Assembly: GCA_012270965.1 (NCBI GenBank)
Contig: JAAXHJ010000048.1
Coordinates: forward strand, 1 to 64,000
DNA: 64,000 bases
Direction of reading: 5' to 3'
DNA from: Candidatus Palauibacter poriticola
GTDB taxonomy: Bacteria; Gemmatimonadota; Gemmatimonadetes; Palauibacterales; Palauibacteraceae
A program made the position numbers and the translations under genes. Positions 1 through 64,000 of this stretch are shown one piece after another (the first letter of the stretch is position 1; the number at the start of each line of letters is the position of its first letter). A model generated the notes under the pieces. The model was not told the origin of the DNA, searched no databases, and saw only the letters and a program-made list of their open reading frames with translations.

Positions 1-25
1 GCCGCGCGCGCGCGGCTTTCTCGCC

Positions 26-946
26 ATGGGCGCGATCCACCTCCGTACGCGCTCGCCGTGGGGATTCGCGTGGCGGCGCAAGACCGTGGACGCGGCGCAC
101 ACGATTCAGGTGCAGCCCGGGATCCGGAGCCTGCTGCGCGACCGCAGCGGCCACGCGCTCCGGCGCGGCCTCCGCACCGCCGGCCCGCGCCGCAGCCGGC
201 AGTGGGGGGACGGCCGCGAGTTCGAGAGCCTGCGCGACTACGCCGAGGGGGACGACCCCCGCATCGTCGACTGGAAGGCGTCCGCGAAACGCCGGCGCTT
301 CGTCGTCCGCAACTACGAGGCGGAACGCAGCCAGCACGTCGTCCTCGCGATCGACGCGGGCCGCCACATGCGCGAGCGGCTCGGGGACCGGGAACGAGTG
401 GATTTCGCGCTGGCGGCGGGCATGATGCTCGCCAACCGGGCGCGAGGCTTCGGCGACCGCGTCGGAACCATGGTGTTCGACGACGAGATCCGGCATCTGT
501 CGCCGCCCCGCCGGTCCGATCCGGCCGCGCTGGCCCGGATCTTCGCCGGCGTGGAGACCCGGCCGGTCGAGCCCAACTACCCGCTCGCGCTCGCCACCCT
601 GAGCCGGACGTTCCGCAAGCGGTCGCTCGTCATCCTCTTCTGCGATGTGATCGACGAGGCCGTCTCGAGGGCGCTCGTGACGTCGCTCGCCCGCATCGGG
701 CGGGCGCACCTCCCGCTGGCCGTCGCCATCCGCAACCCGGCGCTCGAAGCGGCCGCGACCCAGCCCGCCTCGGATGAGGCCGCGGTCTTCCATCGCGCCG
801 CGGCGGAGGAACTCGTGCAGTCGCGCGCCACGACGCTTCAGGTCATGCGCCAGTCCGGGATCCTCGTCGTCGACACGCCGCCCGGCGACGCGCTCGCGCG
901 CACCCTGGACAAGTACGTCGAGATCAAGGAACGGGGGTTGCTTTGA
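26..946 (+). CDS. DUF58 domain-containing protein
   Basis: ORF with the DUF58 hallmark GDGREFESLRDYAEGDDPRIVDWKASAKRRRFVVRNYEAERSQHVVLAIDAGRHM; the true start may lie upstream of the window edge. Confidence 0.93.
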   Translation: MGAIHLRTRSPWGFAWRRKTVDAAHTIQVQPGIRSLLRDRSGHALRRGLRTAGPRRSRQWGDGREFESLRDYAEGDDPRIVDWKASAKRRRFVVRNYEAERSQHVVLAIDAGRHMRERLGDRERVDFALAAGMMLANRARGFGDRVGTMVFDDEIRHLSPPRRSDPAALARIFAGVETRPVEPNYPLALATLSRTFRKRSLVILFCDVIDEAVSRALVTSLARIGRAHLPLAVAIRNPALEAAATQPASDEAAVFHRAAAEELVQSRATTLQVMRQSGILVVDTPPGDALARTLDKYVEIKERGLL

Positions 947-2684
947 CCCTTCCGCGCGGGCCGTCGCCGGAACCCCGGCCGGCGAGGCCGAAGTACGCCG
1001 CGAGCAGGAGAGCTGTCGTCCCGCCGAAGGCGAACTTCGCCGCGGCCGGAAGTCCCGATGGGGAATAGAACCCCTCCACGAGACCCGCCACGATCAGCAG
1101 GAGCACCGACCCGCCGACGAGCGAGAGGAAGGCGCGGCCCCGCTCCCGCAGCGCCTCCCGGCGCGTGCGCCGTCCGGGTACGAGGAGCGCCGACCCGAGC
1201 CCCAGTCCCGCGCCGCCCGCCAAGCAGATGGCGGTGAGTTCCAGCACGCCGTGCGGGAAGACGAAGGCGAGAATCACCCCCAGCACCTCGTTGTTCGCAT
1301 ACAGCCCGAACGCAGCCCCGAGCAGGACGCCGTTGAAGACGAGGATCAGCAACGTGCCCACTCCGGCCAGCAGCCCGCCCGCGAATGCGACGAAGCTCAC
1401 GCCCACGTTGTTCGTCACGAGGGCGGAGGACAGGGCCGGCCGCTCGGCGCCTTCGACATCGATATAGGAGGCGTTGATGTCCCCGCGGGCGGTGTTCTCG
1501 GCTCTCGCCAGCATCCCCGCCGGCATGATCGCGCGCGCCCGCGCCGGACGATCCCGGACGGCCGCGTACGAGGCCAGCATGGGACCGAAGAGGAGCAGGG
1601 CCGCGAGAAGCACCGGCCGGTGATGGCGCCGCACCGCCCGCGGCAGTTCGCGGCCGATCCAGCGCCCGAGGGGGACCCCCGCCCTTCCCTTTGCGCGGTA
1701 CAGAAGGTTGTGCCCGGCCCCCGCCCACCGTTCCACCGCCTCCAGCAGCCCCGGTGAGGCGCCGTATGTTCGCGCGCGGGCCAAGTCGGCCGTTACGCCG
1801 CGGTACAGGTGCCCGAAGGCGCGCACCTCCGACTCGCTGAACCGGTCCAACGCGCCGGCGCGTCCCTTGTCCACGAGGTCCGTGTAGGCGGCCCACGCCT
1901 GGCGCCGCTCGCGCGCCATCGCCGCGGCCTGGAGGCTCGTCCCGCCCTGGCGGGCCGCGTGTCTTGGAGCCTCTTCCGCGTGCAGCCGGACGAGGCGCGT
2001 ATCGGGAGCCGCTTGCGAGTCCACCCCGTCCTGGCCCGCGGCCGATCGCACCGCATCCCATACCGAGGCGGCGACGCGGCTGCGGACGCTCGGCTCCAGC
2101 CCGGCGCGGCGCGCCACGTAACCCGCCACCAGCGCAAACTGGTCGGCGGAGAGTCGCGGGCGCCGCGAGCGACCGGCCGTCGGCGGCTCATCCCCAAACA
2201 TCTCGCCGCCTCCCGTGTCCCGGACCACGATCGTGCCCGCGACCAAGTCTCCGAGGCGCTGCGCCCGTCGGTTGAGGAGGATGGATGCGGCCCCGGCCAT
2301 CCCCGTCACCCCCGGCTGCAGATCCACGATCCGGATCAGGTTGCGGAGCACCGACCCCTGGAAGGAGAGCGGCTCGCCGCCGTCGTGCAGCACTCGCAGC
2401 CCCACCGCGCGCTTCCCCGGCGTGCGTCCGTCCCACACCGCCTCGAAGAAGAGGAAATACCCCCACACCGCGAAGAAACTGAGGAGGTAGAGCACGGCCC
2501 GTCCGAGCCCGCCCGCGTACTGGGAGACCAGCGTCACGAGCAGGATGGCCGCCGCAATGATGGCCAGATCGAGGGCGAGAGCGGCCGCGCGCGACCCCAG
2601 ATCCGCGAGCTGGTACTCGAGTTTGACGTGCTCCGGCGTCTCCAGCGCGATCCGGCGGTGAAGCCCCGCCCGCGCATCACGCAT
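924..2684 (-). CDS. RDD-family membrane domain fused to SpoIIM-like (stage II sporulation protein M) domain
   Basis: N-terminus (LEYQLADLGSRAAALALDLAIIAAAILL...GKRAVGLRV) is RDD-like; C-terminus (LYRGVTADLARARTYG...NNVGVSFVAFAGGLLAGVGTLLILVFNGVLLGAAFG...FVFPHGVLELTAI) is SpoIIM-like. Start taken at MRDARAGL. Confidence 0.9.
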   Translation of the reverse strand: MRDARAGLHRRIALETPEHVKLEYQLADLGSRAAALALDLAIIAAAILLVTLVSQYAGGLGRAVLYLLSFFAVWGYFLFFEAVWDGRTPGKRAVGLRVLHDGGEPLSFQGSVLRNLIRIVDLQPGVTGMAGAASILLNRRAQRLGDLVAGTIVVRDTGGGEMFGDEPPTAGRSRRPRLSADQFALVAGYVARRAGLEPSVRSRVAASVWDAVRSAAGQDGVDSQAAPDTRLVRLHAEEAPRHAARQGGTSLQAAAMARERRQAWAAYTDLVDKGRAGALDRFSESEVRAFGHLYRGVTADLARARTYGASPGLLEAVERWAGAGHNLLYRAKGRAGVPLGRWIGRELPRAVRRHHRPVLLAALLLFGPMLASYAAVRDRPARARAIMPAGMLARAENTARGDINASYIDVEGAERPALSSALVTNNVGVSFVAFAGGLLAGVGTLLILVFNGVLLGAAFGLYANNEVLGVILAFVFPHGVLELTAICLAGGAGLGLGSALLVPGRRTRREALRERGRAFLSLVGGSVLLLIVAGLVEGFYSPSGLPAAAKFAFGGTTALLLAAYFGLAGRGSGDGPRGRVKATPVP

Positions 2685-3714
2685 CACGCAACCTCGACCC
2701 GGCTCTCCGATCGGTGCCGTACTTCTCGAAGAAGGCATCGGTGCCGGCCGGGAGCAGCAGCCGGTCCGCGATGGCCGCGATTTCCTCCGCCTCGCGCCAC
2801 GCCTGCTCCAGCATCGATAGCTCGCCCTCGAGGGCCCGCCGTTCCTGTTCCTCGTGCAGGGCCATTTCCAGCGCCAATCGCGTGGGCTTCGACATGTTCC
2901 TCACATAGCCGGACACGTCTCGCCCACCGGAACGACGATCTTCCTTGACGGCGTGGGCCAGGTAGCGTTCGGGGTGACCCTGCGCTTCGATTTCGGCCAC
3001 GGCGGCCTCCACGGCCCGACGTGTACCGCCGCTATCGTTCAGTTTGGGAAGCACCACCGAAGCCACGCGACGGGCATCGTCCCCATCGAAGAACGCTCTT
3101 CGGCCCCGCTTGGTCATCTCGACGGTGAATCCCGGCGTCGCGTCGGCGGGGAACATCTTGATCTGCCGAACGTCCATCGGACTGAACTTCACGATCGCGC
3201 CCGGATCCACCCGGACCTCGCTGGCCTCTCGGCCGCCGATGGAGGTCTTGGCGGCCGAGCCGCGATAACTCCAGGCCATCCCGACGGCAACAAGGCCGAT
3301 CGACGCGACCGCAGGTAGGCTGAGCTGCATGAGCGCGCCGACGGCCCCTCCCGCGGGAACCGCAACGGCGTACCGCCACATTCTCCGCCGAAACAGGTCT
3401 CCGTAGCGCCAAGCGGCGAACTCTCTGCGGGGTGGCCTCCCGATGCGAACGAGTTCCAGGCCTTCGCGGTGGCGGGCGAGTCCGATCTGATCGGTCGAGG
3501 CGCGCAGCGGCGTGGCGCGGAAGAGGCGTTCGCACGTTTCCACAGCCTCCCAGCGCTCCTCGAGCGGCGTCAGGTTCCATCGACGGCATTTCCGGCACAC
3601 CACCCACAGCCGGCCCCTGGCCACGTCGAACGCGAGTCGGCGTCCCACCGGAAAGGTCTCGACGACTTCGTTGGACCCCAGCGGCCTCTTGCAGAACAGG
3701 CAGGTGCCGTACAC
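2677..3714 (-). CDS. Hypothetical protein with N-terminal zinc-ribbon-like CxxC pairs and a central TM segment
   Basis: MYGTCLFCKRPLG...VVCRKCRRWNL followed by hydrophobic segment; short overlap with the upstream-adjacent minus-strand gene. Confidence 0.8.
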   Translation of the reverse strand: MYGTCLFCKRPLGSNEVVETFPVGRRLAFDVARGRLWVVCRKCRRWNLTPLEERWEAVETCERLFRATPLRASTDQIGLARHREGLELVRIGRPPRREFAAWRYGDLFRRRMWRYAVAVPAGGAVGALMQLSLPAVASIGLVAVGMAWSYRGSAAKTSIGGREASEVRVDPGAIVKFSPMDVRQIKMFPADATPGFTVEMTKRGRRAFFDGDDARRVASVVLPKLNDSGGTRRAVEAAVAEIEAQGHPERYLAHAVKEDRRSGGRDVSGYVRNMSKPTRLALEMALHEEQERRALEGELSMLEQAWREAEEIAAIADRLLLPAGTDAFFEKYGTDRRAGSRLRDA

Positions 3715-3729
3715 GGGGCGTGGCTAAAG

Positions 3730-4563
3730 TTAGAGGTCGCGGCGGCGGAACGAGATGTACGCGATGCCGACGAGGAGCGCCGTCCAAGCGGCGGCGGTGA
3801 CCATGTGCCACGTGGGGTCGACCGGGGCCGGCGGCGTCCGGCCCGCCGCTTCGACGGCGGCGGCGTAACGCTCGTGGGCCGCTGCGTCGTAGTTGCGGAA
3901 CTCGAAGAGCGGGAAGGCGTTCGTAAACGGCAGGTAGTCGAGCCAAGCCCGGTAGTCCGGCAGGAAGCGGCTGACGAGCGCGGGCAGCATGCCGGACTCG
4001 ATCGGGCCGACCCAGAGGAACCATACGGCCAGCGCCGCTCCGGTCTTGCGGATCACGAGCGTCAGAAGGAAGGCGAGCGCGCCCACGCTTAGGAACGCCA
4101 TCCCGAGCCCCGCGCCGGCTTGCAATACGGAGAGCGGGACGAGCGGCGCCTCGGCGGCCGCGAAGTCGGTCCGAATCAGCACGAGCACCGTCGGGATCAA
4201 CACGTGGACGCCGATGAAGGCGAGCCCCACCATCGGCAACAGGAGCGCCTTGCCCCAGAACCACTGCGACTTCGAGAGTCCGTCGATCACGTTTTGCCGG
4301 GCCGTCCGCCAGCCGAACTCCGTCGCGGACAGCAGCACGAACGTGAGGGAGGCGAAGATGACGACGGTGGGGGACTCGTCCCCGAACACGGAGGCCCACA
4401 TGTCGGGGAGCCGGAAGCCCTCGCTCCCCTCGAGGAACGGCTGGGCGTAGTTCATGAGCGTGAAGAACGCGTAGAAGCCGAGGGCGATCCAGAAGGCGAC
4501 CCGCTTCCTCGCCTTGAACCACTCGTTGCGCAGCAGCACGCCGAACGCCCGCGCCCCCTTCAT
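3730..4563 (-). CDS. ABC transporter permease
   Basis: MKGARAFGVLLRNEWFKARKRVAFWIALGFYAFFTLMNYAQPF; multi-span ABC-2-like; start overlaps the stop of the ATPase gene. Confidence 0.88.
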   Translation of the reverse strand: MKGARAFGVLLRNEWFKARKRVAFWIALGFYAFFTLMNYAQPFLEGSEGFRLPDMWASVFGDESPTVVIFASLTFVLLSATEFGWRTARQNVIDGLSKSQWFWGKALLLPMVGLAFIGVHVLIPTVLVLIRTDFAAAEAPLVPLSVLQAGAGLGMAFLSVGALAFLLTLVIRKTGAALAVWFLWVGPIESGMLPALVSRFLPDYRAWLDYLPFTNAFPLFEFRNYDAAAHERYAAAVEAAGRTPPAPVDPTWHMVTAAAWTALLVGIAYISFRRRDL

Positions 4564-5495
4564 TGAATCTCTCCAAATCCCTCGGGCGCGCCCGTGATCT
4601 CCATGAAGGCGTCCTCCAGCGATGGCCGTTCGAGCGACAGGTGTGAGGCGTAGATCCCCCGTCCGGCGAGAAAGCGGTTCAATTCGGAGAGCCCGCCGCC
4701 CCCGATCCGCACGAGGACCCGGCCATCCTCGACCCGCGCATGGCTTGCGCCATCGAACTCGGACACGGCCCGTCGCAGCACCTCGATGTCCCCATCGGAG
4801 CCCACGGCGGCCACCGTTCCGGCGGAGGTGAGGTCGTCCACGCTCCCCTCGCGGACGAGCCGGCCGGTCTCGATGATCGCAACGTGCGTGCAGGTGCGCT
4901 CGACCTCGTGCAGCATGTGGCTCGAGAGAAAGATCGTCTTCCCGCGGCGGGCCAGTTCGCGGATGATGTCGCGGATCTCCCGCTGTCCCGCCGGATCGAG
5001 CCCGTTGGCCGGCTCGTCGAGAATGATGAGTTCCGGGTCGCCGATCATCGTGGCCGCGAGCGCAAGTCGCTGCTTCATGCCCAGCGAGCACGCCTTGAAC
5101 TTCGTCTTCCGGCGCGAGGTCAGGCCCACGATTTCGAGGACCTCGGCGATGTCCGCCTCATCGCTCCCCTTCACCCGGGCCACCACCCGCAGGTTGTCCC
5201 GGCAATTCAGGTAGGGATAGAAGTTGGGGTATTCGAGCGTGGCGCCGATCCGCTGGCGCGCGGCGTGCAGCTCGGAGGGCGTCTCCCCGCCGAACAGCCG
5301 GAACGAACCGCCCGTCGGGTTGATGATCCCGAGGAGCATCCCGATCGTCGTCGTCTTGCCGCTCCCGTTCGGCCCCAGGAAGCCGTACACCTGTCCGGCC
5401 TCCACCCGCACGGAGAGCCCGTCGACGGCCAGCGTCCCCGCTCCGCGCAGTGCCGTGTATCGCTTCGACAGTCCCTCGGTTTCGATGATCGTCAT
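4560..5495 (-). CDS. ABC transporter ATP-binding protein
   Basis: Walker A GPNGSGKTTT, signature SLGMKQRLALAATMIGDPELIILDEPANGLDP. Confidence 0.96.
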   Translation of the reverse strand: MTIIETEGLSKRYTALRGAGTLAVDGLSVRVEAGQVYGFLGPNGSGKTTTIGMLLGIINPTGGSFRLFGGETPSELHAARQRIGATLEYPNFYPYLNCRDNLRVVARVKGSDEADIAEVLEIVGLTSRRKTKFKACSLGMKQRLALAATMIGDPELIILDEPANGLDPAGQREIRDIIRELARRGKTIFLSSHMLHEVERTCTHVAIIETGRLVREGSVDDLTSAGTVAAVGSDGDIEVLRRAVSEFDGASHARVEDGRVLVRIGGGGLSELNRFLAGRGIYASHLSLERPSLEDAFMEITGAPEGFGEIQ

Positions 5496-5848
5496 GTGAA
5501 GTCACCTAGTCCCTGACGCGGGGTTTCGCCACGGGCTGCCGGGCGCTGACGCGGGGTTTCGCCGCGGACTGCCGGCGTTCCGCCGGTGGCGGGTTCTTCC
5601 AGTTGCCGCCGGAAGAGTTCCGCCTCGGCGAGCTGGTCCAGGATCTCGCCCCGATCCCGGCTCTCGGCTTCAAGTTGCTCGACCCGCTCCTCGAGCCGGG
5701 CGATCGTCTCGCGGTCCCGTTTCCGAGGTCCGAACGCTTCCACCAGATCCCGCACCAGGGGCCGCAGGGCAAAGTGCGTCGCCATCGCGATGACCGGAAT
5801 GCCGACGGTGAAGAAGATCGCAACGATGGCGATGATCATGTCTTCCAT
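5492..5848 (-). CDS. Small membrane-anchored coiled-coil hypothetical protein
   Basis: N-terminal TM helix, then charged coiled coil; C-terminus contains a duplicated 33-bp unit (AVRGETPRQRP/AARGETPRQGL). ATGA overlap with the ABC ATPase gene. Confidence 0.75.
   Translation of the reverse strand: MEDMIIAIVAIFFTVGIPVIAMATHFALRPLVRDLVEAFGPRKRDRETIARLEERVEQLEAESRDRGEILDQLAEAELFRRQLEEPATGGTPAVRGETPRQRPAARGETPRQGLGDFT
5513..5563. repeat. Tandem 33-bp repeat containing CTGACGCGGGGTTTCGCC
   Basis: Identical 18-mers at 5513-5530 and 5546-5563. Confidence 0.95.
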
Positions 5849-6065
5849 ATCTCACCCCTGCGCATGCGCGTCATGCCCGTGTGGCCCCGGTACCACCCCC
5901 GTCTCCCGGTGCGCGCCCCCGCACATGCGCGTCATGCGGCATTAGGACGGAAAGCGTGGCACGGTGGTTTCGCGCGGGCGGAACGGACTCTCCCGGCAGG
6001 CCGTGGCGAAGACCCCGCTGCGCGCGGGCGGCGCTGCATCTCGCCCGAACGCTGCGCTTCACCGG

Positions 6066-8129
6066 CTATCGGGGAGGCCGGCGGCCGAGAATGCCCCGGC
6101 CCCACACGTTGTTCCCCCGGTTCACGTCGGGCATCACGCCGTCCGGGTCGATCTGGACGTTGCGCACCGGGCCGCCGGGCACCTCCAGGACATGGGTGCC
6201 GTCCACCTGCCACGCGTCGACCGGCACCTCAAATCGCTGCTCTTCCCCGTCTTGGAAGAGGATTCGCGCCTCGAGCGGCATCGGGATGCCCCCTCGATTC
6301 TCGAACACGACCCGTGTCGTGTCGCCCAGACGCGTGACGGAGGCGATCGCCTGGTCCAGGATCGCGTCCTCGTAGATCCAGCCCCTGAAGAACCAGTCGA
6401 GATCCCGCCCCGACACATCCTCCATCGTGCGGATGAAATCGGCCGGCTGCGGGTGCTTGTACGCCCAGCGCCGCATGTATTCCCGGAAACCCTCGTCGAA
6501 CACGTCGGGCCCGAGAACCTCCTCGCGCAGGAGGACGAGGACCGCGGCCGGCTTGTTGTAGGCCAGAACCCCGATATCCGCTTCCGGAATGCTGTCGGCC
6601 GGCGTGTACACGGCGAAGCTCGGGTGGCGCGTGTCCGTCGCGATCTGGGCGGGGGACATGAGTTCGCCCAGGATCGGCTCCCCGCCCGCGAACTCGATGC
6701 CGGAGTAGTAGTTCATGAAGGTGTTGAACCCCTCATCCATCCACGCGTAGCGCCGCTCGTCGGAGCCCACGATCATCGGGAACCAGGTATGTCCGATCTC
6801 ATGGTCCGTGACGGAGAAGAGGAACGCACCCCGGGAACGCCACGAACAGAAGACGATCATCGGATATTCCATCCCGAGCGCGAGGCCGGCCACGTTGATG
6901 GCGACGGGATACGGATAGCGGAGCCACTGTTCCGAATAGTACCGGACGCTGTGGAGCAGGTACTCGGTGGAGCGCTCCCAGCCGCTGGTCCCGCGTCCGC
7001 CGATGCTCTCCTCGGGGTAGGCGGACATGATGAGGACGTCCTCCCAGCCGGCGGCGTCCCACACGAAGCGGTCGGAGGCGGCCCACGCGAAGTCGCGCAC
7101 GTTCTCCGCGCGGAAGCGCCATGTGAGCGGGGCCTCGCCGGGTGGCCGCGTGAGGTCCTCTCCGGCTTCGTCCGGCCCGATGATGTGGACCGTCTCCTCC
7201 GAGAGGCGCGCCTCCGCGAGCCGTTCGCGCTGCATCGGCGTGAGAACCTCCTCCGGATTGAGGAGTTCTCCCGTGGCGACGACGACAAACTCCCGCGGAA
7301 CGGTCAACTCGACGTCGAAGTCGCCGTACTCCAGATACCATTCGCCCTGCCCCAGGAAGGGGGACTGGTTCCACCCGTTGACGTCGTCGTACGTGAAGAC
7401 GCGCGGATACCACTGCGCGAGCTGTAGGATGATCCCGCCCCGGATGTCGAGCTGCCCCATGCGGTCGCCGCCCGTCTCGGGGATTTCGAACGCGAAGTCG
7501 ATCTCGACCTCGACCTGGCTTCCGCCCGGAGGGAGGGGTTCGGCGAGCAGGACCTCCATCATCGTATCCTCGGTCCGGTACTCGGGGACCGTCATCTCGC
7601 CCTCGAAGGCGGCGCGCACGCCCGAGATCACGAAACCGCCGTCCTTGAAGAAGCCGCCGTGGCGAACCTCTCCGCCGAGTTCATCCGCTCTCAGCGCCCC
7701 GTAGCTGGTCTCGCGGAAGAGGTTCTGGTCGAGCTGCACCCACAGGCTCGTGAGCGAATCGGGGCTGTTGTTCGTGTAGGTGATGCGTTCCGTGCCTTCG
7801 ATGCGATCGTCGACGAGAGTGGCCCGGATGTGGTAGTCGGCCCTCTGCTGCCAGTACGCTTCGCCGGGGGCGCCGGCGGCAGTCCGAAACCCGCCGGGGT
7901 CGGGGAGGTCGAGGGGTTCGAAGGCGCCGGCGGGATCGAAGATCCTGCGCAGCGAGTCGCGGACCGCGAGTTCGGCCGCCTCCGCCGCCTCCCGTGCCTC
8001 CCGCTCATCCTCCTGCGCCGCCAGCCCGCCGTACGGCGACCCATGCGACAGCTGCGGCAGAACCGGCGTGAGCAGCGCGGCCAGCATCACCACGGAGAAG
8101 GCGCGCGCCCCCCGGCTGATCGCTCTCAT
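6066..8129 (-). CDS. Secreted M1 family metallopeptidase
   Basis: DHEIGHTWFPMIVGSDERRYAWMDEGFNTFMNYY (HExxH...E); signal peptide MRAISRGARAFSVVMLAALLTPVLP. Confidence 0.93.
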   Translation of the reverse strand: MRAISRGARAFSVVMLAALLTPVLPQLSHGSPYGGLAAQEDEREAREAAEAAELAVRDSLRRIFDPAGAFEPLDLPDPGGFRTAAGAPGEAYWQQRADYHIRATLVDDRIEGTERITYTNNSPDSLTSLWVQLDQNLFRETSYGALRADELGGEVRHGGFFKDGGFVISGVRAAFEGEMTVPEYRTEDTMMEVLLAEPLPPGGSQVEVEIDFAFEIPETGGDRMGQLDIRGGIILQLAQWYPRVFTYDDVNGWNQSPFLGQGEWYLEYGDFDVELTVPREFVVVATGELLNPEEVLTPMQRERLAEARLSEETVHIIGPDEAGEDLTRPPGEAPLTWRFRAENVRDFAWAASDRFVWDAAGWEDVLIMSAYPEESIGGRGTSGWERSTEYLLHSVRYYSEQWLRYPYPVAINVAGLALGMEYPMIVFCSWRSRGAFLFSVTDHEIGHTWFPMIVGSDERRYAWMDEGFNTFMNYYSGIEFAGGEPILGELMSPAQIATDTRHPSFAVYTPADSIPEADIGVLAYNKPAAVLVLLREEVLGPDVFDEGFREYMRRWAYKHPQPADFIRTMEDVSGRDLDWFFRGWIYEDAILDQAIASVTRLGDTTRVVFENRGGIPMPLEARILFQDGEEQRFEVPVDAWQVDGTHVLEVPGGPVRNVQIDPDGVMPDVNRGNNVWGRGILGRRPPR

Positions 8130-8352
8130 CGAATCTCCCCTTTCACCGCCACGTTTCGTGGCCCCTTGTGCTCGCGTGATCCTCATCGGCCGACGGCGGC
8201 GGCGGGAACCTGCCCATCGCCCTGGCCGCCCGCAGTAACCATGGGCGACCAGCCCTTCGTGGACGGCGTCGAAACCACGCTGCCTTCCAGCGGCGTCGAC
8301 GCGGGGTCTTCGCCGCAACTCGCCAGCCTTGGAAGATGGCAGCGTTTCGAAC

Positions 8353-8386
8353 ATCGCACACCTGTTTGTATCGCACACCTGTTCGT
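8353..8386. repeat. Tandem 17-bp duplication
   Basis: ATCGCACACCTGTTTGT / ATCGCACACCTGTTCGT. Confidence 0.95.
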
Positions 8387-8451
8387 AATGTGGGACCGGT
8401 ATTCCGATCCGAGAGCGCGTCACCGCGTCACGCCAACCGAGAGGTGCCGAC

Positions 8452-10635
8452 ATGTCCGGCTTTTCGACCGCTGCGTTCCCGCGCCTTCCCCGGCGAGTCT
8501 CCAGTTTGCCGGGTCTCGCGCTCGCCGCCAGCCTCCTCCTCCTGCCCCTGCCGGCTTGGGCGCAAGCGGACGCCACGGCGGCCGAGGCCGGCTGGACGCC
8601 CGCCCTGAGCATGCAGTACCGCGCCGTCTCCGGGACCGCGATCTCCCCCGATGGCTCCCGCATCGCGCTCGTCGTGCGCGAGCCGCTGATGGAGGGACGG
8701 CAGTCGGAGTATCTGAGTCACATCTGGATGGCCGACGCGGACGGGACAGGGACCGTGCAGTGGACGCGCGGGAAGGCGTCGGCCGGGTCGCCGCGGTTCT
8801 CGCCCGACGGCGCCTGGCTGAGCTTCACCTCCGGCCGCGAGGGAGAGGGGGAGGCGGGCAGCCAGGTGTGGGCGCTGCCGATGGCGGGCGGCGAGGCCCG
8901 GCGGCTTACGAAGGCGGAAGGGTCGGTGGGGGGATATCGCTGGTCGCCCGACGGGACGCGCATCGCCTTCCTCATGCGGGACCCGCCGACCGCGGAGGAG
9001 AGGAAGGCGCGGGAGGAAAAGCGGGATGTGATCCTCGTGGACCGGGACTACAAGTTCTCGCACCTGTACGTCGCCGCCATCGATCCGGAGTCGGACGAGC
9101 CCGTCGCCGCCGTTCGGCTCACCGCCGGCGACTTCCACATCACCGGCTTCGGCTGGGCCCCCGACGGGGGACGGATCGTGTTCGCGCACCAGGCCGATCC
9201 CCGCATCAACACCGGGCGCTTGAGCGGCGACCTTTCGACGACGACGGTCCCGGATGCGGCGGAGATCGCCCAAATTCTCGCCGCGCGCGGTGCCGAGGGA
9301 GATGACGACGACGACTCGGGCGAAGGCGCGGACGCCGATCCGGCCGCCGTCGGGGAGATCGCGCTCCTCGTGGGCGGGGCGGGGATCGAGCGGAGCCCGC
9401 ACTGGTCGCCGGACGGCGCCTGGATCGCCTACGTGTCGACCGGCAATCAGCCGGAGCCGATCGGCTTGGGGGACGTGTACGTCATGCCGGCCGCGGGCGG
9501 CGAGGCGCGACGGCTGGACACGCCGAACCGCAGCGCGGCGGTGCTCGGTTGGTCGGGGGATTCCTCGGAGCTGCTTCTGCTCGAATCGCTCGGCACGCGC
9601 CGGCACGTGCTGGCCGTCCCAGCCGATGGTGGCGAGTTGCGCTTCATCTCCTACGGGGATGGCGTGGTCGGCTCGGCCGCGCTCACGGATGACGCGAGCC
9701 ACATGGCCTTCACCTGGCAGACCCCCGACGAGCCGTGGGACGTCTTCGTCTCGCCCACGAACGGGTATGCGCCGCAGCAGGTGACGGATCTCCATGCCAG
9801 CGTGCCGCGCCCAGAGATGGGGCGCACGCAACTCGTCTCCTGGACGTCCACGGAAGGGTTCGACATCGAGGGCCTTCTCACCTATCCCGTGGGCTACGAG
9901 GAGGGCGAGCGCGTGCCGCTCATCCTGAACGTGCACGGCGGGCCGGCGGGCGTCTTCAGCCAGAGCTTCACCGGCAGCCCGGCCGCGTACATGCTGCAGT
10001 ACTTCGCACAGGAGGGCTTCGCGATCCTGCGCCCGAACCCCCGCGGCTCGACCGGTTACGGGAAGGACTTCCGCTACGCCAACTTCCAGGACTGGGGCTA
10101 CGGCGACTTCCGGGATCTCATGTCGGGGGTCGACCATGTGATCGAGATGGGGGTGGCGGACGCCGACCGTCTCCTCCTCATGGGCTGGAGCTACGGCGGC
10201 TACATGACCTCGTGGGCCGTCACCCAGACCGACCGCTTCGTGGCGGCGAGCATGGGGGCCGGACTCCCGAACCTGGTTTCGATGACGACGACGACGGACA
10301 TCCAGGACTACCTCGTGGGTCACATGGGGGTTGAGTTCTGGGAGGACTACGAACGCTACGAGCGGCACTCGGCGATGTACCACATCGCGAACGTGGTCAC
10401 GCCGACGCAGGTGATTCACGGGGCCGAGGATCTGCGCGTCCCGTTCACGCAGGGACAGGAGTTCTACCGCGCCCTCGACCGCCGCGGCGTGCCGACGGAG
10501 ATGGTCGTGTACCCGCGCACGCCGCACGGTCCGCGCGAGCCGAAGTTCGTCATGGACGTGTCGGAGCGGATCCTGGCCTGGTTCCGGAAGCACTTGGGAT
10601 CGGCAGCGGTCGCGGCCGAGGACGAGAGCCGCTGA
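8452..10635 (+). CDS. Secreted S9 family peptidase (prolyl oligopeptidase type)
   Basis: WD40-like PD40 repeats and catalytic GWSYGGYMTSW, LRVPFTQGQEFYRAL, TPHGPREP. Confidence 0.95.
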   Translation: MSGFSTAAFPRLPRRVSSLPGLALAASLLLLPLPAWAQADATAAEAGWTPALSMQYRAVSGTAISPDGSRIALVVREPLMEGRQSEYLSHIWMADADGTGTVQWTRGKASAGSPRFSPDGAWLSFTSGREGEGEAGSQVWALPMAGGEARRLTKAEGSVGGYRWSPDGTRIAFLMRDPPTAEERKAREEKRDVILVDRDYKFSHLYVAAIDPESDEPVAAVRLTAGDFHITGFGWAPDGGRIVFAHQADPRINTGRLSGDLSTTTVPDAAEIAQILAARGAEGDDDDDSGEGADADPAAVGEIALLVGGAGIERSPHWSPDGAWIAYVSTGNQPEPIGLGDVYVMPAAGGEARRLDTPNRSAAVLGWSGDSSELLLLESLGTRRHVLAVPADGGELRFISYGDGVVGSAALTDDASHMAFTWQTPDEPWDVFVSPTNGYAPQQVTDLHASVPRPEMGRTQLVSWTSTEGFDIEGLLTYPVGYEEGERVPLILNVHGGPAGVFSQSFTGSPAAYMLQYFAQEGFAILRPNPRGSTGYGKDFRYANFQDWGYGDFRDLMSGVDHVIEMGVADADRLLLMGWSYGGYMTSWAVTQTDRFVAASMGAGLPNLVSMTTTTDIQDYLVGHMGVEFWEDYERYERHSAMYHIANVVTPTQVIHGAEDLRVPFTQGQEFYRALDRRGVPTEMVVYPRTPHGPREPKFVMDVSERILAWFRKHLGSAAVAAEDESR

Positions 10636-10658
10636 GCCGCCGGGGCACCGCCCCCTCC

Positions 10659-11477
10659 GTGCCGGTCGACGCTCTCTCCGGTCCGGTCGACGCTCTCTCC
10701 AAGCTCCTGCTCACGCGGGCGCCGGGAGAGGCCGCGGTCCGGGCGTGGACCGACGAGATCGCGCACGGTCTCCTCAGCGCGTCCCCTCGTCTCCGCGAAC
10801 CGAACTTCACGAGGATCGGCCGGGATGATCTCGCGTCGTTGTTCGCGGCCTACGACGCGCGCTTTCTCGACGGTCTCTGCGGACGCATCCTCGGCCCGGG
10901 CAGGCTCGGCTTCCGGCTTTCCGGGCGGATGACGCGCACGGCGGGCAAGACCACGCGCTTCGAACGGCGGGGTGGCGGCCCGCGATTCGAGATCGCGGTG
11001 GCCACGTCCATCCTCTTCGACGGGTTCGGGGACGACGACCGGGATGTGACGGCGTGCGGGCTCCCCTGCCGGAGCCGGCTCGAGGCGCTGCAGCGGATCT
11101 TCGAGCACGAACTCGTGCACCTCGCCGAGTCGCTGTGCTGGGGCGAGAGCCACTGCGGCAGGTCGCGCTTTCGGGGGATCGCGGAGCGGCTCTTCCTCCA
11201 TCGGACGCACACCCACCAACTCATCACCCGCTCCGAGCGCGCCGCCCGGGACGGGATCGTCGTGGGTTCCCGCGTCACCTTCGTCTATCGCGGCCAACCC
11301 CTGACGGGACGCGTAAACCGGATCACGAAACGCGCCACCGTGCTCGTGGAGGAGGCGGGGGCCGCCCGCTGGTCCGACGGGCGCCGCTACGCCCGCTACT
11401 ACGTGCCCCTCGGCCAACTCCAACTCGTCGCCCCGGAGACGGACCGCGAGCCGGAACCGCGACGGGGGCGGACGTGA
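10659..11477 (+). CDS. SprT-like zinc metalloprotease domain protein
   Basis: FEHELVHLAESLCWGESHCGRSRFRGIAERLFLH (HExxH ... H) typical of SprT-like proteins. Confidence 0.8.
   Translation: MPVDALSGPVDALSKLLLTRAPGEAAVRAWTDEIAHGLLSASPRLREPNFTRIGRDDLASLFAAYDARFLDGLCGRILGPGRLGFRLSGRMTRTAGKTTRFERRGGGPRFEIAVATSILFDGFGDDDRDVTACGLPCRSRLEALQRIFEHELVHLAESLCWGESHCGRSRFRGIAERLFLHRTHTHQLITRSERAARDGIVVGSRVTFVYRGQPLTGRVNRITKRATVLVEEAGAARWSDGRRYARYYVPLGQLQLVAPETDREPEPRRGRT
10662..10700. repeat. 21-bp-period duplication at the start of the SprT-like gene
   Basis: CCGGTCGACGCTCTCTCC at 10662-10679 and 10683-10700. Confidence 0.95.
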
Positions 11478-11550
11478 CCGCAACCCGCGGGAGCCGCACG
11501 TGACCGGGCCCCGCCGGAAGCCGCACGTGACCGGGCCCCGCCGGAGCCGT
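11475..11550. repeat. ~27-bp tandem repeat, three copies
   Basis: GTGACCGCAACCCGCGGGAGCCGCAC / GTGACCGGGCCCCGCCGGAAGCCGCAC / GTGACCGGGCCCCGCCGGAGCCGTCC. Confidence 0.93.
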
Positions 11551-12738
11551 CCGAAGTTCACCCGGGAGGCGACGGTTCGCTTGTGGCTGCACCGCCAGGG
11601 GCTCACCCGGCCGCGCGGATCGACTCCGCTCGACGCCCCGGCCTTCGTAGAGCACCTGGAACGGACGGGCGCCCTGCAACTCGACAGCGTGAACGTCGTG
11701 GACCGGGCCCACTACCTGACCCTCTGGAGCCGGTTCGGATCGTACGACCGCTCCGACGTGGACCAGTGGGTGTACGGGGACCACCTCGCGTACGAGTACT
11801 GGGGGCACGAAGCTTCGATCCTTCCCATCTCCCATCTCCCCCTCGGACGGCGGCGCATGCGACGGTTTCCCCCCGCGAGCTGGTCGGGTCGCGCGTGGTG
11901 GAGCCGATACGCGACCTCGACCGCGTCGAAGCGGCGGGTGCTGCGGCGGCTGCGCGCGCAAGGACCTTTGGAGAGCGTCGACTTCCAGCCGCGGCCGGCC
12001 GAACGCGAGGCGGAGACGGACTCGCTTGCGTGGCGCCTGAGGGAGGACAAGCGCTCGCTCAAGCTGCTATGGCACGACGGACGCGTCGCGGTGGCGGGGC
12101 GGCGTCACTTCCGCTGCGTCTATGACCTAGCGGAACGGGTCTACCCGGACGGGCCGGCCGCGACGCTCGCCGAATACCACGACAGTTGGCTCCTCATAGG
12201 GCTTTCGGGTTGCGGCATCTCCCCCGAGCGGCACCTCGTCAACTACTTCACCGGGCCGGAACTCAACGCGGCGGAGCGGCGCCGGGTCATCGCCCGCAAC
12301 CTGCGCCGGAAGCGGATCGTCGAGGTCGAGGTGGAGGGATTGCGGGGGCCGTGCTACGCGCTGCCCGAACACTTGGACGGCGTCGATCAACTCCCCGAGC
12401 CCGAGGGGACGACGCTCATCTGTCCCTTCGACTCCCTGCTCTGGCAGCGGAAACGCGCCGCCGAACTCCTGGATTTTTACTACACCGTCGAGATCTACGT
12501 CCCCGCCGCGAAGCGAAGGTACGGCTACTACGTCCTGCCCATCCTGCACGACGGCCGCTTCGTGGGCCGGCTCGACCCGAAACTCCACCGCGACCGCGCC
12601 GTCCTCGAAATCCGCGCGCTCCACCTCGAGCCGAACTTCGCCCCCACCCCGCGTTTCGAGGCCGGGCTCGACGACGCCATCGCAGGCCTCGCCGATTTCC
12701 TGGGCGCGACCGACATCGCCATGCCGCAGAACGGCTGA
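11500..12738 (+). CDS. YcaQ-family (winged-helix) crosslink-repair DNA glycosylase-like protein
   Basis: LQLDSVNVVDRAHYLTLWSRFGSYD, YEYWGHEASILPI, CPFDSLLWQRKRAAELLDFYYTVEIYVPAAKRRYGYYVLPIL. Confidence 0.9.
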   Translation: MTGPRRKPHVTGPRRSRPKFTREATVRLWLHRQGLTRPRGSTPLDAPAFVEHLERTGALQLDSVNVVDRAHYLTLWSRFGSYDRSDVDQWVYGDHLAYEYWGHEASILPISHLPLGRRRMRRFPPASWSGRAWWSRYATSTASKRRVLRRLRAQGPLESVDFQPRPAEREAETDSLAWRLREDKRSLKLLWHDGRVAVAGRRHFRCVYDLAERVYPDGPAATLAEYHDSWLLIGLSGCGISPERHLVNYFTGPELNAAERRRVIARNLRRKRIVEVEVEGLRGPCYALPEHLDGVDQLPEPEGTTLICPFDSLLWQRKRAAELLDFYYTVEIYVPAAKRRYGYYVLPILHDGRFVGRLDPKLHRDRAVLEIRALHLEPNFAPTPRFEAGLDDAIAGLADFLGATDIAMPQNG

Positions 12739-13002
12739 GCCGGGGTCCCGCGGAGTATGGACCGGCAAGACGACCGGACCGTACCGGGGGAAACGTCCTC
12801 GTGAACTTCGGAGGTGCTTGCTGAAACGCCCGTTCCGGCCCTGCCGCGCTCACGCTACCGCGGCCACCGTCCCGGGCCTTCTCGCCCTCGCGACGGAAGA
12901 CTGCGGATCGTTCAGACAAACCTCAACTCCAAGCTCAGCCAACCTCTGGGGCGGGTGGGTCAGGCCATATGCGAAGCTCAGACAGATGGAGCTGTCCCGC
13001 TT

Positions 13003-13164
13003 TCACGGACGGTTGGTTTTTGGGGTTGATGGGTGTGAGGGTTGCCGTGCGGGATCGAGCAGGCCCGCCCCTTCTTCGTCTGCGCATCCAAGCTCGATGG
13101 CACCGACCAGCGCGAACACGCAGGCGAGCAGGGCGGTTCGGACGAGTGAGAATCGCGTGCTCAT
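13003..13164 (-). CDS. Candidate 53-aa small secreted/lipoprotein-like peptide
   Basis: Manual translation MSTRFSLVRTALLACVFALVGAIELGCADEEGAGLLDPARQPSHPSTPKTNRP*; signal-like hydrophobic stretch. Below the ORF-track cutoff. Confidence 0.4.
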   Translation of the reverse strand: MSTRFSLVRTALLACVFALVGAIELGCADEEGAGLLDPARQPSHPSTPKTNRP

Positions 13165-13453
13165 TTGGGACTTCTCCTTCCCGTGGTGCTGCCGTTGATT
13201 CTCGGCAAACCGAAGGAGCGCCTGCCGTCGGACAGGAGATTGCTCACCGGGGCGTCCCTCCCGCAGTGTTGGGAGCCACGGATGGCTCCAGCGAGGGCGG
13301 TATGCGCACAGACTGATGGGAGGTACAGGAGAATGGCGTGGCGCTCGTTCGCGAACATTGCAGCCCTCCCTATTCTTGCGTGGGCTTCGGGTTGTGGTGA
13401 CGGGCTGCTACACCATCGGACCCGCAGCCTCGGGTGATCGGCGATCCCGGGAT

Positions 13454-13664
13454 GGCTCCAGCGCTCCCGCCTCAACCGCTCGATCCGCCGCCGTCCGTGC
13501 GGGGGGATCCGCCGCAGAAGGCGGTGCTGCCTCGAACTCCGGTCCCCGAGCCCTTCCTCCTCCTCCTCCGGGAACCGCTTTTCCCGCTTGAGAGCCGTCC
13601 GACGACTCGCCCCCATCTCCGCCGCCACCACCTCCACCGGCTCCCCGCCCTCGATCCGTTTCAC
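13454..13664 (-). pseudogene. IS481-family transposase N-terminal remnant
   Basis: VVAAEMGASRRTALKREKRFPEEEEEGLGDRSSRQHRLLRRIPPHGRRRIERLRRERWSHPGIA resembles the IS481 HTH/linker region; no catalytic domain follows. Confidence 0.75.
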
Positions 13665-13793
13665 CGGCAGTGCGTGCCCCGGGGCGTCAACGTCCCTGTC
13701 TTGGTCACCATCTCGTCATCTACGGCCCCTAGCACCGTCGGGCAGGTTCAGTCAGGTTTGGGCCGGGTTCCGTGAGACGGAAGAGAAGACTGC

Positions 13794-15070
13794 GTGCTCC
13801 ATTCAAGAAGGGGATGCTGGGCGGCGGTTCTGCTCCTGTTCGTGGTGGGCTGCCAGGGGGATGGGGCGTTCCCGCCGGAGGAGCAACTCTCGCCGGCGCG
13901 GGTCTCGGCGACCGAGCCCTCCGCCCCTCCCTCGGCGGACTCTCCGCCGCCGGGGGCCGCGGTGGACACCGTGGCGGTATCGCCGGAGGACGCCCCGCGG
14001 CTGATAGGAGCCGCCGTAAGGGGCGGCGCGGTCGTCGCGAACGGCAGGGTGCTGGGAATCATCGGCCCCTCCGGCGACCCCTCGGGGGGCGACGCGAGAG
14101 CGGCCGGATCCGTCATCTGCTGGTATCTCGTGTACTACTGGCTGGACACGGGCGTGATCTTCCGCGTCGAACTCCCGTTCTGCGAGGGTAGCGGAAGCGA
14201 CGAGGACGATTTCGAGCTGTCCCGCGACGGGTCGGTCGCCCGCGGCGAAAGGGCGGGGTGTCGAGTGACGGGCCCGGGCTTGGGCCCCTGCATTTCGCCT
14301 GGACGTCGGATAACGCGAGCGTTTCCGGGATCGGGATCAGTGAGTGGAAGGGCGAGGCGACGGAGTCCACGGAGATCGCGGTGGTCGTCACGGCGGGGGA
14401 AAGCCTCGTCTTCTCCCCGGCGGCGGAGACGATCACGGTGCGTGCGCGAGGCTGGAGCGCGCCTTCGGGGGCATCGATTGTGGAGGAACCCGCCGCGCTG
14501 GGCAGCGTTCTGGGGAACTTCCACGTCGCCTGGCCCGAATTCTCCGTTCGGCGGGGCGGCGGGCCCTGGGGCGGCCGGTGGTACGTGCGAAGGACCAGGG
14601 ACTACGCGGTAAGGCTTCGTATCCACCACGACCTGGACCCCCACACGACGGTGGGGTACGGGACGACGGATCCCGTGTCGGCGGTCAGCTTGGCGGCAAG
14701 CTGCGCGGCGCACGCCACCCTCGACAGCGTTGAGACCGTTCCCGGCGTCAACGCCGCGTGCGGGACGGGGGGCCGGTGGCGGGCGTTGCGCGACGAAGTG
14801 GTGGCGCACGAGAACGAGCACAAGGCCGGCTACGTGGGCTGCGTGCCCGCGATGGACGAGCGGATCGAGGTGCTGGACGGTTTTTCGGGTACCGAGGCGG
14901 AAGCGCATGAAGCCGTAGAGGAGTTGCGGGAACTCGTCCGGAAGGCGGATGCCGCGATCAAGGGCCCGACGAGGCCGGACGCGACGTTCACCCTGTGGTA
15001 TCACATCGGGTATTGGTGGCTCGGGGGATGGACCTCGAAGGGACACGCGGACTCGGGCGCGCCGTGCTAG
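13794..15070 (+). pseudogene. Frameshifted secreted lipoprotein with HExxH motif (putative metalloprotease-like)
   Basis: Frame 3 gives lipoprotein start MLHSRRGCWAAVLLLFVVGCQGD...; continuation in frame 2 from ~14258 ...RDEVVAHENEHKAGYVGC...; frames switch near 14240-14290. Confidence 0.65.
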
Positions 15071-15084
15071 AGAGGGTCGGAGAC

Positions 15085-15882
15085 ATGATCGGGAAGCGGC
15101 TGTGTCTGGCGTTGATTACGGTCGCGTGGCCGGGTACCGCGACCGGCCAGGAGGCGGAGCGGCTGCCCGCGAACCCGGCCACCGCCTCGTCGGTGCTGGC
15201 GGCCATGCGGGCGCCGTACGCGAGCGGCCTGGACTACGAGCGGAGGCCGGAGGTGAGGGCCGTCCGGCTGCTGAGGCAGCGGTACGAGGCCCGGTCCCGC
15301 GCGGAGCTGGACGCGTTCGCGGACGAGCTGGTGCGGATCGTGTTCGAGGGGAGGGTCGAGGGACGCCAGCTGTCGATGGCGGGCGACAACGCGCGGGCCG
15401 CACTCGCGGCGAGCGCGAACCAGGGGGAGGAGGGGGAGATTCCCTACGAGGGGGCGTGGGACGCGCTGCACCGGATCTGGGAGGCGGAGGCGCGAACGGC
15501 GCCCCCGGGGGAGCGGTGGGACTACTACGGCGCCCTGGGCGCCCTTTACCGGATCGAGCCGCGGGGTCGGGGCCGGGACCTGCTTTACGCCGAGATCGCG
15601 GCGGCCGCGGTGCCGACGTGGAGCGACGCGCGGCCGTGGAAGCCCGGCGATACTCCGGAGAAGCCCGTGCTGCCGGGGTCCACGCCGTGGTGCCGACTCG
15701 TTAGGACGGTGTGGTTCTATTGGAAACACGGGTGGGGGGATTCCCGAGCACCCGAGGCGGTCCGGGAGGGCGACCCGGATGCGATGGATGCTTGGGGCCT
15801 GCGCCGCGTCGAGGCGGAAGTCCCCGGCACGTCGAAGACGCTGAAGGAGATTTGCGGCACGAACTCGACCACCATCTACTGA
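15085..15882 (+). CDS. Secreted hypothetical protein
   Basis: Signal peptide MIGKRLCLALITVAWPGTATGQ; ORF stops at 15882; no recognised domain. Confidence 0.75.
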   Translation: MIGKRLCLALITVAWPGTATGQEAERLPANPATASSVLAAMRAPYASGLDYERRPEVRAVRLLRQRYEARSRAELDAFADELVRIVFEGRVEGRQLSMAGDNARAALAASANQGEEGEIPYEGAWDALHRIWEAEARTAPPGERWDYYGALGALYRIEPRGRGRDLLYAEIAAAAVPTWSDARPWKPGDTPEKPVLPGSTPWCRLVRTVWFYWKHGWGDSRAPEAVREGDPDAMDAWGLRRVEAEVPGTSKTLKEICGTNSTTIY

Positions 15883-15974
15883 CCCTTCGGGCACGGATCC
15901 CGCGCAGCCCGGGTCGTCGGGGACGAAGTCCGCCGGACTCGGTGCCGCCGAGGAAGGCGCGGATCCTGCACAGG

Positions 15975-16247
15975 CGATGATGGTCCAAGACTTCCCTGCG
16001 GTTGCGTGTGACGACGACGAGCTCGCGAGCAAGGGCGGTGGCGGCAATCAGGCTGTCCTTGACAGGCATCGGTCGCCCCCGGCGCGGAGACGCGCAAGGA
16101 GTTCCGCCCACCGGAGCCCCGTGTTCGCATCCAGCGGGACGCATTGGACTCTGCGCACCAACTCCTCGAACCATGACTCGAGCGCGTCTCGGCCCTTCCC
16201 GGGCGCCAACAGTTGGTCGAACAATCCCCGCTCGAGGATGCCCGGCC
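15975..16247 (-). pseudogene. PIN-domain (FitB/VapC-type) toxin remnant
   Basis: Frame a: LLAPGKGRDALESWFEELVRRVQCVPLDANTGLRWAELLARLRA; frame b: RPMPVKDSLIAATALARELVVVTRNRREV. N-terminus missing and one frameshift near 16075-16085. Confidence 0.8.
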
Positions 16248-16250
16248 GGG

Positions 16251-17036
16251 TTAGGTGTGGTAATCCTGGCTTTCGGCGTCGAGCATTTCCTTCATGCCAT
16301 CGAGATAGCCCGCCTCGCCGGCCGACTCCACGGACATGTCGGCGTTGTGCCGCGCCGCCGCGACCGGGATCGGGCGGATCTTCCGGCCCGTCTGAAGCGC
16401 GAGCAGCTCGTTCATGCAGGCGCGCTCGAGCTGGTAGAGCCACAGCATCGTCTTCTCGATCGTGTCGCCGACCAGCAGCACGCCGTGGTTCGCGAGGAAG
16501 AGCACCCGCTTGTCGCCCAGGGCCTCGACCATGCGCTCGCCCTCGTCCGCCTCCGTGACGATCCCCTCGTACCCGAAGTACGCGCAGTTCCCGTAGAACA
16601 CCGCCGCGTTCTGGCTTCCGCGCTCGTCCAGTCTCCACCCGTCGATCGAGGCGAGCGCCGTGCTGTACGGGGCGTGGATATGGAGGGCGCACATGATGTC
16701 GGGCCGGGCGCGCTGGATGGGCTCGTGGATCGCCCACGCGCTCACGTTCAGCCGCCCTTCGCCGCCCACGGGACGCCCGTCCGGTCCCACCTCCACCAGA
16801 TTGCCGGCCGTCACGCGGGAGAAGTGCGTCTGCCCGGGCGTGATGAGCAGGTGTCCGGGCCTGCCGGGCGCCTTGCAGCTGAAGTGGTTCCACGTGCCCT
16901 CGTGCATGTTCTCGTGCACGACGATCCGGTGCACCGCCGCGAAGTCGATGCGCGCCTGCCGGATGGCGGCATCCTCCACGCCGGCGTCCAGCGGGGACGG
17001 AACGGGGGGAACGGCGGTCTCGGCCGTGTTCATCAC
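16251..17036 (-). CDS. Class II aldolase/adducin family protein
   Basis: GTWNHFSCKAPGRPGHLLITPGQTHFSRVTAGNLVEV...ALHIHAPYSTALAS...LANHGVLLVGDTIEKTM. Confidence 0.93.
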   Translation of the reverse strand: MMNTAETAVPPVPSPLDAGVEDAAIRQARIDFAAVHRIVVHENMHEGTWNHFSCKAPGRPGHLLITPGQTHFSRVTAGNLVEVGPDGRPVGGEGRLNVSAWAIHEPIQRARPDIMCALHIHAPYSTALASIDGWRLDERGSQNAAVFYGNCAYFGYEGIVTEADEGERMVEALGDKRVLFLANHGVLLVGDTIEKTMLWLYQLERACMNELLALQTGRKIRPIPVAAARHNADMSVESAGEAGYLDGMKEMLDAESQDYHT

Positions 17037-17187
17037 CTGTCTCCTGCGCGCGGGAATCCTCCCGCAACCTCACGAGCGGCACCGGCCGGATCAAGCGATG
17101 CCCGCGCAATCGTCACGCCCCGGCGCCCTTGATCGTTCGTGGGGCGGGGTCTTCCCGTCCCGGCGCACTCCAAGCGGAACACAACGC

Positions 17188-18471
17188 ATGCCGAACGTCG
17201 CTGCCGCGCTCCTGTGGACCACCGCCTCGATCCTCGGGTCGGGGGAGGTGCCGGGCTATCCGGGGTCCGCGAAGTGCGGCCTCCGCCCGGACCCGCCGCC
17301 CGGCATGCCCGATTACGTCGCGATGGTTGACGAGGTGGTGGTCGGCCCCCTCTCCGACTTGGACGAAGAGGTCGCGGACCGCCTCCACACCGTCGCGATC
17401 GTGTGCTGGCGGTTCCTCGCGGAACACTACGGTCTGCACGATCCGCCGGCGCGCCGAGGCGCGGCCTTCGGGCTCACGCGCGACTGGATTGCGGACAAGG
17501 AGCGGGCCATCGCCGCCGGCGCCAAGGCCCTCGCGGCCTCCCAGGAGCGTTATCGTGCGCGCCACGGCGTCTACGCGGACCGGATCGAGCTTCTGACGGA
17601 CCACACGCTTCCAACGCCGCTCCACGCCTCCGTCTTCCGAACCCCGCGGGGCTGGTGGGGCCGCGTCGACTTCGACCCGGGCTGGAGCGCTCACATCCCG
17701 CTCGGGCGGGCGGACATCGCGTGCTACGTCTTCGCGGGCGAGTTCCCCGCCGAGTGGCCGGCGGTCTTGGCGCCGGGGGCACCGCCGGCGGAGGCGGGCC
17801 AACCCCGGTGCCGCCGGGGGCGTTGGCTCGAGAAGGCCAACCCAGCGACCGCCTTCGAGAGGATCGACCACGCGGTCCCGGGCGAGGTCTTCAAGTGCGC
17901 CCCGCGGGCGGTGGGCGACTCCCCTCCGCCGGACGCGGTCGTCATGTTGGACTGGGAGGTGCTCGCCACCCCGCCCTCGGAGTGGGATCCCCGGGCACAC
18001 GATATCGCCCACCAGCGGATCATCTGCTGGCGCTGGATCGAGCGAATGTTGGGCATCAGGGTGCGTCACGGCGTCATCCACGCGCTTACCAAGGCGGGGC
18101 TGGAGACGCTGCGCGGGGAAGGGTATGCCGCGCTTGAGGCCCTGGTCGCCGCACAGGATCGGCACCGGACAAGGCACGGCGCATTCGCGGAGCGTCTGGA
18201 AGACCTCGCCGGGTATGGGACGCCCGATTTCCTTGAGGTTCGCATGATCGGCGCGCAAGACGGGTGGGTCGCGCGGGCGAGGGCGGTTTTTTCGTGGACG
18301 GGGTGGCTGCTCCCCGGCAGCCTGGCCGACGTCGAGTGCCACGCGTTCGGGGGCGCCGGAACCGGCGATTGGGAAACCGTCGGGGCCGAGCGCCACGGCT
18401 CGCTGACCGAGGGCCGGCCTGCCTGCATCGAGCCCAAGCCCGCGAGCGACCCCGGATCGGGCGGCGGCTGA
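17188..18471 (+). CDS. Hypothetical protein with two tandem ~200-aa homologous domains
   Basis: ALAASQERYRARHGVYADRIELL in the first half aligns with ALVAAQDRHRTRHGAFAERLEDL in the second; CWRFL/CWRWI and ADIACYVF/ADVECHAF also align. Confidence 0.75.
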   Translation: MPNVAAALLWTTASILGSGEVPGYPGSAKCGLRPDPPPGMPDYVAMVDEVVVGPLSDLDEEVADRLHTVAIVCWRFLAEHYGLHDPPARRGAAFGLTRDWIADKERAIAAGAKALAASQERYRARHGVYADRIELLTDHTLPTPLHASVFRTPRGWWGRVDFDPGWSAHIPLGRADIACYVFAGEFPAEWPAVLAPGAPPAEAGQPRCRRGRWLEKANPATAFERIDHAVPGEVFKCAPRAVGDSPPPDAVVMLDWEVLATPPSEWDPRAHDIAHQRIICWRWIERMLGIRVRHGVIHALTKAGLETLRGEGYAALEALVAAQDRHRTRHGAFAERLEDLAGYGTPDFLEVRMIGAQDGWVARARAVFSWTGWLLPGSLADVECHAFGGAGTGDWETVGAERHGSLTEGRPACIEPKPASDPGSGGG

Positions 18472-18547
18472 CATTCTCGCTTCCCCCTCCCGGGATCAAC
18501 GATTACCATCCCGCGCTCACGAATCCTCCGGAGGAGCGCGGGAGACA

Positions 18548-19567
18548 GTGCGGGTAACGCCGGATTCCATCGCCGAGACCGAACCGCTCGACGCGGTCAT
18601 CGTGGGGGCCGGCCCATGCGGGCTCGCCGTGGCGGTCGCCGTGAAGGGGCGCGGGCTGAGCTACGCGATCCTCGACCGCGGGTGCATCACCGAGTCGCTG
18701 ACCCGCTATCCCTCCTACATGACGTTCTTCTCCACGGCGGAGCGGCTGGAGATCGGGGACGTTCCCTTCACGATCCCCGAGCCGAAACCCACGCGGCGCG
18801 ACGCCCTCGCCTACTACCGGCATGTCGTCTCCCACCACGGCATCGGGGTGCGCCAGTACGAGGAGGTGACGGGCATCGAACCAGTGGGGGGCGCGTTCAC
18901 CATCCACACCCGCGCCCGTGACGGACGGGAGGACCGCCTTGCCTCCCGGGCGGTGGTCGTCGCCACCGGGGGCTTTGGGGAACCGAACCGGCTCGGGTTC
19001 GAGGGGGAGGATCGGCACCGCCGGGTCATCCACTACTATAGGGAGCCCTTCCCCTTCTTCGACCAGGACGTGCTCGTGGTGGGAGGCGGCAACTCGGCGG
19101 TGGAAGCGGCGCTGGAGCTGTACCGCAACGGGGTCCGCGTGCGCATGGCGCACTTCGCGGACGCGCTCGACCGCGGCGTCAAGCCGTGGGTGCGTCCCGA
19201 CATCGAGAACCGGATCGCGAACGGCGAGATCCCCATGCACTGGGGATCCCGCGTCGCCCGTCTCGGCACGGGTAGCGCCGCCATCGTCGAGGAGTCCACG
19301 GGGGCCGAGACCGTGGTCTCGAACGACTGGGTGCTCGCGATGACGGGCTGGCGGCCGGACGCTACGCTGCTGAGCGGCCTGGGGGTCGAGGCGGATCCGG
19401 ACACGGGGATTCCCGCGCACGACCCGGAGACCATGGAGACGACGGCGCCGGGCGTCTACATCGCGGGCGTGATCGCCGCCGGCCTCAACGCGAACAAGAT
19501 CTTCATCGAGAACGGCCGCGAGCACGGCGCCCTCATCGCCGCCCGCCTGGTCGGCGCCTCCCGCTAA
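18548..19567 (+). CDS. ypdA: YpdA-family putative bacillithiol-disulfide reductase (FAD/NAD(P)-binding)
   Basis: DAVIVGAGPCGLAVAVAVKGRGLSYAILDRG...YPSYMTFFSTAERLEIGDVPF...VVGGGNSAVEAALELYRNG...GLNANKIFIENGREHG. Confidence 0.9.
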   Translation: MRVTPDSIAETEPLDAVIVGAGPCGLAVAVAVKGRGLSYAILDRGCITESLTRYPSYMTFFSTAERLEIGDVPFTIPEPKPTRRDALAYYRHVVSHHGIGVRQYEEVTGIEPVGGAFTIHTRARDGREDRLASRAVVVATGGFGEPNRLGFEGEDRHRRVIHYYREPFPFFDQDVLVVGGGNSAVEAALELYRNGVRVRMAHFADALDRGVKPWVRPDIENRIANGEIPMHWGSRVARLGTGSAAIVEESTGAETVVSNDWVLAMTGWRPDATLLSGLGVEADPDTGIPAHDPETMETTAPGVYIAGVIAAGLNANKIFIENGREHGALIAARLVGASR

Positions 19568-19584
19568 CTCCGGCTCCGGATCGC

Positions 19585-20100
19585 CTAGAAGGCCGTGGAA
19601 AAAGTGACTGGCCGGGAAGCCGGTTGTAGAAGCGGCGAAATGGGCGTAGTCGCGGTTGGGTTGTACAAGAGGCCGCTTGAGGGGCGGAGGGAGCCGGCCC
19701 GCGGGTCCAAGAGGCCGAGGAAGCGGTCCAGCTTCGCCAGATCCTCCCGCGTCGGCGTCTCGATCCCCGAAGCTATTGCCAGCTGCTCCAGCCACGCGTC
19801 GTACTCCGTCCCGTCGTCGCGCCGTGCGAATCGCGCGCATCGCCGCGTTCGCCCCGGGATCGTCGAATCCACCCCGATGGTCCCGCCTTTGAGCAGCCCC
19901 GACTCCCTCAGCCAGATCCAGTCCCCGCACCGCCACGCGATGCCCCGCTCCGAGCCGATCCCCTCCAGGTATCCCACCATCAGCATCCGGAAGTAGCCGC
20001 CCGGAGGAAGGCCCGGCCGGCCCATCCGGGTCGCGTAGAACTGCCGGCACGTATCCTCCGCGAACTCGTCGAAACCGCTCTTGCGCGGGAGCCGTACCGA
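19585..20100 (-). pseudogene. IS1182/IS5-like transposase fragment
   Basis: FDEFAEDTCRQFYATRMGRPGLPPGGYFRMLMVGYLEGIGSERGIAWRC...GTIGVDSTIPGRTRRC...ASGIETPTREDLAKLDR; lacks the catalytic core. Confidence 0.8.
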
Positions 20101-20125
20101 GGTTGATGTCGAGGAAGAACGTCAT
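20101..20125 (-). pseudogene. Truncated start of a DUF5615-type PIN-like toxin gene
   Basis: MTFFLDINLG begins in an ATGA overlap with the stop of the upstream DUF433-like gene, then runs into transposase-derived sequence. Confidence 0.5.
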
Positions 20126-20440
20126 GCCGCGAGTTGTCGCTCGAACTCCACCGCTGCCTCGACCTCGCCCGCCGTCAGATCCCACCAGGAACGAACAGCA
20201 TCGATCCTCTCATCCTTGGCGCCAAAAAAGATCGCGGACGTTCGCGGTCGCGACGCCTTTACGGGCAAGCACGGGACGACCGAAACACATGAGGGGATCG
20301 AGGACCTCTCGCCCAAGCGGATACCACCGGCGCGCCAATCCTCCGGGGGACTCGAATTCGACTTGTGCCGAAAGCTCCTGTATGACCGGCGCGATGGTCC
20401 ATGGTCCGCCCGAGAGAAGCTCGAGGATCGCATCGCCCGT
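20122..20440 (-). pseudogene. DUF433-family antitoxin remnant, frameshifted
   Basis: Merging frames at the A6 tract (20224-20229) gives ARRWYPLGREVLDPLMCFGRPVLARKGVATANVRDLFGAKDERIDAVRSWWDLTAGEVEAAVEFERQLAA*. Confidence 0.7.
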
Positions 20441-20595
20441 GTCTCACTCTGGGGCAGATGTCGCTCCTCGCTTTCGTCCTGGGAATCCTGGTCGGCGAGC
20501 GACTCTCCCGCTCTCATCGGGGGAACAAGTGGACTTGTAGGCCCGGCAGCGGCGATCCGCCGACGGCCGGTCCGGACCCGGACGGCGTACCGGAG

Positions 20596-21828
20596 TTACC
20601 CGGGGTGATCCGTACCGATTACGGCCTCGTCGGCTAGGCGGGAGACCTCCGCGTCGGAGAGCTTGAGGAGTTCGGCTAGGATCCGCCGCGTGTCGCGGCC
20701 CAGGGTGGGCGCGGGGTTGACCGGAACGTCGGGGGCATCCGAGGTCAGGAGGGGGGTGCGGACGAACTGGAGTTCTCCGAGTTCGCCGTAGTCCACGGCG
20801 ACGCTCACTGCGCGCGCCTCGAGTTGTGGACACTCCAGCAGGTCCTCGGAGGTCTGCACCGGACCCGCGGGGACCCCCACCTCTTGGAGTCGGCGTACGG
20901 CCTCGGCGCGGGTCAGTTCGGCGAACAGGGGCCGGACGATCTCGTCGAGGAGGGCGCGGTTCTCGGTGCGCGCGTCGGGGGAATCCAGGCGCGGATCGTC
21001 CAGCAGGTCGGGGCGTTCCAGCATGCGGCAGAAGCGGCGCCACATAATGTCGTCGGGAATCGTGAAGGCGACGTATCCATCGCTCACCGGCATCGGTCCG
21101 CGCGGATAGAAGCCCGGCGGATCCCCCCGTCTCGGGCGCGCCCCGGTGTTGGCGGCGAGCGAAATCATGCGCTCGTTCAGCGACAGCACGCCGTCGTACA
21201 TGGCGGAGTCCACGAACTGGCCCTTCCCCGTCACGGTGCGCCGGTAGAGGGCCATCGTGACGCCGTGCGCCGCGGCGAGCCCCGCGTACAGGTCCGGCAT
21301 CCCGTAGATCGAGGGCGAGGGCGGCTTGTCGGCGAAGCCGATCATGTGCATGACGCCCCCCATCGCCTCCGCCACGACATCGAACGAGGGCCAGCCGCCG
21401 TAGGGACCCTCACGCCCGGGCAGTCGCCCGAACCCCGACACGGCGGCGTACACGAGCCCGGGGTTCAGCTCGGCGAGCGACTCATAACCGAGACCCAACC
21501 GGTCGACGGACCCCGGCCGCAGGTTCTCCACCACGACGTCGGACTTGGCGACGAGGGAACGGTAGAGGTCGCGCCCCTCGTCGCTCTTGAGGTTGAGCGC
21601 GACGGATTGCTTGTTCCGGTTGTAGGCCATGAATCCGACGCCCATGCGGACGCCGTTCCTCTCCACGAAGGGAGGGATGGACCGGCGCGGATCCCCCAAG
21701 CCCGGGCGCTCGATCTTGATGACCTCGGCCCCCGCATCCGCGAGCAGCAGCGAGCAGTAGGGGGCGGACATGTATTGTTCGAGCGCGATCACGCGCACGC
21801 CCGCCAGCGGCCGACCGGAGTCGGTCAT
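20596..21828 (-). CDS. CaiB/BaiF CoA-transferase family protein
   Basis: PLAGVRVIALEQYMSAPYCSLLLADAGAEVIKIERPGLGDPRR...SVALNLKSDEGR...VVENLRPGSVDRLGLGYE. Confidence 0.96.
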   Translation of the reverse strand: MTDSGRPLAGVRVIALEQYMSAPYCSLLLADAGAEVIKIERPGLGDPRRSIPPFVERNGVRMGVGFMAYNRNKQSVALNLKSDEGRDLYRSLVAKSDVVVENLRPGSVDRLGLGYESLAELNPGLVYAAVSGFGRLPGREGPYGGWPSFDVVAEAMGGVMHMIGFADKPPSPSIYGMPDLYAGLAAAHGVTMALYRRTVTGKGQFVDSAMYDGVLSLNERMISLAANTGARPRRGDPPGFYPRGPMPVSDGYVAFTIPDDIMWRRFCRMLERPDLLDDPRLDSPDARTENRALLDEIVRPLFAELTRAEAVRRLQEVGVPAGPVQTSEDLLECPQLEARAVSVAVDYGELGELQFVRTPLLTSDAPDVPVNPAPTLGRDTRRILAELLKLSDAEVSRLADEAVIGTDHPG

Positions 21829-21895
21829 GGATGGATCTCCCTGGTTCGAGGGGATCGGGTGATGGTTGATCGAAGGTCAGCTCGTCGCTGCAGGG

Positions 21896-23956
21896 TCAGC
21901 TCGTCGCCGGCATCGTCCGGTACTTGTCGAACCACGCCACGATGTTCGCGATCTTGGCCATGAGCTGGCTCGGGCGGCGGCTCATGTCGTGCGAGGCCCC
22001 CGGCAGCCGGATCACGGCCGTGTCGATCCCGCGCAGCTTGAGCGCGTGGAACATCTGGTACGACTCCGACAGCGGCGTCCGCAGATCCTCCTCTCCCGTG
22101 ATGATCATCGTGGGCGTGTTCACGTTCCCCACGAGTGAGATGGGAGAGTACTCCCAGTACGCCTCCGGGTTCTCCCACGGGAGTCCCTCGTAGCGGCTGT
22201 GGTAGTAGCCGTACCAGTTGTCCGCCGTGAGCGTCTTGCTGATCCAGTTGACGACGGGTTTCTGGGCGACGGCGGCTCGGAAGCGGTCCGTCTTGCCGAC
22301 GATCCAAGCCGTCATGATGCCGCCGGCGCTCCCCCCGGTAACGAAGAGGTTGTCCTCGTCGATGTACCCCCGGTCGATGACGGCATCGACGCCGGACATG
22401 AGGTCGTCGTAGTCCTGCCCCGGATAGTTGTGATAGAGGAGGTCCGCGAACTCCTCGCCGTAGCTCGTGCTCCCGCGCGGGTTCGCGTAGAGGACGACGT
22501 AGCCGGCGGCGGCGAGCAGTTGCATTTCCGCCGAGAAGCGGTCTCCGTAGTTCGAGACGGGCCCCCCGTGGATCTCGAGGATAAGGGGATAGCGCCGCTC
22601 CGGATCGAAGTCGGGCGGCTTCACGACCCACCCCTGGATGGGACGGCCGTCGAAGGAGGAATCCCACCACATCTCCTCGACCTCGCCCAGTTGCCGGTTC
22701 GCGAGCAGGTCCTCGTTCAGCGACGTGACGCGACGCACGCCGCGGCCCCTCGCACCGACGGCGACCTCCCCCGGAGCTTCGGGACGGGTTTGGTTGAGCG
22801 CGAAGCTCCCATCGTCGGCGACGCTGAACGAGCCCCCGCCGTAGGGACGCCCGTAGGACGTGCCCCCCAGATCCTCGGCCAGCACTTCGAGATCGCCGTC
22901 GAGCGTGGCGAAGCCGACCTTCGAGTTCCCCTCGTCGTCGTATTGGAAGTAGAGACCGCTTCCGTCGGAGGCCCACACGGGGTTGGAGACGCTGCGGTCG
23001 AGTCCTTCCGTGAGGACGCGCCGCCCGTTCCCGTCAAGGTTCATCACTTGGAGCCGGCTCACCTGATAGGTGCGCGTGCGGTCCTCGTAGCCGACGAAAG
23101 CGATCAGCCGCCCGTCGGGAGAGACGGCCGGATTCCGGTCGGGTCCGGGGCGGTCGGTGAGGGGGCGCACCTCTCCGGTGACGACCGAGACGATGTAGAG
23201 TTCGGAGTTGCGGTAATCGTGGACCCAGTCCTCGTTCCGGTTGGACGAGAAGACGAGGTGCTGGCCGTCCGGCGTCCAGGCGGCCGCGCTCTGGTGCTGG
23301 AAGTCGCCCGCTGTGACCTGCGTCGGCGTCCCGCCCTCGACGGGAACGATGAAGATGTGATCGAAGCCGAAATCCAGATATCCGACGCCGTCCTGCCGGT
23401 TCTTGAAGCGGTCCTCCATGACGGGAGGATCGGCCCACTCCGCCCCGGCGGGCGGCTTCGGCGGCGGGGCGAGGCTCGGCGGCGGGTAGGGAACGAGCTT
23501 GTTGAACGCGAGGTGGCGTCCGTCCGGCGACCAGCGGAGCCCCCGGGGCGACTCGATGAGCTGCGTGAGCGTGGCCTCCTCGCCCGTGTCCATCCATCGC
23601 ACATGGATCTGGCCGTCCGCAGTGTACGCGATGCGGGTTCCGTCGGGAGACCACCGCGGGGAACCGCCCGTCCCGATCCGCCGGTGATTCGACCCGTCGG
23701 CGTTCATGATCCACAGCTCGGACTTCTTCGCGTCCCGCATGATGTCCATCGACGTGCGGACGTACACGACCTGGCCGCCATCGGGCGAGATCCGCGGGTC
23801 CGCGGCGTATTCGATCTCGAACACGTCCATCGGCTCGAAACGCCCCTGCGCAGCCACGCGGTCGGCACCCAGCGCGCCCGAAGCGGCGAACAGGGCCATG
23901 GCGAACTTCGTCATTCGAGTCTTGGGAAGGCTCTTCTCAGGCATCTCACGCATCAT
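21896..23956 (-). CDS. Secreted S9 family peptidase
   Basis: PD40 repeats then LILEIHGGPVSNYGDRFSAEMQLLAAAGYVVLYANPRGSTSYGEEFADL, VTGGSAGGIMTAW. Confidence 0.95.
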   Translation of the reverse strand: MMREMPEKSLPKTRMTKFAMALFAASGALGADRVAAQGRFEPMDVFEIEYAADPRISPDGGQVVYVRTSMDIMRDAKKSELWIMNADGSNHRRIGTGGSPRWSPDGTRIAYTADGQIHVRWMDTGEEATLTQLIESPRGLRWSPDGRHLAFNKLVPYPPPSLAPPPKPPAGAEWADPPVMEDRFKNRQDGVGYLDFGFDHIFIVPVEGGTPTQVTAGDFQHQSAAAWTPDGQHLVFSSNRNEDWVHDYRNSELYIVSVVTGEVRPLTDRPGPDRNPAVSPDGRLIAFVGYEDRTRTYQVSRLQVMNLDGNGRRVLTEGLDRSVSNPVWASDGSGLYFQYDDEGNSKVGFATLDGDLEVLAEDLGGTSYGRPYGGGSFSVADDGSFALNQTRPEAPGEVAVGARGRGVRRVTSLNEDLLANRQLGEVEEMWWDSSFDGRPIQGWVVKPPDFDPERRYPLILEIHGGPVSNYGDRFSAEMQLLAAAGYVVLYANPRGSTSYGEEFADLLYHNYPGQDYDDLMSGVDAVIDRGYIDEDNLFVTGGSAGGIMTAWIVGKTDRFRAAVAQKPVVNWISKTLTADNWYGYYHSRYEGLPWENPEAYWEYSPISLVGNVNTPTMIITGEEDLRTPLSESYQMFHALKLRGIDTAVIRLPGASHDMSRRPSQLMAKIANIVAWFDKYRTMPATS

Positions 23957-24085
23957 CGGCTCCCGGGATCGGACGGGGGACGGGACCGGAAACATATCTC
24001 CCCGATTCGACCCGCAGGCAACCATCGCGTTATCGTCCGGCTCGTCCGGATTCTTCCCACAGTGCCGCCCGACTACCCCGGGGTG

Positions 24086-25846
24086 ATGGACATGGTTCGG
24101 CTTTCCCTACGATGCGCCGCCCTCCTGGCCGCGAGCGCCGCTCTCGCCGCAGGCTCCCTCCCCACCCGCCTCTCCGGGCAGGAATACGACGTCGTCATCC
24201 GCAACGGACGCGTCATCGACGGGACCGGTAACCCGTGGTTCGCGGCGGACATCGCGATCACCGGCGACCGGATCGCGCGGATCGGGAGGCTGGGCGACGC
24301 GACGGCGCGGCGGGTGGTGGACGCGGCGGGGATGTACGTCTCGCCGGGCTTCATCGACCTACACTCGCACGCCGACCGCGCCCTGACCTCCGAGCACCTG
24401 GAGGCCCGGCGGGCGAAGAGCCTGAACAGCCAGGGGCTCACGACGGTCATCGGCGGGCCCGACGGCCGCAACCAAGCATGGCCGCTACGGACGGAGATCG
24501 CGGCGCTCCGGGAGCTGGGCCACGCGCTGAACTTCGTGCCGATGGTGGGACACGGCACGGTCCGGCGCGAGGTGATGGGCGACGACTACGAGCGCCCGGC
24601 AACGGAGGAGGAGATCGCCCGCATGCAGGCGCTCGTGCGCGAGGGCATGGAGTCGGGGGCGTGGGGGCTGGGAGCCGGCGTCGAGTACCGCCCCGCCCGC
24701 TTCAGCACGCCGGAGGAGATCATCGCCCTCGCCGAGGCCGTGGCTCCCTACGACGGGTTCTACGTCGCGCACCAGCGCAGCGAGGCGGCCATGCCGCTGT
24801 GGGAACTGCCGAGCACCGTAACCGACTGGCCCGTGGACGGGAATCAGGGGCTGGCGGAGACCGTGAACGTCGCCCGCGAGACGGGTATCCGCGTCGTGGC
24901 GAGCCACCACAAGGCGCGAGGCCGCTCCAGCTTCGGCCGCTCCGGTCAGGACACGCTGGTTGTGAAGCGGGCGCGGGAGGAGGGGCTCCAAGTCTACCTC
25001 GACGTCTATCCGTACGAGACGTTCGGCGGGGGCGCGCGGCCCATGATTCCGCGCTGGAGCCTCGTGCACGACACCGTGGACACGAGCGGCGGGAGGGACA
25101 GCCCGGTCTACGGCCGCGAGGGGATGTTCGACGACGCCCGGGCGCACCTTGAACGCCGCTGGGCGGATCCGGAACTCCGGGGTCTCATCGCTCGCGACAT
25201 CGAATGGATTGTCGACCACAACGGGGGCCCGGACCGCGTGGTCGTGGTGGGCTATCCCGATTCGACCTACGTGGGCCGGACGCTGGAGGAACTGGGCCGC
25301 CGGCTGGGCGTCGCCTACCAAGACGTCGTCGTCCACATGGCGCTCAACGGATACCCGGACGTTCTCGGCGGGGCCTGGACGCGCGGGTACGGGATTCACG
25401 ACGCGGACATCATCAACTACTACCGGCAGGACTATACGGCCACGGCGTCCGACGCGGCCGTGAGCGGGGTCGGGGGCGTGCCCGAGTTCGCCTCGCGGCC
25501 CGGCGCGCACCCCCGCCACTTCGGTGCCTTCACGCGCAAGATCGCCCGCTACGTGAAGGAGCTGAAGGCGATCACGCTTCCCTTCGCCATCCGCTCGATG
25601 ACGGGGCTTCCGGCGCGGATCATAGGGCTGGAGGACCGAGGCTTCCTGCGCGAGGGCTACCGGGCTGATCTCGTCGTATTCGACCTCGAACGGCTGCGCG
25701 ACCGGGCCACCGTGCTTGAGCCGGACCTGTTCAGCGAGGGGGTCGACTACGTGATGGTGAACGGCGTGTTCACGGTGGACGCGGGCGAGTTCACCGACGA
25801 ACTCCCCGGAGAGGTCATCCTGCGCCCGCGCAACTCCGCGTATTAG
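24086..25846 (+). CDS. N-acyl-D-amino-acid deacylase/D-aminoacylase-like amidohydrolase
   Basis: VVIRNGRVIDGTGNPWFAADIAITGDRIARIG...SPGFIDLHSHAD...VVASHHKARGRSSFG...; start at MDMVRLSLRCAALLAASAALAAG. Confidence 0.92.
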   Translation: MDMVRLSLRCAALLAASAALAAGSLPTRLSGQEYDVVIRNGRVIDGTGNPWFAADIAITGDRIARIGRLGDATARRVVDAAGMYVSPGFIDLHSHADRALTSEHLEARRAKSLNSQGLTTVIGGPDGRNQAWPLRTEIAALRELGHALNFVPMVGHGTVRREVMGDDYERPATEEEIARMQALVREGMESGAWGLGAGVEYRPARFSTPEEIIALAEAVAPYDGFYVAHQRSEAAMPLWELPSTVTDWPVDGNQGLAETVNVARETGIRVVASHHKARGRSSFGRSGQDTLVVKRAREEGLQVYLDVYPYETFGGGARPMIPRWSLVHDTVDTSGGRDSPVYGREGMFDDARAHLERRWADPELRGLIARDIEWIVDHNGGPDRVVVVGYPDSTYVGRTLEELGRRLGVAYQDVVVHMALNGYPDVLGGAWTRGYGIHDADIINYYRQDYTATASDAAVSGVGGVPEFASRPGAHPRHFGAFTRKIARYVKELKAITLPFAIRSMTGLPARIIGLEDRGFLREGYRADLVVFDLERLRDRATVLEPDLFSEGVDYVMVNGVFTVDAGEFTDELPGEVILRPRNSAY

Positions 25847-26051
25847 TCGCTCGCGCCGGCCACCCCTTCGGGTTCGCCGTACAGGCCGCGGTCGTGGCCC
25901 GCCGCCGCGAGCCCAGCACTTGATTTGCCCACGGCCGGGGCCCGGTAGAGCGGATCCGTCTCCACCGGGCCGGGATCGACGCCCGCGTCCTCTATCCCAA
26001 TCCCGTCTTCGACGCTTGACGGCCCAGGCCGATATGAACAGGATGGCCGGA

Positions 26052-26238
26052 TGAGACGAGCCGGCGACAAGGAAGCGAACAACGCCCTCAGCGAAGCGGA
26101 GCTGGTGCGCCGGGGCGTGGCAGCCCCTCCCCGCGCTCCTCTCGATATCGAACGCTTCCCGAGTACCCCCGCCCCGCGGCTACCCCGGGGACCTGCGCCA
26201 GCGAGATGATCGTGGCCGAGCGCCGCGAGGGCCGCTGA
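26052..26238 (+). pseudogene. Phd/YefM-type antitoxin C-terminal remnant
   Basis: EAELVRRGVAAPPRAPLDIERFPSTPAPRLPRG then, one frame over, ASEMIVAERREGR*; resembles Phd-type antitoxin C-termini. Confidence 0.5.
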
Positions 26239-26269
26239 GACCACTCCGCACCCGTGACCGGGAGAGACT

Positions 26270-28387
26270 ATGCGCACGCGACTCCACGCCCTGCTGCTCC
26301 TCCTTCCGGCCGCCGCCTGCACCGCGGGCGCGCCACCGCCCGAGCCGTCGGCCGTGCGGAGCGCCGCCGATGTGACCGACGCCGTGCTCGAGGCCGCCCG
26401 GCCCGATGGCAACTGGCTCACCTATGGCGGCAACTACGCGGAGGACCGCTTCAGCACGCTGGACGAAATCACGCGCGACAACGTCGGTCGTCTCGGCCTC
26501 GCTTGGACGTACGACATCGAGTTGCGCGGCGGGGTCGAGGCCACGCCGCTCGTCGTGGGCGGCGTCATGTACGTCAGTTCTCCGTGGAGCGTGGTACACG
26601 CCATCGACACGCGGACGGGCGAGCGGCTGTGGCGCCACGACCCCGCCGTGCCGCGCATCCGCGGGCGCCTCGCCTGCTGCGACGTGGTGAACCGCGGCGT
26701 CGCGCTCTACGAGGGCAAGGTGATCGTGGGCACGATCGACGGGCGCCTCATCGCACTCGATGCCGAGACCGGCGACGTCGTGTGGGAGACGCTCACGGTC
26801 GACCCGAACGAGGCCTACACGATCACCGGCGCGGTTCGCATCGTCCAAGGTATGGCCATCATCGGAAACGGGGGAGCCGAGTACGGCGTCCGGGGCTACG
26901 TGTCGGCCTACGACGCGGACGACGGCGAACTCGTGTGGCGCACCTACACGGTGCCCGGCAACCCGGCGGACGGGTTCGAATCCGAAGCCATGGAGATGGC
27001 GGCGGAGACGTGGAGCGGAGAGTGGTGGATCGCGGGCGGCGGCGGCACGGCTTGGGACTCGATCATCTACGATTCGGACCTCGACCTCCTCTACATCGGA
27101 ACGGGGAACGGGTCTCCGTGGTCCCGAAGCCACCGCAGCCCCGGGGGCGGCGACAACCTCTTCCTCGCCTCGATCCTCGCCCTGCGGCCGCAGACGGGCG
27201 AATACGTGTGGCACTTCCAGACGACGCCCGGCGATCACTGGGACTACACGGCGGTCCAGCCGATGACGCTCGCCGACCTCGAGTTCGAGGGGCGCATGCG
27301 CCGCGTGATCATGCAGGCCCCGAAGAACGGGTTCTTCTACGTCCTCGATGCGGAGACCGGCGAGTTCCTCTCGGGTAGGGAGTACATCGTCCAGAACTGG
27401 GCCGAGGGACTCGACCTCGAGACGGGCCGCCCCACCGAGCGGCCGGAAGCCGTGCACGCGGAGGTGTGGACGCTGATCACGCCCGCCGCCCTCGGGGGCC
27501 ACAACTGGCAACCGCAGTCCTTCAACCCCGAGACCGGGCTCATGTATCTGCCGATTCAGGAGGGATGGGTCGAGCGCAGCGAGCCGCCCGACTGGACGTT
27601 CACCGATCTCGAGATCGAGGACCACGGCTACGGGCCGGCCGTGAGCAACCTCGGGCTGCTGAGCCGCTACGGCGCCCGGGATGAGGCGGGGTTCCTCGTC
27701 GCCTGGGATCCGAAGGCGCAGGAGGCGCGCTGGACCGTCCCCCAACTCGGCTATTGGAACGGCGGAACCATGACGACGACGACGGGCCTCGTGTTCCAAG
27801 GCGGCGGGGACGGCCGCTTCGTCGCCTACGACGCGGAGACCGGAGATCCGTTGTGGGAGGTCTCGACCGGCCTCGGCATCCTCGGCGGTCCCGTGACCTA
27901 TCTCGTCGACGGGCAACAGCACGTCTCGGTGGCCGCCGGCTGGGGGGGTGCGCGCGGCCGGAGCGGCTCCCCGTACGGCGAGGCGGCGGACTACGAGCAG
28001 CGTGGGCGGATTTTCACCTTCGTCCTGGACGGGACGGAGCCCATGCCCACACCGCAGCGGAAGCGGCCGGCGAACGTGCCCGACCTCGATCTGCCCGCGG
28101 ACACCGAGTCGCTGGCGCGCGGGGCGACCGCGTACCGGCAGTATTGCCGCATCTGTCACGGCGCCGGAGGCGGCTCGGAGGGCGCGATGCCGAACCTGCA
28201 GCGATCAACCGACATCGTCCACCGCAACTTCGAGGACATCGTGCTGGGAGGGAGCCGCGAGACGGAGGGGATGCCATCGTACGAAGGATTGCTCGATGCC
28301 GAGCAGGTTCGGCTGATCCAAGCCTTTATCGTGTCGAGGGCGCGGGAGACGAGCGCGGCCGAGGCGGGGGCGGGCGGCGGCGGCTGA
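26270..28387 (+). CDS. PQQ-dependent dehydrogenase with C-terminal cytochrome c domain
   Basis: Quinoprotein beta-propeller repeats, adjacent Cys-Cys (LACCDVVNRG), heme motif CRICHG. Confidence 0.94.
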   Translation: MRTRLHALLLLLPAAACTAGAPPPEPSAVRSAADVTDAVLEAARPDGNWLTYGGNYAEDRFSTLDEITRDNVGRLGLAWTYDIELRGGVEATPLVVGGVMYVSSPWSVVHAIDTRTGERLWRHDPAVPRIRGRLACCDVVNRGVALYEGKVIVGTIDGRLIALDAETGDVVWETLTVDPNEAYTITGAVRIVQGMAIIGNGGAEYGVRGYVSAYDADDGELVWRTYTVPGNPADGFESEAMEMAAETWSGEWWIAGGGGTAWDSIIYDSDLDLLYIGTGNGSPWSRSHRSPGGGDNLFLASILALRPQTGEYVWHFQTTPGDHWDYTAVQPMTLADLEFEGRMRRVIMQAPKNGFFYVLDAETGEFLSGREYIVQNWAEGLDLETGRPTERPEAVHAEVWTLITPAALGGHNWQPQSFNPETGLMYLPIQEGWVERSEPPDWTFTDLEIEDHGYGPAVSNLGLLSRYGARDEAGFLVAWDPKAQEARWTVPQLGYWNGGTMTTTTGLVFQGGGDGRFVAYDAETGDPLWEVSTGLGILGGPVTYLVDGQQHVSVAAGWGGARGRSGSPYGEAADYEQRGRIFTFVLDGTEPMPTPQRKRPANVPDLDLPADTESLARGATAYRQYCRICHGAGGGSEGAMPNLQRSTDIVHRNFEDIVLGGSRETEGMPSYEGLLDAEQVRLIQAFIVSRARETSAAEAGAGGGG

Positions 28388-28441
28388 ACCGACGGACCCA
28401 TCACCGACAACGAACCAACGAACAACGAGAGGAACCGACTC

Positions 28442-28888
28442 ATGAAGCGCTTCATTCTGGTCCTATTTCTTGCCAGCGGAGGTTTCGCGACCATGGCTCC
28501 CGATCTTTCGGCCCAGCGTGAGTACATCAACCCGCGGCACGCGAGCGAGGAAGGCGTCCCGCCCTTCAGCGGCGCCGTCTGGGTGGGCGACCTGCTCTTC
28601 GTGTCGGGGTCGCTGGGACTCGTGGACGGGCGTCCCCCGAACGACGCGGAGGAGGAGGCGCGCCTCGTCATGGAGTCGATCAAGAGCACGGTGGAGGCGG
28701 CCGGGATCACGATGGACGACCTCGTCTCCGTGCAGGTGTTCTGTTCGGACGTCGATCTCTACGACGTGTTCAACGGGGTCTACCGGACCTACTTCACGGA
28801 GAATTTCCCGGCGCGCGCCTTCCTCGGCTCCGGGCCCCTCCTGTTCGGGGCGCGCTTCGAGGTGCTGGCCATCGGCTCCCGCAACTGA
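28442..28888 (+). CDS. Secreted RidA family protein
   Basis: Signal peptide, then PPFSGAVWVGDLLFVSGSLGLVDG...VEAAGITMDDLVSVQVFCSDVDLYDVFNGVYRTYF...PARAFLGSGPLLFGARFEVLAI. Confidence 0.9.
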   Translation: MKRFILVLFLASGGFATMAPDLSAQREYINPRHASEEGVPPFSGAVWVGDLLFVSGSLGLVDGRPPNDAEEEARLVMESIKSTVEAAGITMDDLVSVQVFCSDVDLYDVFNGVYRTYFTENFPARAFLGSGPLLFGARFEVLAIGSRN

Positions 28889-28896
28889 GCCGCGGC

Positions 28897-28941
28897 AGCC
28901 GAGCCGGGGCAGCCGAGCCCGAGGGCAGCCGAGCCGGGGGC
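28897..28941. repeat. ~14-16-bp tandem repeat downstream of the RidA stop
   Basis: CAGCCGAGCCGGGG / CAGCCGAGCCCGAGGG / CAGCCGAGCCGGGGG. Confidence 0.9.
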
Positions 28942-28946
28942 GGGAG

Positions 28947-29864
28947 CTGATCACCGAGGCGGGGCCCGTAAGAGGACCCCGGCCCGATCTCGCCGACGCG
29001 CTGGAGCGGGGGGAGATCGTCTTCTTCCCCGCGTGTCCGGTGACGCTCCCGCCGAAGCGCAACTTGGTGAGGCTGCGGACGGAACTCCCGAGCCGGTTGC
29101 GGGCGAAGAACGTCAGCTACCACCCCGAGAGCGGACGCCTTCGCGGAGTCGCGTCGCGCGCAGGGATGCGGGAGGCGGTTCTCGACACCCTCACGGCGCA
29201 TGGCGCCAGGGTTCGCGCCTTCCTGAGGGAGTGCATGCCCGCGCTCACCGAGGGATGGACCGTGGGGACGACGAGCTTCCGCCCGATCCAGGAGCGGGGC
29301 CGCGGCCTCCCCGCGCACGCGAGCAACGAGCTGATCCACTTCGATGCCGGTGCCTACGGGGCCACGGACGGGGACCGAATCCTCCGTTTTTTCGTCAACG
29401 TGAACCCGGACGAGGACCGCGTATGGTGTACGAAGGGGACGTTCCCCGATGTGTTCGCGCGGTGCGGGACCGAGGCGGGGGTGGCAGACGGCGGCTCGCT
29501 CGAGCGGGGCCCGGCGGACCGTCTGCGCAGGCGCCTGCTGAGGGGGATCGCGAAGGCGGGGCTGGGTGAGGCGGTGCTGGCGGACTCCAGCCCGTACGAC
29601 CGGCTCATGCGCCGCTTCCACAACTATATGAAGGACACGCCGGCCTTCCAGGAGCGGGACGAGTCGTGGCGGGAGATCCGCTTCCCGCCCTTCTCGGCCT
29701 GGATGGTTCTCACCGACATGGTGAGCCACGCGAGCGTGGCCGGGCAACACGCGCTCGTGGACACCTTCATCCTCCGGCTCGCCGCATGCCGCCGCCCGGA
29801 ACTCGCCCCCATCAACATCCTACGCGGGCGGCAGGGAAACGCCCGAGCGGGGGGGACCGCCTGA
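28947..29864 (+). CDS. Kdo hydroxylase (KdoO)-like family protein; start uncertain
   Basis: DALERGEIVFFPACPVTLP...NVSYHPESGRLRG...TSFRPIQERGRGLPAHASNELIHFDAGAYGATDGDRILRFFVNVNPDEDRVW. Confidence 0.82.
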   Translation: MITEAGPVRGPRPDLADALERGEIVFFPACPVTLPPKRNLVRLRTELPSRLRAKNVSYHPESGRLRGVASRAGMREAVLDTLTAHGARVRAFLRECMPALTEGWTVGTTSFRPIQERGRGLPAHASNELIHFDAGAYGATDGDRILRFFVNVNPDEDRVWCTKGTFPDVFARCGTEAGVADGGSLERGPADRLRRRLLRGIAKAGLGEAVLADSSPYDRLMRRFHNYMKDTPAFQERDESWREIRFPPFSAWMVLTDMVSHASVAGQHALVDTFILRLAACRRPELAPINILRGRQGNARAGGTA

Positions 29865-29945
29865 GGCTGTGGACAAGCCCGAGGCGGGGGAACGACCGAG
29901 GCAGGGGAAACGCCTGAGACGAGGGAAGGGCCCGAGGCGGGGAAC
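29824..29945. repeat. Imperfect ~18-bp tandem repeat spanning the KdoO-like stop codon
   Basis: GCCCGAGCGGGGGGGACC / GCCTGAGGCTGTGGACAA / GCCCGAGGCGGGGGAAC / GACCGAGGCAGGGGAAAC / GCCTGAGACGAGGGAAGG / GCCCGAGGCGGGGAAC. Confidence 0.85.
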
Positions 29946-29963
29946 TCCAAGTGAGGGAGGCCG

Positions 29964-30746
29964 ATGAAGCGCGCCATCGCCGTAGACTGGTCCGGAGCGA
30001 AATCGGGAGCGAAGTCCAAGATATGGCTCGCCGAGGTCCGTGAGGAACGCCTGACCTGTCTCGAATCGGGACGCGACCGTAGTGACCTGGTCCAGCATCT
30101 GATCGACGCCGCCTCCACCGAGCCGGATTTCGTCGTTGGCTTGGATTTTGCGTTCTCGTTCCCCCGCTGGTTCGCGGAGCAACGGCGCGCAGCGTCAATC
30201 AAAGAGCTTTGGGATCTCGTCGCCGAGCGGGGCGAGGCGTGGTTGGCAAGTTGCCGGGAGCCGTTCTGGGGAAAACCGGGAAGGAGGAAGCCGAACCTAC
30301 CCGAGCACTTCAGGCGCACGGAATGGGAGGTGTTCGGGGCGACAGACTCGAAGCCTAAGAGCGTGTTCCAGATCGGGGGCGGCGGTGCGGTGGGCACCGG
30401 CTCGATTCGAGGCATGCCTCACCTCGCGAAGCTCCGCGCGGCGGGCTTCTCGATCTGGCCGTTTGACGAGGTGCGGACGCCCCTGGTGATCGAGATCTAT
30501 CCGCGGCTGTTCTTCACGCGTTCGGTGACCAAGTCCGATTTCGATGAGCGGCACGCATACTTGAAGCAAGGGTTCCCGGAACTGGAGGGCTTGCTCGCGT
30601 GCAAGGCCAAGTCTTCCGAGGACGCCTTCGACGCCGCGGTCTCCGCCGTGGTCATGAGCCGCCACCTGAACGAACTATCGGACCTTGCCGCTTCCCGGGA
30701 CCGCACGGAGCGCATCGAGGGAAGAATCTGGTGGCCCCCGGAGTAG
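29964..30746 (+). CDS. DUF429-like predicted nuclease family protein
   Basis: AIAVDWSGAKSGAKSKIWLAEV...VVGLDFAFSFP...LVIEIYPRLFF...EDAFDAAVSAVVM. Confidence 0.75.
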   Translation: MKRAIAVDWSGAKSGAKSKIWLAEVREERLTCLESGRDRSDLVQHLIDAASTEPDFVVGLDFAFSFPRWFAEQRRAASIKELWDLVAERGEAWLASCREPFWGKPGRRKPNLPEHFRRTEWEVFGATDSKPKSVFQIGGGGAVGTGSIRGMPHLAKLRAAGFSIWPFDEVRTPLVIEIYPRLFFTRSVTKSDFDERHAYLKQGFPELEGLLACKAKSSEDAFDAAVSAVVMSRHLNELSDLAASRDRTERIEGRIWWPPE

Positions 30747-30759
30747 GCGGCCGCCCGTA

Positions 30760-30813
30760 GTAGGTGCCGTCAATAGGGTGCCCTCAGCAGGGTGCCGTCA
30801 GTAGGTGCCGTCG
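30760..30813. repeat. 13-14-bp tandem repeat containing the decarboxylase stop codon
   Basis: GTAGGTGCCGTCA / ATAGGGTGCCCTCA / GCAGGGTGCCGTCA / GTAGGTGCCGTCG. Confidence 0.9.
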
Positions 30814-32093
30814 AGAAAGGTGTCGTGGAGGCGGTCGCTCCGGGCGATGGCGACGCACGCCTCGAGGTCCGAGAGGTATTCGCCGAGCACGGGCGTGTGG
30901 ACGGATGTGATCGGCTGGTGGATGGCGGGCGGCTTGCGGTGCTGTCCCATCATCCAGCCCCGCTCGTTCATGAGCCTTGCCACCGCGAAGATGTTGAACG
31001 GTTCTCCGGGCTCGACATCGTAGCGGAAGAGGTTCGTGTCCCCCTCGGGTTCGAACACGTAGAGGCCGTCGATCTCCCTCACGCCCTGAATCGCCGCGCG
31101 GGTCGTCTCCATGATCCCGCGCACGATCTCCCGGTATCCCTCCCGCCCGAGGTGCCGGAGCATGGTCCAAGCGCACGCCACCGCGCCCCCCGGCCGGGAG
31201 CCTTGGGCCGTGGCCGAGGCGTAGGAACCGCCGGCGAGATCGCGGACGACATACCGCGCGTGCCGCACGTCGTCGCCATCGGTGAAGAGCACGAGGGAGG
31301 CGCTCTTCTGCGCGAAACCGAACTTGTGGAGGTCGGCGGAGAGGCTGGATACGCCCGGGACGGAGAGATCGAAGTCGGGGACCGGGTAACCGAGTTCCCG
31401 CGCAAAGGGCGAGATGAAGCCGCCGTAGCAGGCATCCGAGTGCAGACGGACGCCCGTCTCGAGGGCGAGTTCTCCCAGCTCGCGCATGGGGTCGATGAGG
31501 CCGTAGTAGATGGTGGGGGCCCCGGCGTAGATGAAGACGGAGGCTTCGTCGATAGCCTCGCGGATGGCGTCCACATCAGCGCGATAGTCGGCCCGGCAAT
31601 CCACGTACTTCATGTCGAGGTCGAGGATCTGGGCCGCCTTGTCGACCGACGGGTGGCGGCTGTAGGCGGCGACGATGTTGAGCCGGCCCAAGTCCGGGCG
31701 CGCTTCCCGCTTCATGTCGCGCGCGACCTTCACGGCCTGGAAGATGCTCTCCGTGCCCCCCGAGGTGAACTGGCCCGCCGCGCCCTCGGGCGCGTTGAAG
31801 AGATCGAGACCCATCTCGACGACCTCTTCCTCCATCGCGCCGACGCTGGGGAAGGAACCCTGCCCCGAGAGGGCGTTCTCCACCGAGTAGATCGCGTGAG
31901 ACGCGTCCTGCACCCGCTTTAGGTCTTCGTTCACGTAGTAGACGAGGTACGGAACGCGACCGTTCCTCCAGTCGTAGTCGATCGCCTTACGGTCGAGCAG
32001 TTCGCCCCTGAGCGTCTCCCACTCGATTCCCCGCTCCGGGAGTCGCTTTCGGGTCCGAACCTCAGGACTCAGCGTACTCGTTGCCCGCGCCAC
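30798..32093 (-). CDS. PLP-dependent group II decarboxylase/sphingosine-1-phosphate lyase-like enzyme
   Basis: GQFTSGGTESIFQAVKVARD, HSDACYGGFISPFA, SLSADLHKFGFAQKSASLVLF. GTG start at 32093 is an estimate. Confidence 0.92.
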   Translation of the reverse strand: MARATSTLSPEVRTRKRLPERGIEWETLRGELLDRKAIDYDWRNGRVPYLVYYVNEDLKRVQDASHAIYSVENALSGQGSFPSVGAMEEEVVEMGLDLFNAPEGAAGQFTSGGTESIFQAVKVARDMKREARPDLGRLNIVAAYSRHPSVDKAAQILDLDMKYVDCRADYRADVDAIREAIDEASVFIYAGAPTIYYGLIDPMRELGELALETGVRLHSDACYGGFISPFARELGYPVPDFDLSVPGVSSLSADLHKFGFAQKSASLVLFTDGDDVRHARYVVRDLAGGSYASATAQGSRPGGAVACAWTMLRHLGREGYREIVRGIMETTRAAIQGVREIDGLYVFEPEGDTNLFRYDVEPGEPFNIFAVARLMNERGWMMGQHRKPPAIHQPITSVHTPVLGEYLSDLEACVAIARSDRLHDTFLDGTY

Positions 32094-32190
32094 TTCGATG
32101 TCCTCCGTCGTACGGTAGCGTGCCTCGACATCCGTCCGCGTCACCGACCGGTGCCGGTCGGTTGCCGGTCGTCGGGTTCCAACCTTGTCC

Positions 32191-32274
32191 CGCGGGATCG
32201 GCCGGGCAACGCGCCGGGATCGGCGGAGCAACGCGCCGGGATCAGCCGGGTAACGCGCGGAGATCGGCTGGACA
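32191..32274. repeat. ~22-bp tandem repeat in the divergent decarboxylase/SSS intergenic region
   Basis: CGCGCCGGGATCGGCGGAGCAA / CGCGCCGGGATCAGCCGGGTAA plus two flanking degenerate units. Confidence 0.9.
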
Positions 32275-32425
32275 CGCCGTCGGACGCGCCGCACGCACGC
32301 ACCGCCGGACGCGCCGCCGCACGCGCCGGTCGGACGCGGGGCTTGTCTGTCGAGGCGGGCTCCAATCAGATACCGGGTCCGCAAGCCGTCGAGAAGACCG
32401 GCCCGCACCCTAGCCCGAGAGACGG

Positions 32426-33898
32426 ATGGCCTGGCTGCAGACACACTGGATCGCGGTGGCCCTCCTCGCCGCGTACGGCACCCTGCTCGTGCGGCACGCG
32501 ATCGAGGGCCGCCGCGGGACGAAGGGACGGGCGGACTACTACGTCGGAGGACGGTCGATGGGCGGGGTCGTGCTCGGCCTCTCCTTCTTCGCGACCTACT
32601 CGAGCACGAACAGCTTCGTCGGCTTCTCGGGACAGGCGTACACCTACGGGGCGCCCTGGCTCCTGCTCGCGCCCGCCGTCGTCGTCTTCTCCCTCGCGGC
32701 CTGGATTTGGGTCGCGCCGCGGCTGCGCGCTTTCACGGGGGCGGTGGATTCCGTCACGCTCGCCGACTACGTGGGGTTCCGCTTCGAGAGCCGGGCGGCG
32801 CGCGTGCTCGCGGCGGTCATCGTCATCTTCGCCAGCTTCCTGTACATGATCGCCGTCTTCAAGGGGATCGGGAACCTGCTCGAGATCTTCCTCGACATCC
32901 CCTACAGGGGCGCGATCGGGTTCGTGTTCCTCGTCGTCGTCCTCTACACGGCGGTCGGCGGGTTCATCTCGGTCGTGAAGACCGATGCGGTGCAGGGGAT
33001 CGTGATGTCGATCGCGGCCGTCCTCCTCTTCTGGGGCACGCTGAACAGCGCCGGGGGGCTGGGGGCCATCGACGCGATCCGCCAGGCGCCGGCAACCTCG
33101 GGGCTCTTCCGCTGGGACGCCGCCATGCCCTTCCCCGTCCTCATCGGGATCATCGTGGCGGGGACGCTCAAGTTCATCGTCGATCCGCGACAGCTCTCGC
33201 GCTTCTACGCGCTCGCCGGCCCGCAGGCGGTGCGCCGCGGACTCATCGTGTCGACGATCGCGTTCCTCGGCGTGTACACGCTCCTGCTCCCGATCGGGCT
33301 CTATGCCCACGCGGTGATCGGCGGCGGGCTCGCGGAATCGGACCTCGTCGTGCCGACGTTGCTTGGGGATGCGGGGATTCTGCCGGCGCTCCCGGCGGCG
33401 TTCATCCTCGTGGCCATGCTCGCCGCGGCGATGTCGTCGCTGGACAGCGTGCTGCTCGTGATGGCCTCGACTTGGGAGCGGGACGTGATCTCATTCTTCC
33501 GCCGGGCGGAGGCGGGACGAGATGAGGGAGGCGACGAGGGACGCGCCGTGGCGCATACGCGGTTCTGGGTCGCGCTGTTCGCGGTCATCACGGCCGCCCT
33601 CGCGCTCAATCCGCCGGGGAGCATCGTCACGCTGACCGCGTTTTCGGGTGGCCTCTACGCGGCCTGCTTTTTCCCTGCCGTGGTACTCGGTCTGCTCTGG
33701 CGGCGAGGTTCCGGCGCGGGAGCCGTGGCTTCGCTCCTGACCGGCGTCACGGTGCTGCTGTGCTGGGATCTGGTTCCGTTCGCCGGTGCCGTACACGAGG
33801 TGTTCCCCGCCATGGCGCTCTCGCTCGCCGCCTACGTGGCGTGCGGCCTCGCGGCCCCGCCACTGGCCGCGGCGCGCCGCCTCGACGTCAGCCTCTGA
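32426..33898 (+). CDS. Sodium:solute symporter (SSS) family transporter
   Basis: Thirteen-helix-like pattern; GRSMGGVVLGLSFFATYSSTNSFVGFSGQAY, AVGGFISVVKTDAVQGIVM, AAAMSSLDSVLLVMASTWERD. Confidence 0.94.
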   Translation: MAWLQTHWIAVALLAAYGTLLVRHAIEGRRGTKGRADYYVGGRSMGGVVLGLSFFATYSSTNSFVGFSGQAYTYGAPWLLLAPAVVVFSLAAWIWVAPRLRAFTGAVDSVTLADYVGFRFESRAARVLAAVIVIFASFLYMIAVFKGIGNLLEIFLDIPYRGAIGFVFLVVVLYTAVGGFISVVKTDAVQGIVMSIAAVLLFWGTLNSAGGLGAIDAIRQAPATSGLFRWDAAMPFPVLIGIIVAGTLKFIVDPRQLSRFYALAGPQAVRRGLIVSTIAFLGVYTLLLPIGLYAHAVIGGGLAESDLVVPTLLGDAGILPALPAAFILVAMLAAAMSSLDSVLLVMASTWERDVISFFRRAEAGRDEGGDEGRAVAHTRFWVALFAVITAALALNPPGSIVTLTAFSGGLYAACFFPAVVLGLLWRRGSGAGAVASLLTGVTVLLCWDLVPFAGAVHEVFPAMALSLAAYVACGLAAPPLAAARRLDVSL

Positions 33899-33919
33899 CG
33901 CCGGCCCCGACCGTCCGTA

Positions 33920-34435
33920 TCAGGCTCTGATGCGGTTTCGGCCGTCCGTCGCGAGATCGAGGGCGAGCCGACAGCACAGCGACCCTCGGTCCGCTCCATC
34001 CTGCAGTTCGCTCGGCGGCTTCCAGCTCCACTCGGAATACTGGGTGACGCCGGGGACGGGCTGCGGTACGCGGGGCTCTCCCGCCACGATCCGGGCCGCG
34101 TGCAGTCGCATCTCGAGCCGATAGCCCGCGCGGTCGAGGTGGCCCGTGCGGTCGAAGCGGCACGCGCGGTCGAGGTGGCCCGCGCCCAGGCAGCCGAGAT
34201 CCTCCGTCTCCACCCCGAGTTTCTCGCAGCCGATGCGCCGCACGAGCGCCTCGTCCAGCTCACCCTCGGCGTGCGAGCCCGCGGGGAGGCCCCACGCGCC
34301 GGGGAGATCGGGATCGTCAGCGGGGCGGCGCACGAGCAGCCAGCGCGGCGTCTCGCGGGCCGACCCCGGGGCCTCGATTACCAGGGCCAGCGCGGGACGC
34401 GAGGAGCGGGTTCCGGGGCCGCCGTCGCCCATCAT
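33920..34435 (-). CDS. NUDIX hydrolase-like protein with an 18-bp repeat insertion
   Basis: LALVIEAPG...WLLVRRPADDPDLPGAWGLPAGSHAEGELDEALVRRIGCEKLGVE, then GHLDRACRFDRTGHLDRAG repeat. Confidence 0.75.
   Translation of the reverse strand: MMGDGGPGTRSSRPALALVIEAPGSARETPRWLLVRRPADDPDLPGAWGLPAGSHAEGELDEALVRRIGCEKLGVETEDLGCLGAGHLDRACRFDRTGHLDRAGYRLEMRLHAARIVAGEPRVPQPVPGVTQYSEWSWKPPSELQDGADRGSLCCRLALDLATDGRNRIRA
34128..34181. repeat. 18-bp tandem repeat, three copies, within the NUDIX ORF
   Basis: GCGCGGTCGAGGTGGCCC / GTGCGGTCGAAGCGGCAC / GCGCGGTCGAGGTGGCCC. Confidence 0.95.
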
Positions 34436-36939
34436 CGCGCGGCCAGCGCCTCCAGCCGTTCGCGCGCGGCGTCGAAGCGGCCGAGGAGGTTGGGGATGCC
34501 CGTCCCTCCGTAGCCCGCGGTCAACCGGAGGCGTGCCACGCCCAGGATGGCGAGGAGTTCGGCGGCCGCAGCTCCGCGGGCGGCGGGCTCGGAACTACCG
34601 ACGCTCCCGATCCATACGGGTGCGGTGTGCGCGAACGGGTAGTTCGCCATCATCGGCCAGCGGGCCGGGCCCCCGATGGCGCGCGCCGCGACCCATCCCC
34701 CCTCCGGAAGCGTCAGGTCGCCCTCGAAGCGACGCGAGCCGGGGCCGTCGAGCCCTTCTCCGCTCCACGCGACGCCGCCGTTCACCAAGACCTCGACCCG
34801 ATCCACCTCCGTGGCGGTCGCGACGTCGAGCGACCACGAGACGTCGCCACCGGATACGACGTGGCCGGGGCCCGCCCCGCCGACCGTGAACTCGAGGAAC
34901 GGTCCGTTGGTCACGAAGGTTCGGCCGCTCCGGAGCGCGCTCATGTAGCTCGACCAGTTCTCCGCGGTCCCGGTGCGTGCGTACACGCGCGAGGTGCCGA
35001 TCGCCATCGTGCGGTAGAAGTTGTTCATCACGTCCGTCCCGGCCGACGGTACGATCGGGATGCCCGCGTTGAGCAGCAGGTGCCAGATTTGCGACGTGAG
35101 CACTTCGTCACTCCAGAGGCAGACGATCTCGAGCGCGTCCAAGTCTCCCAGCACGGCGTCGGCGACGAGTTCGATCGGCACGCCGCCGTACAGGTCGGCG
35201 ATCGGGGCCTCCGCCCAGGGCGTCGCGCGCGGCATGCCCCGGGCACTCACGGGGTGCACGTAATACTGGAAGCCTCCCTGTGCCCGCGCATGGCGCAGCG
35301 GCTCGGCGTTCGCGCGGTCGTCCGATCCGTAGACCTGGTAACCGGGTCCCCACACCCAGGGCCAGAACAGGTCGTCGATCTCGATCAGACCCAGGTGTCC
35401 CAGGAAGTGGGATCGGACCTCCTGGCCGAAGCGGATGAAGGGCGGGCCGCCGGAATGCCGCCACGTCCACAGATCCTGGTCCTCGAACCGGTTGTGAAGG
35501 TTGGCGAGCAGCGGCGTGGCGAAGTCCAGCGCCTCGCCCAGCATCATCGGCCTCAGATCGTCCGGCGAGAGGTCGTACGGCCCGCCGTAGTTGAGGTGGA
35601 AGTGATGCTCGCCCGAACTCCAGCCCGCGCCCCGCGCGTCCCAGACGGGAGACAGCACGAGTTCCGCCTCCTGGGCACCGGACTCGCCGTCCACGTGCAG
35701 CGTCGCCGATGCCTCGGGCGTCGCGAGCCCCTGAACGGCCGAGACCGTGACCCCGCCGCTGGGGACGGTGAGTTCGATCACGCCGGGAGAATAGAAGAAG
35801 ACGCGGCCGCTCTGCCCGTCGAAGCGCGCCTGCGACGCCCCCGGAACGGCGGGATGTCCGGCCGCGTCGACGACGGCGAGCCTTGCCGGCACCGGTGCGC
35901 CGCCGCCCTCGAGCACCGTTCGTATTCGAACGCGCCCCGTCGCCGCGCCCCAGTCCCAGGCGGCCACGTTGATCGTCTCGACGGGGCCGCCCGCTGCCCG
36001 CACGCGCTTGAGCGTCAAGCGTTCCCACTCGTCGGCTTCGGAGAAGTAGACCCACTCGCCGGACGGATCCCATGCCGGCGTGAGCGGCAGGCCCCCCGAC
36101 GCGAGCAGAATCGACGGCCCGGGGTCGGCCACGTTCAGGAGTCGAAGGTCCCACCCCTCCTGCGTCGGCCAGTTGACGGCCACAGTGGATCCGTCGGGAC
36201 TCAGCGCGGGGCGCGCCATCGACGCGATGCTCCCCTCGATGAGCGTCCGCGGCTCCGCTGCGTCGCCCGAACGCACGACGACGCGGTCGCGGCCGCCGCC
36301 CTTCCACAGGTACACGAGCGCGCGTTCGCCGGGTTGGGGCTTGAGTTCGATCCCGGGCGCGTCGGTCACCTGTCGGCGGACGCGAGTCTCGAGGTCGACC
36401 GCCCACAGATCCAGGGTCCCCGCCTCCGATTCGGCGGATGAGTAGAACAGCTTCGTACCGTCGGCCGAGAAGGCGGGATCGAGTTCGAGTCCGGGACTGT
36501 CGACGCGCCCGAGTTCCGCCCCGCTGCGCGCGTCGACCCAGACGATCTCCGTGTCCTCCGTATCGTCGCGCACGAAGGCGATGAGACCCCCGTCCGGAGA
36601 CCACGCCGGGCGGGCGTCGATCTCCCCGCCGCGGGTCAGTCGGCGCGCCACGCCGCTCGCAAGGTCCATGACCCAGATCCAGCCGCGCGCGGCGAACGCC
36701 AGGCGCGCCCCGTCCGGCGACGGAGCGGGATCGACCGGCCCGGCGGCAAGGATCGGAAGTTCGTAGCCCTCGAGGTACACGTGGTGGCCGTACCCCGCGA
36801 CCTTAGGATAACGATGAGTCCACTGCGCGTTCCCGCCTACGGGCGACAGCGCGAGTCCGAACACGGCCGCCCCGACGGGCAGAAACGACGAAACTCGGCG
36901 GGGCGAAGCCGAAGGCGGAAAAGTCGATTGCAATCGCAT
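34432..36939 (-). CDS. Secreted CehA/McbA-type metallohydrolase with N-terminal TolB-like PD40 propeller
   Basis: PD40 repeats (ARPAWSPDGGLIAFV...) then GEHHFHLNYGGPYDLSPDDLRPMMLGEALDFATPLLANLHNR...PSAGTDVMNNFYRTM. Confidence 0.88.
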   Translation of the reverse strand: MRLQSTFPPSASPRRVSSFLPVGAAVFGLALSPVGGNAQWTHRYPKVAGYGHHVYLEGYELPILAAGPVDPAPSPDGARLAFAARGWIWVMDLASGVARRLTRGGEIDARPAWSPDGGLIAFVRDDTEDTEIVWVDARSGAELGRVDSPGLELDPAFSADGTKLFYSSAESEAGTLDLWAVDLETRVRRQVTDAPGIELKPQPGERALVYLWKGGGRDRVVVRSGDAAEPRTLIEGSIASMARPALSPDGSTVAVNWPTQEGWDLRLLNVADPGPSILLASGGLPLTPAWDPSGEWVYFSEADEWERLTLKRVRAAGGPVETINVAAWDWGAATGRVRIRTVLEGGGAPVPARLAVVDAAGHPAVPGASQARFDGQSGRVFFYSPGVIELTVPSGGVTVSAVQGLATPEASATLHVDGESGAQEAELVLSPVWDARGAGWSSGEHHFHLNYGGPYDLSPDDLRPMMLGEALDFATPLLANLHNRFEDQDLWTWRHSGGPPFIRFGQEVRSHFLGHLGLIEIDDLFWPWVWGPGYQVYGSDDRANAEPLRHARAQGGFQYYVHPVSARGMPRATPWAEAPIADLYGGVPIELVADAVLGDLDALEIVCLWSDEVLTSQIWHLLLNAGIPIVPSAGTDVMNNFYRTMAIGTSRVYARTGTAENWSSYMSALRSGRTFVTNGPFLEFTVGGAGPGHVVSGGDVSWSLDVATATEVDRVEVLVNGGVAWSGEGLDGPGSRRFEGDLTLPEGGWVAARAIGGPARWPMMANYPFAHTAPVWIGSVGSSEPAARGAAAAELLAILGVARLRLTAGYGGTGIPNLLGRFDAARERLEALAAR

Positions 36940-37017
36940 GCACCCTCCCGTTCGTGATTTCCGCGATCCCGCCCGTCCGAAGAATGAGCGGCTCACCGAC
37001 TCCGCGACACGGGGGAG

Positions 37018-37053
37018 CCTCGCGGTCGAGCCGCCGCTCGCCCGACCGCGAGG
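37018..37053. terminator. Hairpin downstream of the LRR-metzincin gene (10-bp perfect stem)
   Basis: CCTCGCGGTC at 37018-37027 pairs with GACCGCGAGG at 37044-37053; no obvious T tract. Confidence 0.35.
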
Positions 37054-37065
37054 TTCAGCCTCGAC

Positions 37066-40000
37066 TCAGCGGCGCCAAGCCGACGCGCCGGGTAGGCCGC
37101 TGCTCACCAGCACTTCGAGTCCCGGTTCGGGGGCGCGCGCATCCGCCGCGCTGAGAGCGAGGGGACCCGCCGGGAGGTCGGAGAGAATGGCCCGCACCTG
37201 ACCGGTCGCCGGATCGCGCAGGATCGCGATCGGAGGCTCGCTTCCCTCCGTCATCTCGACGCTGCCGTCCGGCCCGGAGAGCACGAGGCTCGCCATTTCC
37301 GTGGCCCACTCCGGCTGGACGGGCAGCGCGAACGCGAACCCGGACCGCCCGTCACCATCCCACACGCCGGCCATCGTGAAGCTGAGCGAAAAAAGCTCGC
37401 CGCCGTCCGCGCGCCGTCCGGTCAACCGCCACGGTCCGCCGGAGGTGGGCACGGCCGGCCGCGTTTCGACGACGAAGGCCGGATCGAGCCAAGGATTCCC
37501 GTCCGCGGTGACGCCTCCGGACACGAGGAGCGTCCGAGACGCCGCCGGCGGCTCCCACACCTCGAGCGGATCCTGGAGGCGGAAGCGCAAGGCGTTCGTG
37601 AAGTAGTAGTCGCTAACCCACGTGGGGTCGCAATAGCTCATGAAATCCGCCCGGTCGGGAGGCACGAGCGACCCGCCCTCGCGAGGATCGTAGCCCCACA
37701 CGCCGGATCGCGCGTTGTCGTGGGGGAATGACGGATCCGCGCCCGCGGGATCGCCGCAGTCCGCGTGGCGCAGGCTGAGGTTGTGTCCAAGTTCGTGCGC
37801 GATGGTCTCCGCATTGAGGACCGAGACACTGGTCTTCCCGCGATACAGGAGGCTGTCCGGCCCGAACGGCAGCCACGCAACGCCAGCGGCTCCAGCGGGA
37901 TCCGGGATGAGCCCCATCCAGTGTCCGGCCCCGTCCTCCATGAGCCGTATGGTCCCGACATCCGCCAGGATGTCGAAGATGTCGTTGGTGTCGACCGTCA
38001 CGCTGCCATGCCGCGTGATTTCAAGTTCGCCCACGGGAAGGTAATGGTTCGTCTGCCAGAAGATCTCGTCGTCCGGGTCGGCGTTGGCGACCACCGTCAC
38101 GGCCTCACGGTCGTTGTCGACGGTCGAGACGAACGGGATCAGGGTCAAGTACATCGGAGGCACGTCCCTCACATCAACCGCCGTTCGCCCGGTCTCGGGG
38201 ATGCGCTTCGACACGCCGAGATTCGGATCCAGCGTACCATCGGGGTCGACCTCGACGACCATCTCCAGTCCGGGCTGGATCACGTCGGCGGGGATGACGG
38301 CGTGAGGGGAGAGGGAGAGTTCGCCCTCCCGCACTTCGGTCGGAATCATCGACGACCCGGCGGCGATGTCCTCCACGTGTACTTCCGCCCCGTCCACGAA
38401 GAACGTTGCCCGGACGGGCGGGATCGTCGCACCGGTCTCCTCTTCGGACATCACGAAGACGCGCAGGAGCGCCTCTTCCCCGGCGATGAGCGGGACCGGA
38501 TAGTCGCGCGACTGCGCCGCCTGCGTCAGGTAGGCCTGCGCGTGGGCCTCGGCCCCGCATGGCCGGATCCGGTACTTGAGGAGCGCGGACTCCAGCCACA
38601 TGCGGAAGGCGGGGGTCCGCGGCATGCAAAGCCCCGTGCCGTCCGCTCGCAGTTCGAAGATCTCCTCGAGCTGGGTCATGCCCTCGGGCAGCGGACCGGA
38701 CAGATCCGGGTTGTCATGGAGCCACACTCGGTACAGTGCGCCGGCATCGCCGAGTTCCGGGGGCAGCGGCCCGGACAACCGATTGTTCTCCGCCAAGAGG
38801 AACGTGAGGCCGTTGCTCTGCCCGAGTTCCGCCGGAAGCGGTCCCTCGATCATGTTGTCGGAGATCCAGAGTGAGAACAGCTGATCGAGCTGGCCGAGCC
38901 AAGCGGGCAGCGGTTCCGACAACTGGTTGCCGTGGACGCGGATCGTACTGAGGTTCCGGAGTGCCGCGAGGCTTTCGGGCAGGCCGCCCTCGATCCGGGT
39001 TTCCGTGATGCGAAGCACTTGGAGTGCGGTCATGGCGCCGAACTCCTCGGGAATCGAACCGTCGAAGCGGGCTTCGTAGAGGTGGATTTCCCGCAGGTTG
39101 GTGAGGTTGCCCAGCTCGGGCGGGATGGGGCCGGACATCTGGTTCCCGCCCACCCACAGCACTTCAAGCTTCGCGAGGTTTCCGATCTCCGGCGGGATCT
39201 CACCCTTGAACTCGTTCCCGTCGATATCCATCCGGCGCAGCTCGGTAAGCTCGCCGATTTCCGCCGGGACCTCGCCCTCGAGCCGGTTGTAGTCCAAGCG
39301 CAGCACCCGCAGGTAGGGGAAGTACCGGATCTCCGGGGGGACCTCTCCCGACAGGTTGTTTCGGTTCAGGTCGATCTGCGTCACCCTGCCCGCCGAATCC
39401 ACCGCAATGCCGTACCAGTCATCGAGTGGGGCGTTGGTCAACCAGTTGTTCGAGTTGGTCCAGCTCGGTCCGCCCATGGCCTCGTAGAGCGTCGCGAGGT
39501 CCGACCGCTCCTCGTTACACGCGAGGAACTCGCCGTCGCGCGTCGGGATCGCATTCAGCCACGCCCTGAATCCCTCGTCGCGCACCGTACACAGCATCGT
39601 GCCGCCGTAGTGGAGCGTCTCCATCCCTAGCTCCGAGAGAGAGAACGGGATTGGACCGGAGAGTTTGTCGTTCCCGCCCACCCGCAGCTCGGTGAGGAGG
39701 GCCAGGCTGCCGAGCTCCTCCGGAAGCTGGCCGTTCAGGCCGTTCTCGCTCAGGTCGATCACCGTCACGCGGGATTGCTCGTTCGCCGTCACGCCGTACC
39801 AGCTCCCGACCGGCGCGTCGGTTCCCCAGCCGTCGTTGTTCGTCCACTCCCCTCCGCGCGTGCCGATGTAGAGGTCCATAAGCGTCGCGCGATCCAGACT
39901 GTGTACCGCGAGGGGAGCGGTGGTCGAGGCGGGTCCCGACGTGGCGCTGAGACTCGCGTTTCCCTCCTTCAGACCGGTCACGAGCCCGGATCCATCGACC

Positions 40001-40326
40001 GTCGCGACCGCCGGATCGCTGCTCGTCCAAGTCACCACTGCGTCGGAGATCACCTGCGCTCGATCATTGAAGACGCGGGCGCGCACGCGAACCGTATCGC
40101 CGGCCACGACCGCGATCTCGGCCGGTTCCAGCGTGACGCTCGCCGCCACGGGCGCCGCCGGCTGGGGGGGTGGCGTCGTCGACGGCGGTGGCGACGTCGT
40201 GTCGTCCCCCCCACAGGAGAGGACGGCCAGACCGAGAAAGCCGAGCACTGCGGAACGCGAGACTCGGGCGCGAGAGGAACGAGAGGAATCGGGCCTTCCG
40301 GAGGTGGTGCGGCTGCGCTTCGTCAT
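37066..40326 (-). CDS. Secreted Ig-like/plant-type LRR/metzincin-type zinc metalloprotease
   Basis: Big2-like domain, two LRR blocks (e.g. LEVLWVGGNQMSGPIPPELGNLTNLREIHL), HELGHNLSLRH and DFMSYCDPTW. Confidence 0.9.
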   Translation of the reverse strand: MTKRSRTTSGRPDSSRSSRARVSRSAVLGFLGLAVLSCGGDDTTSPPPSTTPPPQPAAPVAASVTLEPAEIAVVAGDTVRVRARVFNDRAQVISDAVVTWTSSDPAVATVDGSGLVTGLKEGNASLSATSGPASTTAPLAVHSLDRATLMDLYIGTRGGEWTNNDGWGTDAPVGSWYGVTANEQSRVTVIDLSENGLNGQLPEELGSLALLTELRVGGNDKLSGPIPFSLSELGMETLHYGGTMLCTVRDEGFRAWLNAIPTRDGEFLACNEERSDLATLYEAMGGPSWTNSNNWLTNAPLDDWYGIAVDSAGRVTQIDLNRNNLSGEVPPEIRYFPYLRVLRLDYNRLEGEVPAEIGELTELRRMDIDGNEFKGEIPPEIGNLAKLEVLWVGGNQMSGPIPPELGNLTNLREIHLYEARFDGSIPEEFGAMTALQVLRITETRIEGGLPESLAALRNLSTIRVHGNQLSEPLPAWLGQLDQLFSLWISDNMIEGPLPAELGQSNGLTFLLAENNRLSGPLPPELGDAGALYRVWLHDNPDLSGPLPEGMTQLEEIFELRADGTGLCMPRTPAFRMWLESALLKYRIRPCGAEAHAQAYLTQAAQSRDYPVPLIAGEEALLRVFVMSEEETGATIPPVRATFFVDGAEVHVEDIAAGSSMIPTEVREGELSLSPHAVIPADVIQPGLEMVVEVDPDGTLDPNLGVSKRIPETGRTAVDVRDVPPMYLTLIPFVSTVDNDREAVTVVANADPDDEIFWQTNHYLPVGELEITRHGSVTVDTNDIFDILADVGTIRLMEDGAGHWMGLIPDPAGAAGVAWLPFGPDSLLYRGKTSVSVLNAETIAHELGHNLSLRHADCGDPAGADPSFPHDNARSGVWGYDPREGGSLVPPDRADFMSYCDPTWVSDYYFTNALRFRLQDPLEVWEPPAASRTLLVSGGVTADGNPWLDPAFVVETRPAVPTSGGPWRLTGRRADGGELFSLSFTMAGVWDGDGRSGFAFALPVQPEWATEMASLVLSGPDGSVEMTEGSEPPIAILRDPATGQVRAILSDLPAGPLALSAADARAPEPGLEVLVSSGLPGASAWRR

Positions 40327-40559
40327 GGGTTCGCCTTGCGTTTGTTGGGGGGAGGGCCCTCACCGCCACCGGCGAAGGACCGGCGAGTCGCCGCCGGGCA
40401 GCGCCCCCCGCGTATACCAGCAACCTAAACCGACGTTCCCCCAACGTAGAGACGCGCCAGCCGTTTGGCACGGCTCCTCCCGCTTCGCGCGACGTGCCGC
40501 GGCGCGCATCGGTTCCCGCGCCGGCGGAGGGGCGACCCGCACGAGTATTGCCCCGGGCG

Positions 40560-41246
40560 ATGGTCCGGCAATACCGATCAGAGAGGGAAAACCCATTCCG
40601 CGACCCGCGATCGGAGATCGGGACCGCCTTGACCGAACCTGCCGTCACGCTGACCGACTACGGGCTCACCCTGCTCTGCGCCGTACTGGTCTGGCGGGCG
40701 CGCTCGCGCGTGCGGGCCGATCTCCGCCCGTGGGCGATGGGCCTCTTCGCCGGCTCCGGCGCCGCAGCCCTCTTCGGCGGCACCGTACACGGCTTCTTCG
40801 GGGACGCCGCGACGCTCGGATACCGCCTCCTCTGGCCCGCCACGATCCTCACCGTCGGGGCGACCGGGCTCGCGGCCTGGGGGCTGGGCGCGCGAGTCGA
40901 TGGCCGGCCCGCGGGTACGCGGTGGGTGACGCGGCTCGCCGGGCTCGCCTACGCCGCCTACGTCGCCATCGTGCTGGCCGGGTGGCAGGCGTTCGCCGTC
41001 GCGGTCGCCTTCTATCTGCCCGCCGTCATCTATCTCACGGTGCGCTTCGCGCGCGCCTACCGCCGCCGCGCCACCGCGAGCCGGCGGCGGGCGCTGACCG
41101 GCCTCGGGCTCACCTTCGCGGCGGCGGCCATCCAGCAGCTACAGGTCCCGATCCACCCGGTGTGGTTCGACCACAACGCGCTATACCACGTCGTGCAGGC
41201 GGCGGCCTTCATCCTTCTCTATCAGGGCGTGAGCGGCGAAGACTAA
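40560..41246 (+). CDS. Multi-pass membrane protein (DUF6962-like)
   Basis: Six to seven hydrophobic segments: LTDYGLTLLCAVLVW...WAMGLFAGSGAAALFGGTVHGFF...; ends GVSGED*. Confidence 0.75.
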   Translation: MVRQYRSERENPFRDPRSEIGTALTEPAVTLTDYGLTLLCAVLVWRARSRVRADLRPWAMGLFAGSGAAALFGGTVHGFFGDAATLGYRLLWPATILTVGATGLAAWGLGARVDGRPAGTRWVTRLAGLAYAAYVAIVLAGWQAFAVAVAFYLPAVIYLTVRFARAYRRRATASRRRALTGLGLTFAAAAIQQLQVPIHPVWFDHNALYHVVQAAAFILLYQGVSGED

Positions 41247-41275
41247 TGATGCTTCTCCAACGTCAGGGGTGTGCC

Positions 41276-43441
41276 ATGCGTACCGCGATCTTCCCCGGCT
41301 CCCGGCTTTTTGCCGCCGGTTCGGTTCCCGCCGCCGGTTCGGTTCCCGCCGCCGGTGCCGTTCCCGCCGTCGGTTCCGCTCTCGCTGCCGGTGCCGTTCC
41401 CGCTGCGGGTTCCGTTCTCCGGGCCGGTTCCCTTCTCGCTGCCGGTTTCGTTCTCTCCGTCATCCTCTGCGCCGGATTGGCCGCCCAGGAGGGCCGGCCG
41501 ATGACGGTCGAGGACGTCCTCGCCCTCAAGAACCCGTCACAAGTCTCCTTGAGCCCGGACGGACGGTGGGTGGCCTACGTCGTCACGGAACGGGACATGG
41601 AGGAGGACCGTCAGGAAACCAACGTGTGGGTCGTCCCCGCTGCGGGCGCTCCGGCGGAGGTCCGTCAGCTCACCTTCCGCCCCGGATCCGACGATTCACC
41701 GGTCTGGCACCCATCGGGAGAATGGCTCGCCTTCTCCTCCGATCGGGAAGGGACAAGACAGGTCTACGGGATCCGGCCCGACGGCGGCGAGGCGTGGCAG
41801 GTGACGTCCCACGAGACCTCGGTCGGGAGCTTCCGCTTCGCGCCCAACGGCCGGCGGATCGGTTTCGTGGCGAGCCCGTCCGCGACGGAAGCGGACCGCG
41901 AACTCGAGGCCCTGCGCGGCCGCCCGATGGTCTGGGACTCCGTCTACACGGACCAGTGGTCGCGCCTCCACGTTGCCGAACTCGAGGACGATGTGGCCGA
42001 CGAGGGAGTGAGGTGGTCGCCGGACGATCTCCACGTGACGTCCTTCGTATGGTCACCCGACTCGCGAGCCGTCGCCTACGGGGCTCGCTCGTCCCCCGTC
42101 TTGAGGACGACCTACTACGGCGCGACCTACGTGCAGGAGGGCGCGGAAGCGGAGGCCCGGAGCGTCACGGCGATGCCGGGCGGGGAGAATCCGGTGGCGT
42201 GGGACGACGAGGTTGGCCTCATCGTGTCCGGGACGGGGCAGCTCCTCGGAACCTTCAACCGACAGTTGTGGCGCGTGCCGGTCGACGGGGGCGGCGGCGC
42301 GCCGGAGCCGGTGTCGCTCACCGCCGGGCTGGATGCGAACGCGAACCTCGTCCACATCGATGGCTCGCGGCTCATCGTCTCAGCGGCGCGACGCACCGGA
42401 GCCACCGTGTACCGGATCCCGCTCGCCGACGGTGCCGCGGCGGGACCGCCGGACGATCTGACCGATGGCCGGCGCTACTACTCCGGCACCTCCGCCTCGG
42501 CGGACGGGCGCTTTCTCGCACTCACCGCCGAGGACGGCATGGCGCCGCCGGACCTCTTCATCACCCCGATGGACGCCTTCCGCCCCGAGCGCCTGACCGA
42601 CCTGAACCCGCGGGTGGCCAGCCTCGCACTCGGCGCGCAGCGGGTCGAGTCGTGGCGTTCGCGAGCCGGCGGCGAGGAAATCGAAGGCGTACTCACCCTT
42701 CCCGCCGGGTACGAGGAGGGGGACCGCGTCCCGCTGGTCCTCGTGATCCACGGCGGCCCGGCCGGGATCTCCTCGGATCGCTTCAACGCGACGCGGGGCG
42801 CCTACCCGGTGCAGGTGTACGCGGGGATGGGGTTCGCCGTACTGCAGCCGAACTACCGGGGTTCGAGCGGCTACGGGGAGCGTTTTCGGGGTCTCAACCG
42901 CGGCGACATCTCCGGCCGGGACTGGGTCGATATCGACTCCGGCGTGGATGCGATGGTCGAGCGCGGGATCGCGGACCCCGACCGGCTGGCCGTGAGCGGA
43001 TGGAGCTTCGGAGGACACCACACCTACTGGGGCATCACGCAGACCGACCGCTTCAAGGCGGCGAGCGCGGGGGCCGGCGCGAACGATCTCATCTCCATGT
43101 ACTCGCAGACGGACATCCCCGAGTTCTACCACACCTACCTGGGTCCGAAACCGTGGGAGGACTGGGATCTTTACGAGGAGCGCTCCGCCTACCGCCATGT
43201 TGAAAACGTGACGACACCGCTGTTGATCCAAGTGGGCGAGAGGGACGAGCGGGTTCCCGCCGAACAGAGCATCCAGTTCTTCGAGGCCGTGCGCGCCATC
43301 GGCAGGGCTCCGACGACTCTTGTCCTGTATCCGGATCAACCACATGGTGTTAGATCTCCGCGCCTACAGCGGGATCTCATGTCGAGAAACGTGGAGTGGC
43401 TCACCCGCTGGGTTTTGGAAGCGGAGGCGCTGGTGCCGTGA
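41276..43441 (+). CDS. Secreted S9 family peptidase with repeat-expanded signal region
   Basis: PD40 repeats; LVLVIHGGPAGISSDRFNATRGAYPVQVYAGMGFAVLQPNYRGSSGYGERF; GWSFGGHHTYW. N-terminus is eight 6-aa repeats. Confidence 0.95.
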   Translation: MRTAIFPGSRLFAAGSVPAAGSVPAAGAVPAVGSALAAGAVPAAGSVLRAGSLLAAGFVLSVILCAGLAAQEGRPMTVEDVLALKNPSQVSLSPDGRWVAYVVTERDMEEDRQETNVWVVPAAGAPAEVRQLTFRPGSDDSPVWHPSGEWLAFSSDREGTRQVYGIRPDGGEAWQVTSHETSVGSFRFAPNGRRIGFVASPSATEADRELEALRGRPMVWDSVYTDQWSRLHVAELEDDVADEGVRWSPDDLHVTSFVWSPDSRAVAYGARSSPVLRTTYYGATYVQEGAEAEARSVTAMPGGENPVAWDDEVGLIVSGTGQLLGTFNRQLWRVPVDGGGGAPEPVSLTAGLDANANLVHIDGSRLIVSAARRTGATVYRIPLADGAAAGPPDDLTDGRRYYSGTSASADGRFLALTAEDGMAPPDLFITPMDAFRPERLTDLNPRVASLALGAQRVESWRSRAGGEEIEGVLTLPAGYEEGDRVPLVLVIHGGPAGISSDRFNATRGAYPVQVYAGMGFAVLQPNYRGSSGYGERFRGLNRGDISGRDWVDIDSGVDAMVERGIADPDRLAVSGWSFGGHHTYWGITQTDRFKAASAGAGANDLISMYSQTDIPEFYHTYLGPKPWEDWDLYEERSAYRHVENVTTPLLIQVGERDERVPAEQSIQFFEAVRAIGRAPTTLVLYPDQPHGVRSPRLQRDLMSRNVEWLTRWVLEAEALVP
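41312..41455. repeat. 18-bp tandem repeat, eight copies, within the S9 signal region
   Basis: GCCGCCGGTTCGGTTCCC twice exactly, then six diverged 18-bp units. Confidence 0.97.
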
Positions 43442-43473
43442 GGCCCCGCCGCGCCGCTACGTTGATTAATCGC

Positions 43474-44328
43474 ATGAAGGGACGCCCGCGGAGGAGGAGG
43501 ATCATGCGACGGCCCCGTCGGAGTCTGTGCGGTCTCGCGCTCGTGGCGAGCGCCCTCGCGGCCACCGGTCGGGCCGCGGCGGCGGCGCAGGAGGAACCCG
43601 AGGTCACCGAGGCCGGTCTCGCGCGCGGCGAGATGTTCTATCAGGCCCACTGCGGCCGCTGCCACGGCATGCTCGGCCACGGGGGAGAGGGGCCGAGCCT
43701 GGCGCGTCCCACCCTGCCCCGCGCGCCGGACCACGCATCGCTCGTCCGGGTGATCCGGCGCGGGATCCCCGGGACCGGCATGCCCGGAACGAGATCCAAC
43801 CTCGTGTCGGATCTGGAGGTCGGCCTCGTGGCCGCCTACGTCCGCACGCTGGGACGGGACGCCGTCGTGGAGGTCGCGGGGGACGCGGCGCGCGGGCGGG
43901 AGGTGTTCGCCACCGCCGGCGACTGCTACTCCTGTCACGTCGTCAACGGCCGCGGAACGGGGATCGGCCCCGAACTCACGGGCATCGGGCTTCGGCGCGG
44001 CGTCGACTACCTCTACGCGTCGCTGCGGACGCCCGACTCGCAGTTGCCGGTCTCCAGGCGGGGCATCCTGCGCGGATTCAGGGGATACCTGCCGATCCGC
44101 GCGGTGACGCGCGAGGGCCGCGTCATCACGGGCATGCGGGTGAACGAGGACGACTTCACGATCCAGTTGCGGTCGATCTCCGGCCGCACGGTCTCGCTTC
44201 GCAAGGAAGATCTCGTGGAACTCGAGAAACAGTTCGATCATTCTCTGATGCCCGCCGTGGAGGAGATGACGGAGGCGGACATCGACGATCTCGTCGCCTT
44301 CCTCGCCGACCTCGGAGGAGGATCATGA
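43474..44328 (+). CDS. Di-heme c-type cytochrome
   Basis: Two heme motifs: HCGRCHG and DCYSCHV; signal peptide. Start 43474 or 43504. Confidence 0.92.
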   Translation: MKGRPRRRRIMRRPRRSLCGLALVASALAATGRAAAAAQEEPEVTEAGLARGEMFYQAHCGRCHGMLGHGGEGPSLARPTLPRAPDHASLVRVIRRGIPGTGMPGTRSNLVSDLEVGLVAAYVRTLGRDAVVEVAGDAARGREVFATAGDCYSCHVVNGRGTGIGPELTGIGLRRGVDYLYASLRTPDSQLPVSRRGILRGFRGYLPIRAVTREGRVITGMRVNEDDFTIQLRSISGRTVSLRKEDLVELEKQFDHSLMPAVEEMTEADIDDLVAFLADLGGGS

Positions 44329-45977
44329 CCCGACGCATACCTCTCCCCTCGCCGGCCTCGGCCGTGGCGGCCTCCGCGCTCGCGGCGGGGGCCCTCCTGT
44401 TCGGCGCCTCCCTCGCGGACGCGGTCGCCCAGGTGTCGTTCGAGCGCCTCGTGAACGCGGAAGACGAGCCGCACAACTGGCTCACGTATTCGGGCAACTA
44501 CGCCTCCCACCGTTTCTCCGCCCTCGACCAGATTCACCGCGGCAACGTCGGGGATCTCAAAGTGCTGTGGGCCTACCAGATGAGCGGCGGGCTCATCGAG
44601 ACGACGCCGATCGTGGTGGACGGCGTAATGTACGTGACGGAACCGCCGAGCAACGTGAGCGCGCTCGACGCCCGCTCCGGACGCCGCCTCTGGCACTGGT
44701 CCGCCGAGGTCCCGGCCTCGACAAAAAACATCGGATTCCCCCGCGTGAACCGCGGCGTCGCGATCCTCGGCGAAACCGTGTTCGTGGGCACGCTCGACGC
44801 CCGCCTCGTGGCGCTCGACGCCCGCTCCGGCGCCGTCCGCTGGGAGGTGGACGTCGCGGACAACGACCTCGGGTTCTCCATCACGCTCGCCCCGCTCGCC
44901 CTCGACGGAAGGGTCATCGTGGGCATGTCCGGCGCGGAGGCGGGGGCGAATGGGTTCATCGACGCGTACGACCCCGCGACCGGGGAACGGCTGTGGCGGA
45001 CCTACACGATTCCGAGCCCGGGCGAGCCGGGCAGCGAGACGTGGGGCGGCGACAGCTGGGAGCACGGCGGCGGTTCCACCTGGCTCACCGGCTCCTACGA
45101 TCCCGAACTCGACCTCCTGTACTGGCCGACCGGCAATCCGGCCCCCGACTGGAACGGGGACGCGCGACCCGGCGACAACCTTTACACGAACTGCATCCTC
45201 GCCCTCGATCCCGACACGGGGGAGATGCGGTGGTGGTTCCAGTACACGCCGCACGACACGCACGACTGGGACGCGACCGAGATCCAGGTGCTCGTCGACG
45301 CGGAGTGGGAGGGAGAGCCGCGCAAGCTGCTCGTAACGGCGAACCGGAACGCCTTCTACTACGTGCTCGACCGCGAGACCGGCGAGTTCCTGCGCGGCGT
45401 GGAGTACTCGAAGCAGACGTGGGCCGAGGGCCTCGACGAGAGCGGCCGGCCGATCGTAATCCCGGGCACCGAACCCACCGAGGAGGGGAACCTCGTGTGG
45501 CCCAGCCTTCAGGGAACCGCGAACTGGTTCAGCCCCTCCTACAGCCCGGACACGGGGCTCTTCTACCAGGCGACCCGAATCATGGGCGCCATCTACTACA
45601 AGACCGAGGTCGAATACGAGCCCGGCCAGCCGTTTCTCGGCGGCGGCGAGCAGGCGCTGTCCGGCGACGAGGCGAGCGGCGCCGTGAAGGCGCTCGACGT
45701 GCTCACTGGCAAACTACGGTGGGAGTTTCCGCTGCTCTCCCCTCCGTGGGCCGGCGTGATGGCCACGCGAGGCGGCCTCGTCTTCGGCGGAAGCAACGAG
45801 GGCAACATCTTCGCCCTCGACGCCGAGACGGGAGAGCCGTTGTGGGACTTCCAAGCCGGTGGCGGCGTCCGCACCAATCCCATGTCGTTCGAGGTGGACG
45901 GCGAACAGCGCGTGGCCACCGCCGCGGGCGGAGTCCTGTGGGTGTTCGGGTTACCCCGGATGCACGCCGGGTCGTAA
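44325..45977 (+). CDS. PQQ-dependent dehydrogenase
   Basis: NWLTYSGNYASHRFSALDQIHRGNVGDLKVLWAYQ...; ATGA overlap with the cytochrome gene. Confidence 0.94.
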   Translation: MTRRIPLPSPASAVAASALAAGALLFGASLADAVAQVSFERLVNAEDEPHNWLTYSGNYASHRFSALDQIHRGNVGDLKVLWAYQMSGGLIETTPIVVDGVMYVTEPPSNVSALDARSGRRLWHWSAEVPASTKNIGFPRVNRGVAILGETVFVGTLDARLVALDARSGAVRWEVDVADNDLGFSITLAPLALDGRVIVGMSGAEAGANGFIDAYDPATGERLWRTYTIPSPGEPGSETWGGDSWEHGGGSTWLTGSYDPELDLLYWPTGNPAPDWNGDARPGDNLYTNCILALDPDTGEMRWWFQYTPHDTHDWDATEIQVLVDAEWEGEPRKLLVTANRNAFYYVLDRETGEFLRGVEYSKQTWAEGLDESGRPIVIPGTEPTEEGNLVWPSLQGTANWFSPSYSPDTGLFYQATRIMGAIYYKTEVEYEPGQPFLGGGEQALSGDEASGAVKALDVLTGKLRWEFPLLSPPWAGVMATRGGLVFGGSNEGNIFALDAETGEPLWDFQAGGGVRTNPMSFEVDGEQRVATAAGGVLWVFGLPRMHAGS

Positions 45978-45992
45978 GCCGAGCAGCGCGAC

Positions 45993-46833
45993 GTGAACCC
46001 ATCCGCGTCCACGGATGCCCCGGACACTGCCATTGCGGATATCTATCGGCAGATCACCGACCAAGTGATTGAGGCCTTGGAGGCGGGCACCCCCCCCTGG
46101 GTGAGGCCCTGGAGCACGCCCGGGCCCGCTCGGCGTCACCTCGGCACTGCCTATAGCGGCATCAATCAGCTCGTGCTGTGGCTTAGGGCGACTGGGGTAC
46201 GGGAGCTGCTATTGGCTGACCAAGAGGCAGGCCGCGACGTACGGCGCGCACGTGCGCGACGGCGAGGAGGGGGTGGAGATCCTCCGCCCCGTCATGGATG
46301 GTGTCGATGCGGTTCACTGGCAGCCCTACGTGGTTTTTAATGCGGAACAACTTGACGGCCTCCCCCGACGCTTCCTAGCCGCAGATGTCCGAGATGATCA
46401 ACCGTCGCCCCACGACAGGGTTCCGGCCGCGGAAGAGCTACTGCTGGCGTCTGGGATAGCGGAGGTGTTCCACGGTGGCGACAGGGCATGCTACAGGCCG
46501 CTTGACGATTCTATCGACATGCCGCGCTTCGAGTATTTTCACGACGCGCGGAGCTACTACGGAACACTCGCGCACGAACTCGTTCACTGGACCGGGCACG
46601 AGACCCGACTAGGGCGCCTGCGGAGCGGACGGTTCGGCGACGAGAGCTATGCGATGGAGGAACTCGTGGCCGAGGTCGGATCCGCCTTCGTAATGGCGCG
46701 CCTCGGCCTTCCCGGAAACATGCGCGAGGATCACGCATCCTACATCGCGTCGTGGTTGCGGAGGCTACGAGAGGACAAGGAGGCGATATTCCGGGCGGCG
46801 GCCGCCGCCCGGAAGGCCGCCGACTATATCGTC
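45993..46833 (+). pseudogene. ArdC-like antirestriction protein, frameshifted
   Basis: IADIYRQITDQVIEALEAGTPPWVRPW...YSGINQLVLWLRATG | YGSCYWLTKRQAATYGAHVRDGEEGVEILRP...YGTLAHELVHWTGHETRL...YAMEELVAEVGSAFV; frames switch in the GGGG at ~46195-46198. Confidence 0.82.
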
Positions 46834-47790
46834 GTCGCCGCGGCTGGCGACCGGGTCCGCAGACTCGCGGCCCGCCGGTTGGACGACCGGAACTACGTTG
46901 TCGTTTACTTGAGCCGCGTAAGGGTCGGGAAGCACGACCTCGCGCTGGCCGTGGGGCTGGAAGAGGGAGGACGCAGGAGGCTGCTGGGCGCGCGATCGGC
47001 TGGCGGGAAGCTGCCGGATCGGGAAATTGCGGAGCCCGCCCTGTTGAAGGAGTTGACGGACCGCGGGCTGCGGACCAGCGAACCGCGGCTCTTCGTAATC
47101 GGATCGGGCCTGTGGCGGCAGGCCGTGCGGGATACTTTCGGACGCTCATGCCTCCTCCAACAGTGCCGCTCCGAGTTCGTCGACCGGATCCTGGCAATGT
47201 TGCCCAACCGCCTGGTGTCGCTGGAGCCCACGTCCTGGTCGCGCCGGTTGCCCGGCTCCGCGTGGAACCCGGCGACAATAGACCATGGTTTGAACCATGG
47301 TGCGGAATGGAGGTCTTTCTCGCCTTGGGGGGGATCGGCGGCGATGTCCCGAGGCGAGGTCGTCGCCTTTGAAGAGTTTTTGGGGCCGCGGCACCACGCG
47401 AGTCGGTTGGCGTGCCGTTCGGCACAGGATTCGGCAGGCGTTCGAGGGAGGGCGGGGACCCGAGGCGCTGTTGGAGCTGGCGGGTTGGTTGGAGCTGATG
47501 CGGCACCGCGAAGCCGCAGGCATCATGCGAAAGAGGCTGAAGGGGCTGTTCGTCGTCGACAAGCTGCAGGTCGACCCGGCGTTGCGGAGGAACATCCTTA
47601 CGACGAACGTGATCCTGCGGGCAGGCCGCGGCCTGCCCGGACAGATCTGCTCCCCCGGTAGGTGGCGGCAGAGTGCGATGGCCTTGCGGTGGGCGGTGGC
47701 CTCTTTCCTCGAGACCGAGAAGAGATCCAGAAGGGTGACCGGGTTTCGGGATCTGCGGACGCTGAGGGATCAGCTTGCGTGCGGTGACTT
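46833..47790 (+). pseudogene. IS256-family transposase remnant
   Basis: HDLALAVGLEEGGRRRLLGARS...LLKELTDRGLRTSEPRLFVIGSGLWRQAVRDTFGRSCLLQQCRSEFVDRILAMLP; then in another frame RWRQSAMALRWAVASFLETEKRSRRVTGFRDLRTL. Confidence 0.85.
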
Positions 47791-47867
47791 CCTGGACCTC
47801 CCCCGTCGTAGCCGCTTGTGGATGGCGGACGGCGGGTACTCTCTACACGCTTCAAAGGAGTTCGGCG

Positions 47868-49667
47868 GTGAATGATCGAGGAACGGGCCATGCCCGTGAC
47901 AAAGATGCGGCGAGTACATCCCGCAGGCGTGTGGCCGTACCGAGCCTCCGCCGCCGTGGGGCATGGGCAGCGGTGATTCCAGGGGCGACCGCCCTGCTCG
48001 CGGTGGCGGCCGCGGACGCTCAGATCCCCACCGCGCGGGCTCAGTCGCCGCACCCCTCTCCACCGAGCCTCGAGGAGATCGACGCGTGGGTCGAGGACGC
48101 CATGGCGCGCTGGGAAGTACCGGGGCTGGGCGTGGCCATCGTGTACGGTGGCGAGAGCTACCTGTCCACCGGCTACGGCGTGCGCGAACTCGGGCAGCCG
48201 GAACGCGTGGACGGCGGGACGCTGTTCAGCATCGGCTCCTGCTCGAAGGCGTTCGGGGCCGCGACGCTGGCTTCCCTCGTCGAGGAGGGGAAGCTGCGCT
48301 GGGACGACCGCATCACCGACCACATCCCGTGGTTCCGTCTCCACGACCCATGGACGACGCGCGAGATCCGCGTGCGGGATATCGTCACCCACCGAGTGGG
48401 GACCGGGAGCAACCAGCCGCTGCGTCCGCTCGTCACGGACCGGCGCGACTATCTCATGCGCCTCCCCCATACCGAACCGGACCACGCCTTCCGCGACCGG
48501 TACGGCTACACGAACGACATGTTCGTTCTCACGGGCCACCTCGTGGAGACCGTCTCCGGAACGGACTGGGACTCCTACGCGAGAGAGAGGCTCTGGACCC
48601 CGCTGGGCATGACGACGACGACGGCCCGCATGGGGCCCGCCAACGCAAGCCCGAACCACGCCGAGCCGCATGCGATCATCCAACGGAGGTTCATCGGGAA
48701 CGCGGCCACCACGGGGATGCCGCTGGAGCCCGTGCCGTGGCAGTACGCCGAGAACGTCACCGTGCCCTCGGGCGGCGTCATCACGTCGGCGGACGAGATC
48801 ACCGAGTGGATGCGGTTCCACGTCGGCACCCATCCGAATCCACCGCTTTCCCGCTCGTCCGTCGAACTCATGCACCGGCCGCATACCGTGATAGCGAACC
48901 CGAGTAGCTGGATGCCGTTCGAGGGGTCGGGCGCGTACGCGATGGGCTGGTCGACGGGGAGGTTCGGGGACGTGACGGCGGTGGGGCACGGAGGGAACGC
49001 GCTTGGGTTCAACTGCTCGATCGCGCTGGTGCCGGAAGAGGGATTCGGCGTGTGGGCGACGACGAACCGGAACTCGGAGCTGCCGTGGGTGCTCACGAAG
49101 TGGGCGCTGGCGCGTTTCGTGGGCACGGAGGAACTGCGGAGCCGCGATTGGCATGCGGAATTCGAGCGGAGCGTCGCCGAGGGAAACCGGCGGACCTTCG
49201 AGGCGGATGAGGCGCGCCGGGCGGCCCGGCTCGACCAGGGCCCCTCGGTGCCGCTGGAGGCCTACGCCGGAACCTACCACAACGGCTACGCCGGAGAGCT
49301 GCGCATTCGCCTCACGGATGAGTCGGTCCCGCCTCTCATGCCCGCCGAGGGCCGGTTGGGCCGCTGGGACGGGACTCCGGGGGTGCACGAACGTCCGGCC
49401 GCGAGCGCATCGGCGGGCACCGAAGGCAACGGGGCGGGCACGGGGCCGGCGAACGGCACCGGCGAGGCGGCGGGCGAAGTGCGGCTCGTGGCCGAGTTCG
49501 ATGGCCGGGAACGACCGGTGCGGATGCCGCTCGAGCACTGGCACGTCGACCGCTTCGACATGTGGTTCGGCGACGTAAGGATCGGCGTCTCCTTCGTGCT
49601 GGACGCCACCGCCCGCGTGACGGGCGTCGAGATGGACTACTACGGCCGCTTCGACCGCGTGCGCTGA
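47868..49667 (+). CDS. Secreted serine hydrolase (class C beta-lactamase family)
   Basis: LFSIGSCSKAFGAATLASLVEEGKLRWDD (SxxK), YTNDMFVLTG, GHGGNALGFNC. GTG start preceded by AAAGGAG. Confidence 0.93.
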   Translation: MNDRGTGHARDKDAASTSRRRVAVPSLRRRGAWAAVIPGATALLAVAAADAQIPTARAQSPHPSPPSLEEIDAWVEDAMARWEVPGLGVAIVYGGESYLSTGYGVRELGQPERVDGGTLFSIGSCSKAFGAATLASLVEEGKLRWDDRITDHIPWFRLHDPWTTREIRVRDIVTHRVGTGSNQPLRPLVTDRRDYLMRLPHTEPDHAFRDRYGYTNDMFVLTGHLVETVSGTDWDSYARERLWTPLGMTTTTARMGPANASPNHAEPHAIIQRRFIGNAATTGMPLEPVPWQYAENVTVPSGGVITSADEITEWMRFHVGTHPNPPLSRSSVELMHRPHTVIANPSSWMPFEGSGAYAMGWSTGRFGDVTAVGHGGNALGFNCSIALVPEEGFGVWATTNRNSELPWVLTKWALARFVGTEELRSRDWHAEFERSVAEGNRRTFEADEARRAARLDQGPSVPLEAYAGTYHNGYAGELRIRLTDESVPPLMPAEGRLGRWDGTPGVHERPAASASAGTEGNGAGTGPANGTGEAAGEVRLVAEFDGRERPVRMPLEHWHVDRFDMWFGDVRIGVSFVLDATARVTGVEMDYYGRFDRVR

Positions 49668-49675
49668 CTAACGGG

Positions 49676-49882
49676 TCAGCGGGCGTACATCCGGTTCGCG
49701 TAGCTGTACGCCGTGACCGCCGACACGATATGGCAGATCCAGCCCAGCGCGCCGCCGGTTCCGAGCCACAGGCCGGGGGTCACGAGCAGCCAGAAGAGTC
49801 CGCGCAGGAACTTGCCGTTGTACCACTGGCCGACGCCCGGTATGAGCAGGCTCAGCACGGCGGCCATCAAAGGGTTCTTCAC
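49676..49882 (-). CDS. Small TM2-like membrane protein
   Basis: MKNPLMAAVLSLLIPGVGQWYNGKFLRGLFWLLVTPGLWLGTGGALGWICHIVSAVTAYSYANRMYAR. Confidence 0.8.
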   Translation of the reverse strand: MKNPLMAAVLSLLIPGVGQWYNGKFLRGLFWLLVTPGLWLGTGGALGWICHIVSAVTAYSYANRMYAR

Positions 49883-49990
49883 GTGAGTCCTCCCCAGCGA
49901 AGCGTCCGAGTCTCCAAGCTGGCGGGGTAAACGCCCGCACGGTGACGTTCTACGCGGGGTCGGCGACGGGGGTTTCCGGACTCACGGCCC

Positions 49991-52009
49991 TCACCCCGCG
50001 GCGCAGCCGCCCAGGTGCCGGGTGAAGAACTCCTCCAGCCGCGAATACATGTCGACGCGATTGTCCGGGTTCCGGAAACCGTGCGCCTCGTCCGGGTACG
50101 TCTTCACCTCGACGCTCTTGCCGAGCCGCTCGAATTCGGCCACCGCGTTCTCGAAGTTCTGGATCGGCACGCGGCGGTCGAGTTCCCCGTGCATGAGGAG
50201 AACGGGAGCCGTGATGTCGGCGATGCGCGACACGACGTTGCTCTTGGCGTACGTGTCGGGGCGTTCGTCGGGTGTTCCGCCGTGGCCGGTGACGGAGAAG
50301 ATCTTCCCCAGCCGGTCCGTGTACTCGAGCGTGTTCAGCTTCGAGTAGGCGCCGCGCATGGGGACGGCCGCGTCGAACTTGTCCGGGGTCAGGCTGATCG
50401 CCGACAGCGACATGCTCCCGCCGTAGCTGCCGCCGTAGATCCCCACCCGCCCGTTCACGTAGGGGAGCGTGCGGAGGAAATCGGCCGCCGCGCCCGCATC
50501 CCTCGCCTGGTCCCAGAGCCAGTCCTCGACGGAGAGATCCTGGAACTCGCGCCCGAAACCGGATCCCCCGCGATAGTTGATCGCGAGCACTACGAACCCT
50601 TTCGAGGCGAGGTATTGTTCCGTGAGGTTCAGGCCCTGCTGGTAGGAGTTCGTCCCGCCTCCGTGAACTTGGACGAGCGCCGGGCAGGCGGCCCCCTCCT
50701 CCCATTGCGGCGGGCGGTACAGGAAGCCCTGGATCCGGAGTCCATCGAAGCTGGGGAAGGCGATCTCCCGGGGTGCCACGGCCGACCGCCAGGACGGTGA
50801 GAACGAGGTGAGACGCTCCGCGACGCCGCCCATGAGGTCGAGGGCGTACGCTTCCCCTCCCCGCGTCGGCGACGAGTGGACGAAGGCGAGGGACCGGGCG
50901 CCCGCCGTGTGGCTGACGCCGGAGATCGTCCCCTCCATGTGCGTGACTCGGGTGGCCACGCCGCCGGCGGCGGGCACCGTCCAGACGTTCATCGTGCCGC
51001 GTTCGAGGTAGGGGAAGTAGACGAACGCGCCGTCCTCCGACCAGGATGGGGCATGCCGCATCGCCGCATCGGTCGCGTAGACCTGCATGTCCACGATGCG
51101 CTCCGCCGCCCCGGCTCCCGATTCCGGATGCTCAACACCCGCCGCGGGATGCTCAACACCCGCCGCCTGATCCTCGGTACCGGCCTCCGGATCCTCGGCT
51201 CCCGCCTCCAGGTCCTCGATCACGTAGATGTAGGAGAGGTCCTCGTACCAGTATTCGTCCTTCGCGGTGCCGAAAACGGCGATCCGATCGCCCTCCGGCG
51301 ACCACACGGGGGTGGACATCGCCATCAGCGTGCGGGTGAGCTGCCGGTGGTCTCCGGTCTCGACATCGACGAGCCAGAGGTCGTCGTGCCAGTAATCGGA
51401 CGCGTTCGACACATAAAGAATCTCGCGGCCATTCGGCCGCCAGGCGGGCGCGAAGCGTGGATCGTCGACCGACATGGCGGCCTCGGTCAGCTGCCGCGGC
51501 GGGGCCGAGCCATCGGCCGGCACGAGCCAGATGTCCTGGTGGCCGCTCGCCGTCGAGTAGAACGCGATCGTCTCCCCATCCGGCGAAAAGGCCGGTGCCC
51601 GGACACCCTCCATGCGGTCCATCAGGGGACGCGCCTCGACATCGCCGACGTTCGCGACGCGCACCTGGCCGCCGGCCGCGAAGGTGATCCGGTCGCCGCC
51701 GGGTGCCCAAGCCGGACCCGAGCCCCGAAGCCAGAAGCGCGGCGCCCCGAAGCCGCCGTTCTCGCGGCGAGCCGCCAGATACAGCCCCGAACCGTCCGGC
51801 CCCGAGCCGGAAACCGCGAGGTGCCGTCCATCGGGCGAGATCGAGACGCCGCGCACGCCCGCGTTGTTGCGGTGGATGTTGGCAAGCGTAAGGTCGAGTT
51901 CCGCCGGCGCGCCCCCGGGCGCCGCATCTCCCGGCGCCCCGCACGCCGCCCAGACCAAGACCAGAGTGACGACCCAAAAAGCACCAAGAAGCCGATTCGC
52001 GTCCGTCAC
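49991..52009 (-). CDS. Secreted S9 family peptidase
   Basis: PD40 repeats; LVQVHGGGTNSYQQG...AINYRGGSGFGREFQDL; IYGGSYGGSMSL; LMHGELDRRVPIQN. GTG start at 52009. Confidence 0.94.
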   Translation of the reverse strand: MTDANRLLGAFWVVTLVLVWAACGAPGDAAPGGAPAELDLTLANIHRNNAGVRGVSISPDGRHLAVSGSGPDGSGLYLAARRENGGFGAPRFWLRGSGPAWAPGGDRITFAAGGQVRVANVGDVEARPLMDRMEGVRAPAFSPDGETIAFYSTASGHQDIWLVPADGSAPPRQLTEAAMSVDDPRFAPAWRPNGREILYVSNASDYWHDDLWLVDVETGDHRQLTRTLMAMSTPVWSPEGDRIAVFGTAKDEYWYEDLSYIYVIEDLEAGAEDPEAGTEDQAAGVEHPAAGVEHPESGAGAAERIVDMQVYATDAAMRHAPSWSEDGAFVYFPYLERGTMNVWTVPAAGGVATRVTHMEGTISGVSHTAGARSLAFVHSSPTRGGEAYALDLMGGVAERLTSFSPSWRSAVAPREIAFPSFDGLRIQGFLYRPPQWEEGAACPALVQVHGGGTNSYQQGLNLTEQYLASKGFVVLAINYRGGSGFGREFQDLSVEDWLWDQARDAGAAADFLRTLPYVNGRVGIYGGSYGGSMSLSAISLTPDKFDAAVPMRGAYSKLNTLEYTDRLGKIFSVTGHGGTPDERPDTYAKSNVVSRIADITAPVLLMHGELDRRVPIQNFENAVAEFERLGKSVEVKTYPDEAHGFRNPDNRVDMYSRLEEFFTRHLGGCAAG
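51110..51214. repeat. 21-bp (heptapeptide) tandem repeat within S9 peptidase
   Basis: Protein DLEAGAE/DPEAGTE/DQAAGVE/HPAAGVE/HPESGAG. Confidence 0.92.
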
Positions 52010-52020
52010 ACCGCCCCCTT

Positions 52021-52581
52021 CTAATCGAATTCGAGTGCGACGCCCAGATCGATGCCGAGCGCCACGGCATGGTCGGTGCTCGACGGCGTGTCGGCCGACA
52101 TGCGCCGCCACGACAGGCCCGGCCCGATACGCAGGCGGCCGACGCGAAGCCGGAGTCCGGCGGCCGCCTCCAGACCGGCACCCGCCCGCGGGGACTCCCC
52201 TTCCGTCCCGACGCGCATCGTGCCGTAGAGGACGCCGACGCGCCCCCACAGCCAGCGTCGCGACAGCTCCGCGCCCAAGGCGGCGTGGTTGCCGGTGACG
52301 GTCGGCTCGCTCCCGCGGCAGAATCCCTCCCGGCAGCCGAAGGCGGTCCGGACATACGCCGCGGAGATGGCGATGTGCGGGCGCAGCCGCCGCGCAATCC
52401 GGATTTCGTACGACAGGTCGGGAGCCCATTCGAGGCCCGCCGCGGTGGATGTGTGATTCCCCACCGCAAGACCGCTCCGCACCTCCACGGAGGTCTGGGC
52501 CGCGGCGGCGCGCCCCGCGACCGGCAGGCCGGCGGCCACCAAGGCGAGGGCAAGGCTGGCGCGGCACCACCGGCCCGTCAT
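52021..52581 (-). CDS. Outer-membrane beta-barrel-like secreted protein
   Basis: Signal peptide MTGRWCRASLALALVAAGLPVAG; alternating beta pattern; ends VALEFD. Confidence 0.7.
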   Translation of the reverse strand: MTGRWCRASLALALVAAGLPVAGRAAAAQTSVEVRSGLAVGNHTSTAAGLEWAPDLSYEIRIARRLRPHIAISAAYVRTAFGCREGFCRGSEPTVTGNHAALGAELSRRWLWGRVGVLYGTMRVGTEGESPRAGAGLEAAAGLRLRVGRLRIGPGLSWRRMSADTPSSTDHAVALGIDLGVALEFD

Positions 52582-54383
52582 TGCCGGGGGCCCGAGATCC
52601 CGGCGTGCGGAACCCCGTCGCTGACCATGAAATCCAACCCCTCCGCCCACGGAGGCACCTTCCGCGGGTCGCGCAGGATGCCCCGAAGACGGCGCGTGCC
52701 GGGGTCCAGGACCAAAGCCGCCGCGCGACCCCCCGAACGCCCGATCGCGACCACCCCGCCGGGACCGGACAGCCGGACTCGCTCCAGTCCATCGGAACCG
52801 GCCCAGCGGCTCTCGTAGGGAATCGTGAAGACGAACTGTCCGCCCCCGTACTCCACTTCGTCCGGAGTGAATGAGAAGGAGAACAGGGACCGGCCCGCCG
52901 CGTCGAATCCATCCAGGCGGTACGGACCCTCCCCGGCCGGCGGCTTCGGGGGCGCGTTGATGACGAAGGCGGGTTCCAGCAGAAGATCCGCGGCGCCGGC
53001 GTTGCCCCACAGGAGCAGCGTCGGCTCGGGGTCGGACCTCCGCAGGATCAACGATTCGTGCCTCCGCCGGAACTCCATGGCCTTGACGAAATGATAGTCG
53101 CTGATCCAACTCGGATCGCAGTACGTCATCAGATCCCGATACTCGGCCGGGTCGACCATTCGCGTGTTCCCGCGCCGGGTCTCGTATCCGAACACTCCGA
53201 TGGAGCCCTCCTCGTACGGAAAGTCCGGATCGGCGTTCAGCGCCCCGCCGCAGGGAGCATGCCGGAGCCCCATGTTGTGCCCCAGCTCGTGGGCAAACGT
53301 GTCGATATCGAGGACTCCCACGCCGACCGGCAGCCCGATGTAGCCCAAGCCCCTGAAGGGGGACCCGGGAGGCTCCGCGAGGGCACCGTAGTAGTAGTCC
53401 CGCCGCCGCTCGATGAGCCGGAGCACGCTAATCTCGCGCAGAAGCGCCAGCCAACCCGCCGCGGTCGTGAGGTCCGCCGTCGTGCGGTAGGGCTCGCGTA
53501 TCCTCAGTTCCAGTTCACCGATCGGGAGTACGGAACGCACGAACTTCATCCTTACGCCCGTCGCCGTCATTCCGTCGGCCCACCTCACGGCCGTCTCCGC
53601 GTCGGCGGAGTGCGCCACCGGCACCACCGTCAGACCCATCGGGGGAACCGTCAGCACATCCAGCCTCAGGCGCCCCTGGGCGGGCACGCGCCGGTCGCTT
53701 CCCGGGACCGCCGGCACGAGGCCATCCGGATCCAGCTCCACGACGAGTTCGACGCCGGGCTGGAGGACCCACCCCGGCACCATCCCGTTGAATGATCGGT
53801 CGAGCCTGCCCTCCTCGGCCTCCAGCGGGATCTGGTCCGATGGCGGATCCAGCCGCAGCGTGTGGACCGGTGCGCCATCGTGATGGAAGGTCGCCGCCGG
53901 CCGGGGGCGGAAGAAGCTGGTTCTGTCTCCCGTGACGAAGACGCGAAGGAGTGCGGGGCGGCCCGCGATCAGAGGAACGTCCCCGCCCAGCGTCTGGACC
54001 GCCTGCGTCAGATGCACGGCGGAGGCTTCGATCTTCACGCTCGCCGGGTTCACCCTCAGCCAGGCTTCGGCCCGCAGGCTCGCCACCTCGGCGGTGACCC
54101 GCGTCACGCGACCCCCCTCTAGGCCGATGACCTCCCCGTCCGCTTGGACTGCGGCGACCGATGGATCGGCTGCGGCCCAGCGCGGAGGCGCCCAGGCCGG
54201 GATCGTGCTGAAGGCCGCACCGCCCTCGTCGAGAACCCGCACCCGATACCGGACGGCCTCGCCCTCGAGGACGGTGGCGTCGGCGGGGAGAAGCTCGAGC
54301 GTGCGCGGAACCCGCTCGGGCTGCGATGCCAGGTCGCCGCAGCCGGCCACCGCGAGGACCGCGCATAGGAATCGCTTGTTCAC
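52578..54383 (-). CDS. Secreted metzincin-type metalloprotease (paralogue of 37066..40326, no LRRs)
   Basis: Big2-like N-terminus; FAHELGHNMGLRHAPCGGALNADPDFPYEEGSIGVFGYE; Met-turn DLMTYCDPSWISDYHF. Confidence 0.9.
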   Translation of the reverse strand: MNKRFLCAVLAVAGCGDLASQPERVPRTLELLPADATVLEGEAVRYRVRVLDEGGAAFSTIPAWAPPRWAAADPSVAAVQADGEVIGLEGGRVTRVTAEVASLRAEAWLRVNPASVKIEASAVHLTQAVQTLGGDVPLIAGRPALLRVFVTGDRTSFFRPRPAATFHHDGAPVHTLRLDPPSDQIPLEAEEGRLDRSFNGMVPGWVLQPGVELVVELDPDGLVPAVPGSDRRVPAQGRLRLDVLTVPPMGLTVVPVAHSADAETAVRWADGMTATGVRMKFVRSVLPIGELELRIREPYRTTADLTTAAGWLALLREISVLRLIERRRDYYYGALAEPPGSPFRGLGYIGLPVGVGVLDIDTFAHELGHNMGLRHAPCGGALNADPDFPYEEGSIGVFGYETRRGNTRMVDPAEYRDLMTYCDPSWISDYHFVKAMEFRRRHESLILRRSDPEPTLLLWGNAGAADLLLEPAFVINAPPKPPAGEGPYRLDGFDAAGRSLFSFSFTPDEVEYGGGQFVFTIPYESRWAGSDGLERVRLSGPGGVVAIGRSGGRAAALVLDPGTRRLRGILRDPRKVPPWAEGLDFMVSDGVPHAGISGPRQ

Positions 54384-54450
54384 GCTGCTCACCTTGTTCC
54401 CGGGCCACATCGCAGGCAAGCCGGACCCCCTCGCGGTCAAGCCCCCGCCG

Positions 54451-55464
54451 TCACGGCTCCGGCGGGCGCACTTGACGCAACCCCGCGGTGATGAGCGTCC
54501 ACTGCAACATCATCTGGTCGCGCACCGGCATGGGGACCAGCCCGTGTTTCTTCGCCTCGGCGGAGACCGCGGTCGGCGCGGTCCCCTTGGACAGCTCGCT
54601 CCCCCAAGCGTCGAGCCGCCCCTTCCAGCGTTCGGCGGCCGGATCCGGAGGGCCTGGACTGTCGCCCACGCCGGGGAGGATGAAAAGCGGCATCTCCGAG
54701 ACGAGGGTGAGCGTGTCGTGGCCAAGACCGCGCAGCGTTTCCATCGAACTCGGCCAGAAGCGGGACGCGGTCTCGGAGTCCCCCAAGGTTTCGAAGTGGG
54801 CGGCCATGCGGCTCGAGTCGGGTCGCGAGGCGAAGCCCCGCTCGAAGCGGAAGAAGCCCTTCTCCCCGTGGCGCTCGGCATCGTGCAGGGCGTAGCCGAG
54901 CGCTCGCGCGCGTTGACGGCACGAGGCCTTCAGCGCTTCGCAACGATGCTCCCAAGCGCGATCGATGAGGAAAAAGGGGCCCCCGGCGAACCCCATACCG
55001 TGCAGGGAGGCGTGCAGCACGAAGGGTCGATCGCACGTGCGCCACCAATCGTACGCCGCACGGTTCTCGGGCCGCGCTCCGGGGTCGGCGTCGTCGCGCG
55101 GGAAGCCGAATTCGATGTCGTCGCCGGGCAGCTCCCGCACCTTGCCCGCCAAGTATCGCCCGAGATCGTACGCGTCCGTACCGGCATCCTGCCACGGGGC
55201 GTTCCGGCTCTCCCCATCGGGGTTGATGTGCGGGATGATCCACCACTGATGGCGGGTGAGCATCGGATCCTCCGGGTCGAGTCCCGCCAGGCAGCCGGCG
55301 AGCCGACGCAGGAGACGCGGACCCACCGGTTCGTCGGCGTGGCAGCCGCCGAGCAGGCTCACGGCCTCGCGCCCCCGCCCGAAGCGGAAACCCACGACCG
55401 GCCGCCCTTCGCGCGACGACCCGAGTACGCGCCCGGAACTCGCGGAAGTGTCCCGGGAGGCCAT
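54451..55464 (-). CDS. M14 family zinc carboxypeptidase-like protein
   Basis: LGGCHADEPVGPRLL (HxxE), IIPHINPDGESRN, LHASLHGMGFAGGPFFL, LVSEMPLF. Confidence 0.85.
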   Translation of the reverse strand: MASRDTSASSGRVLGSSREGRPVVGFRFGRGREAVSLLGGCHADEPVGPRLLRRLAGCLAGLDPEDPMLTRHQWWIIPHINPDGESRNAPWQDAGTDAYDLGRYLAGKVRELPGDDIEFGFPRDDADPGARPENRAAYDWWRTCDRPFVLHASLHGMGFAGGPFFLIDRAWEHRCEALKASCRQRARALGYALHDAERHGEKGFFRFERGFASRPDSSRMAAHFETLGDSETASRFWPSSMETLRGLGHDTLTLVSEMPLFILPGVGDSPGPPDPAAERWKGRLDAWGSELSKGTAPTAVSAEAKKHGLVPMPVRDQMMLQWTLITAGLRQVRPPEP

Positions 55465-55648
55465 GATCCGGTCGAACCGTCGTGTCAGCGGGGTTTCGAT
55501 TCGGAGTCTCCGTTCGGTCGTCGGACTGGGGTTCCGATTCCGGGTCGCGCCGGGGTTGGGCGGTGTTCTCCGTCACCCTACATTGGACTCTCCCTCGCGT
55601 CACCTCGTGGCGGGAGTACGCCGGAACCCGGGAGTCCGACCGAATATC

Positions 55649-56233
55649 ATGGATGTCCTGACGCCGATCGTCGTTCTGGGGCTGGTCGTGGCCGCACTCG
55701 TGGGTCTTGCGTTCGGCTGGTGGCTCCGCAGCCGACGGATCGCCGGAAGGGAGCTGACGCTCAAGCGTCGATTCGACAACCGCCTGTCCGCCATCGAAGA
55801 GGACGCCCGGCGCGTGCTGGAGCGTGCGCGGCTCGATTCCGAGGACGCGCAACGGAAGATCGAGGCCGAGCGGGACAGCCTCTACTCCCGCCTTGCGAAG
55901 CTGGATCCCGAGGGGGTTGGGATCGTGACCACGGAGCGGCGGGCCGGCCTCCCGCGGACGCGAGCGGGTCGCGGGCGCAACGCGCGTCCCCGGGCCGTGG
56001 AGGGGGCGGGCGCGGGGGCATCGCGCGAGAGCGACGATCTGACGCGCATCAAGGGGATCGGCCCTACCTTCGAGGCGCGGCTGAACGAGATGGGCTACCG
56101 CACGTATCTCGATCTGGCCCGGTGGACCTCCGAAGACCTCGATGCGCTCGGCAAGGGGTTCGGCGCCCGCATCCGGCTTGAGGAGTGGTCCGACCGGGCG
56201 GCCGAACTCCATCGCCGGAAGTACGGCGCGTAG
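55649..56233 (+). CDS. Membrane-anchored helix-hairpin-helix protein
   Basis: N-terminal TM helix, coiled coil, then DDLTRIKGIGPTFEARLNEMGYRTYLDLARWTSEDLDALGKGFG. Confidence 0.82.
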   Translation: MDVLTPIVVLGLVVAALVGLAFGWWLRSRRIAGRELTLKRRFDNRLSAIEEDARRVLERARLDSEDAQRKIEAERDSLYSRLAKLDPEGVGIVTTERRAGLPRTRAGRGRNARPRAVEGAGAGASRESDDLTRIKGIGPTFEARLNEMGYRTYLDLARWTSEDLDALGKGFGARIRLEEWSDRAAELHRRKYGA

Positions 56234-56306
56234 AACTCGCGTACCGACCTTGTCGGACGAGTGCCTCACGGCTCTCGGCGCTGACGCGGGGTTTCGCGGC
56301 GGGCGG

Positions 56307-59300
56307 CTATAGCGCCAGCACGATCCCTCGGGCCGGTTCTCCGTTGGCCCGTTCGATGGCTTCGACGTAGCAGGCGACCTGCGCCTCGTATTGGGTGCGC
56401 GCCGCGGCGGGGCGGCGGTCCGTCTTGTAGTCGACGACCGTCCAGAGGGGGCCGGACCCGGTGACCTCGCGGAAGGCGAGGTCCGCGACGCCCTCGACGA
56501 TGGCCTCGTCCCTCCCGCCATCCCGCTCCCCAGCCGGTGCCGCGGCCTCACGCACGTGGAATACCGGGACCTCGCGCTGGACCGCGCCGGGCCCGGAGAC
56601 CAGGGCGGCGCGCGCCCGGTCGAGCACTTCGTGTTCCAGCGCGCGCGCCGCGAGAGCCGCCGCCGCGACGATTTCGGTCTCGGGACTTCCCAGCGTGCGC
56701 CCCAGAGTTCCCGCCAGCCCGTCGAGCGCGCCGGAGTTCGCGTCTAGAGGGGCCTCGGCGAGTATGCGATGGACGAGATCGCCGAATCGCTCGCCGCCCG
56801 GACGCCCCGCCCCTTCCGCCCCCTCGGCTCCCGGCCGCGGCACGTCGATCCACGCGACATGCGTGTCCCCGTGGGCCGCGGCGTCAGCTTTGTGCGCGTC
56901 GTCGAGCTTGGCGGCGTCGTCGGGCTTGGCGGCGTCGTCGGGCTTGGCCGATTCGGCGGCGCGGCGCGCGATCGCCCCCGCCGTCACCACCGACATCGTG
57001 CGGCGTCCCCCCGCCTCCAACTTCGCCGCGCGCGACGCCTGCCACTCCCGGTGCGCGCCCATCCCCGCCTCGAAATCCAGAGTGGGTTGTTCCTCCCTCT
57101 CGACCTCGAGCAAGCGGCGTTGGCGATCACCCGCCCCGGGGTGCGCGTCGAGATCCAGCGCCGCGGGATCCCACCACACGACGTCCGTTCCCGCTTCGGC
57201 GGCATGCAGCCCCGGCGCGACCGAGTCGCGCGGCGCGCGGTGCTGGCCGCCCTTCCCATCCGGACGGTCCAGCACCGACTCCGCGCGGAAGGCCGGGGCT
57301 CCCAGGCTCTCGGCGGAGGACGGCTGGCGGCGCGCGCCGCGGGGCGGATACACCGCCGGATTCAGCGACTCGAGCCACCATTCGCGGTCTTCCTGGGAGA
57401 ATCCGCCGTGGCCATCGCGGCCGTCTCCGAGGGCCGGCACCACGAGCAAATCGCGCGCCCGCGTGGCCGCTACGTACGCGAGCCGGTCCGCCTCGGCCAT
57501 TTCCCGGCGCCGCTCCGTCTCGGCGTTGTCCAGGATGTCGCGCGGGGTCGCGCCGCAGAGGCGCTGGGCCCATAGGCGCCGCCCCGCATCCATGTGCTGC
57601 GACGGCGGCTCGTGCGCCGCCGGGCAGGTCATGTCCGCCAGGATGACGACGGGGAACTCTAGGCCCTTGGCCTTGTGCACCGTCATCATCCTCACGCCTT
57701 CGGTCCCCTCCTCGACGATGGGCGCCTCCTCGGACTGCCCGCGTTCGGCTTCGTCCTCGAGGCGGTCCAGGAACGCTCGAAACGAAGGGCTGCCCCGGCG
57801 CTCGAAGACGCGCGCCCGGTCGACGAGCCGGAGGACGTTGGCCAGCGCCTGCTCGCCCGTCGGCCAGATCGCGATGCCCGCGTGGGCGCGCGCGGCCGAG
57901 AGCAGACGCCGGAGCGTCTCCGGGATCGGACGCCGGTTCCGCTGCCGGTGGAGATCGCCAAGGAGCCCGAGCACGGTCGCCACGTCCCGCAGTTCGGGTT
58001 TCAGCGCCGTTACGTCCCTGCGGCCGTTCTCGCCGTTGTCGCCATCCGTCTCCCACCCCGCGAGCGGATGCAGCGGACCCGCGTCAACGCCGAACTCGAA
58101 CAGCGCCCGGTCGCCGAGCGAAAAGAGCGGACCCCGGAGGGCGGCGTACACCGCCAGCCGGTCGTCCGGCCACTCGATGGCCGTGAGCGCGTTCCGTACG
58201 GCAAGCACCTCCTCGCGATCATGGTACGAGCGGCCGCCGACCAGTACATGGGGAACGGCGCGGGCCTCGAGCGCGCGCACATAGGGGCGCGTCACGTCCT
58301 CCCCCCACTTCTGAAAGCGCCGGAAGAGGAGGCAGATGTGTCGGGCCTGAACCCGCACCGGACGCTCCGGATGATTCCGTTCCGTGACGACCCAGCCCGA
58401 CTCGCCGACCAGCCAGCGCACCATCTCCGCGACCGCGGCGGGGAGGGATTCCTCGACCGCGGTTCCCCAGACCCTTCCCAGTCTTCCGTACGGTCTCGGG
58501 ACCGGCAGGGCGATGATGGCGGGCTGGCTCCCGACATCGCCGCGGAAGCGCGCGAGCGGCACATACTCCGCCTGGCTTCCATCCTCGGCCGCCTTCATCC
58601 GCGTCGCGAAGGCCCCGTTCACGGCGGCCTGCAAACGGGGCTGCGACCGGAAGCTCGTGGACAGGTGCAGCACCCGCGCCCGGGCGTCCCTCAGGCGGCG
58701 TTTGGTCTTCTCGTACAGCATCACGTCCGCCCGGCGGAAGCGGTAGATCGACTGCTTCGGATCCCCGACGACGAAGAGCTTACCGCTCGCGGGCACGATG
58801 TGCTCCGGCCGCGCCTCCTCCGGATCCTCGCCGCACAGGAGGAGGAGGATCTCGACCTGCAGCGGATCGGTGTCCTGGAACTCGTCGACGAAAAAGCGCG
58901 TGAAGCGTTGCCGGTAGTGCCTCCGGATCTCCGGAATGTCTCGCAGGAGGTCCCTCGCCCGGATCAGAAGGTCCACGAAGTCGAGGCATCCGTCGCGCCG
59001 CTTGACCCGCTCGTACCGCTCCGTCACGGGCCAGAGTTCGTCCCGCAGGTGCGCAGCCAGCTCCGCATCCGCCGTCTGCAGGATCTCCTCGACCTCCTCC
59101 CGGACCGCGTCGCGGCGCGCGACGACGTCGGCCTTCGCGAGTCCGCCGCCGAAGTCCCGCGAGCGAAAGCCGCGCCAGAACCAGCCGCGCCAGCGGGCAC
59201 GCACGAAAGACCGCAGCCAACCCTCGAGATAGTCGTAGTCGCGGCCGCACGTCTTCTCCCTCCGCGCGATCTCGCGCACGCCGCGTTCGATGTGGCGCAG

Positions 59301-60002
59301 GTTCTGCGTGAGATAGTCGTCCGGGCGGGAAGCCAGCGGGGCGTAGGCGGCAAGCTCCCGCAGGAGGTCGAGAGCGCGGTCGAGTTCGGCCTCGCGGTCC
59401 CACTCGGGTCTGGACCACGGCGCGTCGAAGTCGCGCTGGTCCACGAGGCTGCCGGCCGCCGCCCGCAGCGCCGCGCGCGGACCGCCCGAATTCCGCGCAT
59501 AGCGACGGCGCAGGGCTCTGCTCACACCGGGACCGGGATCCGCCAGCGCGCCCTCGAACCAGATCTCGAAGGCGCCGTCGAGGAGACGGCCGGCTTCGTC
59601 CTCCGCGGCGACCCGGAAGGCCGGATCGACGCCGGCCTCGATCGGCCGTTCGCGCAACAAGTCGGCGCAGAAGGCGTGGATCGTGCCGATGTGGGCAAGC
59701 TCCAAGTGGCCCAGCGCACGCGAGAGGCGCTCGCGGGCTTCTCCGTGCTCCTCGCCGAGCCGAGCCTCCTCGATCGCCGCCCGCAGCCGGAGTTTCATCT
59801 CGCCGGCCGCCTTCTCGGTGAAGGTGACGGCGACGATGTCCTCCAGCGTGCCCAGACCGTGCCGCAGCACCTCGACGATCCGGCCCGTGAGCGCCGTCGT
59901 CTTCCCCGTCCCCGCCGCCGCTTCGACGAAGAGCGTGTCCTCGAGATCGTTCCGGATCGCGTCGCGCGCCTCCTGGTCGGCGAGTCTCCCCGGCCGGGTC
60001 AC
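56307..60002 (-). CDS. UvrD/AddA-like ATP-dependent helicase-nuclease
   Basis: EAAAGTGKTTALTGRIV, RFFVDEFQDTDPLQVEILLLL, VGDPKQSIYRFR, MMTVHKAKGLEFPVVIL; C-terminal VDYKTDRRP. Confidence 0.94.
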   Translation of the reverse strand: MTRPGRLADQEARDAIRNDLEDTLFVEAAAGTGKTTALTGRIVEVLRHGLGTLEDIVAVTFTEKAAGEMKLRLRAAIEEARLGEEHGEARERLSRALGHLELAHIGTIHAFCADLLRERPIEAGVDPAFRVAAEDEAGRLLDGAFEIWFEGALADPGPGVSRALRRRYARNSGGPRAALRAAAGSLVDQRDFDAPWSRPEWDREAELDRALDLLRELAAYAPLASRPDDYLTQNLRHIERGVREIARREKTCGRDYDYLEGWLRSFVRARWRGWFWRGFRSRDFGGGLAKADVVARRDAVREEVEEILQTADAELAAHLRDELWPVTERYERVKRRDGCLDFVDLLIRARDLLRDIPEIRRHYRQRFTRFFVDEFQDTDPLQVEILLLLCGEDPEEARPEHIVPASGKLFVVGDPKQSIYRFRRADVMLYEKTKRRLRDARARVLHLSTSFRSQPRLQAAVNGAFATRMKAAEDGSQAEYVPLARFRGDVGSQPAIIALPVPRPYGRLGRVWGTAVEESLPAAVAEMVRWLVGESGWVVTERNHPERPVRVQARHICLLFRRFQKWGEDVTRPYVRALEARAVPHVLVGGRSYHDREEVLAVRNALTAIEWPDDRLAVYAALRGPLFSLGDRALFEFGVDAGPLHPLAGWETDGDNGENGRRDVTALKPELRDVATVLGLLGDLHRQRNRRPIPETLRRLLSAARAHAGIAIWPTGEQALANVLRLVDRARVFERRGSPSFRAFLDRLEDEAERGQSEEAPIVEEGTEGVRMMTVHKAKGLEFPVVILADMTCPAAHEPPSQHMDAGRRLWAQRLCGATPRDILDNAETERRREMAEADRLAYVAATRARDLLVVPALGDGRDGHGGFSQEDREWWLESLNPAVYPPRGARRQPSSAESLGAPAFRAESVLDRPDGKGGQHRAPRDSVAPGLHAAEAGTDVVWWDPAALDLDAHPGAGDRQRRLLEVEREEQPTLDFEAGMGAHREWQASRAAKLEAGGRRTMSVVTAGAIARRAAESAKPDDAAKPDDAAKLDDAHKADAAAHGDTHVAWIDVPRPGAEGAEGAGRPGGERFGDLVHRILAEAPLDANSGALDGLAGTLGRTLGSPETEIVAAAALAARALEHEVLDRARAALVSGPGAVQREVPVFHVREAAAPAGERDGGRDEAIVEGVADLAFREVTGSGPLWTVVDYKTDRRPAAARTQYEAQVACYVEAIERANGEPARGIVLAL
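56892..56945. repeat. 18-bp tandem repeat, three copies, within AddA-like gene
   Basis: GTGCGCGTCGTCGAGCTT / GGCGGCGTCGTCGGGCTT / GGCGGCGTCGTCGGGCTT; protein KPDDAAKPDDAAKLDDA. Confidence 0.95.
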
Positions 60003-63000
60003 GGCGTCTCCCTCAGGCGCCGCAGATCGACCGGCGGAGGCTTACGCCGGGTGCGGAGTTCCTCGTCGGGCCCGCAGAGCTGCCGGTAGTCGCACCAGCC
60101 GCAGGCGTCCTCCCGCGGAAGCGCCGGAAAACTCCCGGCCTCGAACGCCCCGCGCAGGATCTCGCTCAGGACCCCCGCCGCTTCGAGCGCCCGATCGTCG
60201 AGCGGCACGACGTGGTCCCGAAACTCGCCATCGGCCGTGCAGTAGTACAGCCGCCCCGATTCCACTCGCTGTTCCGGGAACAGCGTCTGGGCGGCGAGCC
60301 CGTAGAGGACCGGCTGCAGGATCTCGCCTCCCTGAATCGTCGCTCCCGCCTTCGCCCAATACCGGCCGGTCTTGTGGTCCGTGACCCGCAAGACGCCGGC
60401 CGGGGTCCGTTCGATGAGGTCGATGGCGCCGCGGAGCTTCAGTCCGACGTCCAAGTCGACCGGCTCCCTCACGGAGCGCGCGTCGCGGCCGGGATCCCGG
60501 GGGAGCCCGAAGGAAAGCTCGAAGCGCCACGGCTCGAAGGGTGACGGGCTGTCGCTCTCGTGCCGCAGCCACTCCCGCAAGTCCTGCCGGATCAACTCGA
60601 TGCCGTCGTCCCACACCCGGTCGATCGCCGGCACGAGACGGTCGCGGAAGTCCTCCGCCACCCTCTCGAGCACCTCCTCGAGGATCTCGGATACCCGCGC
60701 GCCGTTCTCCGGCCCCACCGGAAGGAGGGGACGCTTCTCCGTGCTCTCGGCCTGGAGCCGGGTAAGGAGTTCGAACTGGACTTGATGCACGAGCGAACCG
60801 CGCTGCAGCGGGTCGAGCGCCTCGATCCCGGTCGGTTCCTCGCGCGGGCGCAGACCCTGAATCGCCTGGAGATAGAAGCGGTACGGGCACGCCGCGAAGT
60901 GCTGCAGCGCCGTAACCGAGTAGGGACGCGCGTCGGGCGATTCCTTCGCCAGCGCCGCCGCCGCCCGCTCGGAGAGCTGAACGAGTCCGTCCGCCCACGT
61001 CCAGCGCGGCACCTCCCAGCGGTAGGCGCGGAAACGGAGGGCGCGCGCCAAGTGGGGGTTCGAGTGGAGGAGATGACCCGCCGCCTTCACCGCGCGTCCT
61101 CCGCGGACGTCGTGCTTGTCCAGTTCGTCGAGCACCGCAAGGTCGTACTCGGCCTCGTCGATCGCCTGTGCGCGGCGTTTCGGCGCCGGCCAACCGATCC
61201 GCGCATCGGAGACCTCCTCCGCCCGCTGTGCAAGTTCCTCGAAGCCGGGCAGCCGGCCCTCCGCAGCGCGTATCGCCTCGAGCGCGTAGAAGGAGGGCAC
61301 CCGGGGCCGGGTCTTCACGGCGTCGATGCGCGGGTAGGAGAGAACGACCTGCCTCCGCGCCGCTCCGACCGCGAGCCTGAAGGCGAGCCGCTCCCGCCCA
61401 ACGCGGTCGTGGTTCGTTGCGAGACGGCCGGGAGCCAGCCGCCGCCCCATCTCGTCGAGCAGGATCGGATCTTCCCCGATCTTGGGAGGGAACACGCGCT
61501 CGGCCATGCCGGGGACGAATACGACGTCGAAGGCGAGCCCCCGCGCCGCATCGATGGGCCCGATGAACACGCGGCCGTAACGGTTCGCGGGCGGAGGTTC
61601 GGGGACCTCGAGGAGTCGCGGCGTGAGAACGCGCAGCACCTCGTCCAGGGCGACCGGACCGAGAGGCCCCATCGGCGCGAGGTCGGACAGGGCGGCGAGC
61701 ACGCTTGCGGGCCGGCGAAGCGAGTGGGCGGCGAGGGGGGTCAGCGCGGCCAGCCAACTCTCCCAGCGGGCCTCCCGGGGCAACTCGGACAGCTCCGACA
61801 GCAACGGGAGTGCGTATTCCCGCAGGGAGTCGAGATTGGCCCGCTTCCGGTCGGTCCACGCGAGGCGCGGGTGTTCGGCATCCTCCGCCTCCAAGGCGGC
61901 ACGCTTGTACTCGAGTTGCGCGGCCAGACCATCGAGTCGCCGCTCCCAGCGCTCCAGGCCCCCAACGACGGCCGCGTCGACGAGCAGCCCCTCCCAGCGG
62001 CGCGGGTTCCGTCCCGGGTTCTCTCCCCCCTCCGGCACCTCCCCAATCGACACGTACTCCGAGAAGCGAAGCGCGGAGTAGTCGTCGGCCCGGCAACGGA
62101 GAAGGGCCAGAAAGGCCCGGCCCGCCGGATCCGGACGCCGCGCGCCGTCCGCGAACCAAGGACGGATTCCCGCACGGTTGAGCGCCTCCTCCAGGTATGG
62201 CCGATAGTCTTCGGGCTGACGGAGGAGGATCGCGCACCGATCGAAGGGCGTTCCGGCCTCGGCGAGCGAGGCGAGCCTGCGCGCGATCTCCACGGCTTCC
62301 CGGCCCTCGCCGGGAGCGGAGAACACGGTGACCGCATCGTCCGCCGCGGATTCCGCCGGCACCGGACCGAAGAGGTGCGCATGGAGGCGCCCGATCGCCC
62401 CCCCGGCGGCCCTGGCGGCCCCGGAGGTCGGAGGCGGACCGGAGGGGCGCGCGCCCGCGTCCTCCAGCGCCCGCAGCGTGCGGTCATCCCCCTCGGGCAC
62501 GGTCGCGAGCAGCCCGCGGCCTCGCTCGATGAGCGCCGCGACGAACCGTCCCTCCATTTCCGTCCAGATGCGGGCGTCCAGAATCAGGAGGCGCCCGTCC
62601 TCGACCCCCGGCCGGGCGTCCGGATCGTGGAGCGCCGAGAGCGCGGCCTTGAACACGCCGGCTCGATCCGCCAGTCCGGCCGCCCTCCATTCCGCCTCGA
62701 CCGCTTCGCAGAGGGCGGCGAGGGCCGCGTCGACGGGAGCGATCTCCGACCGCGTGACGCCCGCCATGCGGAGGGCGTCCACGGCTCCTCCCACGGCGCG
62801 AACGAAGCCGGGCGTGTCCGACACCGCCGCCAGGCGGCCGAGCTTCCGCCCTTCGAGCCCCGCCAACGCTCGGGCCACGATAGCGTCGCGAGCCGCCGCA
62901 CCGCCGATCGCCCTCCCGTCGGAAGCGAGCCGCGAGAGCGCGACCTCGCGAGCCAGGAGGCGCAGCGTGGTGCGGCGCCAGCCCATGGCGGCCCCGGCCC

Positions 63001-63166
63001 TCCGGGCCCCGCGCAGGAGCAGCTCGTGAGGCCCGGACAGCGTCTCTCCGATGACCGTCACACCCTCCCGGGACGGTCGCTCCGCGAGCCATTCGCGCGC
63101 GGCGTCGAAGCGCACGGCGGCGGTTGGGGAGACGATGAGGCGGGCGGAGGGCGCGGGCATGCACAC
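59999..63166 (-). CDS. AddB-like PD-(D/E)XK nuclease with Fe-S cysteines
   Basis: ALQHFAACPYRFYLQ...CGWCDYRQLC pattern; VTDHKTGRYW; ATGA overlap with the helicase gene. Confidence 0.9.
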   Translation of the reverse strand: MCMPAPSARLIVSPTAAVRFDAAREWLAERPSREGVTVIGETLSGPHELLLRGARRAGAAMGWRRTTLRLLAREVALSRLASDGRAIGGAAARDAIVARALAGLEGRKLGRLAAVSDTPGFVRAVGGAVDALRMAGVTRSEIAPVDAALAALCEAVEAEWRAAGLADRAGVFKAALSALHDPDARPGVEDGRLLILDARIWTEMEGRFVAALIERGRGLLATVPEGDDRTLRALEDAGARPSGPPPTSGAARAAGGAIGRLHAHLFGPVPAESAADDAVTVFSAPGEGREAVEIARRLASLAEAGTPFDRCAILLRQPEDYRPYLEEALNRAGIRPWFADGARRPDPAGRAFLALLRCRADDYSALRFSEYVSIGEVPEGGENPGRNPRRWEGLLVDAAVVGGLERWERRLDGLAAQLEYKRAALEAEDAEHPRLAWTDRKRANLDSLREYALPLLSELSELPREARWESWLAALTPLAAHSLRRPASVLAALSDLAPMGPLGPVALDEVLRVLTPRLLEVPEPPPANRYGRVFIGPIDAARGLAFDVVFVPGMAERVFPPKIGEDPILLDEMGRRLAPGRLATNHDRVGRERLAFRLAVGAARRQVVLSYPRIDAVKTRPRVPSFYALEAIRAAEGRLPGFEELAQRAEEVSDARIGWPAPKRRAQAIDEAEYDLAVLDELDKHDVRGGRAVKAAGHLLHSNPHLARALRFRAYRWEVPRWTWADGLVQLSERAAAALAKESPDARPYSVTALQHFAACPYRFYLQAIQGLRPREEPTGIEALDPLQRGSLVHQVQFELLTRLQAESTEKRPLLPVGPENGARVSEILEEVLERVAEDFRDRLVPAIDRVWDDGIELIRQDLREWLRHESDSPSPFEPWRFELSFGLPRDPGRDARSVREPVDLDVGLKLRGAIDLIERTPAGVLRVTDHKTGRYWAKAGATIQGGEILQPVLYGLAAQTLFPEQRVESGRLYYCTADGEFRDHVVPLDDRALEAAGVLSEILRGAFEAGSFPALPREDACGWCDYRQLCGPDEELRTRRKPPPVDLRRLRETP

Positions 63167-63246
63167 AACCTATCGCCGCGAACGCAACGCGCCATCAACG
63201 CCCCCCACCGGCCCGCGGCGAAACCACGCCGCGTTTGGGCGGCGCC

Positions 63247-63297
63247 GCCTTCGCTTGAACGCTGCCTTCGCCTCAACGCTGCCTTCGCCTCAACGCT
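63247..63297. repeat. 17-bp tandem repeat, three copies, divergent intergenic region
   Basis: GCCTTCGCTTGAACGCT / GCCTTCGCCTCAACGCT / GCCTTCGCCTCAACGCT. Confidence 0.97.
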
Positions 63298-63399
63298 GCG
63301 CCACGGCCCGCCAAGCGTGCGCCGCTTGACGCCGCCGATGGCCGCGGACGATCCTCAAGAATGACGCTCGCGCACCGCTTCACCTCCGCGTAGCAGCCC

Positions 63400-64000
63400 G
63401 TGGCCGCCGTCGACCGCCGCGACTTCATGCGGGGCGCCGCGCTGGCCGGCGCCGGGCTCGCCCTCGGCTGCGGCGGGGAGGACCGGCGGACGGAACGGGC
63501 GGCACCCACCGGCGGCTCCGCCGGGACAGCTCCCCCGGGCGGCTCGGCCGGGCCGCCCCCCCCGCTGCTCATCGACCGGGCCAGCGTCTTCGACGTAAGG
63601 GCCGGCACCATGCGCCCGAACACGAGTGTCCTCGTCCAAGCCGGCCGCATCGGAGCGGTCGCCCCCGGCACCGAGCTGAACGCCGATTCCGGCGCCGCCC
63701 AAGGCGCGGCGCGCATCGACGGGTCCGGCCTCTTCGTCCTCCCCGGACTCATCGACGCGCACGTACACGTCACCCACATCCTCTACCAGTCGTACATGAC
63801 CGGCGACGAGGTCCTGCCCTTCTATCTCGGACACGGAGTGACCTCGATCCGGAGCACGGGAGACAACGTCCCGGCCCAGCGCCTCGTCGAGCGCTACGCC
63901 GACGAGCGCCCGGAGATCTCTCCCAACGTCTTCCGGTGCAGCTTCCTCATCGACGGCAACCCGCCCTGGCATCCCGACGTGGGCTGGTATCTGGCGACCC
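63400..64000 (+). CDS. Amidohydrolase family protein (partial, runs off the window)
   Basis: Manual translation VAAVDRRDFMRGAALAGAGLALGCGGE...GLFVLPGLIDAHVHVTHILYQS; Tat/lipoprotein-like leader. Confidence 0.85.
   Translation, partial: MAAVDRRDFMRGAALAGAGLALGCGGEDRRTERAAPTGGSAGTAPPGGSAGPPPPLLIDRASVFDVRAGTMRPNTSVLVQAGRIGAVAPGTELNADSGAAQGAARIDGSGLFVLPGLIDAHVHVTHILYQSYMTGDEVLPFYLGHGVTSIRSTGDNVPAQRLVERYADERPEISPNVFRCSFLIDGNPPWHPDVGWYLAT

Follow-up and report, generated by a model that had tools for sequence, protein, structure and literature searches.

The signal peptide of a secreted S9-family peptidase of Candidatus Palauibacter poriticola was found to carry eight contiguous in-frame 18-bp units, whereas each of 12 congeneric (Candidatus Palauibacter) orthologues, 88-91% identical to it, had exactly one unit of the AAGSVL type. 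This array is probably one visible case of a lineage-specific burst of minisatellites, which were retained where they could be tolerated. The window that was analysed comprised 64,000 nucleotides (contig JAAXHJ010000048.1, positions 1 to 64,000); positions given without a locus label refer to it, and the features described here are listed in Table 1.

Table 1. Features of the peptidase gene and of four further expanded export signals
Feature	Position	Strand	Basis or remark
Likely ribosome-binding site, AGGGG	41265..41269	+	Spacing to the ATG kept in 12/12 orthologues; putative role
S9-family secreted peptidase gene P0001, 721 residues	41276..43441	+	ORF, Pfam Peptidase_S9 and PD40, orthologues
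n-region, MRTAIFPGSRLF	41276..41311	+	Aligns with MRxxxFPxSRVL of the orthologues
Array, eight 18-bp units	41312..41455	+	TRF, shuffles; one unit per congeneric orthologue
Units 1-6, weakly hydrophobic, bearing proline and glycine	41312..41419	+	Hydropathy; putative passive spacer
Arg49 (codon 1 of unit 7), which adds a positive charge before the core	41420..41422	+	Sequence
Likely functional hydrophobic core, LLAAGFVLSVIL	41432..41467	+	Hydropathy peak of the signal
LAA before the predicted signal peptidase cut (between AA and QE)	41477..41485	+	Aligns with LDA or LFA before QE in the orthologues
Mature peptidase	41486..43441	+	Ser codon 43004-43006, Asp 43244-43246, His 43343-43345
Sortilin-like protein, n-region of about eight RVRPS-type units	L061 18155-18273 (G000:C27 102155-102273)		Short plain signal in congeners
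S9 peptidase, signal lengthened in frame by repeats	L063 11641-11718		Congeners without the extra length
Secreted protein, signal lengthened in frame by repeats	L060 17203-17264		Congeners without the extra length
SurA-like isomerase, signal lengthened in frame by repeats	L096 5889-5951		Congeners without the extra length

Expansion of the array from one unit to eight

Direct reading in the frame of the ATG at 41276 confirmed the eight contiguous units reported in a first-pass annotation of this DNA, and their translations also agreed with it (AAGSVP, AAGSVP, AAGAVP, AVGSAL, AAGAVP, AAGSVL, RAGSLL and AAGFVL). TRF placed the array at 41312-41453 with a period of 18, 7.9 copies and a score of 163, the highest in the window. 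Any two units were identical at 12 to 18 of their 18 positions, and self-matching at a lag of 18 scored 78, whereas 5000 codon shuffles averaged 13.7 and never exceeded 32 (z = 22.7). A coding minisatellite is recognised by tandem units of at least 10 bp beyond chance and by a copy number that differs between relatives, and both features were found here (8 units versus 1 in 12 species).

The span between the flanks of the array was 126 bp longer than in the congener G005, which is exactly seven units, and an equivalent ATG start preceded by the same AGGGG was present in all 12 orthologues. Copy number was thus not constant across the orthologues, in keeping with the earlier proposal that the export signal had been enlarged by in-frame minisatellite expansion. 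The whole signal measured 70 residues here versus 28, 32 or 36 in the orthologues, the longer of which had extra 12-bp repeats (SVLL or SVAL) separate from the 18-bp unit. In a tree of the mature part of the protein the source genome stood alone on a long terminal branch, so the expansion was specific to this genome among the sampled species.

A start codon downstream of the array, which would place the repeats outside the protein, was also considered. The in-frame starts nearby were ATG at 41246, 41249 and 41276 upstream of the array and TTG at 41477 and ATG at 41501 downstream, with none inside it. Neither downstream codon would leave a signal peptide, and the upstream ATG is conserved in all orthologues; no usable start was therefore found 3' of the array.

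The identity of the units to their consensus, in 5' to 3' order, was 17, 17, 17, 15, 16, 15, 13 and 15 of 18, and the earlier description of the 5' end as the cleanest was upheld. Unit 6 was the nearest to the single unit of the orthologues (mean 15.7/18, the average of units 1-3 being 13.6/18), and units 1 and 2 did not differ from one another and resembled the orthologous unit less, so growth has probably been most recent at the 5' end, where the near-identical copies would be the youngest. Codon differences between units comprised 60 nonsynonymous and 24 synonymous changes, suggesting that the substitutions from unit to unit are near-neutral and close to what little constraint would give. 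As units of 18 bp preserve the frame, there would be no on-off switching by frameshift.

Layout of the signal peptide

Composition, hydropathy and alignment with the orthologues, from which the Sec/signal peptidase I features were judged, agreed in placing an N-terminal export signal on the peptidase, as previously annotated, with a charged n-region, a hydrophobic core and small residues before the cut. Among windows of 12 residues, hydropathy peaked at LLAAGFVLSVIL (residues 53-64, mean Kyte-Doolittle value 2.77), which includes the ancestral tail; the top windows of the orthologues ranged from 2.17 to 2.78, so that the core of the source genome was equal to or above theirs, within 0.01. Windows over units 1-6 scored about 0.7-1.5, and four prolines lie in these units. 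The earlier suggestion that the functional h-region itself had grown was not supported, because the most hydrophobic 12-mer sits behind Arg49 and units 1-6 are only weakly hydrophobic and interrupted by those prolines. The core is nonetheless not wholly ancestral, since its stretch in unit 8 (AAGFVL) belongs to one of the repeat copies. From this layout we infer that the C-terminal end works as an ordinary signal peptide and that the residues ahead of it serve as a passive spacer.

The peptidase gene and its neighbours

The open reading frame was intact from the ATG at 41276 to the stop at 43441. The identification of the product as an S9-family peptidase was borne out by Pfam PF00326 (E = 4.6e-47; 160.7 bits versus a cut-off of 22.6), with a PD40 propeller repeat assigned alongside the Peptidase_S9 domain, and the catalytic motifs GWSFGG, GERDERVP and PDQPHG occurred in this order at matching places in 13 species. 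Assignment to Dpp5 (NCBIfam equivalog) was rejected, the score being 198.2 against a cut-off of 900 bits; as P0001 did not reach the cut-off for any of the NCBIfam equivalogs that it touched, its classification stops at S9-family secreted peptidase.

From MTVEDVL to the stop codon the protein measured 646 residues in 13/13 species, without length change, and dN/dS of the mature part was 0.11-0.14 against each congener: the enzyme is under purifying selection. Together with the near-neutral differences between units, this means that the enzyme has been kept while the array has been close to free. Just downstream (43543-45977) lie genes resembling, by inspection, a c-type cytochrome and a PQQ-type dehydrogenase, and the signal of the latter also has a 15-bp repeat (44346-44386).

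Tandem arrays across the source genome

The source genome (G000) is a single draft MAG of 3.56 Mb in 99 contigs; the survey, by TRF together with a simple gene caller, covered 0.92 Mb of it, the gene and signal callers being home-made. Strong arrays, defined by a TRF score of at least 100, numbered 77 in 0.92 Mb (84/Mb) here versus 5 in 1.49 Mb (3.3/Mb) in 16 congeners pooled, an excess of about 25-fold; the comparison sequence came mostly from G009 (0.82 Mb), G003 (0.23 Mb) and G005 (0.15 Mb), most congeners being sampled by about 10-30 kb each. The G005 sample was partly N-masked; only unmasked bases entered its array density, and its signal peptides were left out of the counts. The excess was spread over most of the sampled contigs. 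A CRISPR array with the 36-base repeat GCTTCAATGAGGCCGGGGCGGATCCGCCCCGGAAAG was noted at L106 11747-13476 (G000:C65), and its exclusion removed only three strong arrays.

Flanking sequence could be located in a congener for 50 arrays (score of at least 60); 41 of these were longer in the source genome, 5 equal and 4 shorter, and the reciprocal test with arrays of G009 or G003 gave no such length bias, although few (12) could be placed. Further arrays of the window lie at 29830-29944, 32193-32338, 34124-34185 and 56877-56948, and those starting at 32193, 34124 and 56877 were longer here than in G005.

Periods that are multiples of three made up 73/77 (95%) of the arrays deep in genes, 53/84 (63%) near gene starts and 11/25 (44%) outside genes, and the density of arrays per Mb was 112, 400 and 1188 in the same three places. 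This pattern argues for mutation pressure acting everywhere and selection removing the arrays that are harmful.

Several explanations were discarded. Loss of mismatch repair was rejected as a cause of the burst, MutS and MutL being present in 17/17 genomes of the genus. RecJ was not found in 14/17 genomes (it was found only in G011, G015 and G016) and SbcD passed the cut-off in 2/17 (G009 and G010); as most genomes of the genus share these absences, they are not specific to the source species. Mobile spread of the unit was rejected as well, because no second array of the 18-bp unit occurred in the source genome, whose other arrays have different units. A search for the single unit with up to 3 mismatches gave 44 scattered matches in both orientations, 8 of them being the array itself, and 12 with the reversed control; the weak matches inspected in G013, G001, G008 and others included no copy of the array.

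Export signals as tolerant sites

Tandem duplications in frame, whose significance was judged by a codon-shuffle null, affected 10-12% of signal-peptide windows, 2-3% of mature windows and about 1% of internal membrane windows overall. With 40-codon windows, which can extend upstream of the true start, the first set gave 12.4% for signals versus 2.0% for mature parts and 1.3% for internal membrane segments (Fisher p of 2e-7 and 5e-6, respectively), and when contigs were joined for a second run, the values were 9.9%, 2.8% and 0.5%. Restriction to the last 28 codons gave 5.9%, 1.6% and 0% in the first set and 5.8%, 2.7% and 0.5% in the second. The values for G009 with 40-codon windows were 2.9%, 1.3% and 1.9%. 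The peptidase described here did not create the enrichment, as it was absent from the listed hits of the first set, its start lying beyond the limit of that search. Export signals are thus more tolerant of tandem expansions than the rest of the protein.

Four further signals were expanded here, the expansion being absent in congeners (Table 1); they were picked for being repetitive in this genome and serve as illustrations, not as a test. A lipoprotein signal with a 12-bp unit (LPLL; L078 2244-2276, compared with L077 and L112) differed in unit count between G008 and G000 and had none in G001, so repeat changes in signals occur in congeners too.

Origin and retention of the array

The lengthening of this signal may be pictured as follows. 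The array is probably a coding minisatellite derived from a single ancestral copy of the 18-bp unit (AAGSVL), which stood where the hydrophobic part of a Sec-type signal begins; it would have grown by slippage or unequal exchange, as part of a genome-wide burst of expansion in one Palauibacter lineage. The array would survive because cleavage after export removes the signal, which may tolerate extra in-frame residues that are mostly uncharged. Export would most likely still depend on the C-terminal part (Arg49, LLAAGFVLSVIL and GLAA before the cut at Q), the earlier copies acting as a passive N-terminal spacer. More tentatively, and with slightly less than even confidence, we propose a lineage-wide tendency towards expansion of repeats of about 12-60 bp, some 25-fold above congeners although MutS and MutL were kept, in which signal peptides would be a main place where surviving arrays are seen, many of them having been lengthened in frame by duplication within this one species, and mature enzymes would stay fixed.

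The first-pass annotation had proposed that copy number might tune export, and selection on a varying unit number that would determine how efficiently the peptidase is exported would fit the position of the in-frame unit next to the hydrophobic core and the variation of signal length within the genus through the separate 12-bp repeat. Tuning was not supported overall, and we consider this adaptive reading improbable, because the array occurs in one species only, similar expansions are found all over its genome, the hydropathy of the core is like that of the orthologues, and the units differ in a near-neutral way (60:24).

About as improbable, and marginally more so, is a functional extended signal comparable to the extended signal peptide region of autotransporters. 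The 70 residues, of which the C-terminal part resembles a complete signal behind Arg49, do reproduce the two-part layout of the published model (PMC2805444), but the extension was absent from 12/12 congeneric orthologues and is thus not conserved, the differences between units look unconstrained, and neither Pfam nor NCBIfam revealed an autotransporter or two-partner (type V) domain in P0001.

It is very unlikely that an error of metagenome assembly created the array or the number of its copies. The data come from a single MAG and tandem repeats are prone to misassembly, but this usually takes the form of collapse (PMC6868369), which would understate the count and not overstate it; moreover, the units are diverged, the excess lies on most sampled contigs, and periods follow the reading frame within genes and not outside them, as an error would not do. 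Least likely of all is an RNA element folding in the mRNA to control translation, since the predicted folding of 41300-41470, stronger than that of shuffles (z = -2.9), is probably due to the partly self-complementary unit, which may fold well by construction when repeated, and there was neither an Rfam match nor a relative with the array for covariation.

Significance of the burst and comparison with known systems

Retention of burst products where they are tolerated, the reading that we prefer, would give access to a process rarely caught in the act, the growth of signal peptides, which are known to be loose in sequence. The genus offers a before-and-after series of the same enzyme with signals of 28, 32, 36 and 70 residues built with two repeat units. 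As the sampled sister species lack the burst (84 versus 3.3 arrays/Mb), it also provides a clean comparison for the stability of minisatellites in bacteria. If the lineage-wide tendency proposed above is true, the source species, which appears to be sponge-associated, would represent a natural experiment on the freedom of signal peptides and point to an undiscovered determinant of bacterial minisatellite stability.

The enzyme itself resembles bacterial S9 peptidases (prolyl oligopeptidase family; 8wt1) in its Peptidase_S9 domain, propeller repeat and Ser/Asp/His motifs, and scores below the Dpp5 equivalog cut-off (198 versus 900 bits). Its signal shares with the long two-part bacterial signals of autotransporters (PMC2805444) an unusual length and a C-terminal part resembling an ordinary signal peptide; unlike them, it is built of repeats, is not conserved in orthologues and belongs to a peptidase without type V secretion domains. 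The signal peptide length polymorphism of human apolipoprotein B (PMC3844249) is likewise an in-frame length change within the signal of an otherwise unchanged secreted protein, but it is a small two-allele human polymorphism of disputed effects, whereas here 42 added residues are fixed in one bacterial genome. Within the limited search made of the open-access literature, no bacterial signal peptide was described as built from a minisatellite. In-frame minisatellites within bacterial genes are known (PMC2884548), and the array resembles these intragenic minisatellites or VNTRs in its in-frame units, in a copy number that differs between relatives and in the conservation of the rest of the gene; it differs from the reported cases consulted, mostly in surface proteins, in occupying an export signal that is cleaved and in belonging to a genome with a broad excess of such arrays.
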